Shown here piece by piece: positions 1 through 42,518 of a stretch of DNA of 42,518 nt (the first letter of the stretch is position 1; every line of letters starts with the position of its first letter). The notes beneath the pieces are model-generated. The model was not told where the DNA came from. It saw only the letters and a program-made list of their open reading frames with translations, and did not search any database. Location: IMG/VR virus record IMGVR_UViG_3300044801_000168, positions 1-42,518 of that record; one strand, written 5' to 3'. Position numbers and translations under genes: made by a program. The stretch is from a virus.

Positions 1-795
1 GCTCAGGGAGGCGACGGTGGCGTATCCCCTCTGAGAGAGCAGGGCGATTCCCAGGGCTAGAGCCGGGCTAACTGTGGTAGCCCTGAAGTAGCCAGAGCTT
101 CCGGCCTTGCGGTAGAAGGACCCGTCTCCCGTAAAATATCCGTCCAGCAGGGCCTTGGCCTTATCTGGCGGCAAGGAGAGTACCCACCCCGGTAGGAGCT
201 TGCCGTGCGCATATCGCCCGAAGGGCAGAAGGAACTCATACAACCGTTTCTTCGTAATGTTGAACTTAACGGTTGTTCTCGTCTCGTCCGGATACGGGTT
301 AAACCCGGCCGCGATGATTCTTTTCCTCAATTCTTCAGCTTCTTCGTAGTTGGAGCAGACTATGACACGCCCCTTGCCGTTGTTTTCTGCGAGCCAACCG
401 TCCGCCAAATAGCGTCCTACTAGCCACCACAACTCTGCTGAATGCGGGTCGTCGTCGACGACAGGAAGAACTTGCCCCGCAAAACTGGATTTGGACAAAC
501 AAGATGCGTCCACCCAGTTGGGCCCCGTGAATACCCGCCTATACGCCCCCTTCGCCCCCCTCAAGGGGTCCCATCTCTTGAGTTTTTCACGCGCATAGTA
601 CGGATGCTCGTCCGTAGTGACCGTAGGCAGCATCCCCTGACCGCGCACAAGCCTGCAAGAACCTGCCATGCGGCTTGCAGTAGATGTGATTTTTCTCCAC
701 CGCCCTTTATGGGTGAGGACAAAGTCGCCTATGACCAGCGACTCAATAGGTTTGTAGCCCGCGTAGGTCAAGACGAAGGTGCCCGCCGCGAAGCA
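1..795 (-). mobile_element. LAGLIDADG intein in a C5 methyltransferase (C-terminal end outside window)
   Basis: This intein starts at Cys1 (codon 795-793). Block A is CFAAGTFVLTYAGYKPIESL. Block B carries the T-x-x-H motif (TTDEHP). Two LAGLIDADG dodecapeptide-like motifs follow: LVGRYLADGWL near 420-385 and LLDGYFTGDGS near 150-115. It is therefore a class 1 type intein with a DOD homing endonuclease. The C-terminal blocks F and G (His-Asn) and the +1 residue are beyond position 1. From the insertion point the +1 residue is predicted to be the methyltransferase catalytic Cys itself; that is inference. Confidence 0.88.
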
Positions 796-1014
796 GGGGA
801 ACCCGCCGCTCAACAAGGTGGGGGTTGGCAGATTCCGCTGCCCGACCTCCCTGACGTCAGAGAACCGTTGAACGTTCGGCCAATGTTTCTCTAATACTCG
901 CTTGCAGAAGGGGTTGGCCTCGACCTGGAACAGAGTCTCAAACCCGGCCCACTCGAGGCCCAAGTCCAAGCCGCCCACGCCGCTAAAGAGGCTTCCGTGC
1001 GTGAGTTCGCTCAC
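1..1014 (-). CDS. C5-cytosine DNA methyltransferase interrupted by an intein at the catalytic Cys (partial, runs off window start)
   Basis: The minus strand is open from a GTG at 1014-1012 to the window edge with no stop (338 codons visible). An in-frame TGA lies upstream and an AGGGG sequence lies about 10 nt before the GTG. The first ~73 residues are the N-terminal half of a C5 methyltransferase: SAM motif I (SLFSGVGGLDLGLEWAGF), an acidic residue after strand 2 (QVEANPF), then the lead-in to the catalytic loop, LLSGGFP. The expected PCQ is broken here. After GGFP comes Cys followed by FAAGTFV, an intein start, so the intein sits directly before the catalytic cysteine. The spliced enzyme would restore GGFPC. 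The C-terminal extein lies outside the window. The enzyme would transfer a methyl group from SAM to cytosine C5 in phage DNA. The call is firm for both methyltransferase and intein; the target site is unknown. Confidence 0.9.
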   Translation of the reverse strand, partial: MSELTHGSLFSGVGGLDLGLEWAGFETLFQVEANPFCKRVLEKHWPNVQRFSDVREVGQRNLPTPTLLSGGFPCFAAGTFVLTYAGYKPIESLVIGDFVLTHKGRWRKITSTASRMAGSCRLVRGQGMLPTVTTDEHPYYAREKLKRWDPLRGAKGAYRRVFTGPNWVDASCLSKSSFAGQVLPVVDDDPHSAELWWLVGRYLADGWLAENNGKGRVIVCSNYEEAEELRKRIIAAGFNPYPDETRTTVKFNITKKRLYEFLLPFGRYAHGKLLPGWVLSLPPDKAKALLDGYFTGDGSFYRKAGSSGYFRATTVSPALALGIALLSQRGYATVASLS

Positions 1015-1140
1015 TGCTGTACCTGCGCCCCTGGCTTTAGGTAATAGCCCCCAGCCGGGTCAAACCCTACAGCTGGAACTGCTACTGCTGCTGTACCCAT
1101 TGTGCCGGGTTCCTTAGCCCCGTAGGGTCTAATACCACCC

Positions 1141-1170
1141 AAAAGCAAAAGGGCCGCCGAAAGGCGGCCC
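1141..1170 (-). terminator. Rho-independent terminator
   Basis: On the minus strand an 8-bp GC stem (GGGCCGCC / GGCGGCCC, 1151-1170) with a TTTC loop is followed by a T-rich tail (TTTTGCTTTT, 1150-1141). It lies 17 nt past the stop of the small basic protein at 1187-1315. It would end that transcript ahead of the methyltransferase gene. Confidence 0.8.
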
Positions 1171-1186
1171 AGGAAATCCGTTCTGG

Positions 1187-1315
1187 TTACAGCAGCCCTG
1201 CGTTGGCTTTGCGGGTGCGGTTCGCCTTGCGTGCCGCTGCGGAACGCTTCGCCGCCCGCGCCTTGCGGGTCGCGTTGGCCTTGTAGGCCGCTCGTGATGC
1301 CTTGGAGATCGCCAT
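1187..1315 (-). CDS. Small, highly basic Ala/Lys/Arg-rich protein (42 aa)
   Basis: ATG at 1315-1313 has an excellent ribosome binding site (GGAAGGAGG, 4 nt upstream) and the TAA is at 1189-1187. The 42-residue product is almost wholly Ala, Lys, Arg, Asn and Ser with repeating K-A-N-x-T-R-K-A steps. This composition resembles histone H1 or HU-type tails and suggests nucleic-acid binding or DNA condensation. No catalytic domain is possible at this size. It is followed by a strong terminator, so it may be a short, highly expressed transcript. The function is inferred from composition only. Confidence 0.7.
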   Translation of the reverse strand: MAISKASRAAYKANATRKARAAKRSAAARKANRTRKANAGLL

Positions 1316-1333
1316 GGTGCCTCCTTCCGTAGG

Positions 1334-1504
1334 TTACCTATGGGCGTTCGCCACATAAGCGGCGACGCTTCTAGGGGTGATGCCGTACTGGTTAGCCAGC
1401 TCGTCGGCCGTGCTCCCGTCCTCATGGGCCTTGATCATGGCCTCCTTCTCATCCAAGGACAGGCATCCGTTTCTCTGAGTAATACTGCGCTTTTTAGAAG
1501 TCAT
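1334..1504 (-). CDS. Small helix-turn-helix protein (56 aa)
   Basis: ATG at 1504-1502 was chosen because GGAGGAG lies 5 nt upstream; a longer reading frame upstream lacks a better site. The C-terminal half, with STADELANQYGITPRSVAAYV, fits a helix-turn-helix of the resolvase/Hin or sigma-region-4 type. It sits directly upstream of the basic protein on the same strand and diverges from the ParB-like gene at 1552. It could be a local regulator. The fold is likely; the target is unknown. Confidence 0.7.
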   Translation of the reverse strand: MTSKKRSITQRNGCLSLDEKEAMIKAHEDGSTADELANQYGITPRSVAAYVANAHR

Positions 1505-1551
1505 CTCACTCCTCCGAGAGCTGTATCGTCTCGGGAACATCTATAACATCT

Positions 1552-2556
1552 ATGAACGCCTTAGACTTGTCCCCGAACCTGCTGCGCAGCAAATCCGACG
1601 GGCGGGTCGTCGACATCCCGGTCAAGGACCTCTACGAAACGTTCGACGTCCGCCTCCTTGAACAGGGCTGCAACGAGGACCGGGTCATGAGCCTCAAGGA
1701 TACGTTCTCGACTAAGGCGTACAAGGACGACCCGACGCTTGTTCCGCCAATTATCGTAGAGCTCGCTACAGGGAACGAGATCGACAACGAAGACGAACAC
1801 CGCCGACGGAGGGTCCCCAACGGGTCGTACATCGTCCCCGAAGGACGCCACCGACGCAGAGGAGCGAAGGCGGCGGGGGTCGAGTTCATAAGGGCTATCC
1901 CGATGTACGACCTCACCGAGGAAGAGCGTCGGCTGATCGCCGTGGGCTGCAACATGGTTCGCGGTCCGCTCATGATGGAGCAGTCCGAGCTTGTCCAGCA
2001 GGCCATGCTGTTCGCAAAGCCCGTCGAGGATGGGGGCTTGGGCATGCCGCTACCAGAAGTGCGCAGGAAGTTCGCCGCGCACGCCGGGGTCACCAAAACC
2101 AGCCTCGACAAGACGATACGGCAGGTCGACAGCAACCTCGACGACGTGAACAAGCGGAAGGCGATGACGTTCTACAACGATGAGGACTCGCCCCTCACGA
2201 CCAAGCAGAAGCTCGAGTTCATCCAGGGGAAGTGGGGCTTCCGCCCCGCGACGGTCAAGGGCTGGGCGAACCCGGAAAGGCGCAAGAGCAGGGAGCAGAA
2301 AACGGAAATCGCGAAGGGCCTCGCTGGCGGCGTGACAAAGTCCTTTCAGACGTTTAAGAAGGGCCTCGAACGCTCACGCGCCACGATGGTCAAGTTCTAC
2401 GTCGATGACGTTGACGGCGGCATCGTCAGCGCCAATGAAGTGGATGACCTTCTGCTGCTGATGGAGCGGAACGCGAAATCGCTCCAAAAAACCATCTTGA
2501 AGGCGCGGCTGAAGTTCAAGTCGCAGGTGCAGCCGCGAGGGTCGGGTACAGCGTGA
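1552..2556 (+). CDS. ParB/Srx-like domain protein (334 aa)
   Basis: Residues ~15-125 resemble the ParB N-terminal nuclease-like fold: a 'V..L' strand, then YIVPEGRHRRRGAKAAGVEFIRAIPM, matching the family's 'V.DGHRR..A....G...IPV' pattern. Residues ~130-200 hold helices compatible with a KorB/ParB HTH (LPEVRRKFAAHAGVTKTSLDKTI). The Lys-rich C-terminus is not recognised. Phage ParB-like proteins act in partition, DNA nicking or regulation; which applies here is unclear. The start ATG has no clear ribosome binding site. It is the only plus-strand gene in this part and diverges from the HTH gene. Confidence 0.65.
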   Translation: MNALDLSPNLLRSKSDGRVVDIPVKDLYETFDVRLLEQGCNEDRVMSLKDTFSTKAYKDDPTLVPPIIVELATGNEIDNEDEHRRRRVPNGSYIVPEGRHRRRGAKAAGVEFIRAIPMYDLTEEERRLIAVGCNMVRGPLMMEQSELVQQAMLFAKPVEDGGLGMPLPEVRRKFAAHAGVTKTSLDKTIRQVDSNLDDVNKRKAMTFYNDEDSPLTTKQKLEFIQGKWGFRPATVKGWANPERRKSREQKTEIAKGLAGGVTKSFQTFKKGLERSRATMVKFYVDDVDGGIVSANEVDDLLLLMERNAKSLQKTILKARLKFKSQVQPRGSGTA

Positions 2557-2635
2557 CCATGTACTTTTCGAATGCGGCCATCTCGGCCAACTCCTGCTGC
2601 CTTTCTTGCTCGGTTTTCTGCTTGGCGATCGCCAT
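2516..2635 (-). CDS. Small hypothetical protein (39 aa)
   Basis: The ATG at 2635-2633 overlaps the TAA of the upstream methyltransferase-like gene as TAATG, a typical translational-coupling junction, and GGGGGAAAA lies just upstream. The product is a short amphipathic helix rich in Gln, Glu and Lys. Its last 41 nt run antisense to the end of the ParB-like gene. Too short to assign; the junction is the main support. Confidence 0.45.
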   Translation of the reverse strand: MAIAKQKTEQERQQELAEMAAFEKYMVTLYPTLAAAPAT

Positions 2636-3315
2636 TACTGTTTTCCCCCTATCTGGAATATCGAGCACAGCATCGGACTGTTGCTTTTCTTGTGGTCATT
2701 GAGGTAGGTGAACGAGCGAAGCTGGAGCACCGGAACTTTGGCCCTCACGCGCACGGCGTGGAGGAGCATCCGCTGCCGCTCCTCAGTACTGCTATATCCT
2801 TTGACACGTCCGTTGAGCACCGTGACCGCAACGAGCGCCCCGTCGTCCAGGACGCCAGAGCGGACGATCTTCTCGATCTCAAAACGCGGGGAGGTAGCTT
2901 GCCAAGACTCTATAGGGTCACAAAAGTCTAAATGAAAAGCCTGCACCCGACCGCCAACATCTGCGATGCTCTTACACACGTCTCGACAGACACCACGGTG
3001 TTGGTTAGGTTTAATGACGAGCTGCTCCTGCGGCGTAAACTCACGAGTGAAGTTCGCCATCACGGGGATGTTCTGCTCCACGAGGATGATATTCCCCAGA
3101 GGCCAGCCGTGTCGGACAGCGGTGTCAACCTCGTGCCTCTTCGGCCCGGCGAGCAGCATGATTCTGGCCGTCGGCGAGGCGGCGGGCGCGAGGATGCGGT
3201 GCACTTCCTCCCTGGCGGCCTGCTTCGCGGGAATGTCGTAAATGTGCCCTTCGCCCATTCTATGAGTATACGGCCGCGACCTCACTTTTGGCCACGCGTT
3301 ACTTTGGTCGTCCAC
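2635..3315 (-). CDS. SAM-dependent methyltransferase-like protein (226 aa)
   Basis: The GTG start at 3315-3313 follows the stop of the C5 methyltransferase by 3 nt, with AAGGTG just ahead. Residues ~50-135 look like a class I Rossmann methyltransferase core: a hydrophobic strand ending in a motif I-like turn (MLLAGPKRHE), a second strand ending in an acidic residue (IILVEQN), and a third strand with FHLDFCD. The C-terminal part has a strand pair (ALVAVTVLNGR) typical of strands 5-6. No DPPY or PCQ motif is visible, so base type and target are unknown. It forms an operon with the C5 methyltransferase upstream. Confidence 0.55.
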   Translation of the reverse strand: MDDQSNAWPKVRSRPYTHRMGEGHIYDIPAKQAAREEVHRILAPAASPTARIMLLAGPKRHEVDTAVRHGWPLGNIILVEQNIPVMANFTREFTPQEQLVIKPNQHRGVCRDVCKSIADVGGRVQAFHLDFCDPIESWQATSPRFEIEKIVRSGVLDDGALVAVTVLNGRVKGYSSTEERQRMLLHAVRVRAKVPVLQLRSFTYLNDHKKSNSPMLCSIFQIGGKQ

Positions 3316-3318
3316 GGG

Positions 3319-4385
3319 TCACCTTGCGAGGGAGCGGAGGACGGCGTCCACCACGGGGACGCACACGGAGTTGCCGACCTGCCTGTAGGCCTGGGCGTCG
3401 TTGTCGGGGAGGATGTAGCGGTCGGAGAATCCCTGTAGGCGGGCGCACTCCCTGGGGGTCAGCAGGCGCAGGCCCTCGGGGGCGTCCACGGCGGGCGTGG
3501 AGAACGTGGCGACGGTCGGGGAGATTCCCTTGACGGAGTAGACCTTGTCCTGCTGCCTCGGGAGGCCGCTTGGGGTGTCGCCGTACATGATCGCCAGGGG
3601 CTCTATCCTGCCCGTGCGGACCTGGGGCTTCGCGGACATGTCGTACAGCCACTTGATCGCGTCGTAGCGCGGCGTGCCCCTGGGGAACGGGTGGTTCGGC
3701 TGCTTGCCGCCCGCCCTGGCGTTGTGCAGGACGGTGCGGTTCCTCCAGACGTTCTCAATGAGGTACTTCGGGTCGCCCATCTGCGGCTGGAGGATGTCCT
3801 CGACGGCCGGGTGGGTGTAGCGTGACGGCGACGGCCACGCGAACCTGTCGGGCAGGTCGGCGCGGACGCCGACGAAGAACATGCGCTTGCGCTGCTGCGG
3901 GACGCCGAAGTCCACGGCGTTCAGGACCCCGTGGTGCACGCTGTACCCGGAGGACCTGAGGTTGTCCACGATCGTCTCAAGCACGGGCGAGCCGTCCTTG
4001 TTCCGCATGAACTGGATGCCCTGGACGTTCTCGAAGACGAAGTTCGCGGGCTGCTTGGCCCGCAGGACGCGGACGAGCTCCAGGAAGAGGTTGTCCCTGG
4101 TCTCCGCGTCCCCCACGGTCTTGCCGTTCTTGAGGAACCAGCGCCCGTTCTTGGAGAACGGCTGGCACGGGAAGCCGCCGAACAGCACGTCGTGGTCGGG
4201 AATCTCCCTGTCCTCGACCTGCGGATGTCGGCGAGGGAGGAGATGCCGAAGTTCTTGCTGTAGGTGACGGCGGCCTGGGGGTTGTTGTCGATGGCCATCA
4301 CGCACTTGGCCCCGAGACCGTAGACGCGCTCCGCCCCGAGGCTGAAGCCGCCGATCCCGGAGAAGGCGTCAACGTATGTGAGCAT
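3319..4385 (-). CDS. C5-cytosine DNA methyltransferase with a one-base frameshift
   Basis: Nearly all C5 methyltransferase motifs are present in two frames. Frame one (from ATG 4385) gives motif I (YVDAFSGIGGFSLGAERVYG) and motif II (AIDNNPQA). Frame two (to TGA 3319) gives motif IV (GGFPCQPFS), motif VI (FENVQG), motif VIII (QQRKRMFFVGVR), a target-recognition region, motif IX (LTPRECARLQGF) and motif X (QVGNSVCVPV). The frames meet at about 4221-4224, where one extra base in ATCCGCAGG would give a continuous 355-residue enzyme. As written it is broken. It may be a true pseudogene, a programmed shift or a sequencing deletion. It lies in a minus-strand operon with the next two genes downstream. 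Confidence 0.85.
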
Positions 4386-4397
4386 GTCGGATAATAC

Positions 4398-4622
4398 TCA
4401 GAACGTCGTGTCGATCTCGAAGCCCCACGCCTCAAGCAGCGGCTCCGGGACGTAGCGGGAGTTGCGGTTCGCCCGCACCCACTCGCGCAGCGGCTCCGAC
4501 CGGATGTACTGGTCCGGGGTCAGGCCGAGCTCCGTGGTCTTCCTCTCGAACTCCGTGACGGTGGGCACCACGGGCAAGGACTGCTCCTTGCCCCAGTTCG
4601 GGTTGCCGTGCTTCTTGGACAT
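4398..4622 (-). CDS. Small conserved phage-type hypothetical protein (74 aa)
   Basis: ATG at 4622 has AAGGAGAG 3-4 nt upstream. The product starts MSKKHGNPNWGK, an opening often seen in short uncharacterised phage proteins, and carries a helix-rich centre with charged residues, TPDQYIRSEPLREWVRANR. It lies 9 nt after the sigma-like gene and 12 nt before the methyltransferase gene in the same operon. No domain can be named. Confidence 0.7.
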   Translation of the reverse strand: MSKKHGNPNWGKEQSLPVVPTVTEFERKTTELGLTPDQYIRSEPLREWVRANRNSRYVPEPLLEAWGFEIDTTF

Positions 4623-4631
4623 GGTCTCTCC

Positions 4632-5933
4632 TTAGGCCGTGATTCTCTTCTTGTAGGGCTTGCGCTGCTTGGGCACCTCGGCCCTGCTGAGGAAGCATTC
4701 GCCGAGCTGCTTCAGGCGCGTCCGCATGCGGGAGAACTCCTGCTCGGTCACGCCCATGTACGCCGCCGCCTCGGCCAGCGGGCCCGTGGCCTCCAGCGCC
4801 TCGATGGCGGGGAAGACGCTCGGGTCCGTCCGCTTCACGAAGTCCTTGAACTGGCCCGTGAACAGGCGGTCGTCGTGCTGCTTCTTGCTGCGCTCGGTGC
4901 TGGCGACCAGGTGCGAGCTGTTCGCGTGGATGTACTCGTCGTCCGGCGCGTCGCTGCGCCCGTCGGCGGACACGGAGACCGCCGCGCCGAGGGGCACGTT
5001 GCCCGCCCTGCACACGGGGTTCTTCTGGCGCTTCGACTGAACCGTGTTGAACTTGTTCGCGAGGCAGAAATTGATGTAGTTGCGGAATCGGCGCTCGCTC
5101 GCGCCATACTGCGCGTAAGGGTTAAACGTTTCAACGACATCGGAGCATCCGCTTTGCCTTCCGTTCGCCCCTGGGAGGCGGTGCTTCGAGGCCTGCGGCA
5201 GGTACTTCATGTGGATGAGGAGGTCCTGGGTCCAGTCCTCCACGTCGTCGTCGACCTGGAAGCGGTTCAGCCGCTTCTTCACCCAGTTCAGCACGTACTT
5301 GGGGTACCGCTCGTAGAACTCGTCGAAGTCCTTCGGGACGACGAAGCCGTCGTCGCCGACGAAGTGGCCGTCCGGGCTGATGGTGAACTTGTCCCCAGTG
5401 TAGCCCTCCGGCTCCTCAAGCTGGGGCATCGCGGCCTTGGCCGCCGCGAGCGCGTCGGCCTCCGCCCTGGCCTTGTCCTTCTCGGCTATCCTCTGCTCCC
5501 GCTCCTCGGCCCTGCGCTCGGCTATGGCCAGGGCGATCGCGTCGACCGCGACCACGAACTCGGTCGGCGAGCTCTGCGCGGTGATCGTGCCCACGACGGG
5601 GTAGCCCCACGGGGCGCTCCCCTGGAGGGACATCTTGCGGTCGGTCCAGGCGACGACGGGTGCGCCCAGCAGGGGCGCGTCGGGGGAGGTGGAGGGCTCC
5701 AGGACGATGGCGTAGCCGGGGACCTGCCGCCCCTTCCACTCGCGGAGGCTCCTGTAGATGCTCTTCTCGGGCTCGACGGAGGGCTTGGGCCTGCGGGCCT
5801 CCGTGAGGTTGTACTGGAACGCGACTACCGCCGCCTCCTCGAAGAGCATCCCCCCGAGGTGCAGGGTGACGTTCCGTTCGGGGGGCATCAGGCTGTAGAC
5901 TTTCACCGACTTTGGAGCGGCTTGCTGGTTCAT
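4632..5933 (-). CDS. Sigma-70-like transcription factor (433 aa)
   Basis: ATG at 5933 has GGAGG 3-4 nt upstream. Residues ~1-140 are beta-rich and unrecognised. A charged coiled-coil stretch follows (~143-170, AERRAEEREQRIAEKDKARAEAD). Residues ~205-300 resemble sigma region 2: FDEFYERYPKYVLNWVKKRL, then VDDDVEDWTQDLLIHMKYL, matching the 'D..D..Q..F' recognition helix pattern. Residues ~380-425 resemble region 4, an HTH (ALEATGPLAEAAAYMGVTEQ). It would redirect host RNA polymerase to phage promoters. The long N-terminal extension is unusual. A replication or recombination HTH protein cannot be excluded. Confidence 0.55.
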   Translation of the reverse strand: MNQQAAPKSVKVYSLMPPERNVTLHLGGMLFEEAAVVAFQYNLTEARRPKPSVEPEKSIYRSLREWKGRQVPGYAIVLEPSTSPDAPLLGAPVVAWTDRKMSLQGSAPWGYPVVGTITAQSSPTEFVVAVDAIALAIAERRAEEREQRIAEKDKARAEADALAAAKAAMPQLEEPEGYTGDKFTISPDGHFVGDDGFVVPKDFDEFYERYPKYVLNWVKKRLNRFQVDDDVEDWTQDLLIHMKYLPQASKHRLPGANGRQSGCSDVVETFNPYAQYGASERRFRNYINFCLANKFNTVQSKRQKNPVCRAGNVPLGAAVSVSADGRSDAPDDEYIHANSSHLVASTERSKKQHDDRLFTGQFKDFVKRTDPSVFPAIEALEATGPLAEAAAYMGVTEQEFSRMRTRLKQLGECFLSRAEVPKQRKPYKKRITA

Positions 5934-6003
5934 GGGCCTCCACAGGCAGAGACGCGGCCGCCGGGGAGTCGGTTCCCGGCCGTCGAATCTGGGCCTTGCT
6001 CGA

Positions 6004-6204
6004 TTATTTTACCCCGGCCGAGCGCCTCTTCGCGGCGGGCGCTGGAGACAGCTCGTGCTCCAGAGCCTCGATGTCCCTCTTCAGCGCGACCATGACGCAG
6101 CACCGCACGCCAGCGGCGCACTCGGCTGAGTGGGCGGCGTAGATGTCTTTCATGGACTGGAGGACACGTGGTTTTTGGCGTTCGGACAGGACGATGTTTC
6201 TCAT
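6004..6204 (-). CDS. Small hypothetical protein (66 aa)
   Basis: ATG at 6204 has no visible ribosome binding site and lies just outside the IS200/IS605-like remnant. An internal Met at residue 18 is an alternative start. The product is helical with three cysteines (residues 29, 35 and 36 of the long form) and a basic C-terminus. It ends 70 nt before the sigma-like gene. No family is recognised. The remnant may have removed the original upstream region. Confidence 0.4.
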   Translation of the reverse strand: MRNIVLSERQKPRVLQSMKDIYAAHSAECAAGVRCCVMVALKRDIEALEHELSPAPAAKRRSAGVK

Positions 6205-6213
6205 TGAAAAATA

Positions 6214-6510
6214 GCGGCGGAAACCCAGCCTTTAGGCCGGGAGGAGCCGCGTCCTCCGACTCTAAATTTGGCGGTTTAACGTTCCGCCAAACGTGGGCGG
6301 TAAGCCCTCCTGTATACATCTCTTCGACATTGGCAAACGCAGAGGAATCGGACTAGAGAAGCATCCAAAACGTGCTTTGAGGCACCACCCTCGGTTTGCT
6401 AATTGCGAACTCGGACTTAACCGAATCTCGACTTGTCTAGTGCATAGGTTTGACCTGCTTCCGCCTGTTGGTCAGGCTTCCGCAAGCCCAGACTTTAGTC
6501 TGGGTCTATG
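6214..6510 (-). mobile_element. IS200/IS605-like remnant or MITE (two hairpin ends, no intact transposase)
   Basis: This gene-free stretch is about 300 nt and AT-richer than its neighbours. Near each end is a hairpin with the same loop: CCCAGAC-TTTA-GTCTGGG (6487-6504, perfect 7 bp) and CCCAGCC-TTTA-GGCCGGG (6224-6241, one mismatch). Matched subterminal hairpins are the hallmark of IS200/IS605 ends. On the minus strand near 6345-6205 a frame runs into the hairpin (APPGLKAGFPP), similar in style to TnpB C-terminal tails that overlap the right end. No intact TnpA or TnpB is present. A terminator pair is the main alternative. Confidence 0.5.
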
Positions 6511-6574
6511 ACACGCACCTGGAGTGACTACTGTAGCATCAGATGCGGCGCGGAGTCAATCGGATTCGGGGGTT

Positions 6575-6766
6575 TTACAGCTCGATCGTGTCCTCAAGGA
6601 AGCTCAGGTCGATGTCCTTCGCCTTCCCCTTGATGCGGCGGCGGCAGGTGGTCTTGGGCGTCGCCTCCAGTGCTTCGGTGAGCTCTATCACGGACCTGTC
6701 CAGGGCTGTGCGGCAGGCTTCCATCGCGCAAGTGCTGAGGTCCAGGGCTGCCTTCTCGGTCGCCAT
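6575..6766 (-). CDS. Small hypothetical protein (63 aa)
   Basis: ATG at 6766 has AAGGGG 7 nt upstream, inside the 3' end of the preceding gene, whose TAA is at 6770-6768, so the two are coupled. The product is short and charged, with a helix holding two cysteines and a basic patch (CRRRIKGKAKD) before an acidic C-terminus. No family is recognised. Its position next to a membrane protein might suggest a lysis-region gene, but that is only context. Confidence 0.6.
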   Translation of the reverse strand: MATEKAALDLSTCAMEACRTALDRSVIELTEALEATPKTTCRRRIKGKAKDIDLSFLEDTIEL

Positions 6767-6767
6767 G

Positions 6768-7160
6768 TTATTTCCCCTTGATTATGCCCAGCAGGCCCTC
6801 GACGACCCGCTGGAAATTGGTCATGATCGTCGCCTGGTTCGCCGCCAGGACGTCCTGCTTCGCCATCATCTCGCGCACGATGGTGAGCTCCGTGTCCGCC
6901 ACCTCGGCCTGGTGGTGGATCGCGTCGGCTAGCTGGTGCACGCTCACGGCCAGCTCGCGCTGCGCCTGCACCTGGCCCTCAAGCTGGCCCTTGAGCTCGG
7001 CGTTGCTGTCCGTGATCGCCTTGGTGTTGGCCTCAAGGTTGCGGCTGATCTGATTTATAGAGATGGTGTTCCAGATAAACAGGCCAGCGCAGAGGATCAC
7101 GGCTCCTGCCGCCGGTCCAAATTCCTGAACAAGCGATACTGGGTCAGCTTGAAGCAGCAT
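6768..7160 (-). CDS. Membrane-anchored coiled-coil protein (130 aa), holin- or spanin-like layout
   Basis: Residues ~14-32 (GPAAGAVILCAGLFIWNTI) form one hydrophobic transmembrane segment. The rest is a heptad-rich helix with many Gln, Glu, Asn and Ala (residues 35-115). This layout, a short N-terminus, one membrane helix and a long coiled coil, occurs in phage inner-membrane spanins, some holins and tape-associated proteins. The ATG at 7160 lies inside the 3' end of the HNH gene (17-nt overlap), whose insertion may have changed its leader. The role is inferred from topology. Confidence 0.6.
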   Translation of the reverse strand: MLLQADPVSLVQEFGPAAGAVILCAGLFIWNTISINQISRNLEANTKAITDSNAELKGQLEGQVQAQRELAVSVHQLADAIHHQAEVADTELTIVREMMAKQDVLAANQATIMTNFQRVVEGLLGIIKGK

Positions 7161-7566
7161 GGGTAACCTCGTTCGACCTGTATTTACGAAAACATAACAT
7201 CAAAAATAGCCACTCATCATAGGAGAAAACACTACCTTTAGCCCAATTACAGCGCCCGCAGCACACGACCACATTGCTTGCGGTGTAACCCAAGTTATCG
7301 TCTTTTCTGTCTAGGTTAAAACGGTCATCAATGTTAGTATAAACATGCCGTGCCCATGAAACTGAGTCTCCGCAATAATGACATTCGCAGACTGCCGTGA
7401 ATTTCAAAAATTCGTCAAAGGTTAGGTCAACGCGGTAGTCACGTTTCTCCGCGCAGCGAATAAGACGGTTGTACAAAACCCTCAAATGGTCGCAGACGCC
7501 TATTGTGCCCTTGTACGTATTTTGAACGCCCGTTAGTTGTGCCACCACACCGCACAAGCAGTACAT
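7144..7566 (-). CDS. HNH-type homing endonuclease (140 aa)
   Basis: ATG at 7566 (or the adjacent GTG at 7569) has GGGGG upstream. The core is a zinc-bound HNH fold: ECHYCG (first Cys pair), then FNLDRKDDNLGYTASNVVVCCGRCNWAKG, giving the catalytic region and the second Cys pair. The sequence is AT-rich compared with terL and the next gene, consistent with horizontal entry. It sits exactly between terL and the membrane-protein gene, overlapping the latter's start by 17 nt. Free-standing enzymes of this type cut an uninserted allele so that repair copies them in. Confidence 0.85.
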   Translation of the reverse strand: MYCLCGVVAQLTGVQNTYKGTIGVCDHLRVLYNRLIRCAEKRDYRVDLTFDEFLKFTAVCECHYCGDSVSWARHVYTNIDDRFNLDRKDDNLGYTASNVVVCCGRCNWAKGSVFSYDEWLFLMLCFRKYRSNEVTHAASS

Positions 7567-7601
7567 CACGGTTGCCCCCTATATTGTGCTCAAAAGGCGG
7601 A

Positions 7602-10600
7602 TTACCTGCGGCGTCCGCGAGAGCGCCTGTCCCACGGGCTGATCGGGGCCGTGCCCATGAAGGTTCCGGCATGTTTTTCAGTGGTTTTGAGCTTCTCCAT
7701 GACCCTGAGGGTCTGCATCGGCACGCCGTCCATGCAGAGGAGCGGAGCTGGCGGCTTGTGCATCTGCGACTGCATGAGCAGGCTGAGGCCGGAGGGGTCC
7801 ATGTACAGGTTGCCCTCCTCGATCAGCCACCTCTGCGCCAGGAAGGCGCACAGCATGGCGGCGTCCGCCATGTCGTCGTGGGCTCCCTTTTCCAGCGGGG
7901 CCTGCACGCGAATCTGGTACTTGGACGCGACCTCCAGCTCGACGAGCTTTAGCTCTTGGATGAACTTCGGGTTGTACGGGAACGCGCAGAGCTTGTTCTC
8001 GATGTAGCCGCGCAGGGCGTACGCCATCTGGGAGTTGATCGCGGGCGTCAGGTTGACGAGCTCCATGTTCTTGATCTCGTTCAGCTCGAGGAGCTGGACG
8101 AGCTGCTGGCCGCCGTGCTGGTCGGTCGCGCCCTTGAAGCAGGGCAGGCACTTGTTCATCTCCCGCAGCCACGCCAGGATGTCCTCAAGCGGGAGGACCT
8201 GGTGGTCGCGGTACTTCTGCTGGCCGATGCCGTTCACGACGCCCGGCCAGGAGCCGACCTCGCCGACCATCATGCGGTCGATGTAGTCGTACACCAGCCT
8301 GATGCCGCCGTGCGGGCCGCCCGGCTCAAGGTGCGCGATGGCGAGGGCGCTGGCGTCGTTCGTCATGCCCAAGTCAAAGCCCCAGAAGTAGTTCACGCCG
8401 ATGCTCGCCGGGACGAAGCGCGTGACGTTGATCCTCGCCGTGCTCATGACCGGGAGCCCCTTGTCGTCCCACTGCACGTCGACGCACTCCTTGACGGCCC
8501 GCTCGGTCACGTACGACTCGGACGACTCAAGGAACTTCCCCGTGTACTCCGCCTTGAACGTGAGCGGGTTCTTCTTGTGCTCGGACTTGAGGAATCTCGG
8601 GAGCAGCTTCGGGTTCATCTCCGCGCTTGACGTGTTCAGCGTGAAGATGCCGGACGCCACGCCCTCGTCGAGCGCGAGGCGGTGGAGCTCGTACATCTTG
8701 CCGATCTTCTTGAGGGGCGAGGAGATCGACAGGATCATGGAGTCCTGTATCGCAATCATCTCGTTCTTGTCCTCGAACTCAAGGACGCTGTCCTCCGTCT
8801 CCTCGAAGGCGGTGTCCTCCTGGCCGAACGTGGTGCCGTAGTGCTGGACGGTCGGCTCCTCCTCCCTCGTCTCGTGGTGGAAGTCGCCGGTCGCCGGGGT
8901 GGCGGCCGCGTACATGTCGTCCGACGTGCTGCCCTTGGCGGAGCGGAAGTGGGCGAACTCGTCCAGCGCCAGGAACACGGAGGACGGGGAGCGGACGGCG
9001 TTCGTGGTGCAGTTGTGAACCGCTGCGAGTTTGGTCAAGAACGACTCTGTGTTCTCAACGCTGATGTCCACTACCCGGCCCGTTTTCCCGGAGGGCCCTA
9101 TGCTGGTCACCTTGGACCAGTAAAATTCCTGGTCCCCTATTTTCTGGAAAAACCGGCAATGGCGGTCCTGCTTGCAGAACTCAACATACCAAGACTCGCG
9201 GTGAAAGACCCCGCGCTTATCAGTGTACTCATCCCTGCGTGCTACCGACGGGCGCAGGCCAGCCTGCACGCCAAGCGCGAACAAGGAATAGGCGAGTTTC
9301 TTAGACACAGTGGGGCCGATGTCTCTGCCCTCGCAGCCGTCGCCCTCCAGCCAGCCGCGTATCAGGGCCTTTTGGCACTCTACCGGCCAGTACAGCGCCT
9401 CAAACGGAATGCTTTTTTCAGCGCGTCCGCTACCAAACAAATGTTTCAGACTGCGCACTAACTCCACGCTGTTGCACATCACCCGGCAACCGTTGCTTTT
9501 ATTGCCAACGATGCGCGACGGCAGGCCAAGCTCCGACGACAGTGTCTCCTGCACGAATTTCGCGAGCGTGGCTTTCTCGCTGATGTGAAAATCCCAATCT
9601 ATTGTGCGGCTGGGGGAGCCCGCAACAGAGCCTTCTGCCAGATACAGACCCCACAACCGGCACATGACGGGGCTGATCGCGAAGGCGGGAATAGCCCTAG
9701 CCGCGCTTCCGGTGTGCGTATACTCATGGCCGCAGCAGGAGCCCGTGTATGTCTTTGTCCTGAACGCTTCACTGTCCAGAGAATAGGACTTTCGCAGGCT
9801 TTCAGACACGCGGGGGAACAGCACGTAGTCCCCCTCAGAGATGCCTGACGCCGGACCCTCCGTCGGTTTCAGGGCCGTGCGCTTCTTGGCGAACCTTATT
9901 TTTGAGCGGCCGTCAATCGTATCCGTCAGGCGTCCACCGCGGTCGCGCCTGGTCAAATACGGCAGGTTAGCCCTTGCCTCCCCGGCCGGAACATAGATGC
10001 AGGTGTGGTTTGACGTGAGCAGCAGGGGGTCGCCGCGAAAGTTGGCCGTCTCAAGCGCCCACAGCTCCTTCTCACTGTACTGTTTATGCGTCACCCGCTG
10101 CCTGCTGCCGAAGCCGTCCGGCACAGCGCCGCCAACCTCCATTTCCTTGAGAGGGACCAGCCCGGATGCGGACCATATCAGCTCGTTTTCTTCTATGCAG
10201 GGCAGGCACGACACGGTGATGGTCGGGTTGATGTCGCGCTGGTCACGGTCGGCGAGCGAGACGAAGGAGAGGTCCTTAGTGTTGTTGTCCTTCAGGAACG
10301 GCGCGAACCACGACGCCCTGTTGACCTGCTCGCGGAGCTTCTTGAACAGCCTGCCCGCGCCCTTCTCGTCCTGCGCCAGGAAGGTGAAGTCGATGTTGGA
10401 GCCGCTGACCAGGCCGAAGTACTCCTGCGGGCTCCTCAGATTTAGTAACAGATACAACTTGTAAGCCGCGATTGCTGCTACCAACTCTGAATTATGGGTG
10501 ACGTTGAAATTTTTTCCGAACAGATAAAGTCCGGTGGGGTTATCCGTGGTGATGCATCGCATAGACCGCTTGCCAACGGGTTCTACGGAAACTATATAGC

Positions 10601-12083
10601 GCCAATTTTGAGTATCCTTAACTTTCTTTGGTAAACGAGCGAGTTTACGTGGAAGACGAAAGACCGGAAGAGTCCCGGTCCATTTCACTATGTAAGCTGT
10701 TTTACACTTTTTCCTTCCCGTAGGGCTATTCGTGCATACCGGGATTTTTTCAGACCAATGAGGCTTCAACCCAAGGGAAGCAGCGAGGTGGTACACCCCT
10801 TCAGCAAGGCTCTTGTTTGTGTTTGAGAATTCGCATTGACCGTCAAGCATGCACGAACCATCGGTATCCATTAACCCTTGCAGCAAAGCTAATCGTTGTT
10901 CTTTAGAAGCCCACAAGTATCCATGGGGAATGTGCTTGTTTTGGACTACACCCAATTCACGAAGTTGGGGGACTACGCCTCTGATATAATGCGCTTTGTC
11001 AATTGTTGAAGAATGGGTTACGGTATACCCCGCCTTTTCAACCTCTTCCCAAATTCCTCGGTCAACCCCAGTAAATTCGCCACTGTTTTTACTCCGATCT
11101 CCAAGCCAAGCTCCAAACACGTAAGGATCAATGAGTAAGCTACGTTCGAATAATTCGACAGGCTTAGGCAGAGGCACAGCGTGATTAGCTTGAGGTTTTT
11201 TGTCAAAGGTGCTAGTCTGAACTAGAAGAGTATTTCTAATTTCTTCTGTCGTCCTAACCATGCCTGTGCAGGGTTGTAGCGGATGGTGACCGTGGCGAAA
11301 GGGCATAGGCTCCCCCTTACTTATTCCACGTGTTAAATGATTACGCTGAGCGGATGGTGCTGACGTCCCACAACCACAACCGCAAGCCCCAGCAGTCGCC
11401 GCCATAACTTTTGGTCTACGAATAGTTTTTCTGCGCTCGGTTCGGTCGTATGTCAGCCAGAGATGCCCGCTGTGGGTTAGAATAGATGTGCCGTCATCGA
11501 ATGAGACCCTGTACGCTTCTTCCTCAACGATTGGGTGGGCTAGAACTACTTTGTGAACTTTTCCGTCCTCGCCGAAAATCTTATCCCCATCCTTCAAATC
11601 TCCGTTTCTTACAAATCCGTCAGGTGTGGGAACGGGCTCATTCACATCAATTAGTTTTCCCCCACGTCGACCGGCGAAGACGCACGCCTCGTTGAAGCCC
11701 CCGTAGGGCGTCCCGACGTTCGGGATGTCCTGCCAGTTGTCGACGTTGCAGCGCCCCTCGTTGAAGCAGATGTGGAGGTACTCCGCCTCGGTGACGTCGG
11801 GCCGGAGCTTCTTCTCGCGGTAGACGTCCCACATCGGGACCTTGCCCCAGTCGGGGATGCGCTTGGACCACTCAGGCACTTTGTCGAACGCCACGCCGTA
11901 GATCGCCTTCGCGATGACGCGCTGCACGGGGCGCAGCACGATCCCGACCCCGTTGGGGCCTTCGATGAAGTCTATGGCGTCGAGTAGTTTTGACGGGTCC
12001 TCAACGCCCTCTGCGATCGACTGGGCGAAGACCGAGTTCTGCGCGGCCTTTGAGAACCTCTTGTTCCTGCTGATAGGAGGCAT
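7602..12083 (-). CDS. terL: Terminase large subunit with two inteins (1493 aa precursor, 709 aa after splicing)
   Basis: The exteins form a packaging ATPase-nuclease. The Walker A is built across an intein: FAGRRGGK (to residue 143), then SELVAA (from 532). A hydrophobic strand ending in Asp-Glu (VFLALDEF) just after the second intein is the Walker B. The RNase H-like nuclease follows: GFDLGMTNDASAL with the first Asp, and HDDMADAAMLCAF with the last Asp near the C-terminus. The intein at residues 144-531 is class 3 and the one at 629-1024 is class 1. The spliced length is somewhat long for TerL. ATG at 12083 has a weak ribosome binding site, and a terminator lies 43 nt upstream. The protein pumps DNA into the prohead with the portal, which is not recognised here. 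Confidence 0.95.
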   Translation of the reverse strand: MPPISRNKRFSKAAQNSVFAQSIAEGVEDPSKLLDAIDFIEGPNGVGIVLRPVQRVIAKAIYGVAFDKVPEWSKRIPDWGKVPMWDVYREKKLRPDVTEAEYLHICFNEGRCNVDNWQDIPNVGTPYGGFNEACVFAGRRGGKLIDVNEPVPTPDGFVRNGDLKDGDKIFGEDGKVHKVVLAHPIVEEEAYRVSFDDGTSILTHSGHLWLTYDRTERRKTIRRPKVMAATAGACGCGCGTSAPSAQRNHLTRGISKGEPMPFRHGHHPLQPCTGMVRTTEEIRNTLLVQTSTFDKKPQANHAVPLPKPVELFERSLLIDPYVFGAWLGDRSKNSGEFTGVDRGIWEEVEKAGYTVTHSSTIDKAHYIRGVVPQLRELGVVQNKHIPHGYLWASKEQRLALLQGLMDTDGSCMLDGQCEFSNTNKSLAEGVYHLAASLGLKPHWSEKIPVCTNSPTGRKKCKTAYIVKWTGTLPVFRLPRKLARLPKKVKDTQNWRYIVSVEPVGKRSMRCITTDNPTGLYLFGKNFNVTHNSELVAAIAAYKLYLLLNLRSPQEYFGLVSGSNIDFTFLAQDEKGAGRLFKKLREQVNRASWFAPFLKDNNTKDLSFVSLADRDQRDINPTITVSCLPCIEENELIWSASGLVPLKEMEVGGAVPDGFGSRQRVTHKQYSEKELWALETANFRGDPLLLTSNHTCIYVPAGEARANLPYLTRRDRGGRLTDTIDGRSKIRFAKKRTALKPTEGPASGISEGDYVLFPRVSESLRKSYSLDSEAFRTKTYTGSCCGHEYTHTGSAARAIPAFAISPVMCRLWGLYLAEGSVAGSPSRTIDWDFHISEKATLAKFVQETLSSELGLPSRIVGNKSNGCRVMCNSVELVRSLKHLFGSGRAEKSIPFEALYWPVECQKALIRGWLEGDGCEGRDIGPTVSKKLAYSLFALGVQAGLRPSVARRDEYTDKRGVFHRESWYVEFCKQDRHCRFFQKIGDQEFYWSKVTSIGPSGKTGRVVDISVENTESFLTKLAAVHNCTTNAVRSPSSVFLALDEFAHFRSAKGSTSDDMYAAATPATGDFHHETREEEPTVQHYGTTFGQEDTAFEETEDSVLEFEDKNEMIAIQDSMILSISSPLKKIGKMYELHRLALDEGVASGIFTLNTSSAEMNPKLLPRFLKSEHKKNPLTFKAEYTGKFLESSESYVTERAVKECVDVQWDDKGLPVMSTARINVTRFVPASIGVNYFWGFDLGMTNDASALAIAHLEPGGPHGGIRLVYDYIDRMMVGEVGSWPGVVNGIGQQKYRDHQVLPLEDILAWLREMNKCLPCFKGATDQHGGQQLVQLLELNEIKNMELVNLTPAINSQMAYALRGYIENKLCAFPYNPKFIQELKLVELEVASKYQIRVQAPLEKGAHDDMADAAMLCAFLAQRWLIEEGNLYMDPSGLSLLMQSQMHKPPAPLLCMDGVPMQTLRVMEKLKTTEKHAGTFMGTAPISPWDRRSRGRRR
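9012..10199 (-). mobile_element. Class 1 LAGLIDADG intein in TerL just before Walker B (396 aa)
   Basis: It begins with Cys1 (CIEENELIWSASG) after the extein SCLP. Block B has T-x-x-H (LLTSNHTC). The DOD motifs are LWGLYLAEGS and LIRGWLEGDGC. Block F is RVVDISVENTESF and it ends AAVHN followed by +1 Cys. The extein resumes with TTNAVRSPSSVFLALDE. It is not similar to the other TerL intein and is closer in base composition to the phage, suggesting a separate and older arrival. Confidence 0.92.
10491..11654 (-). mobile_element. Class 3 intein in the TerL P-loop (388 aa)
   Basis: It starts with LIDVNEPVPTPDGF and so lacks an N-terminal Cys, Ser or Ala. It shows the class 3 W-C-T set: Trp two residues after the block B His (HSGHLWL), Cys in block F (SMRCITTD) and Thr in block G (NVTHN). 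The +1 residue is Ser, which restores GRRGGKS on splicing. LAGLIDADG motifs are FGAWLGDR (block C, with the usual Gly-Asp-Gly altered to Gly-Asp-Arg) and LLQGLMDTDGS (block E), so nuclease activity may be weakened. Base composition is clearly more AT-rich than the flanking terL. Confidence 0.92.
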
Positions 12084-12125
12084 GTCTACTAAGGGGTTGG
12101 ATATTCGCGGAATCGAAGGAAAAAC

Positions 12126-12158
12126 GGCCCCGTGGCGTAGATTCCACGGGGCCTTTAT
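12126..12158 (-). terminator. Intrinsic terminator upstream of terL
   Basis: There is a 10-bp perfect stem, GGCCCCGTGG (12126-12135) with CCACGGGGCC (12144-12153). Read on the minus strand it is followed by GTTTTT; on the plus strand by TTTAT. It lies 43 nt ahead of the terL start and after the gene at 12408, so it would limit read-through into terL unless transcription restarts or is antiterminated. Positions 12160-12407 hold no convincing gene. Confidence 0.75.
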
Positions 12159-12407
12159 CGACGCGTCCGGGGTTAGAGGTGCCTCATGGCGTCCATATAT
12201 TTTGGGTTGGAAGGAGGTCTATGAAGTCGCAAGCCCCCCGAGGATACTTACGGACTCTGCAATCCGGGGAGTTAAGCCCGGCACGCCCGTGTTCTTCCTC
12301 TCCGGCCACTATCCTCGCGGTCGTGGTACCGTGTCCCTTGGCGGCTTTCGGAGCCGAGCCGCCGAACTCTTTCTATCGACTTCTTCCCAAACTCACGGGA
12401 CGCGGGG

Positions 12408-12716
12408 TTAAGATCGCGTCCCCTGGTCCCAGCCGCTCTCCGAGGCCGTCTTGGCCATCGGGTCGCCTGCGCGGCGGAGACCGCTGCCGCCCGTCTGCAT
12501 CCTGCGCACCATGGACCCCGTGTGCACCTGGCTCGGGTTGACCTCGCCCTCCATGAAGGAGCGCGGGTCCTCAAGCCACAGGTCCACCACGGCCTCCTCG
12601 GACTCGTTCAGCGCGGCGGCTTCGAGGTCGTGGTCGAACTCGTCCACCACTTCCTTCCAGTGACGAAACTCCACCGGAGCGCCGTCCTGCGTCGCGCCTG
12701 TCTTGCGGAACAGCAT
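12408..12716 (-). CDS. Hypothetical protein (102 aa)
   Basis: The ATG at 12716 follows the TAG of the 1225-aa gene by 2 nt, and GAGGGAG lies just upstream, so the two are translated together. The product starts MLFRKTGATQDGAPVEFRHW, has an acidic helical centre (EVVDEFDHDLEAAALNESEE) and a Gly/Arg/Met-rich tail. No family is recognised. Its place between a large structural-type gene and terL suggests a morphogenesis accessory, as inference only. Confidence 0.65.
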   Translation of the reverse strand: MLFRKTGATQDGAPVEFRHWKEVVDEFDHDLEAAALNESEEAVVDLWLEDPRSFMEGEVNPSQVHTGSMVRRMQTGGSGLRRAGDPMAKTASESGWDQGTRS

Positions 12717-12718
12717 GG

Positions 12719-15700
12719 CTACTCCCTCGTCCCGGCCACGAACTTGTACTTGAGCTTCATGGACTCGGTGTCGATAGTCTCCGGGCGGACGAACACCTCG
12801 TAGATGAACCCGCCGTTGTCGCCGTCGTGCCACACCGCGCCCTGCGCCCACGCCTCGTTGACGGCCGTCTGAATCTGGCTGTCGCTGAGCTTGTCCATCA
12901 GATACTTCACGCGGCCGCCTTGCGTGGTTTGCCCCATCGGCTGCGCTGTGTTGCCCTGCTCCATCTGGTCCAGTTGCAGCTCGCCGACGCCCGGGACCTT
13001 GTCCAGGAGCGGGCGGCTGGTGACCTTGAACGCCGCGATCATGGTCGCCGCGATCTCGCCGCAGACCATCTTCAGGAACCTGCTGAACTGCGCGGCCTCG
13101 TCGCCCTCGGCGGCGGTCTTGCTCGCCACGTTCAGCGCCGCGCCGGGGATTCCCTGGTACTGGCCGTAGAACTCGTCGGTGAACATCTCGCCGCGAATGT
13201 CGTTCTCCTTGCGGAGGGGCACACCCTCAAGCACCTCGGGCTTGCCGTCGCGGCCGATGCCCATAGCCCCGCCGGGCTTCGTCGGGGCGTAGTCCGCCGC
13301 CGCCATCGCCATCGGCTCCGGGTCCTCCACGTCGCCGGGGAGCATGATCATCTCCACGATGCCCGTGTCCAAGGCGCTGTCGAGCACGCCCTCCAGCTCG
13401 TGGCCCGCGTCCCCGACGATCTCGGGGTTGCCCGCACCGCTCATCGGCTGGTTGGACGAGTTCGGGTAGTCCACGATCTCGTGCTGCATCTCGGGGTAGA
13501 ACTCCTTGAGGACCTGCCCCGGGAAGAAGAAGTTGAATCCCGCTTCCTTTTCGAGTTCCTGCTCTGTCTTTGCCATACCTTCTCCTGCTTTCTTAGCCAT
13601 GTTCATCCGCTCGTCCCAGCGCAGCCCGTGCTTCGCGAGCATCTCAAGCGCCTGCTGCTTGTCCGGGCCGCCCATCACCCCCGCCATCGCGTCAGGCATC
13701 TTGAGAGTCTTGATAGCGATCCTGAGAGCGTGCATCTCGGACAAGCTGGCCGCCACCCGCGCCACGCGAAGGCTCTCCATCTTGATTCCCATAGTCCCCG
13801 CGAGCTCCTTGTCTGGCATGTCGCGGAGCCTGGCGTCCGCGTCGTTCTTCGCCTCGTCGATGGCGAACTGCGCGATCTCGACCCAGTTCGGCTCGGTCCA
13901 CTCCTGCTCCTGCTCTGCCATCCCGACCTCGTGCCTGAAGTCCCAGAGCTGGTTGATGATGTCCTCGTTGTGCCTGCCCGTGGACGGCAACTTCTCGCCC
14001 ATGAGCTCGCGGCGCTCGTGCGCTCCACGGTCATCGCGGGTCTCCTGCGCCGCCTCCTCAAACTCGCGCTTGACCATGCTGTACGGCTTCCGCATGAACT
14101 TCTTGAGCCTCTCGGCCAGCTCCTCGGCGCTCCAGCCCTGCTCCAGGGCCGCCTTGCCCAGGTCGCGCCTGATCTTGTTCGTGTCCCTCTCCTGGTCGAT
14201 GTACAGGTTCAGGTCATGCGTCTGCTTGTCCGTCCAGCCGTCGTAGTCCGCCGTCTTCACGGACGCGGTGCGCATGTAGGTGAAGATCGACACGTCGCCC
14301 TTGTCCCTGGCCTTGACGTCGGCGGGGTCGATGGCGCGGGAGGTGAAGAACTGCATGGCCTCAGCCACGGACGCCGCGTTGGTGGCCTCCTCCGTGAGGC
14401 CGTCCTCGTCCACGATGTAGCAGGCGTACGGGAGCGGGGTCGCGGAGACCTCGGCCGTCTTGAGGTACCAGCGCATCTGCTTGTGCTTGACCTTCCCCTC
14501 CCTGGCGAGCTCCATCAGGATCGGGTACGCCGTGTTGTGCGGGGCCGCGCCTAGCCTCTTCTCGACCTCGCCCGTCGTGAGGTTATTCGTCTTCAGCCAC
14601 TCCAGCACGAGCGCCTTTTGCGTCGAGTCGACCGCGCCCGCCTTCTTCGAGTCCTGCGCGGAGTTCCAGCCGCAGTCGCACACCCAGCTGTCCGTCGGCC
14701 TCTCCTTGTACGCCTGGCCGCCGCAGCGCGGGCACTTCATGGTCCACGCCCCGACTACCTTGCCGAAGAACTCGCTCGCGCCTTCGACGAACGCGGACGC
14801 CGCCTTGAGGCTCGTGAACTTCCTCGTGCGAGGCTTGCCCCTGAAGGTGAAGCCGACGTGGAAGTCAGGCCCGGTCAGGTCAGTACCCCCGAACGCCCCG
14901 CCGCCATGGCCCGAGGTAATCTTGTCGTCATACTCGCCGCCGATCGGCCCCGCCTGCACCTGCGCGGAGAACATCTCATGCTGCGCCGGAGCGCCCAGCC
15001 CAGGGCTGCCCTCCCGCGTGGGGATGGCCCTGTTCTTCGGCACGGTCGTGACCTGGTCGTCGTCCAGGAGGATGCAGACCCAGCCCATGCCCTGCGCGGT
15101 GCGTCCGCCGACGAACGGGTAGTCGTGCTCGACCTCCTTGGCCCTCGCGGAGCCCCAGGGGATGACGACGCCCTCCTTGTTGGAGTCGATGCCCGTGCCC
15201 TCGCTGATCCTGACCCTGGTGCCCTGCTTGAAGCCCGCCGCTCCCTTGGTCTGCATCCTGTGCGCCGGGAGCGCAGCGTCCTCGCCGCCCTCCATGTACC
15301 TCAGCCACTCCGGCGGGACCTGGTCTCGCGGCACTTCCTTGCACTTCTTCGCCAGGAAGTCACGGCCGACGCCCGTCGTGCAGACGGAGCTGGGGTCGCC
15401 CGCGATCGCGGAGGCGCGTCCCTCGAAGTGGTCCTTGCCGAGGTTCTGCTTGTAGTAGTCGTTCGTGCTCGGGTCGATGCTCAAGTAGTCACCGTTGCGC
15501 TCGCGGTAGTACTTCATCCCCGCGTCCGCCTTCTTCTCGGCGGAGCCCTTGTGGCTCTCCATGTTCTTCAGGCCCTCCTTGGCCGCGCCCTCGGACTTGA
15601 AGGAGTTGATGATCTTGTCGGTGTTGTGCTGCCTGATGCACCACTCGGCCAACTCGCCCTTGGAGTTGCGGTGCCCTGGGCAGTGCGAGACGTAGGCGAC

Positions 15701-16396
15701 CTTGCTCTGCGACGCCACGTTGATGATGATCTGGGTGCCGGGCTTCGCGGTGACCTCGGTCGCACCGGGGTTCATCAGCTTCTCGTCGCGGACCTCCTCG
15801 CCCCGGATGACCTCCTCCTGCTTCTGGGCGATGGGCTTGCCGACCTCCATCTCGGCCTGGGTCTCTATGGCCTCGCGGATGGCGTTGACGTTCTGGCGCT
15901 CGGGGGACTTGATGCCGCCGTCGGTGACGGGGACGCCGCTCTCCTCGTGGGTGTTCTCGTGCAGCTCGTCGTTGGACGGGCCCGCCTCGGGGCCTGGGAG
16001 GTGCTCCGGCTGCTGGGCCAGCTCCATCTTCTGGCCGAGCTCGCTGTCGCTGTGGATGAGGTTCGCGGCTTCCTTGCCGGCGAGCTGCTGCACGCCCTTC
16101 ACGCCCCACTGCGGGCCGAGTATCTCTCGCAGTTGCAGGGTCACGCCGTCGCGGTCACCGTCCGCCAGGAAGTGGACGTGCTCCGTCCCCTCGACAGTGA
16201 CGTCGATCCCCGCGTTGCGGAGGATGTCGGCGGTCTGCTTGACGATGGTCGGCCCAGTGTAGAGCTTGAACTTGCCCGCCTTCTTGGGCGCGGGCTTGCT
16301 CGCGGTCCTGTGCTGGGAGAACGCCTGCTCGACGGCGGAGCCGAAGCCCATGTCGTCGTGCATAAAGTCGCCCAGGTCGTTACTCTTCCTTATCAT
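12719..16396 (-). CDS. Giant modular protein with zinc ribbon and winged helix (1225 aa)
   Basis: The ATG at 16396 overlaps the TGA of the Endonuclease VII-like gene (TGATG). Modules along the chain: residues ~40-105, a small alpha/beta domain; ~110-230, Glu/Pro-rich linker; ~390-455, an SH3-like beta domain (GTRVRISEGTGI... WVCILLDDDQVTTVP); ~550-575, a zinc ribbon with CPRCGG and CDCGW; ~585-640, a winged-helix-like segment (ALVLEWLKTNNLTTGEVEKR); then long helical and acidic regions, and a C-terminal domain (~1170-1225) ending KLKYKFVAGTRE. No membrane segment or enzyme signature was found. Similar hydrophilic, Cys-rich, linker-rich proteins are at 16997, 22637 and 40063. The function is unknown; a virion-internal or DNA-associated protein is possible. 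Confidence 0.75.
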   Translation of the reverse strand: MIRKSNDLGDFMHDDMGFGSAVEQAFSQHRTASKPAPKKAGKFKLYTGPTIVKQTADILRNAGIDVTVEGTEHVHFLADGDRDGVTLQLREILGPQWGVKGVQQLAGKEAANLIHSDSELGQKMELAQQPEHLPGPEAGPSNDELHENTHEESGVPVTDGGIKSPERQNVNAIREAIETQAEMEVGKPIAQKQEEVIRGEEVRDEKLMNPGATEVTAKPGTQIIINVASQSKVAYVSHCPGHRNSKGELAEWCIRQHNTDKIINSFKSEGAAKEGLKNMESHKGSAEKKADAGMKYYRERNGDYLSIDPSTNDYYKQNLGKDHFEGRASAIAGDPSSVCTTGVGRDFLAKKCKEVPRDQVPPEWLRYMEGGEDAALPAHRMQTKGAAGFKQGTRVRISEGTGIDSNKEGVVIPWGSARAKEVEHDYPFVGGRTAQGMGWVCILLDDDQVTTVPKNRAIPTREGSPGLGAPAQHEMFSAQVQAGPIGGEYDDKITSGHGGGAFGGTDLTGPDFHVGFTFRGKPRTRKFTSLKAASAFVEGASEFFGKVVGAWTMKCPRCGGQAYKERPTDSWVCDCGWNSAQDSKKAGAVDSTQKALVLEWLKTNNLTTGEVEKRLGAAPHNTAYPILMELAREGKVKHKQMRWYLKTAEVSATPLPYACYIVDEDGLTEEATNAASVAEAMQFFTSRAIDPADVKARDKGDVSIFTYMRTASVKTADYDGWTDKQTHDLNLYIDQERDTNKIRRDLGKAALEQGWSAEELAERLKKFMRKPYSMVKREFEEAAQETRDDRGAHERRELMGEKLPSTGRHNEDIINQLWDFRHEVGMAEQEQEWTEPNWVEIAQFAIDEAKNDADARLRDMPDKELAGTMGIKMESLRVARVAASLSEMHALRIAIKTLKMPDAMAGVMGGPDKQQALEMLAKHGLRWDERMNMAKKAGEGMAKTEQELEKEAGFNFFFPGQVLKEFYPEMQHEIVDYPNSSNQPMSGAGNPEIVGDAGHELEGVLDSALDTGIVEMIMLPGDVEDPEPMAMAAADYAPTKPGGAMGIGRDGKPEVLEGVPLRKENDIRGEMFTDEFYGQYQGIPGAALNVASKTAAEGDEAAQFSRFLKMVCGEIAATMIAAFKVTSRPLLDKVPGVGELQLDQMEQGNTAQPMGQTTQGGRVKYLMDKLSDSQIQTAVNEAWAQGAVWHDGDNGGFIYEVFVRPETIDTESMKLKYKFVAGTRE

Positions 16397-16686
16397 CAGT
16401 TAACCCCCGCCACTTTAGCTGACAGTCCGTTGAGGGATTTCCTCAGATACCGCGCTGCAAAGTCAAGCAGTTCTGAGGAGTCATTGGCGTTGCCGAGTAG
16501 CAAATTGCACCGGCTGTGTATCAAACCGCGAATAACTCCTGTTTCATGGTCATGATCCGGAACTAGCCGCGAGCCCTTAATTGGTGGCTTTTCGCACAAG
16601 GCGCAGATGTTCCCTTGTTCCGCCAGAAGGCGCTCATATTCTGGCACGGTCATGTCTATCCCGTAGAATTTCCAGCTAGCGTTCAT
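16396..16686 (-). CDS. Endonuclease VII-type HNH domain, C-terminal part of a split homing endonuclease (96 aa)
   Basis: It matches the recombination endonuclease VII pattern: YERLLAEQGNICALCEKPP, then VPDHDHETGVIRGLIHSRCN with the catalytic DHDH and the closing Cys, then LLGNANDSSELLDFAARYL. The first three codons overlap the previous ORF (ATGA at 16686-16683), which carries the N-terminal zinc module. The equivalent gene at 39596-40033 has both parts in one frame, so this pair is probably a split or frame-broken version. The TGA overlaps the start of the 1225-aa gene. Confidence 0.85.
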   Translation of the reverse strand: MNASWKFYGIDMTVPEYERLLAEQGNICALCEKPPIKGSRLVPDHDHETGVIRGLIHSRCNLLLGNANDSSELLDFAARYLRKSLNGLSAKVAGVN

Positions 16687-16988
16687 GCGCGAAATTCTGT
16701 GCTTCTCTGGTACTTATCCCACCATCTCCGCCATGCACCTGGATTAGCTTTGTACCACTCCTTGTGGCGCTCTTTGTCACAGAGTAAGCACTCGCGCCGA
16801 CCGTTAGGTTTCAAGCGAACGGTCTCTGCGGTGTATTCGTGTCCGCGCTTGCAGTGTGTTTTGTGGTTTCGTGTCACACCAGAGCGGCCGCGAACCCAGC
16901 CTTCGCTTTCCAAGCTCTGCGCCTTTGCTGGTGGCACTGCGTGGTTGCGTTCTCCGTTATTCACCCAGACAAGACCCGTCATTCCCAT
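16683..16988 (-). CDS. Zinc-binding N-terminal part of a split homing endonuclease (101 aa)
   Basis: Residues ~44-80 hold HCKRGHEYTAETVRLKPNG, then RRECLLCDKERHKEW, a Cys-pair module that commonly precedes HNH or Endonuclease VII domains in phage homing enzymes. The remainder is a basic, Trp-rich helix. The start at 16988 follows the stop of the 1450-aa gene by 8 nt. It is coupled to the nuclease ORF by ATGA. It probably supplies DNA recognition. It is AT-richer than the giant genes on both sides. Confidence 0.75.
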   Translation of the reverse strand: MGMTGLVWVNNGERNHAVPPAKAQSLESEGWVRGRSGVTRNHKTHCKRGHEYTAETVRLKPNGRRECLLCDKERHKEWYKANPGAWRRWWDKYQRSTEFRA

Positions 16989-16996
16989 AGGCTCAG

Positions 16997-19900
16997 TTAC
17001 TCCGTGCTCTCATCTTCGGTTAAAACTATCCCAGCCAAATCTCCGCCGCCGAAGTCGATCTGCGCCTCCTCCGGGTACTCGTCCGCGTAGGAAGCCAGCT
17101 TGGCGTCGAACGCGTCCTTGCTGAGTGACCCGGCCTTGAGCGTCGCCTCGTACGGCTGCTCGTTGCACGGCAAGCCGAGGGCCTTGAGGTGCTTGCAGCA
17201 CCTACGGCTGATCCAGCCGGGGCAGGAGCAGGCCCAGTAGCCGCGTGACTTGTTCTGCGCGATGCGGTAGAGCCTGTCGCTGGACTCGGACTTGATCTCG
17301 AAGCGGTTCGTCCATGCCGCGTTGTCAGGGTCCTGGTGCACGCCCTGCGGCATCCTGACGATCGCGCCCTCCCTCGGCTCGCCCTTCGGGCCGCTCTTCG
17401 GGGGCTGCTTCTCGCCCCTCGGCTCGCCCCTGGTCTCGGACTTCGGCTCGCTCTTGCCCGCTGGCAACTCACCTCCGCCGCCGCCAGGCTTCTTCGCGCC
17501 GCAGCGCAGGCACTTGGAGCCCGCGTTGTAGTTGGAGCAGTTGTCGCACTCCCAAGGCCCGGACCAGTCAGCCCGCTTCGGGCAGATATGGTCCTCGTTG
17601 TCGTCGAACTTCTGGTCGCAGTAGGCGCACGTCTCGCGGTCGTCCCCGGCGAAGTGCTCCGGATTAACGGTGTCGGTCGCCAGGGGCTCGTCGGCCATCT
17701 CGCTCTTGCCGTAGGTCAGCTCGGACTTCGCCTCGCTCATGTCTCCCTCGACGCCAGCCGCAGACTTCGCGTCCACGGCCGGCTGCTGGATGTCCTTGTC
17801 CACGGTGCCGGGGCTGACCACCTCGGACTTCGCCTCGGCGATGTCGCCCGAGACGTCGGCCGAGCACTTGCAGTCCGGCCCGCTGGTGTCCTTGATGTCC
17901 GCGTCGGTTTTGGGCTGGATGATGCCCTCTCCGCCCTTCCAGTTCGCCGGGTTGTCGGCGGTGTCCGCCTGCTTCTTGCCGCCCTGCTTGGTGTTGACTG
18001 GAGTCGGGCCGCTGGTGTCGCTCACGACCGCCCTCGCCTTGATCTTGGTACCGGGGCCGTCCGTCATGTTGTCCGGGTTGTCCGCCGTGTCCGCGACCTT
18101 CTTGGCGCTGTTCTTGCCGCCGATCGGGTTGGCGCTCGGCAGGTCCTTGCCACGGGTGTTGGTGATCTCCTTGTTGGTCTTGATCCTGATCGCACCCTCG
18201 CCGCCGTCCTCGTTGGCGGGGTTGTCAGCCGTGTCGGCCTTCTTGGAGCTGCCGCCCTTGTTCTGCTGCTGGTCGTACTGCTTGTGCTGGCCGACCGTCT
18301 TCGAGTCGCCTGTCTCCTTGGACGGCGGGTTGGCCGCGCCGTCGATGTTCACGTCGTTGTCCGCCGTGTCCGCCTTCTTGGACGACCCCGTGCGCTGCTC
18401 CGGCTGGTAGAGCACCTCCTGGTCCTCGTCCGCGAACGCCTCGCCCTCCGCCTGCGCCGCGTCGGCCTGGCCCTGCTCCTCGATCGCCTCGGCGACCGCG
18501 TCGCGGAACCACTCCATGTGCCTCACGTTGTCGACCATCTGCCCCGCATTGGCGGCGACGTCGTAGATGATGTCGTCGTCGTTCTGGATGGCCTCCTCGG
18601 CCGCCCTCAGGGACTCAGACGATGGCCCGCCCTCGTTGATCTGCGTCTCGTCGAACAAGTCGCTCACGAAGTCCGCGTACTTGTGCTGCGACAGGACGTA
18701 GTCCACCACCTGCTCCCCGGTGAACGTCCCGCTGGCCATCTTGGCCCTCTGCGGCGTCATGGTGACAAAGATGCCGCTGTCGTCCAGTATGACGTGGCTC
18801 ATGCCGTCGTTCCTGTACTCGTCGAGGATGCGGTCGTGGCTCTCCTGCCACCGCTCCTCCGGCTCGTCCGCCGCGTCGCGGCATCCGAGGGTGTGCGTCT
18901 CGACCCACCAGCCGTCCACGACCCCGCTGTCCCCGAGCAGCAGCGTGTTGCCGTGCAGGGCGTCGAGCATCTCCTGCGCCTTCGCCAGCGCGGCCTTGGG
19001 CGGGCCGTGGTAGTCGTTGTTGTCCACGCGCCACGCCGCTTCCTTGGACTCGGGGGTGCTGTCCTCCTGCGCGTCCGCCTCGGAATCGGACATGGACTTC
19101 TCGTCCTCGGGCTCGTCGCTCTTGAACGACTCGGGCAGGTCGCCCACGTCGCGCTTGTTCGGGCGTCCGCCGCTGCCCGCTGGTTTGTCGTTGTCGCCGC
19201 CCTCGGCGACCTGCTCGCCGCCTGCGGCGGGGACGTCGACGTCGATCAGGGGCGCGGGGCCCATGTCCTCGGTGATGTCGGCCCAGATGGAGTCGATGTC
19301 CAGGGACACGGCCTCCTTGCTGCGGTAGTTCTCCAGCTTGGCTTCCTTCGCTGCGCGTGCCTTCTTGGTCTTGGGGGACGCGGCCTCGTAGCCGCCGTCG
19401 GAGTCGACGATCTTGGCCATCTTGGACGCCACGTAGGAGGCGTCGCGGGCCTGCTTCGCCTGCTTGCCGCCCTGGATGCCCATGGACCGGAGCTCGCCGA
19501 GGTCCTGCTCGGTCGGGTTGTAGTTCTTCGGGTTCTGCGGCTCGAGCTGCTCGTCGCCCTCCTCGCCGTACACGTAGAGCCAGCCGTTGTCGCCGACGTA
19601 GATGTCCTGCTCGCCGTACGCCTTGGCCGCCTCGGTCAGCGCGTCGCCCGTCTGCGGGTAGTCGCCGTCCCAGAAGCCCGCGCCGTGCCCGTTGCGGGTC
19701 AGCCAGAAGTCGTGCCCCTGGCTGGCGTCGTCCTGCCCGTCCTTCTCGTACGCCTGCTGTAGAAGGTCGGCGTTCTCGCTCTGGAACTTCGCGCAGTCGC
19801 GCTCCATCGCCGCGAGGCTGGAGGGCGAGAGGTCCTTGATGCTGTAGTTCGAGTCGAGGGGCTCGCCGCCGCTCGGGTCGGAGTTGTCGTTAGAGCTCCA

Positions 19901-21349
19901 CAGCGCCGCCGTAAGGTAGCCGTCCGTGAACTGGTCCTTAGCCTTGAAGTTGACCGCGATCTTGACGTTGCCCCACTTCTCGGTCGCGGACTTCGAGAGG
20001 CCCTGGTCGCCGTACAGCCCGGCCTGTATTTCCTTAGAATGGTCCTTGATCGACTGCGGTGCCTGCTGGTCGGTCGCCAGCGTGGCCGCGTGGTCGCGGA
20101 TCGCCTGCGGGTGCTCGCGCTCGACGTAGCCGCCGTGGCGGAACCTGTCCATCATCTTGCCAGAGAGGTCGTTCGGCCCGTTCGTGCCGGGCTTGATGTC
20201 CATGAGCGGCAGCATGCCCTTCGTGCGCTTCGCCGTCTTGTCGTCGGACGCGATCTTGCCGCTCGCCTCGTCATCACCCTTGTGGATCGGCAGGCCGTCG
20301 CCGTCGATGTCGATGCCGTGAGGGGTCTCCCCCTCCTTAGCCATGTCCTGCGGGCCGTCCTTCATGGCCTGGACCATGTCCTTCTGGTCCTCCGCCGCCT
20401 CGGTACCTGGGCCGACGTTGGAGATCGGGGACTCGTGCGCCGCCAGCAGGTTGGTCTCGGTCTCGTCCCCGGCCGCCGCGCTCTTGGACGCCTCACGCGG
20501 GACGCCCGGCTTGGACGCGGGGGCCTTGAAGCCGCCCTCGCCCTGTGCGCCGTCTGCGGCGGGCATGAGGGATTTCTCTAGCGCCTGGTTCAGGGAGTCG
20601 AACACGTCAAGCTCCTGCGGCTCCAGGACGGACTTGGTGACGTCGTCGGCCGTCTTGTGGTTGAGCAGGACCGTGGGCCTGCCGCCGGACGCCTGCTTCA
20701 TGAGCAGCGGGTACTGCTTGATGTGGTTCTCCCCGAGCGCCGGGAAGTTCATCTTCGGGGTGATGTCCGTGACGTCGACCTTGGTCGTGTCCACGTTCGT
20801 CATCATCGCGTTGAACGCGCTGGAGACGCGGGGGTCGTAGTACGCGGAGAAGACCTGGTGGCGGAGGTTGTTCTTGAGCTGCTCGGCGTCCTTGGTGAAG
20901 TGGAACGCGATGTACTCGCGCTTGCAGTGCCAGTTGGGGGCGTAGACCACGAGGCAGGCCTCCTTGCCCTCCTCGTTCCCGAACAGCTCCTCCTTCAAAG
21001 TGTCAAAATCTAGCTGACTGTATTCGTCGAATTCGCTGTCCCCGATCTTCTTCTCGATCAGGTCGCCCATCTCCTCGCCGCCGAACACGCGGACGACGCA
21101 GCCGTACAGCAGGGCCGTGGGGAAGTTCTTGCGGTCGTTGCACACCGCTGGCGGGACGATGTAGATTCGCCCGCACGAGACGTTCTGGCGGAAGCCGTGG
21201 TAGAACACCTCGAAACTCTGAATATCCCCGGAAGAACGCGCCTTTTTTTCACCGGCCTGCACCGCTTCCACAACCTTAGCGAGAAGTTCCTCGCTGACCG
21301 TGAACATCTGGTAGCCCTTACCCGCGACTGAGTTCCCGCTGATCCCCAT
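16997..21349 (-). CDS. Giant modular protein with RanBP2-type and SWIM-type zinc fingers (1450 aa)
   Basis: ATG at 21349 has GGGAGAAAG just upstream, inside the HNH 3' end. Modules: ~1-215, a globular alpha/beta N-domain; ~230-470, linkers; ~475-590, a conserved phage domain (TDGYLTAALWSSNDNSD... HDFWLTRNGHGAGFWDGDY) seen in many uncharacterised phage proteins; ~790-880, another globular domain; ~990-1160, four KKADTADN repeats; ~1236-1256, a CAYC/HIC zinc site; ~1260-1290, a RanBP2-type finger (WECDNCSNYNAGSKCLRCG); ~1348-1391, a SWIM-type finger (CSCPGW, then CCKHL). SWIM and RanBP2 fingers bind nucleic acid or protein. The overall role is unknown. Confidence 0.75.
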   Translation of the reverse strand: MGISGNSVAGKGYQMFTVSEELLAKVVEAVQAGEKKARSSGDIQSFEVFYHGFRQNVSCGRIYIVPPAVCNDRKNFPTALLYGCVVRVFGGEEMGDLIEKKIGDSEFDEYSQLDFDTLKEELFGNEEGKEACLVVYAPNWHCKREYIAFHFTKDAEQLKNNLRHQVFSAYYDPRVSSAFNAMMTNVDTTKVDVTDITPKMNFPALGENHIKQYPLLMKQASGGRPTVLLNHKTADDVTKSVLEPQELDVFDSLNQALEKSLMPAADGAQGEGGFKAPASKPGVPREASKSAAAGDETETNLLAAHESPISNVGPGTEAAEDQKDMVQAMKDGPQDMAKEGETPHGIDIDGDGLPIHKGDDEASGKIASDDKTAKRTKGMLPLMDIKPGTNGPNDLSGKMMDRFRHGGYVEREHPQAIRDHAATLATDQQAPQSIKDHSKEIQAGLYGDQGLSKSATEKWGNVKIAVNFKAKDQFTDGYLTAALWSSNDNSDPSGGEPLDSNYSIKDLSPSSLAAMERDCAKFQSENADLLQQAYEKDGQDDASQGHDFWLTRNGHGAGFWDGDYPQTGDALTEAAKAYGEQDIYVGDNGWLYVYGEEGDEQLEPQNPKNYNPTEQDLGELRSMGIQGGKQAKQARDASYVASKMAKIVDSDGGYEAASPKTKKARAAKEAKLENYRSKEAVSLDIDSIWADITEDMGPAPLIDVDVPAAGGEQVAEGGDNDKPAGSGGRPNKRDVGDLPESFKSDEPEDEKSMSDSEADAQEDSTPESKEAAWRVDNNDYHGPPKAALAKAQEMLDALHGNTLLLGDSGVVDGWWVETHTLGCRDAADEPEERWQESHDRILDEYRNDGMSHVILDDSGIFVTMTPQRAKMASGTFTGEQVVDYVLSQHKYADFVSDLFDETQINEGGPSSESLRAAEEAIQNDDDIIYDVAANAGQMVDNVRHMEWFRDAVAEAIEEQGQADAAQAEGEAFADEDQEVLYQPEQRTGSSKKADTADNDVNIDGAANPPSKETGDSKTVGQHKQYDQQQNKGGSSKKADTADNPANEDGGEGAIRIKTNKEITNTRGKDLPSANPIGGKNSAKKVADTADNPDNMTDGPGTKIKARAVVSDTSGPTPVNTKQGGKKQADTADNPANWKGGEGIIQPKTDADIKDTSGPDCKCSADVSGDIAEAKSEVVSPGTVDKDIQQPAVDAKSAAGVEGDMSEAKSELTYGKSEMADEPLATDTVNPEHFAGDDRETCAYCDQKFDDNEDHICPKRADWSGPWECDNCSNYNAGSKCLRCGAKKPGGGGGELPAGKSEPKSETRGEPRGEKQPPKSGPKGEPREGAIVRMPQGVHQDPDNAAWTNRFEIKSESSDRLYRIAQNKSRGYWACSCPGWISRRCCKHLKALGLPCNEQPYEATLKAGSLSKDAFDAKLASYADEYPEEAQIDFGGGDLAGIVLTEDESTE
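17900..18395 (-). repeat. Four in-gene repeats coding KKADTADN modules
   Basis: Inside the 1450-aa gene, four units of roughly 40-45 codons each begin (S/A)KKADTADN or a close variant (AKKVADTADN, KKQADTADN). Most continue with PANxxGGxGxIxxKT and a DTSG-like end. Units start near 18380, 18245, 18105 and 17980. They are divergent at DNA level, so they are not a recent duplication. Disordered linker or a repeated interaction motif is likely. Confidence 0.75.
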
Positions 21350-21350
21350 T

Positions 21351-21800
21351 TTACTTTCTCCCTACTGCGGCTGACTGCGCAGCGACATTTTCCTTTACAT
21401 GTGGACACTCACCGTAGTGTCCCTTAGAGCAGTTGCAATTCCAGCAAAGTAACTGAAACTCATCTGGAAAACCGGTGTCGATCAATCGTTTGTATAATGA
21501 AGGCCCAATTGCCCTGCCTCCTAGTTGTCTGCGCTGCTCAGCACCGTCGTTGTGCACGTGATCTAGTGTAAGAAACTCAAACCTGGCCTCGTCACAACTG
21601 CCCTTACACTGACATTTCCCGCCGTAACCAGCGATTACTCGCTTTTTCTGATTGGTCCTGAACTTTTTGTTCACGTCCTGGTCAATCTGTCGATGCGTCT
21701 CGCAAAGACTTCTTCCTAAAAGTGCCGGACTAGAGCAGCGCCCGCACAAACCCGCAGCCCTTCGCGCTGTTCGTAATGCCTTCGCTTCAGTGGCGGTCAT
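21351..21800 (-). CDS. HNH homing endonuclease (149 aa)
   Basis: ATG at 21800 has AAGGGGG 3 nt upstream. An N-terminal Cys/His module (LCGRCSSPALLGRSLCETH) precedes the nuclease: GYGGKCQCKGSCDE, FLTLDHVHNDGAEQRRQLGG, LYKRLIDTGFPDEFQLLCWNCNCSKG and a final CPH. This is a common phage HNH arrangement. The TAA is 1 nt from the ATG of the 1450-aa gene and the nuclease's last codons hold that gene's ribosome binding site. It is AT-richer than its neighbours. Confidence 0.85.
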   Translation of the reverse strand: MTATEAKALRTARRAAGLCGRCSSPALLGRSLCETHRQIDQDVNKKFRTNQKKRVIAGYGGKCQCKGSCDEARFEFLTLDHVHNDGAEQRRQLGGRAIGPSLYKRLIDTGFPDEFQLLCWNCNCSKGHYGECPHVKENVAAQSAAVGRK

Positions 21801-21810
21801 AGTCCCCTTC

Positions 21811-22314
21811 TTACTTCTTGCTGTTGTCGAGCTTGTCTACCGCCCGCCTGATTTCCTGCTCGCGCTGGGCCATAATATCCCTCCAATGATTCAGGACGCT
21901 GTTGATGGTGCTCTCGTCCAGCTTCGCCTCGCGCATGGCCTCCTTGGCCCCCTCGCGGTACTCGTCGATGGCGTAGCGGAACTTCTTGCCCTCCCAGTTG
22001 AGGAAGTCCTTCCTGGACATGATGTCCGCCTCCTCGACCTCCTTGCCGAGCTCGCGCAGCGCCTTGACCTGCTCGCTGAGCGCCTTGATCTTCAGCCCCT
22101 CAAGGATGCTGACGTCATTGCCGTACTTGATCATCAGCCTGTTGACCGTGGCGATCTCCGAGGCGATCAGCCTCTTGATCGGCCCCGGCGGCGTCTCCGG
22201 GTCGTTGATGAGCGCGATGATGTGGTCCAGCTTGGACTCGCGCTCGCGGTCCGAGGGCACCGGGGTCGACGAGACCTCGCCGTCCTCCGTCAATCTGATC
22301 GTGTACTCCTCCAT
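21811..22314 (-). CDS. Helical hypothetical protein (167 aa)
   Basis: ATG at 22314 has GGAG 5 nt upstream. The product is almost all alpha-helical and charged (RESKLDHIIALINDPETPPG, then EGLKIKALSEQVKALRELGK, ending in a basic coiled coil). A small terminase subunit or scaffold-type helper is conceivable given the surroundings, but no HTH is clear and no family is recognised. The gene is upstream of the HNH insertion and downstream of the TnpA remnant. Confidence 0.6.
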   Translation of the reverse strand: MEEYTIRLTEDGEVSSTPVPSDRERESKLDHIIALINDPETPPGPIKRLIASEIATVNRLMIKYGNDVSILEGLKIKALSEQVKALRELGKEVEEADIMSRKDFLNWEGKKFRYAIDEYREGAKEAMREAKLDESTINSVLNHWRDIMAQREQEIRRAVDKLDNSKK

Positions 22315-22338
22315 TGCTACTCCATGTACCTTTTGATG

Positions 22339-22620
22339 CTCCCAGAGTGGAACTCTGGGATTCTTTTAACCCGTTCGTCTACGCTACAAACTCGTTTACC
22401 ACGTCGTATTCGTCGTAAAGTTCCGTCGCCAAGTGTTGTCTCCTTCCCGTCTCAGATACTTGCTTGCCCTGTTTCCCCGTATCGCCTCTTACTACAAACA
22501 CCGCCTAATCGAAGTGAATGGCGAGTCCGACCATATACATCTGCTGCTCGAATGCCCTCCGACCGCTTCCCTATCGTCCGTAGTCGGTCGGCTCAAGCAC
22601 ATCTCAGCCAAACCTTAATT
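22339..22620 (+). mobile_element. Decayed IS200/IS605 element (left-end hairpin plus TnpA fragment)
   Basis: A perfect 8-bp hairpin, CCCAGAGT-GGA-ACTCTGGG (22341-22359), is followed on the plus strand by a truncated TnpA reading frame, the usual order for an IS200/IS605 left end. It fills the 322-nt gap between two minus-strand phage genes. No right-end hairpin is obvious. Confidence 0.65.
22373..22618 (+). pseudogene. tnpA: Truncated TnpA (Y1 HUH transposase) remnant
   Basis: Translated from 22373 the frame reads RLRYKLVYHVVFVVKFRRQV, then RLIEVNGESDHIHLLLECPP, then SSVVGRLKHISAKP and stop. This fits the first ~80 residues of IS200-type TnpA, including the HUH-type metal site (DHIHLL) and the 'LK..S' segment. 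The part with the catalytic tyrosine is missing and no good start codon precedes it, as an in-frame TAA lies just upstream of 22373. It therefore cannot be an active transposase. Confidence 0.75.
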
Positions 22621-22636
22621 CCCTGTACGGCCAGCA

Positions 22637-24898
22637 TCAGTCAAGGTCCACCCGGAACGTCGGGTTCATCTCGACTTCGCCGCGCTGCGGCCCGTCGGTG
22701 TCGATCGTTGGGCCCTCGACCGGGCCTGATAGGTCGTACTCGTTGAGGATCGCGTGGCCGTCCTTGGCCACCTTCTCCCCAGCCTGTTTACCCATGCCTG
22801 GATAAGAAACTATGCGCGTCCCGTCCGGCACGCTCGCCACGACCCGGTTGGTCGGGCGGCGGTTCGGGTCGAGCAGCCTGACGGCCTCGGGCCTGAACCC
22901 GAGCTTGCCGATCAGGAAGGCGCGGTCCGCCTCGCTGACCGCCGTCTTGCCCGGCCTCTTCTTGACGTCGATGACGAAGTCCGCCATCAGCCTCCGCGCC
23001 TGCACGGAGCCGACCTTGCGGGCCGCGCCCTCGAAGATGCGCTCCAGGCTGTGCCCCGCGCTGTGCAGCTTCCTGACGGCGTCGCGCTGGATCGTCACGA
23101 CGGCCGCCTCCTTCTGGAGGCCGCGTGCCACGTCGATCGTGTGCGCCGCGAACTTGCCCTCGACGCGCTGCGCCCCGCGATCTTCCTCTACCTCGCGGGC
23201 CTGGCGGTTGAAGTGGGTCGGGCAGCTGGCGCACTTCTCCGCGCCCTGGTACGCCGCGTTGCGGATGCCGATGCCGTTCAGGAACCTCAGGTCCGCGCTC
23301 GCCACGACGATCTTGCCCTTGGCGTCCTTCTTGAGGTTCTGGACGAAGCCACGGAACGCCAGGCTGGTGTCCACGTCGCCGAACTTCCCGGTCGCCCACT
23401 TGTAGACCTGCTCAAGCGAGGCTCCCCTGTCGTGCATCTTGCCGACGTGCTCGGACGAGAAGCGCATCTTGGTTTCGCGCTCGTCGCTGAACAGGCTGGA
23501 CGCACGCTTCTGCTGGTTCTTCACCCTCGCGTCCGCCGTCTTGATCAGGTTCGTCTGCTCGCCGAACTTGACGGGCTGCACGCGCATGCCGTCGTTCGCT
23601 ATCGTCACGAGGGCCGCGTGCTTCCGCTTCTCCGGCACGCCCGGCGTCAGGTGGTTCACGATCTGGGCGAGTTCGCCCTCGTTTGCCACGACCGGAAGAT
23701 GGTACAGGTTGCAGGTCTTGCCGCGTGCGTCCTTGTTGAAGTACGCGCAGCCGGGGCAGGCTTTCACCTGCTTCACGGAACGCGCCTGCGGCTTGACGCC
23801 GGTCCGATCCCAAGCTCTCTTCTGCTGCACGCAGGCATTGCCAGAAGCATCATGGTACTCCGCCGACGGAAAGTCGGGAGCTGGATGGCAAACCCTGCAA
23901 TCGCACGGGGCATTGTATCCCCCGCCGCAGCAGCTTTCGGCATCCGGGCGATCACACCGGTTACGGGCGTCCCGTGGGCAGACCTGCGCCTGCGCGTCTT
24001 CCAAAGCTTGAAGCTCTGGGTTTTTGGGGTAATCGGCTTTCTTGCTACCCTTAAGGCTGCGCACCCCCAAGCCTATACTGTCGTTGCGCTCTTGGGTCTT
24101 TGCCTGCAACTGCCTCAGCACTTGGTCGTATTCTCCCCCCTTGATCTTATCCTTGCCCTCCGCTTTCAGAGCGTCCAACCTGCGGAACAACGCATTGCAC
24201 TCCGCGTCAAGCGCCACTAAGTCAGCGGTTTTGCCCGAGGCTGTACGCTCGTACTTGGGCGAGGTCTTGTCCATGTACGTGTTCGGCTCTAGGTACGCCA
24301 GGCCCATCAGGCCCGCGTTGCGCTGGAGGTAGTCCGTCGCGCTCTGGTGGTTGAACAGCTCGATCTCCGCCAGCTTCTCCAGCTTTGCCGCGACCTTGGC
24401 CGGGGACGTCCCGGTGTTGAGCAGGTCCCTGATGTACTTCTGGACCTGGGCGTCGGTGATCTCCTTCTTGGCCGCGCTGTTCTCCGCGAGGTTGCTGCCG
24501 GAGTACGCCTTGTCCGCGCTCATCGTCAGCTCGTCCAGCAAGGACTGGTTGCCCCCGACGTCGCTCTTGTAGTCCTCCTGGCGGGGGTACGCCTCCTTGT
24601 GCCAGGCGTCCTTCGCCGCCGCGATGCGCGGCGCGGCCATGTCCTTCGCGGCCATGCGCTCCTGGTACTCCTCGGACGCCGTCTGCTTCTTGCCGCTCTT
24701 CGGGCCCCAGACGGGGGTGTGGCGGGAAATCCCCTCTGAAAGCTCATCTTCAAAGTCGGTGTCGACGTACTGGTGGGAGCGGTCGAGCTGCTCCTCGCCG
24801 GACTTCTTGGCGTCCGCTATGCCGAGGTCCTTCCAGTCGGGCTCGCGGTCCGCCAGGAACGCGTCTATGATGCTAGTGTAGGGCTTCTTCTCTGCCAT
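22637..24898 (-). CDS. Large zinc-binding modular protein (753 aa)
   Basis: ATG at 24898 (MAEKKPYTS) was chosen over a longer reading because GGGAG lies 8 nt upstream and the GIY-YIG stop is 1 nt away. Residues ~1-290 are charged and helical. Around 303-345 is a dense Cys cluster (ESCCGGGYNAPCDCRVCHPA). A CPGCAYF...TCNLYHLP site follows near 377-400 and a CASCPTHF site near 553, all likely zinc sites. Two similar segments appear near 490-545 and 600-660 (HVGKMHDRGASLEQVYKWA against AVRKLHSAGHSLERIFEGA), an internal duplication. No enzyme signature is seen. Confidence 0.72.
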   Translation of the reverse strand: MAEKKPYTSIIDAFLADREPDWKDLGIADAKKSGEEQLDRSHQYVDTDFEDELSEGISRHTPVWGPKSGKKQTASEEYQERMAAKDMAAPRIAAAKDAWHKEAYPRQEDYKSDVGGNQSLLDELTMSADKAYSGSNLAENSAAKKEITDAQVQKYIRDLLNTGTSPAKVAAKLEKLAEIELFNHQSATDYLQRNAGLMGLAYLEPNTYMDKTSPKYERTASGKTADLVALDAECNALFRRLDALKAEGKDKIKGGEYDQVLRQLQAKTQERNDSIGLGVRSLKGSKKADYPKNPELQALEDAQAQVCPRDARNRCDRPDAESCCGGGYNAPCDCRVCHPAPDFPSAEYHDASGNACVQQKRAWDRTGVKPQARSVKQVKACPGCAYFNKDARGKTCNLYHLPVVANEGELAQIVNHLTPGVPEKRKHAALVTIANDGMRVQPVKFGEQTNLIKTADARVKNQQKRASSLFSDERETKMRFSSEHVGKMHDRGASLEQVYKWATGKFGDVDTSLAFRGFVQNLKKDAKGKIVVASADLRFLNGIGIRNAAYQGAEKCASCPTHFNRQAREVEEDRGAQRVEGKFAAHTIDVARGLQKEAAVVTIQRDAVRKLHSAGHSLERIFEGAARKVGSVQARRLMADFVIDVKKRPGKTAVSEADRAFLIGKLGFRPEAVRLLDPNRRPTNRVVASVPDGTRIVSYPGMGKQAGEKVAKDGHAILNEYDLSGPVEGPTIDTDGPQRGEVEMNPTFRVDLD

Positions 24899-24899
24899 G

Positions 24900-25748
24900 T
24901 TATGCTCCCGCCTTTGCACGTTTTGCTAACGAAATCGCCTGCCTTTGCTGCAACGGCATCGGGCCATGTTTTTCTCCAGTGCGAGCACGGTTAGCGCATG
25001 CCCGGCTGCAATGCTTTCGGTTATTCATGTCGGCAAAAGTGCCGCTTCTTGATTGCGTCGGCATTATGACGGCACCACAAATTTCGCATAGTTTCGGGCT
25101 TTCCAAATACGTTGCGAGAGCCTGTTCATAATTTGCTTTTGTTCTCGCTGCCGACTTTGCTCTGCGTTCCGGGCGTTGCCACAGCTTTCGACTGGCAGCG
25201 CCGATCTTTGCCCTCACTTCTGGCAACGCCAACTTGGCTCTTCCCGCTGCCAACGCTTCAAGCTGCACAGATGTTACAGGTTTTCCACGCCGCATGCTGC
25301 TAAATTTTGCCCGAACTGCCTCAGAACGTTTCATCCCTAAATGTGCCTCGCCAATCTTCTTGGCATGTTCCGCTGACTTAGGTTTCCCACGATGTGCGGC
25401 ACTGAGTTTTAGCCGTGTTTCAATCGAAGCTTTTCTCCCACGCATAGGTGCCCCGGCTTCTGGAGAAATGTTATACCCAGTATTAACAGCATCAAAAGCG
25501 TTCAGTGCTAACTGTTCTTGTTTCAGTAAATCTACTTCTGGACAAAAAGCAAGCGTTTCGAATTCAAATGCAGTTTCCCCGTACTTGTTCCAAGCATGCT
25601 GTAACTTAAGGCTTGGAGAAAATCTCTTCCTAAGCTCACGCAAATGTTCATTTTTTCTACGGTGTAAGTGCTTAGAGCTACCGATATACGATTGGTTCGT
25701 TACTGTGTTGAACCAACGGTATACCCCGCAGTTAAAAAAATTGTTCAT
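24900..25748 (-). CDS. GIY-YIG homing endonuclease with NUMOD3 repeats (282 aa)
   Basis: The nuclease domain opens CGVYRWFNTVTNQSYIGSSK, the GIY/YIG pair, with an Arg (RRKNEHLREL) and a Glu further on (CPEVDLLKQEQ). Residues ~100-180 hold NUMOD3-like DNA-binding repeats (RGKPKSAEHAKKIGEAHLG and similar). The C-terminus has a zinc site (CEICG... HCSRACANRA). The ATG at 25748 overlaps the previous gene's TGA (TGATG), and the TAA lies 1 nt before the next gene's ATG. It is strongly AT-rich compared with the phage backbone. It is a member of the Seg/I-TevI-like group. Confidence 0.9.
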   Translation of the reverse strand: MNNFFNCGVYRWFNTVTNQSYIGSSKHLHRRKNEHLRELRKRFSPSLKLQHAWNKYGETAFEFETLAFCPEVDLLKQEQLALNAFDAVNTGYNISPEAGAPMRGRKASIETRLKLSAAHRGKPKSAEHAKKIGEAHLGMKRSEAVRAKFSSMRRGKPVTSVQLEALAAGRAKLALPEVRAKIGAASRKLWQRPERRAKSAARTKANYEQALATYLESPKLCEICGAVIMPTQSRSGTFADMNNRKHCSRACANRARTGEKHGPMPLQQRQAISLAKRAKAGA

Positions 25749-26068
25749 CAAAACTCCAAGCTATCCAAAAGATTTGCTAAAAACGCCGCAGGCTTGTCGT
25801 CTGGGGCTGCCGGAATAGAGTCCCCGTCATTCACCTCATTACCAACAAGTTTCACTATCTTATTACCGCTTAATTTCCAAAAATCACGAGTCGCCGGGCA
25901 TTCGTAGATTGATCCCGCGACGCGGCGCATCGAGAACTGGTCGATGTACCGCTGCACGTCCATGGGGATCGGGGACGCCGACGCGTAGTGGTTCTTGGAG
26001 AAGATCGGCTGGGTGCTCTCGCCCGCCTTCAGTCCGTGCGCCGCCTTTGCGTATATCTTCCTGCTCAT
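25748..26068 (-). CDS. Hypothetical protein (106 aa)
   Basis: ATG at 26068 has AAGGGA about 8 nt upstream. The product begins MSRKIYAKAAHGLKAGESTQ and has an ordered centre (MDVQRYIDQFSMRRVAGSIYECPATRDFWKL). The last 50 residues are acidic and AT-richer than the first half, possibly altered by the GIY-YIG insertion at its 3' end. It lies 5 nt after a virion-type gene, so a head or tail accessory role is plausible. No family is recognised. Confidence 0.62.
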   Translation of the reverse strand: MSRKIYAKAAHGLKAGESTQPIFSKNHYASASPIPMDVQRYIDQFSMRRVAGSIYECPATRDFWKLSGNKIVKLVGNEVNDGDSIPAAPDDKPAAFLANLLDSLEF

Positions 26069-26073
26069 AGTGG

Positions 26074-27024
26074 TTATCCCTTCTGCCCCGTCAAGTACGC
26101 GGCGGTCGCCGCCGGGGTGCCGCCCTGCGTCTTCCTCACGCGGATAAACTTCCAGCACATGCACGCCGGGGCCCACACGGCCATCGCCGGATAGGCTGGC
26201 GGCCCCGTGATCGCCGCTTGACCGAAGATTGCGACAGGCGCGTCCGTCACGTTGTTCGGCGCAGAATTGCCCGTGTACGTCGTCAAATTTTGCGAGTGGC
26301 TAGATGATGGGTCCGGCGGAACGGTGTTGACGCCGATGTTCACGCCGCCGGAGTTGTCGGAGCCGGGGGGCGTGAAGCCCGTGTTCTGGAATCCGTTGAC
26401 CATGGAGAAGTTCTGCTGGAGCGGCAGCGCCCCGGTGAGGGCGAAGTGCGTGCTGCTGCTCGGCCCGAGCGGGTCGACGGTGCCGCCCTGCGTGCCGACG
26501 CCGTCCGCGAGCCTCTGCGGGTCGAATACGCCGCCGCCCTGGAGGACCTCAGCGCCCGTGGCCAGGCCGACGTAGCAGTTCCAGCCGATGACGCTAGGTG
26601 CCTGCGTGGCGGAGGGGACAGGGGCCGCGACGAACAGGTAGTTCCCCGCCGTCACCGCGAGGGAGGACTCGGCCGAGGGCGTGGTCTCGCCCCACTTGGT
26701 CACGAACGTGGTCTCCACGAAGTAGGTCTGGGCGGGGAGCTGGCTCGCGTCGGGCGGGCCGCCCACCGCACTGTTGCTGCCGCCGACCAGGTTCGCGGAG
26801 CCGGGGAGGGAGGCGAACTGGCTGAGCACGGGCGCGGAGCCCGGGGGCCCGATCGCCGCCCCGTCTATCATGACGTTGGGGTCGTTCGAGGCTTCGACCC
26901 AAATAGTGCTGCCGCTTTCAAGCCCGACCACCTGAATCGACATAGCAACGAGGTTCGAAACATCAACCCACAAGCCGTCTGCGGTGAGTGTGCTGCTAAA
27001 AATCTGGAGGTTCTGAATCTGCAT
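26074..27024 (-). CDS. Virion-type protein with a beta-sandwich domain (316 aa)
   Basis: ATG at 27024 (MQIQNLQIFSS) was chosen because GAGGGG lies 7 nt upstream. Residues 1-60 resemble short beta domains of phage decoration or tail proteins (ADGLWVDVSNLVAMSIQVVG). Residues ~110-180 look like a fibronectin/Ig-like sandwich (TYFVETTFVTKWGETTPSAE, then GWNCYVG). The remainder is Gly/Pro/Ser/Thr-rich and low in charge, as in tail or fibre proteins. It starts a minus-strand run towards the giant proteins. Confidence 0.6.
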   Translation of the reverse strand: MQIQNLQIFSSTLTADGLWVDVSNLVAMSIQVVGLESGSTIWVEASNDPNVMIDGAAIGPPGSAPVLSQFASLPGSANLVGGSNSAVGGPPDASQLPAQTYFVETTFVTKWGETTPSAESSLAVTAGNYLFVAAPVPSATQAPSVIGWNCYVGLATGAEVLQGGGVFDPQRLADGVGTQGGTVDPLGPSSSTHFALTGALPLQQNFSMVNGFQNTGFTPPGSDNSGGVNIGVNTVPPDPSSSHSQNLTTYTGNSAPNNVTDAPVAIFGQAAITGPPAYPAMAVWAPACMCWKFIRVRKTQGGTPAATAAYLTGQKG

Positions 27025-27077
27025 GACTTGGCCCCTCGCTATAGGGTCAGGTAGTCGAAAATTCAGTCGCAACCGCA

Positions 27078-27119
27078 AAATAGGTATTTGATATAATGAG
27101 AACTTTAGAACACCTATTT
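27078..27119 (+). promoter_or_regulatory. Extended -10 promoter inside an inverted repeat, ahead of the HNH gene
   Basis: TGATATAAT at 27089-27097 is a perfect TATAAT with the TG extension; no good -35 is present. The -10 is bracketed by an 8-bp inverted repeat, AAATAGGT (27078-27085) and ACCTATTT (27112-27119). It is 35 nt upstream of the HNH start. The repeat could be an operator or a leader hairpin. Confidence 0.6.
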
Positions 27120-27131
27120 CAAGGGGACGGG

Positions 27132-27668
27132 ATGGGAAAACAAAAAGACCTTACGGGACAAAAATTCGGCAGCCTAGAAGTGCTGCGATTAAGCGAAAAG
27201 CACCTGTCGCAGTCAGGTCGCTGGTATCAGGCCTGGGACTGCCGCTGTGCCTGCGGGAAGGAACTGCCAGTTCCGGCTCAGTATCTCAGGTCTGGGAAGA
27301 AAAGTTGCGGATGCCTCAGCCCCGGCCCAAAAGCCCTGACCGCGCCAGAGCAGCTTTTCAGGGTTTACCAAAGGTCGGCAGCTCAAAAGGGACACGAATG
27401 GCGGCTCCTCTTTAAGGAGTTTTTCTACCTAACCCAACAGCCGTGCCACTACTGTGGCGTAGGTCCGATGAACACCTTCATCCACCACAATCAAGTCCCG
27501 TTCCTGTACAACGGGATTGATCGTATGAAAAATGAGGTAGGTTATGCGTGGGAAAACCTTGTGCCCTGCTGCTGGATTTGCAATCGGGCGAAACTCAACA
27601 TGACCTATGAACAGTTTCTTGGGTACCTGTCCCACGTAGTCTCTTTCCGCTATGGCGTCCTTAGGTAG
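27132..27668 (+). CDS. HNH endonuclease with N-terminal zinc/AP2-like DNA-binding domain (178 aa)
   Basis: ATG at 27132 (MGKQKDLTGQ) was preferred to an upstream GTG/ATG in the promoter because AAGGGGACGGG lies directly ahead. Residues ~4-65 have the form LTGQKFGSLEVLR, WDCRCACGKE, then SGKKSCGCL, a domain often placed before phage HNH nucleases. The nuclease follows: QPCHYCG, NGIDRMKNEVGYAWENLVPCC, CNRAKLNMTYEQFL. It is on the plus strand with its own promoter, unlike the other endonucleases on either side. Confidence 0.88.
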   Translation: MGKQKDLTGQKFGSLEVLRLSEKHLSQSGRWYQAWDCRCACGKELPVPAQYLRSGKKSCGCLSPGPKALTAPEQLFRVYQRSAAQKGHEWRLLFKEFFYLTQQPCHYCGVGPMNTFIHHNQVPFLYNGIDRMKNEVGYAWENLVPCCWICNRAKLNMTYEQFLGYLSHVVSFRYGVLR

Positions 27669-27767
27669 AGTCCTACCCCAAACCACACCTCGGCTCGTGC
27701 TGAGGCTCGAACAGGGGCGTAATCCCCGTTAGGGTGCCGGGGCTGGTAGGACTAAGTCCCGGCATCT
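27669..27767 (+). ncRNA. Candidate pseudoknotted RNA directly after the HNH stop codon
   Basis: Four helices can be drawn by eye: P1 9 bp (27669-27677 with 27745-27753), P2 about 6 bp (27688-27693 with 27700-27705), P3 4 bp (27714-27717 with 27724-27727) and P4 6 bp (27736-27741 with 27758-27763). The 3' strand of P1 lies in the loop of P4, so P1 and P4 form a pseudoknot. P1 starts immediately after the HNH TAG. I could not match a known class. A group I intron core fragment, a mobile-element RNA or a leader of the tiny ORF at 27780 are the options. Confidence 0.4.
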
Positions 27768-27779
27768 GCAAAGGCAACC

Positions 27780-27905
27780 ATGGACCGCGAGGGGAAGCGC
27801 CTCATTCTCGGCGTACTACGCATCTTTTGCGGGGCCCTGGTCCTCACCGGGCTTGCCGTCCTGGCCCTGGTCTTTGCCGCCCTTGGCCTCCTCAAGATGC
27901 TCTAG
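27780..27905 (+). CDS. Tiny single-span membrane protein (41 aa)
   Basis: ATG at 27780 has AAAGG about 7 nt upstream and the TAG ends at 27905. After MDREGKR almost every residue is hydrophobic (ILGVLRIFCGALVLTGLAVL and on), a convincing membrane helix with positive residues on one side. Its last 90 nt run antisense to the low-complexity tail of the Endonuclease VII-like gene, so one of the two may be a shadow. It could be a small toxin- or holin-like peptide. Confidence 0.38.
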   Translation: MDREGKRLILGVLRIFCGALVLTGLAVLALVFAALGLLKML

Positions 27906-28355
27906 CGCCTTGCCCAGCAGGCTGGGGTCGTCCCTGAAGCACTCCAGCCCCCGGTTGCACGTCGTGCACAGGAGCCTCTTCTGGAAGCCGAAGACGTGCA
28001 CGTGCGTGTCGCGGTGGTACAGCGTGAGGGAAGCGCCGCAGATGGCGCACTTCTTGTCCTGCGCCCTCCACAGCTCAAGGTAGTCGTTCGGGGACATCCT
28101 CCACTTCTGCTGGAGGAGCTGCTCGTAGGCGGCGACCTTTGCCCAGAAGGACCCGGTGTAGGCGTTGTGGCAGGTCTTGCAGTAGTCCTGGCGGCCGGAC
28201 GCGGTGCGCCTGTTCTCCCCGAAGGCGTCGAAAGGTAAGACTTTACTACAGCGGTTACACCACTTAGTCTGTGCTTTTTCGTCAAAAAGTCGTTTACGCC
28301 CCATTTGACGCCTATAATTTCCCCTATTTAGCTTTGCGTAGTTCTTTGGCAGCAT
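27816..28355 (-). CDS. Endonuclease VII-like HNH protein (179 aa)
   Basis: A zinc module at residues ~33-65 (KWCNRCSKVLPFDAF, then QDYCKTCHNAY) precedes a nuclease-like region: MSPNDYLELWRAQDKKCAICGASLTLYHRDTHVHVF, then LLCTTCNRGLECFRDDPSLL. The usual DHDH is replaced by DTHVH, so activity is uncertain. The C-terminal ~25 residues are Lys/Gly/Gln/Asp-rich. The start at 28355 has AAGGGA close by; an inner ATG at residue 18 is an alternative. Most of it is as GC-rich as the phage, unlike the other cassettes. Confidence 0.75.
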   Translation of the reverse strand: MLPKNYAKLNRGNYRRQMGRKRLFDEKAQTKWCNRCSKVLPFDAFGENRRTASGRQDYCKTCHNAYTGSFWAKVAAYEQLLQQKWRMSPNDYLELWRAQDKKCAICGASLTLYHRDTHVHVFGFQKRLLCTTCNRGLECFRDDPSLLGKALEHLEEAKGGKDQGQDGKPGEDQGPAKDA

Positions 28356-28371
28356 ATCCCTTGCTCAATCC

Positions 28372-28381
28372 CCTAATTAGG
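28372..28381. promoter_or_regulatory. Perfect 10-bp palindrome in a divergent intergenic region
   Basis: CCTAATTAGG lies midway between the divergent starts of the Endonuclease VII-like gene (28355) and the virion gene (28433). Its location fits an operator, but no clear -35/-10 pair is seen and short AT-centred palindromes occur by chance. Confidence 0.25.
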
Positions 28382-28432
28382 AACGGGAAGTTAGTCCTTT
28401 TTCCGCTACGGGGCCCTCAGTAGAGGCACACC

Positions 28433-29080
28433 ATGAGCTACAGCATCCAGACCGGCAACGTCAAGACCCCGAATCTCGGACTTGTCCTGTCCCTGTTCGA
28501 CGACCAGGAGCACCGCGAGTACGACGCCAACTGGTCGACGCTCGACGCCCAGTCGAACGTCACCACGCAGTCGGTGAACTACACCGCCCAGCCGACGGAC
28601 AGCCTGATTCTCGTCAACGGGCTGAGCAACCAAGGCGTCACCCTCCCCCTTGGCGCTTCGTATGTTCTCAGCGCGGCGGCGGCCGTCACCGCCAGCGGCG
28701 CGGTCTACACGGGCACAATCACGGGCGGGGATAACAACGCCTTCGCCGGGCAGCAGTTCACGATAGTCGGCTTCGACCTCGTGGCGAACAACGGCACCTT
28801 CGTCTGCGTAGCCTCCACGGCGACCACGCTGACGCTGAACAACCCGAACAGCGTCGCCGATACGCACGCTGCGGCGGCGAACACAGGCGTCCCCGTCGGG
28901 AAGCGTTACACCATCAAGAACATCGGCACGGGAACCCCGATCAACGTCTTCACGGGCAACGCCGGCGAATTCGCGGGCAACCCCCAGATTTTCAGCGTAC
29001 CGGGCGGGGCCGCATACGGCGGCTTCGTGACGGTCGAATGGGACGGCTCGCACTACTGGATGCTCGGGTACCACCAGTAA
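28433..29080 (+). CDS. Virion-type protein with an Ig-like repeat (215 aa)
   Basis: ATG at 28433 has AGAGG 6 nt upstream. Residues 1-60 are an N-terminal module (MSYSIQTGNVKTPNLGLVLS). Residues ~85-140 are a beta repeat (AVYTGTITGGDNNAFAGQQF, then NNGTFVCVASTATTLTLNN) that recurs three times in the next gene. The C-terminal ~60 residues (GKRYTIKNIGTGTPINVFTG... VTVEWDGSHYWMLG) look like the tip domain of many phage fibre or decoration proteins. It is Gly/Thr/Ala/Asn-rich with no enzyme motif. Tail fibre, head decoration or adhesin is likely. Confidence 0.7.
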   Translation: MSYSIQTGNVKTPNLGLVLSLFDDQEHREYDANWSTLDAQSNVTTQSVNYTAQPTDSLILVNGLSNQGVTLPLGASYVLSAAAAVTASGAVYTGTITGGDNNAFAGQQFTIVGFDLVANNGTFVCVASTATTLTLNNPNSVADTHAAAANTGVPVGKRYTIKNIGTGTPINVFTGNAGEFAGNPQIFSVPGGAAYGGFVTVEWDGSHYWMLGYHQ

Positions 29081-29121
29081 CTAACAGTTGCAGGGGACAT
29101 TTCCCCAAGGAATAAAACACC

Positions 29122-31539
29122 ATGGCCAACAACATCGTCCTACAGCCCGCAGCGGGCGACACATTCGCCCTCTCACAGGTGGCCGCCTCCGTCACGTGGG
29201 GCGCGACGGCTGGCAGCCTCCGGGGCAGCGCCGTGTACACCCTGACGACTCCGATCTCCGCCTCTGCGGCGGCCGCGCTCGTCCAGCAGGCGTTCTTGGT
29301 CGCGGGCTTCACTAACGCGAACAACAACGGGTCGTTCCTCTGCCTCTCGGCCACGACCACGACCATCACCCTGAACAACGTCTTCGCCGCCACCGAGGTT
29401 CACGCGGCTACCGCGACCTACAGCCTCCAGGGCTTCCCCGTGCAGTACACCCGCAAGATCGAGAACCTCATTGCCAACCAGCAGGGCGACAGCGTCTACG
29501 TCAACGCCAACTCGGGCGACACGCTCGTGGCCGTCGCCATCGGCCTGAAGAGCCTCTGGCCCTTCGACCAGCTCCACGGCGAGTCCCCGGCCTTCGGCTA
29601 CCTCCAGGGCCTCAACGACTTCAACGCCAACCCGTCGATCGAGGACACCACGGGCACGGCGGCCCCGGTCACCTCCGCGCAGGTCGGGAAGAACGTCTAC
29701 AGCCTCTCGAAGGCCAACCTCGTCGCCACCATCACGGCGACGGCAGTGGCGGCGCAGGCCGATGCGATCACCAATATCGCCATCACCACGAACGTCCTGA
29801 CGGTTACCTCCGCGAACACCTTCAAGGTGGGCGAGCAGGTCACGCTGATCGGGCTGACGACCGCTACCTTCCTCAACGGGCAGGTTGTCACGGTCCTCAC
29901 CTCGCCGGGTGCCACCTTCACGGCGGCGTTCACGCATGCCGACTACGTCTCGGCGGCGGACACCGGGACCGCGACGGGCACACTCCTGACGGTCACGGCG
30001 ACCAACACCTTCTCAGTAGGCCAGACGGTTCTGATCGCGGGAACCCAGGAAGCGGCGCTCAACGGGCAGTCGGTCGTTATTCTGTCGGCGACTGGCGCGG
30101 TCTTCACGGCGAACAGCACGCTTGTCCCGTACACCAACGCGGCCGACACCGGGACCGCCACCCAGGTCAGCACGAGCGGCAGCACGGTCTACACGGGAAC
30201 TGGCCTGGCGAGTCTCGCAGGCTACTACTTCACCGTGGCGGGCTTCTCGAACAGCCAGAACAACGGCACGTTCCTCTGCACGGCGTCCTCGGCCACGACC
30301 CTGACGCTGAGCAACGCGGACGGCGTCGGCGAGCTGAACAGCAGCACGACGGCCACCGACTACGTCGTCACGCTGGCCGGAACCTTCGCCTTCTCTGTCG
30401 GGCAGTCGTTGCAGCTGGGGGGCTTCCAGGCCGCGACGTTCCTGAACGGGCAGATCATCAAGGTCGTCACGCAGACCGGGATACAGGTCACCGCGAACTA
30501 CCCGCAGTACACCGAGGAGTATGTCCGCCTCGCGGGCGGGGTCCCGGTTCCGTATCCGCAGGGCACCCTGTCCGCCGTGGCCGAGCCGCAGACCGTTCCG
30601 TCTCCGGCCCTCCCGGTTTCCGGCGTGACCATCGCCGGGGCGACACCGCTGAGCGGCAACACCTGGACGCTCGTGGAGAACATCAACCTCGTCGACGCGG
30701 ACTACACCCCGACGGCGACGCCCCCGGTTGCGCCGAATCCGTGGCCAGCCTGCACTTGGAGTCTGGACGGCTACTACCCGAGTCTCTACGCCTGGGTGGC
30801 GACGGGCGTGTCGGCGGGGCCCTACAACGTCAGGCTGCTTTCCTGCTACCAAAACGGCATCGACGCCCCCGCGGACCTCGCGGCTGGCAAGCCGATCTTT
30901 GACGGCGGCGTGAACTTCCAGGTCTTCCGCATCTCCGGCTCGACTGGCCTGGACGGCGGCAGCGTCCCGACATCCGTAGGAACGAGCGCGTCCGCCTCGG
31001 CGACAGCCCCGGCGTCCCTCGTCCTGACCGCCGCTAACGGCGACATGGTGCTCTCCATCGGCCTGATGAAGAGCGGCAACGCCGTGCAGCCCGGATCGGT
31101 CGGCGGCACCGCGACCTCGCTCGTCCTCAGCAAGGTCACGCCCCTCAACTACGGACCCGCGCAGTTCGCGCAGCAGAACTTCGGCGGCGCGGTCTACACC
31201 GGGACGATCACGGGGGGCGCTAACAACGCGTTCGCCGGGTACACGTTCACGGTGACCGGGTTCGGCCTCGCGGTTAACAACGGGACCTTCACCTGCACGG
31301 CGTCCTCAGCAACCACGCTCACCCTGAGCAACGGGAACGCGGTCGCGGAGACCCACGCGGGCACGGCCGCCTACACGGCCCTGATGTCCCGCATCTCCAA
31401 CGGCAAGCTGGTAGGCTCCGAGGCCCACTACATCGTCGAGTACGCCTTCACGGCGGCACCCGGCACCTTCAACCCGAGCTTCCAGAACCCGCTAGGGTAC
31501 GAGATGGTCATCGCGTCCCTCGGGCTCGCGTCAAGCTAA
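29122..31539 (+). CDS. Large repeat-built virion/adhesin-type protein (805 aa)
   Basis: ATG at 29122 has AAGGA upstream; the gene starts 41 nt after the previous one and ends at a strong terminator. Two repeat families alternate. Type A (about 55 aa, ending NNGTFxCxASSATTLTLSN) occurs near residues 35-95, 350-410 and 690-750. Type B (TNTFSVGQTVLIAG, LNGQ, then FTANxT) occurs near 215-285, 285-345 and 410-470. A 6-residue LVLTAA strand and Ser/Ala-rich linkers join them. The composition (Thr, Ala, Gly, Ser; few Cys or Lys) is typical of phage surface proteins with Ig-like domains. Confidence 0.7.
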   Translation: MANNIVLQPAAGDTFALSQVAASVTWGATAGSLRGSAVYTLTTPISASAAAALVQQAFLVAGFTNANNNGSFLCLSATTTTITLNNVFAATEVHAATATYSLQGFPVQYTRKIENLIANQQGDSVYVNANSGDTLVAVAIGLKSLWPFDQLHGESPAFGYLQGLNDFNANPSIEDTTGTAAPVTSAQVGKNVYSLSKANLVATITATAVAAQADAITNIAITTNVLTVTSANTFKVGEQVTLIGLTTATFLNGQVVTVLTSPGATFTAAFTHADYVSAADTGTATGTLLTVTATNTFSVGQTVLIAGTQEAALNGQSVVILSATGAVFTANSTLVPYTNAADTGTATQVSTSGSTVYTGTGLASLAGYYFTVAGFSNSQNNGTFLCTASSATTLTLSNADGVGELNSSTTATDYVVTLAGTFAFSVGQSLQLGGFQAATFLNGQIIKVVTQTGIQVTANYPQYTEEYVRLAGGVPVPYPQGTLSAVAEPQTVPSPALPVSGVTIAGATPLSGNTWTLVENINLVDADYTPTATPPVAPNPWPACTWSLDGYYPSLYAWVATGVSAGPYNVRLLSCYQNGIDAPADLAAGKPIFDGGVNFQVFRISGSTGLDGGSVPTSVGTSASASATAPASLVLTAANGDMVLSIGLMKSGNAVQPGSVGGTATSLVLSKVTPLNYGPAQFAQQNFGGAVYTGTITGGANNAFAGYTFTVTGFGLAVNNGTFTCTASSATTLTLSNGNAVAETHAGTAAYTALMSRISNGKLVGSEAHYIVEYAFTAAPGTFNPSFQNPLGYEMVIASLGLASS

Positions 31540-31573
31540 ACAGCACACCTAAGCCTGATCGCTTACGGTGCGA

Positions 31574-31603
31574 GGGGCCGCTATCCGGCGGCCCCTTCTT
31601 TTT
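31574..31603 (+). terminator. Rho-independent terminator after the virion genes
   Basis: An 8-bp GC stem, GGGGCCGC with GCGGCCCC and a 6-nt loop, is followed by TTCTTTTT. It lies 35 nt past the stop of the 805-aa gene and should end the 28.4-31.5 kb transcript. The next 175 nt (31605-31779) hold no convincing gene and presumably a new promoter that I could not fix. Confidence 0.88.
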
Positions 31604-31779
31604 GTTGGCGAATTACCCACTTTGGTCGGCATACGGTATTAGTGTGGGTGTGTGGACTCTACTCGCCTGCGGGCCGACACTTGTCCTATTATGCACTATA
31701 GCACAAATTTTCGTGTATTTCGTGAGGAAAAGTCGGGGATTTTTCTTTTGCGCAGTATTGGGTAAGTGGAAAGGCCACT

Positions 31780-31980
31780 ATGAGTGTCTGCTACGAGATC
31801 GTCTGCCACAAGTGCAAGAAGCGCCTGTGGATCGGACAAGGTTCGGTGATTTACTCCGCGCCGCCGTACATGGATCACCTTGCTGCTTTCATGCACGACC
31901 ACATTAACCATCCGTTGGAGTTCATGCGGGACGAGACCGCAAGCGAAACGGATTACGAAAGAATTGATTGGGAAGAATAA
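31780..31980 (+). CDS. Small zinc-ribbon phage protein (66 aa)
   Basis: ATG at 31780 has GGAAAGG upstream. The product begins MSVCYEIVCHKCKKRLWIGQG, with a CxxC pair, and continues to HDHINHPLEFMRDE, supplying two histidines that could complete a zinc site. Short proteins with this C-H-K-C...H..HPL layout recur in phages without a known role. It is followed by the GIY-YIG gene after 36 nt. Confidence 0.75.
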   Translation: MSVCYEIVCHKCKKRLWIGQGSVIYSAPPYMDHLAAFMHDHINHPLEFMRDETASETDYERIDWEE

Positions 31981-31988
31981 AATTGTTT

Positions 31989-32653
31989 TCCGTTTCACAA
32001 AGACTAATGGGTTTTTATGCAGGGAGTGTATTGCTGGGTCAATTCGGTCAACGGTAAAGTCTACGTAGGGTCGGCGAAAAACCTCGCCAAACGTAAAACC
32101 GAACACCTACGCCTACTCAAGAAAGGTGTTCACCACAGTCTCCATTTCCAACGAGCCTGGAACAAGTATGGACCTGATGCCTTTGAGTTTAACATCCTAG
32201 AACCTGTAGAGGATGAAATCTGGCTTCGAGCGAGAGAAACTGCATGGCTCAACCGCCTAGAATCTTTCAAAAGTGAAATTGGTTATAACGTCGTGCGTGA
32301 CGGATGGTCGGCTGCACAATTCGAACCTACCGAACGCCGTAAAGAAGCATGGAAGAAGAACGGCGAACGAAGGCGTGGAGTCAAAGACTCTTTCGAAGTA
32401 CGGGCGAAAAAGAAAGCTGTTTCTAAGCTGACAGCACAAACCGAAAAATTCAAACAAGACATAGCCGTTAGGCGCGTTGGCAAAGTACATTCAGAAGAGG
32501 CGCGTGCAAACTTGCGTGCGGCATGGGCTAGAAAGAAAGCCCGTGGATACAAAGCTCCGTTAACATTCACTACAACAGGGAAGACCCCTTGGAATAAAGG
32601 TAAAACTTTCTCCGAAGAATCCCGTCAAAAGATGTCCGTTTCACAAAGACTAA
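31989..32653 (+). repeat. 19-bp exact direct repeat bracketing most of the GIY-YIG gene
   Basis: TCCGTTTCACAAAGACTAA occurs at 31989-32007, 10 nt before the GIY-YIG start, and again at 32635-32653 inside that gene's NUMOD3 region. The second copy codes SVSQRL; the first is not in the gene's frame. It may mark a partial duplication of the cassette end or a site recognised by the enzyme. Confidence 0.6.
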
Positions 32654-32775
32654 GTTGGACTCCTGAACGCCGGGCTGCGCAAGCAGAACGTGCGCGTAAA
32701 CAAGGCTTAGCAAATCTAAAAAATCAACGCAGAACTGGAACAGTGGAGACAGTCCGTGTTGTGGAGGTGCTGTGA
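32017..32775 (+). CDS. GIY-YIG homing endonuclease with NUMOD3 motif (252 aa)
   Basis: The protein opens MQGVYCWVNSVNGKVYVGSA, the GIY/YIG pair at the very N-terminus, then KRKTEHLRLL and HHSLHFQRAWNKYG, a layout shared with the GIY-YIG enzyme at 24900. The middle is basic and helical. A NUMOD3 motif (TPWNKGKTFSEESRQKMS) lies near residue 190-210. No ribosome binding site is seen before the ATG. The gene is AT-rich. Its TGA (32773-32775) overlaps an ATG at 32774, placing it exactly at the start of the intein-bearing HTH gene. Confidence 0.9.
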   Translation: MQGVYCWVNSVNGKVYVGSAKNLAKRKTEHLRLLKKGVHHSLHFQRAWNKYGPDAFEFNILEPVEDEIWLRARETAWLNRLESFKSEIGYNVVRDGWSAAQFEPTERRKEAWKKNGERRRGVKDSFEVRAKKKAVSKLTAQTEKFKQDIAVRRVGKVHSEEARANLRAAWARKKARGYKAPLTFTTTGKTPWNKGKTFSEESRQKMSVSQRLSWTPERRAAQAERARKQGLANLKNQRRTGTVETVRVVEVL

Positions 32776-32778
32776 TGA

Positions 32779-34554
32779 GTGAGAACACTCCTTACTTTCG
32801 ATTCTATAACTAGTGCCCGGTCGATCCTCCTGACGGAGGAGGAGCAGCTTGAGGGCTGCACCACGATCTCCTTGGAGACGCAGCAGGACCTCTCCGAGGA
32901 GGACATCCTGACCTACGTCCTGGAGAACTTCCCGGAGTTCCTCCGCATGCTCCGCTTCCTGAAGAAGGAGGACCAGGAGCTCCTGCTTTCCTACTATCTG
33001 TTGAGCAAGATGCTGGACGTGGATACGCCCATCCCGACTCCTGATGGGTGGAAGCGCAATGGCGATATTCAAGACGGCGATTGGGTATTGGACGAGACTG
33101 GTAAACCGACTAAAGTCCTAAAGGCGCATGCGGCTCATTACCCGGAGGTGTCTTACGAAATAGAACTGGATAGTGGGGAAAAAATCTACGCCGGAAACAG
33201 TCATCTTTGGTTGACCTCTACTTACCGGGAGAGACAGAACGCTAAACATAGGAAAGACCGCATCCTGCACCAGACAGTGCGTAACACCCAAGAACTCTTC
33301 GAGACGCAGGAATACTGCGCGAGCGGTAAAACAAACAAGCTCTTAGCCAACCACCACATCACACTACAGACCGCCCTTCAGCTTCCAGAAGTTTCTCTTC
33401 CGGTCGATCCCTACTGCCTTGGGGTTTGGCTAGGGGATGGCAATAGCGACTGTGGGATCATTACCGCGCACCAAGACGATGCCAAGGAAATCCTGTCGCA
33501 TTTCTCGAAAGCGGGGTATAAGTGGCATGCCAATGAAAAAGACCAGCAACGTTGGCATGTGCTTGGACTTTACCCCGGCTTGAGGAAACTGGGGGTAATC
33601 AAGAACAAGCACATACCCGCCGTGTACTTGCGTGCCTCCTTCGCTCAACGGTTAGCTCTTTTGCAAGGCCTTTTGGATGCTGACGGGTGGGTTAACAAGG
33701 ACGGAAACTGCGGGTTTTCTAACACACGTCTTGCGTTGGTCTCAGAGACGAGCGAGCTTCTATGGTCGCTCGGTATCAAACACCAATTCCAGCCTTACAA
33801 AGCGTCTTGCACTTACAAAGGGGAAGAACGTTTTAGCGATAGCTGGAAAACCTGCTTCACAACCGTACTCCCGTGCTTCCGCATGGAGAGAAAGTTGTCG
33901 AAACAAAAGCGTGATAAATTAAGCGGAGCCTCGCTCAGCCATCATATCGTCGGTATTAAAAAAGTGGGGCCGAGATTGATGCGTTGCCTAGCCGTTGACT
34001 CGCCCTCCCATCTATACCTGTGCGGGAAAAGCATGGTTCCCACGCATAACACCCAGAACACCCTCGCCGTCATCCACAAGTCCACCCAGACCGTCTGCTC
34101 GTTCCGCATCCGCATGGCCGTCAAGACCCTCGCGTGCTTCATCATGATGGGGGAGCCGACCGTGGACAGGATGCACGGCATCCTCACGCGGGCGGGCCTG
34201 GAGAAGAGCCTGGACAAGATCGACCTGTCGGAGATCGTCGACCTGTACGCCAAGACCAGGTCGTTCCAGAGGATCGCGGAGGTCCACCACCTGCACAGGC
34301 CGGACATCCGCCGCGCCATGAGCCGCGCCTCCAAGCAGCTCATGGAGTCAAAGGACGCGCAGGAGCACGCGCTCGGGGCGTACATCCACAGCCTGATAGA
34401 CAAGGCGAACCCGTCCGGGGTGGGGTACAGCAAGAGGAAGGTCTCGAAGCTCGGCCACATCTACCGCACGGACCCGCCGCTGCTCGGGGAGTTCAGGAGA
34501 AAAGTTGAGGACCCCGACTTCGACCACATGTTCATTTCCCGAGCGAACCGTTAG
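32779..34554 (+). CDS. Sigma-region-4-like HTH protein carrying a class 3 intein (591 aa precursor, 244 aa spliced)
   Basis: The extein N-part is acidic (LSEEDILTYVLENFPEFLRM). The intein cuts between ...LLLSYYLLSK and TQNTLAVIHKSTQTVCSFRI, so the spliced product reads as a sigma region 4-type HTH. A second HTH-like stretch (SFQRIAEVHHLHRPDIRRAM) follows. It is a likely phage transcription regulator. The GTG at 32779 has no ribosome binding site. A better one, GGAGGTGCTGTG, precedes an ATG at 32774 whose frame stops after 12 codons, in the reading MSENTP...; one added base would join it to this gene. The GIY-YIG insertion may have changed the start. Confidence 0.75.
   Translation: MRTLLTFDSITSARSILLTEEEQLEGCTTISLETQQDLSEEDILTYVLENFPEFLRMLRFLKKEDQELLLSYYLLSKMLDVDTPIPTPDGWKRNGDIQDGDWVLDETGKPTKVLKAHAAHYPEVSYEIELDSGEKIYAGNSHLWLTSTYRERQNAKHRKDRILHQTVRNTQELFETQEYCASGKTNKLLANHHITLQTALQLPEVSLPVDPYCLGVWLGDGNSDCGIITAHQDDAKEILSHFSKAGYKWHANEKDQQRWHVLGLYPGLRKLGVIKNKHIPAVYLRASFAQRLALLQGLLDADGWVNKDGNCGFSNTRLALVSETSELLWSLGIKHQFQPYKASCTYKGEERFSDSWKTCFTTVLPCFRMERKLSKQKRDKLSGASLSHHIVGIKKVGPRLMRCLAVDSPSHLYLCGKSMVPTHNTQNTLAVIHKSTQTVCSFRIRMAVKTLACFIMMGEPTVDRMHGILTRAGLEKSLDKIDLSEIVDLYAKTRSFQRIAEVHHLHRPDIRRAMSRASKQLMESKDAQEHALGAYIHSLIDKANPSGVGYSKRKVSKLGHIYRTDPPLLGEFRRKVEDPDFDHMFISRANR
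33010..34050 (+). mobile_element. Class 3 LAGLIDADG intein in the HTH protein (347 aa)
   Basis: It starts MLDVDTPIPTPDGW, with no N-terminal nucleophile. It shows W-C-T: Trp after the block B His (GNSHLWL), Cys in block F (LMRCLAVD) and Thr in block G (VPTHN). The +1 residue is Thr. The DOD motifs LGVWLGDGNS and LLQGLLDADGW are intact. Much of it parallels the class 3 intein of TerL (NKHIP, QRLALLQGL, the C-terminal blocks), so the two share a recent ancestor. It is AT-richer than the exteins. Confidence 0.92.
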
Positions 34555-34659
34555 TCCCTAAACTTTTCGTGCAAGCATGGGCATATCAGCCCCCGGAGGG
34601 TGAACCACGGCTCTTGCCTTGAATGCGAGAGAGGCAGGCTGAATGTTGCAACACAGTGA
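34555..34659 (+). pseudogene. Possible remnant of an HNH zinc module
   Basis: Reading on from the stop of the HTH gene in the same frame gives FSCKHGHISPRR, then HGSCLECERGRLNVATQ and stop. The Cys/His spacing matches the zinc module that precedes phage HNH nucleases. No start codon and no nuclease part remain. The rest of the gap to 34830 holds no gene I can support. Confidence 0.35.
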
Positions 34660-34830
34660 GTTGCAAAACTAAGCGCACGTAACTTGCTTTGTTTTCGCCA
34701 TAACACCTTCGAGCCAAAAACCAGCGTTGCGAATCGCAACGGTCAGCATCCTACCTTCCCCCCTAACTATCTGAAAACGCTGGACGCCGCGCTGGAACTC
34801 CGATTGCATATACACCAGGCGGAGGCGGTT

Positions 34831-35463
34831 ATGACAGTCGTCCTGGTTCTGCTCACGTTCATCCTTTTCCTTCTCATCGACTACTTCAAGTCTCGCGGCA
34901 AGGTCGCCGTGATCACGGCGGAGGCCCGCACCGCCAGGCCAGCCCGCAGGCTCGTGGGCGGCTTCAGCGTCCCCGAGAACCTCCTCTACCACCCAGGCCA
35001 CACGTGGGCCCTGGACGAGTCCCCGGCGCTCGTGCGCGTGGGGATGGACGATTTCGCGGCCAAGCTCATCGGCCGCGCCGACGGCATCGTGCTCCCGCAG
35101 CGCGGCACGTGGGTCCGCCAGGGGCAGAAGTTCGCCGCGGTCGTGCGCGACGGCCGCGAGGTCAGCCTCGTGTCTCCCGTGGAGGGCACGGTGGCGGATG
35201 TCAACAGCGAGGCGGTGCGCGACCCCGAAGCGGCGCGGAAGGACGCCTACGGCGCGGGCTGGCTCATGACGGTCAACTCGCCGGACAAGAGGACGAGCTT
35301 CCGCCAGCTGCTCAGGGGCACGATGGCGAGGTGGTGGGTGGAGGACGCGATGTCCAGGCTGCACCCGGCGATGGCACAGGACGGCGGGGAGGCCTGCGAC
35401 GACTTCCTGACGGAGATGGGCCGCGACTGGGAGGCGACCGCCAAGGAGTTCCTGCTGAACTAG
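34831..35463 (+). CDS. Membrane-anchored GcvH-like (biotinyl/lipoyl-fold) protein (210 aa)
   Basis: ATG at 34831 has GGAGG 5 nt upstream. Residues 1-17 form a membrane anchor (TVVLVLLTFILFLLIDY) followed by Lys/Arg. Residues ~45-150 follow the glycine-cleavage H-protein pattern: PENLLYHPGHTWALDE, then VGMDDFAAKLIGRADGIVLP, G..V..GQ, VSLVSPVEGTVADVN and DAYGAGWLMTV. The lipoylated Lys of the usual ESVKA loop is not there (RDGREVS), so it is probably not a lipoyl carrier. Residues 155-210 are a helical tail with Trp and Asp/Glu. It resembles bacterial membrane-bound GcvH-like proteins of unknown function. No other glycine-cleavage gene is present. Confidence 0.78.
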   Translation: MTVVLVLLTFILFLLIDYFKSRGKVAVITAEARTARPARRLVGGFSVPENLLYHPGHTWALDESPALVRVGMDDFAAKLIGRADGIVLPQRGTWVRQGQKFAAVVRDGREVSLVSPVEGTVADVNSEAVRDPEAARKDAYGAGWLMTVNSPDKRTSFRQLLRGTMARWWVEDAMSRLHPAMAQDGGEACDDFLTEMGRDWEATAKEFLLN

Positions 35464-35638
35464 GGGCGCGTGCAGAGCCATGCCCCCGTGCTTCAGGAAC
35501 TTACGCCTGCGCTTGGACGGCCAATCATTCCCCTTGTCTGGCATAGGTTTAATGTACTTCGGGCAGCGTCTTTTAGTCCGGGCCAAGGAACCCTCCTGGT
35601 TTCTGGGGCTTGTGGTATTAAACACGAAGGAGAAACGA

Positions 35639-36283
35639 ATGAAAGTTCTGGTGGGGTGCGAAATGTCGGGCAGGGTCAGGGACGCCTTCGCGGCGCTGGG
35701 GCACGACGCGTGGAGCTGCGACATTCTCCCGTCGGAGAGGCCGGGCAATCACATACAGGAGGACATTCTGCTCCACCTGAACGACGGCTGGGACCTTGCG
35801 GTCATGCACCCGCCGTGCACACACCTAGCGGTCAGCGGCGCAAGGCACTTCGCGAAGAAGCGGGCGGACGGCAGGCAGCAGCATGGCATCGACTTCTTCA
35901 TGGCCCTTGCAAACGCCACGATCCCTAAGATCGCGGTTGAGAACCCCGTCTGCATCATGTCGGGGATATGGCGCAAGCCGGACCAGATCGTCCAGCCGTG
36001 GATGTTCGGCGAGGAAGCGTCCAAGACGACATGCCTGTGGCTCAAGAACCTCCCGCTGCTGGTGCCCACGAACATAGTGGGGAGGGGTGAATTCGTCGAC
36101 GTGGGGAACGGCAAGAAGATGACGAAGTGGTACGCGGACACCTTCTACAATCTGCCCAAGGAGCAATGGTCGGTGGCGCGTAGCCGCACGTTCCAGGGCA
36201 TGGCCAACGCGATGGCCGCGCAGTGGGGCGGCGCGGTAGCCCCGGAGACCCCAGCGAGTCCACCTGCGGAAATGTCCGTTTAA
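35639..36283 (+). CDS. Phage-type cytosine DNA methyltransferase-like protein (214 aa)
   Basis: ATG at 35639 has AAGGAGAAA 4 nt upstream; the frame is open further upstream but without a site. The start, KVLVGCEMSGRVRDAFAALGHDAWSCDI, is a SAM-binding motif I/II. HIQEDILLHLNDGWDLAVMHPPCTHLAVSG carries a PPC loop in place of PCQ. IAVENPVCIMSG gives the ENP strand. The C-terminus has RSRTFQGMANAMAAQW. This short family is common in phages and is usually annotated as DNA (cytosine) methyltransferase. The substrate is unproven. It is first in a run of three methyltransferase-type genes. Confidence 0.8.
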   Translation: MKVLVGCEMSGRVRDAFAALGHDAWSCDILPSERPGNHIQEDILLHLNDGWDLAVMHPPCTHLAVSGARHFAKKRADGRQQHGIDFFMALANATIPKIAVENPVCIMSGIWRKPDQIVQPWMFGEEASKTTCLWLKNLPLLVPTNIVGRGEFVDVGNGKKMTKWYADTFYNLPKEQWSVARSRTFQGMANAMAAQWGGAVAPETPASPPAEMSV

Positions 36284-36561
36284 CCAGCTCCCAAAACAAA
36301 ACCGCTGGCCTTCATCAATCGTGTAAAAGTCGGATTCGGGACGCCGCCTACGCTTTGCTCGGGGAGGTCTGCTCTTGCGGCTGGTCTGACCGGAGAGCTT
36401 TACAAATTGACCACAAAACGGGTGGCGGCAACAAAGAACGCCAAAGGTTCAAACGGAGCGGCGACAGGCTCTACGACCAAGTCTTAAAGTGCCCTGAACG
36501 GTACCAAGTCCTCTGCGCGAACTGCAACTGGATAAAGCGGTTTGAGCTGAAAGAGCAGTAA
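36283..36561 (+). CDS. Small HNH endonuclease or fragment (about 92 aa, start unclear)
   Basis: The frame reads SRIRDAAYALLGEVCSCGWS, RALQIDHKTGGGNKERQRFK, RYQVLCANCNWIKRFE, a compact HNH with two Cys pairs and a DH motif. It opens upstream (GTG 36223) within the previous gene's other frame, but there is no start codon after 36283. One added base near 36280 would link it to the ATG at 36272. It may be 5'-truncated, frame-broken or translated by coupling. It sits between two methyltransferase genes and leaves the next one without a clear ribosome binding site. Confidence 0.6.
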   Translation, partial: TSSQNKTAGLHQSCKSRIRDAAYALLGEVCSCGWSDRRALQIDHKTGGGNKERQRFKRSGDRLYDQVLKCPERYQVLCANCNWIKRFELKEQ

Positions 36562-36570
36562 TTACAGTAG

Positions 36571-37323
36571 GTGCCAGCCTACTACAACGAGAACAACCCG
36601 TTCGCCTGCGAGTGGCTGAGAGGCCTCATCAAGGAAGGACGCCTGCCCGATGGAACCGTTGACCCAAGAAGCATCTCCGACATACGACCCGCCGACCTCG
36701 ACGGGTTTGACCAGTGCCACTTCTTCGCCGGGATCGGGGGATGGCCCCTCGCCCTCAGGCTCGCAGGATGGCCAGACTCACGCCCAGTGTGGACCGGGAG
36801 CTGCCCCTGCCAGCCCTTCTCCGTCGCCGGGGAGCAGGGCGGAGCGTCCGACGAGCGCCATCTCTGGCCAGTTTGGGAAAGGCTCATCCGCGAGCGCAGG
36901 CCTCCAGTCATCTTTGGCGAGCAGGTTGAGGCTGCGATCCGCCACGGCTGGCTCGACCTTGTGGCGTCTGACCTGGAAGGACAAGGCTACGCCGTCGGGT
37001 CGGCGGTTCTTACGGCAGCAGGCGCAGGAGCTCCCCACAGGCGAGACAGGCTGTATTGGGTGGGGGACGCCGACGGCGGGCGACAAGGGCAGCTACTCGG
37101 GCCCGATCAAGTCGAGGCTGGGGAGCGAGGCGCGTCAACTTTTTGGGACGGAGCCGAGTGGACAGGGTGCAGGGACGGGAAACGAAGGCCAACTGAACCC
37201 GGAGTTCGTCCGCTGGCTCATGGGGTTCCCGGCAGGCTGGGGCTCCTCCGCGCCTACGGGAACGCGATCGTCCCGCAGGCAGCGGCCGAGTTCGTGAGCG
37301 CCTTCACGGCGGCGCAGTATTAG
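36571..37323 (+). CDS. Phage Dcm-type C5-cytosine methyltransferase (250 aa)
   Basis: The GTG start gives MPAYYNENNPFACEWLRGLI, the usual N-terminus of this phage subfamily. Then HFFAGIGGWPLALRLAGWPD (motif I), WTGSCPCQPFSVAG (motif IV with catalytic Cys), a FGEQV segment in place of ENV (motif VI), GAPHRRDRLYWVGDA (motif VIII) and a C-terminal RLGLLRAYGNAIVPQAAAEF (motif X). It is shorter than Dcm because the target-recognition part is small. Much of its C-terminal half is also read in a second frame (36650-37297). It lies 9 nt after the HNH stop. Confidence 0.9.
   Translation: MPAYYNENNPFACEWLRGLIKEGRLPDGTVDPRSISDIRPADLDGFDQCHFFAGIGGWPLALRLAGWPDSRPVWTGSCPCQPFSVAGEQGGASDERHLWPVWERLIRERRPPVIFGEQVEAAIRHGWLDLVASDLEGQGYAVGSAVLTAAGAGAPHRRDRLYWVGDADGGRQGQLLGPDQVEAGERGASTFWDGAEWTGCRDGKRRPTEPGVRPLAHGVPGRLGLLRAYGNAIVPQAAAEFVSAFTAAQY
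36650..37297 (+). CDS. Second-frame ORF overlapping the Dcm-type gene (215 aa)
   Basis: This ORF lies wholly inside the methyltransferase gene in another frame. Its C-terminal half is not random: STLWRLTWKDKATPSGRRFL, then GCIGWGTPTAGDKG, then GQLNPEFVRWLMGFPAGWGS, segments I recognise from phage proteins linked to Dcm genes (the LNPxFxRWLMGxPxxW signature). The N-terminal part is Ser/Pro/Gln-rich and may be shadow sequence. It could be translated on its own or added to a partner by frameshifting. Recognition is from memory, not from a search. Confidence 0.5.
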   Translation: MEPLTQEASPTYDPPTSTGLTSATSSPGSGDGPSPSGSQDGQTHAQCGPGAAPASPSPSPGSRAERPTSAISGQFGKGSSASAGLQSSLASRLRLRSATAGSTLWRLTWKDKATPSGRRFLRQQAQELPTGETGCIGWGTPTAGDKGSYSGPIKSRLGSEARQLFGTEPSGQGAGTGNEGQLNPEFVRWLMGFPAGWGSSAPTGTRSSRRQRPSS

Positions 37324-37328
37324 ACTCA

Positions 37329-38351
37329 GTGCATTTCAAGGAACAACCTTTGATCTACGGAAGCGTATGCTCTGGAATAGAAGCCGCATCCATGGCCTGG
37401 GAGCCTCTAGGCTGGTCCTGTGCATTCGTATCGGAGGTCGAGTCCTTCCCGAACGCCGTGCTCGCGCACCGCTATCCCGACGTCCCCAACCACGGGGACA
37501 TGACAAAGTTCAAGGAGTGGCCTGATGGAAACATTGATCTCCTCGTCGGAGGAACCCCGTGCCAGTCTTTCTCAGTCGCAGGACTCAGGGGCGGACTGGA
37601 TGACCCGCGTGGTAACCTCATGCTCACCTATCTTTCAATCGCTGATCGCTACCGCCCCCGCTGGCTCCTCTGGGAAAACGTCCCCGGTGTCCTGCACAGT
37701 TCGGGAGGACGGGACTTTGGGTCCCTCCTCGGGGGGCTGGCGCAGCTCGGGTACGGGTTCGCCTACAGAGTTCTGGACGCTGAATACTTCGGAGTGCCCC
37801 AGCGACGCCGTCGTGTCTACGTTGTCGGGCATGCTGGAGGGGACTGGCAGCGTCCCGCAGCGGTACTATTTGAGCAAAGTAGCTTGCAGGGGTGTCCTGA
37901 AAAGGGCGGCGCAGTACGGCAAGGCGCTGGACCCGCCGGAATTCAGGGCGGCGCTGGAACTGATAGCGGAGGAGACACTGGAGCAGGTGCGGGAGACTCT
38001 GCCGCCGAAGCCGCAGCCCCAGCCAGAGACTTCAGGCCAGGACGGGACAACACCCTCGCCTACGCCTGGCAGATCGGATTCGGAATAGACCGCGCCGACA
38101 CCGAGATTTGCAGCACTATGATCAAGAACCAGGTCCCGGCGGTCATGACGGGCGGCCAACTCAGGCGCGTCACGCCCGTGGAGGGCGAGAGGCTGATGGG
38201 GTTCCCAGACGGCTACACACGCGCCCCGTGGAAGGGCAAGCCAGCGGAGCAGTGCCCCGACGCGCCGAGGTTCGCCGCGCTGGGGAACAGCATGGCCGTG
38301 CCTGTGATGAGATGGATCGGTTCTAGGATCGCAGCGGCGGACGCCCTTTAG
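37329..38351 (+). CDS. Dcm-type C5-cytosine methyltransferase (340 aa)
   Basis: The GTG at 37329 is the longest start; a TTG at 37350 has AAGGA 7 nt upstream and fits the family's usual start (LIYGSVCSGIEAASMAWEPL). Motifs: I as above, SEVESFPNAVL (II), GGTPCQSFSVAGLRGGL (IV), LLWENVPGV (VI), FGVPQRRRRVYVVGH (VIII), RRVTPVEGERLMGFPDGYT (IX) and FAALGNSMAVPVMRW (X). Residues ~180-240 are a low-complexity Gly/Ala linker where a second frame carries a recognisable segment. It overlaps the stop of the minus-strand gene by 4 nt. Confidence 0.92.
   Translation: MHFKEQPLIYGSVCSGIEAASMAWEPLGWSCAFVSEVESFPNAVLAHRYPDVPNHGDMTKFKEWPDGNIDLLVGGTPCQSFSVAGLRGGLDDPRGNLMLTYLSIADRYRPRWLLWENVPGVLHSSGGRDFGSLLGGLAQLGYGFAYRVLDAEYFGVPQRRRRVYVVGHAGGDWQRPAAVLFEQSSLQGCPEKGGAVRQGAGPAGIQGGAGTDSGGDTGAGAGDSAAEAAAPARDFRPGRDNTLAYAWQIGFGIDRADTEICSTMIKNQVPAVMTGGQLRRVTPVEGERLMGFPDGYTRAPWKGKPAEQCPDAPRFAALGNSMAVPVMRWIGSRIAAADAL
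37525..38088 (+). CDS. Second-frame ORF overlapping the Dcm-type gene (187 aa)
   Basis: The ORF is inside the methyltransferase gene in another frame. Near residues 85-150 it reads TLNTSECPSDAVVSTLSGML, then SVPQRYYLSKVACRGVLKRA, then GKALDPPEFRAALELI, a helical segment I recognise from many phage proteins next to Dcm genes (Y-L-S-x-x-A-C-x-G-x-L-x-R-A). Over the same DNA the methyltransferase frame is only Gly/Ala linker, suggesting selection acts on this frame there. ATG at 37525 has no good ribosome binding site. Confidence 0.55.
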   Translation: METLISSSEEPRASLSQSQDSGADWMTRVVTSCSPIFQSLIATAPAGSSGKTSPVSCTVREDGTLGPSSGGWRSSGTGSPTEFWTLNTSECPSDAVVSTLSGMLEGTGSVPQRYYLSKVACRGVLKRAAQYGKALDPPEFRAALELIAEETLEQVRETLPPKPQPQPETSGQDGTTPSPTPGRSDSE

Positions 38352-38826
38352 ACGAACTCTAATCTCGCCCTGAGGCCGAGTTCAACGAGTTTCTGGACGA
38401 TCTCACGGTAGTTGAACGTCACGCGCCTGGGACTGGTCCGTATCCCTACGGGCTTGATCTTGCCCTGCTCGCGGTTGGGCTGCCCACCGAGGGAGCCTCC
38501 CTCAAGAATCTCCACGCCTGGGGGGCACGGCATCCCGTCAGTATAGACCGTCATAAAGAGCCACTCGCGGTAGAACCTAGACGGCTTGCCGCTCGGACCG
38601 AGGCCGACGCCGCCCGGAAGGATGCAGTCGTCAGGCAGCACGTCACCGTTAGCCCATTGTGCGTACTCCTGGACGGCCTCCTCACGGGCTCGCGGAACTT
38701 CTTGAGCTGGCTAGTGTAGACGGAAAAGGCGTCAAACTCGTCCTGGCCCTCGTAGAAAATCTTGCTCCACTTCGGGTCCTGCTCAAGGACAGAAACGGTC
38801 TGGTTCTTGTAGAGGGCTTTCGGCAA
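38348..38826 (-). CDS. Hypothetical protein with a one-base frameshift (about 159 aa if repaired)
   Basis: A TTG at 38826 has GGGGAGGA 8 nt upstream and opens PKALYKNQTVSVLEQDPKWS, running to about SQLKKF. Around 38685-38695 the sense continues in another frame as AREEAVQEYAQWANGDVLPD, ending at TAA 38348 after RVTFNYREIVQKLVELGLRA. The total of 479 nt is one short of 160 codons, so a single deleted base explains the break. A protein of this kind is not recognised. It is convergent with the methyltransferase gene. Confidence 0.55.
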
Positions 38827-38887
38827 AGTGGATTCCTCCCCTTCCGCTAGTATACGGAAAGAGCGGCTGAGAAGTCCGGTTCTGGTC

Positions 38888-39583
38888 TTAAAGCCTCCCG
38901 CGAGCAGCGGCGCTGCGGGCGGGGGTGACCTTTTTGGAGCCTGCTTTGTTTCCAGGGGTCTGGCCCGTGCCCTCCGCTTGCGGGATGTTCTTGATCTTGT
39001 CCATCTTCCTCGGCTGGCCCGACTCGTCGCGGTCGGTGACGAAGCCCGCCGAGCCGGAGCCGGAGGCGTCCTTCTCCTCCGCGTCCTCGAACGGGGGCTC
39101 GCCGACGTCGCCGACTGGCACGCCCGACTCGTCCGCCTCGTCGAGCTCCTGCTTGCCCTCCTCCGCGAACGCCTCCTCCGCCGGGGTCGCCCCGAGGTCG
39201 ATCCCGAGGTGGTCCGCGAGGTTCTCAAGAGCGCCAGCCTGCTCGTCAAGGCTGTGGTACGCCTCGGACAGGGCCTCGGCCAGCTGCTCCGGGTGGTCCT
39301 CGGCGATCTGCCTGAAGGCCTTGGCGTAGTTGCGGGCGGCGGCGACGCGCACCTTCAGCGCGGCCTCCTTCGGGGGCTGGATGAGGTCGAGGTTCTCCCT
39401 GAGGTTGTCGAACGCCTCGGCCTGCCCGGCGCAGGCGTCGGCCAGCTGCGTCAGGTCCTTCTCGACGGAGCCGGGGTCGTTCGCGGCGACCACGCGCAGG
39501 ACGGCGTACTTCTCGTACTCTGCGGCTGCCTTCTCTGCCTTGCGGGCCATGATCTTCTTGCGGATTTCCTGCGGTTTCGCCAT
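38888..39583 (-). CDS. Helical, acidic scaffold-like protein (231 aa)
   Basis: ATG at 39583 has AGAGGGG upstream. Residues ~1-130 are helical with coiled-coil character (RKKIMARKAEKAAAEYEKYA); residues ~130-180 are very acidic (EEAFAEEGKQELDEADESG) and the last 40 are basic and Gly/Ala/Pro-rich. Phage scaffold or capsid-internal proteins share this layout but there is no diagnostic motif. It is downstream of an Endonuclease VII cassette. Confidence 0.6.
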   Translation of the reverse strand: MAKPQEIRKKIMARKAEKAAAEYEKYAVLRVVAANDPGSVEKDLTQLADACAGQAEAFDNLRENLDLIQPPKEAALKVRVAAARNYAKAFRQIAEDHPEQLAEALSEAYHSLDEQAGALENLADHLGIDLGATPAEEAFAEEGKQELDEADESGVPVGDVGEPPFEDAEEKDASGSGSAGFVTDRDESGQPRKMDKIKNIPQAEGTGQTPGNKAGSKKVTPARSAAARGRL

Positions 39584-39595
39584 GTTCGTCCCCTC

Positions 39596-40033
39596 TTAAA
39601 TAGGCTGTAAAGTTGCGTTTCTCAAATACTGGGCCGCCTGCTCCAGGCGCTCCATGGAATCTTTCGCGATTCCAAGAAGCGTGTTGCACTCAAAATGCAG
39701 CAGCCCTCTGATACATTTTCCGCACGACTCCTTGCCCGGACAACAAGCGTGGTCGTGGTCCACGGACAGATACCTACCAGTTGGCGGCTTGTGGCACATA
39801 GCACAAACACCGCCTTGTTCCGCCAACCGCAAGGCATAAGCCTCTGGTGACATCTTGTACTTCTTAAGACGCCATCTGCGGCTCTGGTCTGCCTCCGGTG
39901 ATTTGACATGGCAAACGCGGCAGAGTGATTGAAAACCGGATTTCGCTCTCGCCTTCTTGTTGAACTGAGCAGGGTCCGTAGTCCTGCACTTCGAACAGCC
40001 CTTCCAAACCCAACTCTTCCACACACCAGGCAT
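39596..40033 (-). CDS. Endonuclease VII-type homing endonuclease (145 aa)
   Basis: ATG at 40033 has GGAGGTT upstream. The N-terminal zinc module is GCSKCRTTDPAQFNKKARAK, then SLCRVCHVKSPEAD. The nuclease is LAEQGGVCAMCHKPPTG, LSVDHDHACC, RGLLHFECNTLLGIAKDSM and a final helix AAQYLRNATL, matching recombination endonuclease VII. An extra CPGKESCGKC insert lies between DHDH and RGLL. It is AT-richer than the neighbours and placed directly between two structural-type genes. It is the one-frame counterpart of the split pair at 16396-16988. Confidence 0.9.
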   Translation of the reverse strand: MPGVWKSWVWKGCSKCRTTDPAQFNKKARAKSGFQSLCRVCHVKSPEADQSRRWRLKKYKMSPEAYALRLAEQGGVCAMCHKPPTGRYLSVDHDHACCPGKESCGKCIRGLLHFECNTLLGIAKDSMERLEQAAQYLRNATLQPI

Positions 40034-40062
40034 TAACTAACCTCCAGAAAAGAACTGGATAG

Positions 40063-42518
40063 TTAATTTACGTCTTCCTCGGAGGCCAGACGCGCCTCCT
40101 CGGCGGCGAGCAGGTCGTCCGCCCCGGCCGTGCTGTAGAGGGAGCTTTCCCTCATGAGGAACTCGGCCTGCGCGAGCTCAGGCTGGATCGTCCGGCGCTC
40201 CGGCGCGTTGCCGTCCTCCTGGCCGCCCGGCATGAGCGCCACGGACGTCGAGGGCTGCATCTGCTGCTGGCCCGGCTTCATGAGGCTCTGGTTCTGCACC
40301 ACGTTCGGGCTGACGACCGGGGGAGCGCCCGCCGCCTCCTTCGAGCCCCTGATGCCCATGCTGCGCATCATGTCCAGGTCGCGTTTCCCCGGCGCGGCTG
40401 GCATGTCGCCACGGTTGCCCTGCGCGTCCTCGTACCATATCTCCCACTCGTTGCCGTAGGCGAGCTTGTACTCGCCGACCAGGTGCTCGGCCGAGCTCAG
40501 GTCGTCCGCCGTGTCGATCTCCTCGGTCTTCCCCCTGTACCTGCCGTAGATCGTGTAGCCCTCGCCGGGCTCGTCGCTGCCTTCCTCGCTTGTCTCGCCG
40601 TCCACGCGGAACTCCGCCTTGCGCGACACCTCGCCCGGGTCGTGTGTGCTGTTGTACTCGTCGCACATCTCGCGGGCCTCCTCGTACGACAGGCCAGCGC
40701 CGAGCTGCTCCTCGTCCGCGCCCGGGTTCGGCACCAGGCGTCCGCGCTCGACGCGCCACCAGTCGCGTACGAAGACCTCATATGTCTTCCCTGCGGCGGT
40801 CTTCTCCTCGGCGTCGGCCTTCTCGTTCTCGATCGCGTCGTCCAGCTCAGGCGTGGACTCAACCGGGAGCGCCTCGTCCTTGTAGCCCGCGCCCTCCTTC
40901 TCCATGTCACCCTCACCCTCAAGGACGTCCTTGCGGAGCTTCTGCTGGCCCAGCTCGCGCTCCAGCATCTCGTCCCTCGCCGCTGGCTCTCCGAGGAACT
41001 CCTTCACCTCGTCCAGGTCGTCCGTGGTCTTGGTCACCTGCGGATACCCGCCCTTGACTCCGGGATTGGCCTGCCACACGCCGTAGCGCGGAAGGGAGCC
41101 GACGGAGCCCTCAAGCGAGATCATCTCCTGCCTCGCGCCGAAGTCCGTGACGAAGCCCCGCTCGTTCCTGAACACCACGTCCAGCGACGCCTGCTTGGAC
41201 GCCAGGACGCCCGACTCCTCGTTCGCCGTCCCGGCGGGGACGTCGACGATCTTGGGCACGACGTCCGGGGTGCGCGGCGCGGTCGCGGGGGCGTTCGGGC
41301 TGTGCGGCCCGGCCGTCTGGTCAATCGCGGGCGCGACGGCCATCGGCTCCTTGCCGCCGGGCGAGTTCGGGTCGGTGACGTTCTGCTCCTGCATCGTGAC
41401 CGTGGTGTTGCCCGCGCCCTGCGCCTGCTTCCTCATGATCTCCTCGACGTGCCTGAAGTTCGGGCTGATCTTCCACTTCGGGACGCCGCTCTCGTCCGTC
41501 GCGACGATACCGCTCTCCATGTTGGAGCAGTCCGCGCCGTACTCGTCGAACATCTGGTCGGTGACGAGCTGCGCCACGCGGACCATGTCCTCGGGCGTGC
41601 CGTCGTACTGCCCGCTCAGCATGCCGAGCCTGCGCCCGTCGTCGTTGCAGACCTCGCGCACGACCGTGTTCGGGGAGGTCCTTTTCTTCGCCAGGCCAGC
41701 GCCCTGCTTGGTCATCGCTGCGTAATTCAGGCAGTTATCACAGAGGAATTGCCTCTCCCCTGCGGGGGTCCGCCTGCCGGTGGCCGGGTTCTTGCAGGAA
41801 CGACCCTTGTGGTTGGGGCACTCCCTGCTCTCGCAAAAACAGCGCCCCGTGGCTTCGTAGGGGCTTTTCGCGCCTGTTTTTGCCGCCTCCGGCGCGGACT
41901 TCTTCTTCCAGTCCCACGCGGCGGAGGCGGACTCCCACATCGTCCACAGCTGGCGCTTCGTGGGGCGCTTGAGGGTCTGCGTCGCCACGAACGCCGCGAC
42001 CTCGTCGATCGTGGGCTCGTGGTCGACCTCCCTCACCACCCAGAGGCGCACGTTGCGGTCCTGGAGCCCGAGGTCGTGCTCGTCGAACTTGGACGCGAGC
42101 CTCGGCTGGTACAGCTCCGTGGTGTCCGCCTCGTGCATCGGCCTGCCCGTGTCAGGGGCGTAGTCGTCGTCGGGGCGGATGCCGTTGTAGAAGTCGTGGC
42201 CGAGCATGGACTCCTTCTCCATGCCGCCGCCCTCGAACGCCTCGGGGTAGAAATCCCTCCATTCTTGAAGTATTTCACCTTCTTGAGCGGCTGTCCGCAG
42301 GCCACTATATCCCTCTTGCGTGAGTTCGTTTTCTAAAAAACGGCCACATTTAGCACAGTGGTGGGGAACGTCGTCTCTCACGCTGTAGAAAGGACCGTCA
42401 GGAATGCGCGTCACATCACCGGCGCACTTGGCGCAGTATGTGTTCCCGTTGTATAAATACTCCGCGACGCCGGGGTTGTACGCGGTCTTGAGCAGGGCGA
42501 ACTTCTGCTGCACGGAGG
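40063..42518 (-). CDS. Large zinc-binding modular protein (at least 816 aa, N-terminus outside window)
   Basis: The frame is open to the right edge, so the GTG at 42513 is probably not the start. Modules: a YCAKC...CAKC zinc site (first ~55 visible residues); ~220-260 a Cys-rich site (CFCESRECPNHKGRSC, then LCDNCLNY); ~270-345 an alpha/beta domain (GRRLGMLSGQYDGTPEDMVR); ~575-640 a domain EVFVRDWWRVERGRL... ARDEYN-type with Cys and His; ~650-690 YTIYGRYRGKTEEIDT; then MRSMGIRGSKEA, a motif shared with the 1450-aa protein (LRSMGIQGGKQA). It belongs with the giants at 12719, 16997 and 22637. The function is unknown. Confidence 0.75.
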   Translation of the reverse strand, partial: SVQQKFALLKTAYNPGVAEYLYNGNTYCAKCAGDVTRIPDGPFYSVRDDVPHHCAKCGRFLENELTQEGYSGLRTAAQEGEILQEWRDFYPEAFEGGGMEKESMLGHDFYNGIRPDDDYAPDTGRPMHEADTTELYQPRLASKFDEHDLGLQDRNVRLWVVREVDHEPTIDEVAAFVATQTLKRPTKRQLWTMWESASAAWDWKKKSAPEAAKTGAKSPYEATGRCFCESRECPNHKGRSCKNPATGRRTPAGERQFLCDNCLNYAAMTKQGAGLAKKRTSPNTVVREVCNDDGRRLGMLSGQYDGTPEDMVRVAQLVTDQMFDEYGADCSNMESGIVATDESGVPKWKISPNFRHVEEIMRKQAQGAGNTTVTMQEQNVTDPNSPGGKEPMAVAPAIDQTAGPHSPNAPATAPRTPDVVPKIVDVPAGTANEESGVLASKQASLDVVFRNERGFVTDFGARQEMISLEGSVGSLPRYGVWQANPGVKGGYPQVTKTTDDLDEVKEFLGEPAARDEMLERELGQQKLRKDVLEGEGDMEKEGAGYKDEALPVESTPELDDAIENEKADAEEKTAAGKTYEVFVRDWWRVERGRLVPNPGADEEQLGAGLSYEEAREMCDEYNSTHDPGEVSRKAEFRVDGETSEEGSDEPGEGYTIYGRYRGKTEEIDTADDLSSAEHLVGEYKLAYGNEWEIWYEDAQGNRGDMPAAPGKRDLDMMRSMGIRGSKEAAGAPPVVSPNVVQNQSLMKPGQQQMQPSTSVALMPGGQEDGNAPERRTIQPELAQAEFLMRESSLYSTAGADDLLAAEEARLASEEDVN

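Follow-up and report, generated by a model that had tools for sequence, protein, structure and literature searches.

An interrupted methyltransferase gene at the end of a viral contig

The window analyzed here is the whole 42,518-base virus contig of IMG/VR record IMGVR_UViG_3300044801_000168, the end of which falls inside a predicted intein. A minus-strand open reading frame (ORF 1014..1) starts with GTG, comprises 338 codons and is still open at position 1; at the base composition of the window, the chance of 338 open codons is approximately 3e-6. The predicted features of this ORF are listed below, with residues numbered along the ORF.

796..1014, minus strand: N-extein, residues 1-73, the start of a C5-cytosine DNA methyltransferase, from motif I LFSGVGGLDLG to motif IV GGFP (PF00145, TIGR00675)
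1..795, minus strand: class-1 intein, of which 265 residues lie before the contig edge truncates it (Hint_2, LAGLIDADG_3, 24-50% identity to complete same-site inteins)
793..795, minus strand: intein Cys1 (C74), opening block A CFAAGTFVLT directly after the motif IV Pro (P73-C74 invariant in alignments)
604..615, minus strand: block B T-D-E-H (TxxH) with splicing residues Thr and His (T134 and H137 invariant across aligned relatives)
394..423, minus strand: first LAGLIDADG-type motif VGRYLADGW, acidic residue D205 (alignment; fold match to LAGLIDADG endonucleases)
118..147, minus strand: second LAGLIDADG-type motif LDGYFTGDG, acidic residue D297 (LAGLIDADG_3; D297 invariant in alignment)

The first part of the ORF corresponds to a C5-cytosine DNA methyltransferase, of which it contains the N-terminal quarter. 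Residues 7-74 match positions 4-71 of the DNA_methylase profile PF00145 (E-value 2.8e-13), the N-extein matches TIGR00675 (E-value 8e-14), and M.HhaI is also matched by sequence. Both motif I (LFSGVGG) and motif IV (GGFP followed by Cys), which mark membership in PF00145, are found. In the precursor, the Cys after GGFP is Cys1 of the intein, and the extein's own Cys lies past the contig end. The same applies to motifs VI-X (ENV, QRR/RxR and the target recognition domain), which are found in complete relatives.

The junction reads LLSGGFP/CFAAGTFVLT (here and below, a slash marks the splice junction), with Cys1 at window position 795. Hint_2 covers residues 73-124 (E-value 1.1e-7) and LAGLIDADG_3 residues 286-326 (E-value 1.3e-5). 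Of the features that define class-1 inteins, the position-1 nucleophile with block A (C74 after Pro73) and block B TxxH (T134-D-E-H137) are present; block G (His-Asn followed by Cys, Ser or Thr) falls past the contig end in the window and reads VHN/C in 16 of 16 complete C5-methyltransferase relatives. Two LAGLIDADG motifs with their acidic residues, D205 and D297, are kept, and the fold matches I-DmoI, PI-SceI and other homing endonucleases. The AlphaFold model of the fragment has a mean pLDDT of 77, and its best PDB matches are the TliVMA and PI-SceI inteins.

Alignment with a complete relative (L002) places some 75 further intein residues past position 1. The C-terminal intein blocks and the C-terminal half of the gene remain unseen, because the contig stops inside the intein and a search of viral contigs for the exact 22-mer at its edge revealed no second contig containing it. 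The other end of the contig was considered as the missing half and rejected (ORF 40063-42516, minus strand, has no methyltransferase match). Searches for sister phages with the neighboring ORF 1552-2556 and with ORF 40063-42513 found none, and the first 25 kb of the window have no near DNA match among phages.

Complete relatives define the splice junction

Complete inteins were retrieved from viral contigs, genomes and phage records. All 16 complete C5-methyltransferases, which belong to phages or prophages of widely differing hosts, share one arrangement, in which Pro or Asp precedes Cys1 and the intein ends in VHN/Cys. In each of the 16 junctions the +1 Cys is the motif IV catalytic Cys. The residue before Cys1 is the motif IV Pro, with Asp in its place in phage Lana; around the +1 Cys the sequence is PCQ, or SPPCK (Erwinia phage) and PDCTH (Lana). 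Each of these genes is one continuous reading frame that encodes a LAGLIDADG endonuclease, the terminal His-Asn, the +1 Cys and two in-frame extein halves.

The relative L002 illustrates how precisely the halves fit. The N-terminal half of the window gene stops at PF00145 position 71, and the C-terminal half of L002 resumes at position 71 (residue 412). Residues 74-411 of its structural model cover the full length of solved inteins, starting at their residue 1 (Z 20-28). The two flanks, taken together, match M.HhaI (Z 17), mainly through the N-terminal half and the C-terminal helices, because the C-extein is poorly predicted (pLDDT below 50 for residues 455-708). The initial annotation had proposed an intein exactly before the motif IV catalytic Cys, and the Hint and LAGLIDADG blocks of the window together with the abutting PF00145 halves bear this out. 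Its second proposal, that the +1 nucleophile is the catalytic Cys of the methyltransferase, is seen directly in the relatives and by extension is expected of the window copy.

Same-site inteins come from phages of Proteobacteria, Firmicutes and Actinobacteria, with sources including Escherichia, Mannheimia, Pseudomonas, Erwinia, Lactobacillus, Propionibacterium and the human gut, as well as metagenome-assembled genomes (MAGs) labelled Deinococcales, Spirochaetaceae and Flavobacteriales. Given this breadth, and the polymorphism in P1-like phages described below, the initial description of the arrangement as unusual is not supported.

Intein-bearing methyltransferase genes can decay, as Mannheimia phage 587AP2 (L012, 2477-4313) illustrates. 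Its intein and HN/C junction are intact, but the core of the methyltransferase that should follow CQ has been lost, and the remaining methyltransferase part lies in another ORF. This leaves a splicing element in a decayed host gene.

Alleles with and without the intein in P1-like phage-plasmids

Both states of the site are found in P1-like relatives, which bears on mobility. Reference P1 and Salmonella phage SJ46 read GTPCQAFSIAG without an intein, and P1 record OP279344 reads GTP/C...VHN/CQAFSIAG with one. In E. coli, the intein-free dmt allele is 2019 bp long and the intein-containing allele 3042 bp, a difference of exactly 1023 bp or 341 codons, and, across the junction, the predicted spliced product of the P1-like Dmt is identical to the protein made from the intein-free allele. 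For the window gene itself, the known counterparts are limited to the intein-free homologues L007 and L008. A dmt match was found in 493 of 5426 E. coli genomes and the intein in 152, all at 99% identity or higher; the resulting share of about a third is approximate, since not all 493 matches span the site.

Divergence between intein-containing and intein-free P1 alleles peaks beside the insertion, at 0.114 in the first 30 bases upstream, and falls to about 0.005 beyond 150 bases. Co-conversion of the flanks is therefore a possibility, although only a suggestive one, because pairs of intein-free alleles also diverge more beside the insertion (0.057).

The P1-like intein (OP279344, RCS47 and many E. 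coli plasmids) resembles that of the window in lying between Pro and the catalytic Cys, in combining Hint and LAGLIDADG domains and in ending HN/C, with approximately 30% intein identity. As a further difference, the P1-like Dmt also contains a C-terminal adenine methyltransferase. Intein-bearing P1-like genes are annotated simply as methyltransferases, mostly just as Dam family methyltransferase; in E. coli plasmid pMRSN129130_p2 (L034) the intein-containing dmt is annotated as two broken pseudogene pieces.

Intein and extein histories

The intein and the extein of the window gene have different nearest relatives. The closest inteins lie in unrelated methyltransferases, first that of L031 (49.8% identity, extein 18.8%), followed by L002 (48.6%, extein 31.9%), and the closest exteins belong to the intein-free viral methyltransferases L007 (61.6%) and L008 (52.1%). 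No correlation between intein identity and extein identity emerged among 14 complete genes (Spearman 0.14, p 0.18); near the window, the intein tree is weakly supported. The intein family also occurs in other proteins, namely the terminase-like L030 and the N4/N6 methylases of mycobacteriophages (Job42, 35.5%). At the level of sequence identity, these comparisons show that intein and extein histories are uncoupled, and the distribution of the intein is consistent with an element that spreads horizontally and favors one site.

Other methyltransferases and homing elements on the contig

Three further C5-methyltransferases, all predicted to be intein-free, are encoded on the contig.

3319..4385, minus strand: second C5-methyltransferase, GGFP/CQ, in two frames (PF00145, E-value 2.4e-57)
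36571..37323, plus strand: C5-methyltransferase, GSCP/CQPFS (PF00145, E-value 7e-19; phrog_363, E-value 3e-72)
37329..38351, plus strand: C5-methyltransferase like the C5 part of P1 Dmt, GGTP/CQSFSVAGLRGGLDD (PF00145, E-value 1e-46; phrog_116, E-value 2e-86)

In the gene at 3319-4385, the N-terminal part (MLTYVDAFSGIGG) and the motif IV part are in different frames, with the shift between motif I and motif IV, which reflects a frameshift or an assembly error. The gene at 37329-38351 resembles P1 Dmt, the type that carries the intein elsewhere. Next to the two plus-strand genes lies another predicted DNA methyltransferase with a PPCTH motif (35480-36283, plus strand; phrog_757, E-value 2e-65). 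Because the contig codes for three more C5-methyltransferases with an uninterrupted PCQ motif, one of them frameshifted, methylation of the phage as a whole need not depend on splicing; the initial proposal of such a dependence would hold for the interrupted enzyme alone.

Homing elements are abundant on this phage fragment, in the form of both inteins and free-standing GIY-YIG endonucleases. The large terminase ORF (7602-12083, minus strand) contains two more intein-like insertions, at 9012-10199 and 10491-11654. One lies in Walker A, GRRGGK/LIDVNEPVPTPDGF...VTHN/SEL, and has no position-1 nucleophile but a block F Cys as in class-3 inteins; the other precedes Walker B, TVSCLP/CIEENEL...AVHN/CTTNAV. 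A class-3-like intein is also found at 33010-34050 (plus strand), K/MLDVDTPIPTPDGW...RCLAVDSPSHLYLCGK...PTHN/T, inside ORF 32779-34554, which codes for a small protein with no assigned function; the terminase label that PHROGs gives to this ORF probably stems from its intein alone. Two free-standing GIY-YIG type homing endonucleases are located at 24900-25751 (minus strand) and 32017-32775 (plus strand).

Proposed mechanism and alternative explanations

In our view the insert is very probably a selfish class-1 intein that is mobile, encodes a LAGLIDADG homing endonuclease and occupies a recurrent site, the boundary in motif IV between Pro and the catalytic Cys; the same high confidence extends, jointly with this reading, to the window gene being an orphan phage C5-cytosine DNA methyltransferase, the C-terminal half of this copy being supplied by analogy. 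Since many unrelated phages, P1-like phages of E. coli among them, have the same arrangement, it represents an ordinary mobile element and no new kind of system.

The chemistry of class-1 splicing is well established: Cys1 attack, acyl transfer to the +1 Cys, Asn cyclization and closure of the junction. We infer that the protein splices, that its precursor is inactive, that the intein homes and that the window gene has a C-terminal half, and envisage the following course. Cys1 would attack the bond that links it to Pro in an N-S acyl shift, and the N-extein would then pass to the +1 Cys, the catalytic Cys of the methyltransferase itself. Asn cyclization would free the intein, and the chain would close to ...GGFPCQ..., an intact active site. 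Judging from the position of the insert, splicing must rebuild the active site of the interrupted methyltransferase. Before splicing, the precursor would have no catalytic loop and should be inactive, because its +1 Cys is the catalytic nucleophile, as the chemistry of M.HhaI implies. The endonuclease would cut intein-free alleles at the conserved sequence, whereupon the intein would be copied in; it would be kept because imprecise loss would wreck the enzyme. The two retained LAGLIDADG acidic residues make homing plausible.

An insertion that ties enzyme activity so strictly to splicing might instead serve as a regulatory switch, with splicing responding to redox state, metal, DNA substrate or the stage of infection and thus timing methylation. 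For phage inteins, a regulatory role of those located in functional motifs has been argued, with cysteine chemistry as one of the routes (PMC5050341). We nevertheless regard a switch as unlikely: the presence/absence polymorphism in P1-like phages, the horizontal movement and the kept endonuclease fit a selfish element dispensable to the host gene, and the other C5-methyltransferases of the contig have no intein. It is similarly improbable that a maintained switch withholds cytosine methylation in the phage and in P1-like prophages until condition-dependent splicing frees the enzyme's own nucleophile; if it did, the timing of methylation would be set post-translationally.

We also give little credence to the window copy being a pseudogene, in which the intein no longer splices or the C-terminal half is missing. 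The position of the C-terminal blocks and C-extein past the contig edge would be compatible with decay, as would the frameshift in the neighboring C5-methyltransferase and the loss of the C-extein core in 587AP2, but the 338-codon frame is open, and Cys1, Thr, His and both acidic residues of the endonuclease are intact. Finally, it is very improbable that the insert is a Hint domain of the bacterial intein-like or hedgehog type, which would cleave the enzyme without splicing it, or a split intein whose other part is supplied in trans. Pfam assigns just a generic Hint domain and the C-terminal part is out of view, but the relatives are uninterrupted frames that encode a LAGLIDADG endonuclease, the terminal His-Asn, a +1 Cys and both in-frame extein halves.

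Relation to known systems and significance

The selfish class-1 intein proposed here has several known counterparts. The N4/N6 DNA methylases DNMT-1/2 of mycobacteriophages (PMC5050341; Job42 family) and an actinophage methylase (PMC9957025) likewise carry inteins that are patchily distributed in a phage orphan methylase, and the Job42 intein is homologous to that of the window. In Job42, however, both the methyltransferase family and the site differ (MHV/C...KN/CPLQF), and the insertion point is not a C5 catalytic Cys. The class-1 LAGLIDADG inteins TliVMA and PI-SceI (VMA) share the splicing residues and are the solved structures matched over the whole intein of L002, but differ in host protein, site and sequence (16-19% identity). 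M.HhaI and other C5-methyltransferases (PF00145) share the extein fold, the order of motifs I to IV and the PCQ active site; the intein is absent from M.HhaI.

It is established that inteins occur in functional motifs of phage DNA enzymes, N4/N6 methylases among them (PMC5050341; PMC9957025), and a review places intein insertions at functional sites, catalytic ones included (PMC7765530). We found no description of a catalytic-Cys intein site in C5-methyltransferases in the open papers searched. In the predicted proteins compared here, inteins are found repeatedly at the catalytic nucleophile of C5-methyltransferases encoded by phages, in sources as different as P1-like phage-plasmids of E. coli, phages of the human gut and phages from the environment. 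Annotation pipelines label these intein-bearing genes plain methyltransferases. The P1 allele pair, near-identical around the junction save for the intein, is a ready laboratory system in which to ask whether a splicing element in the active site controls DNA methylation or has no bearing on it.
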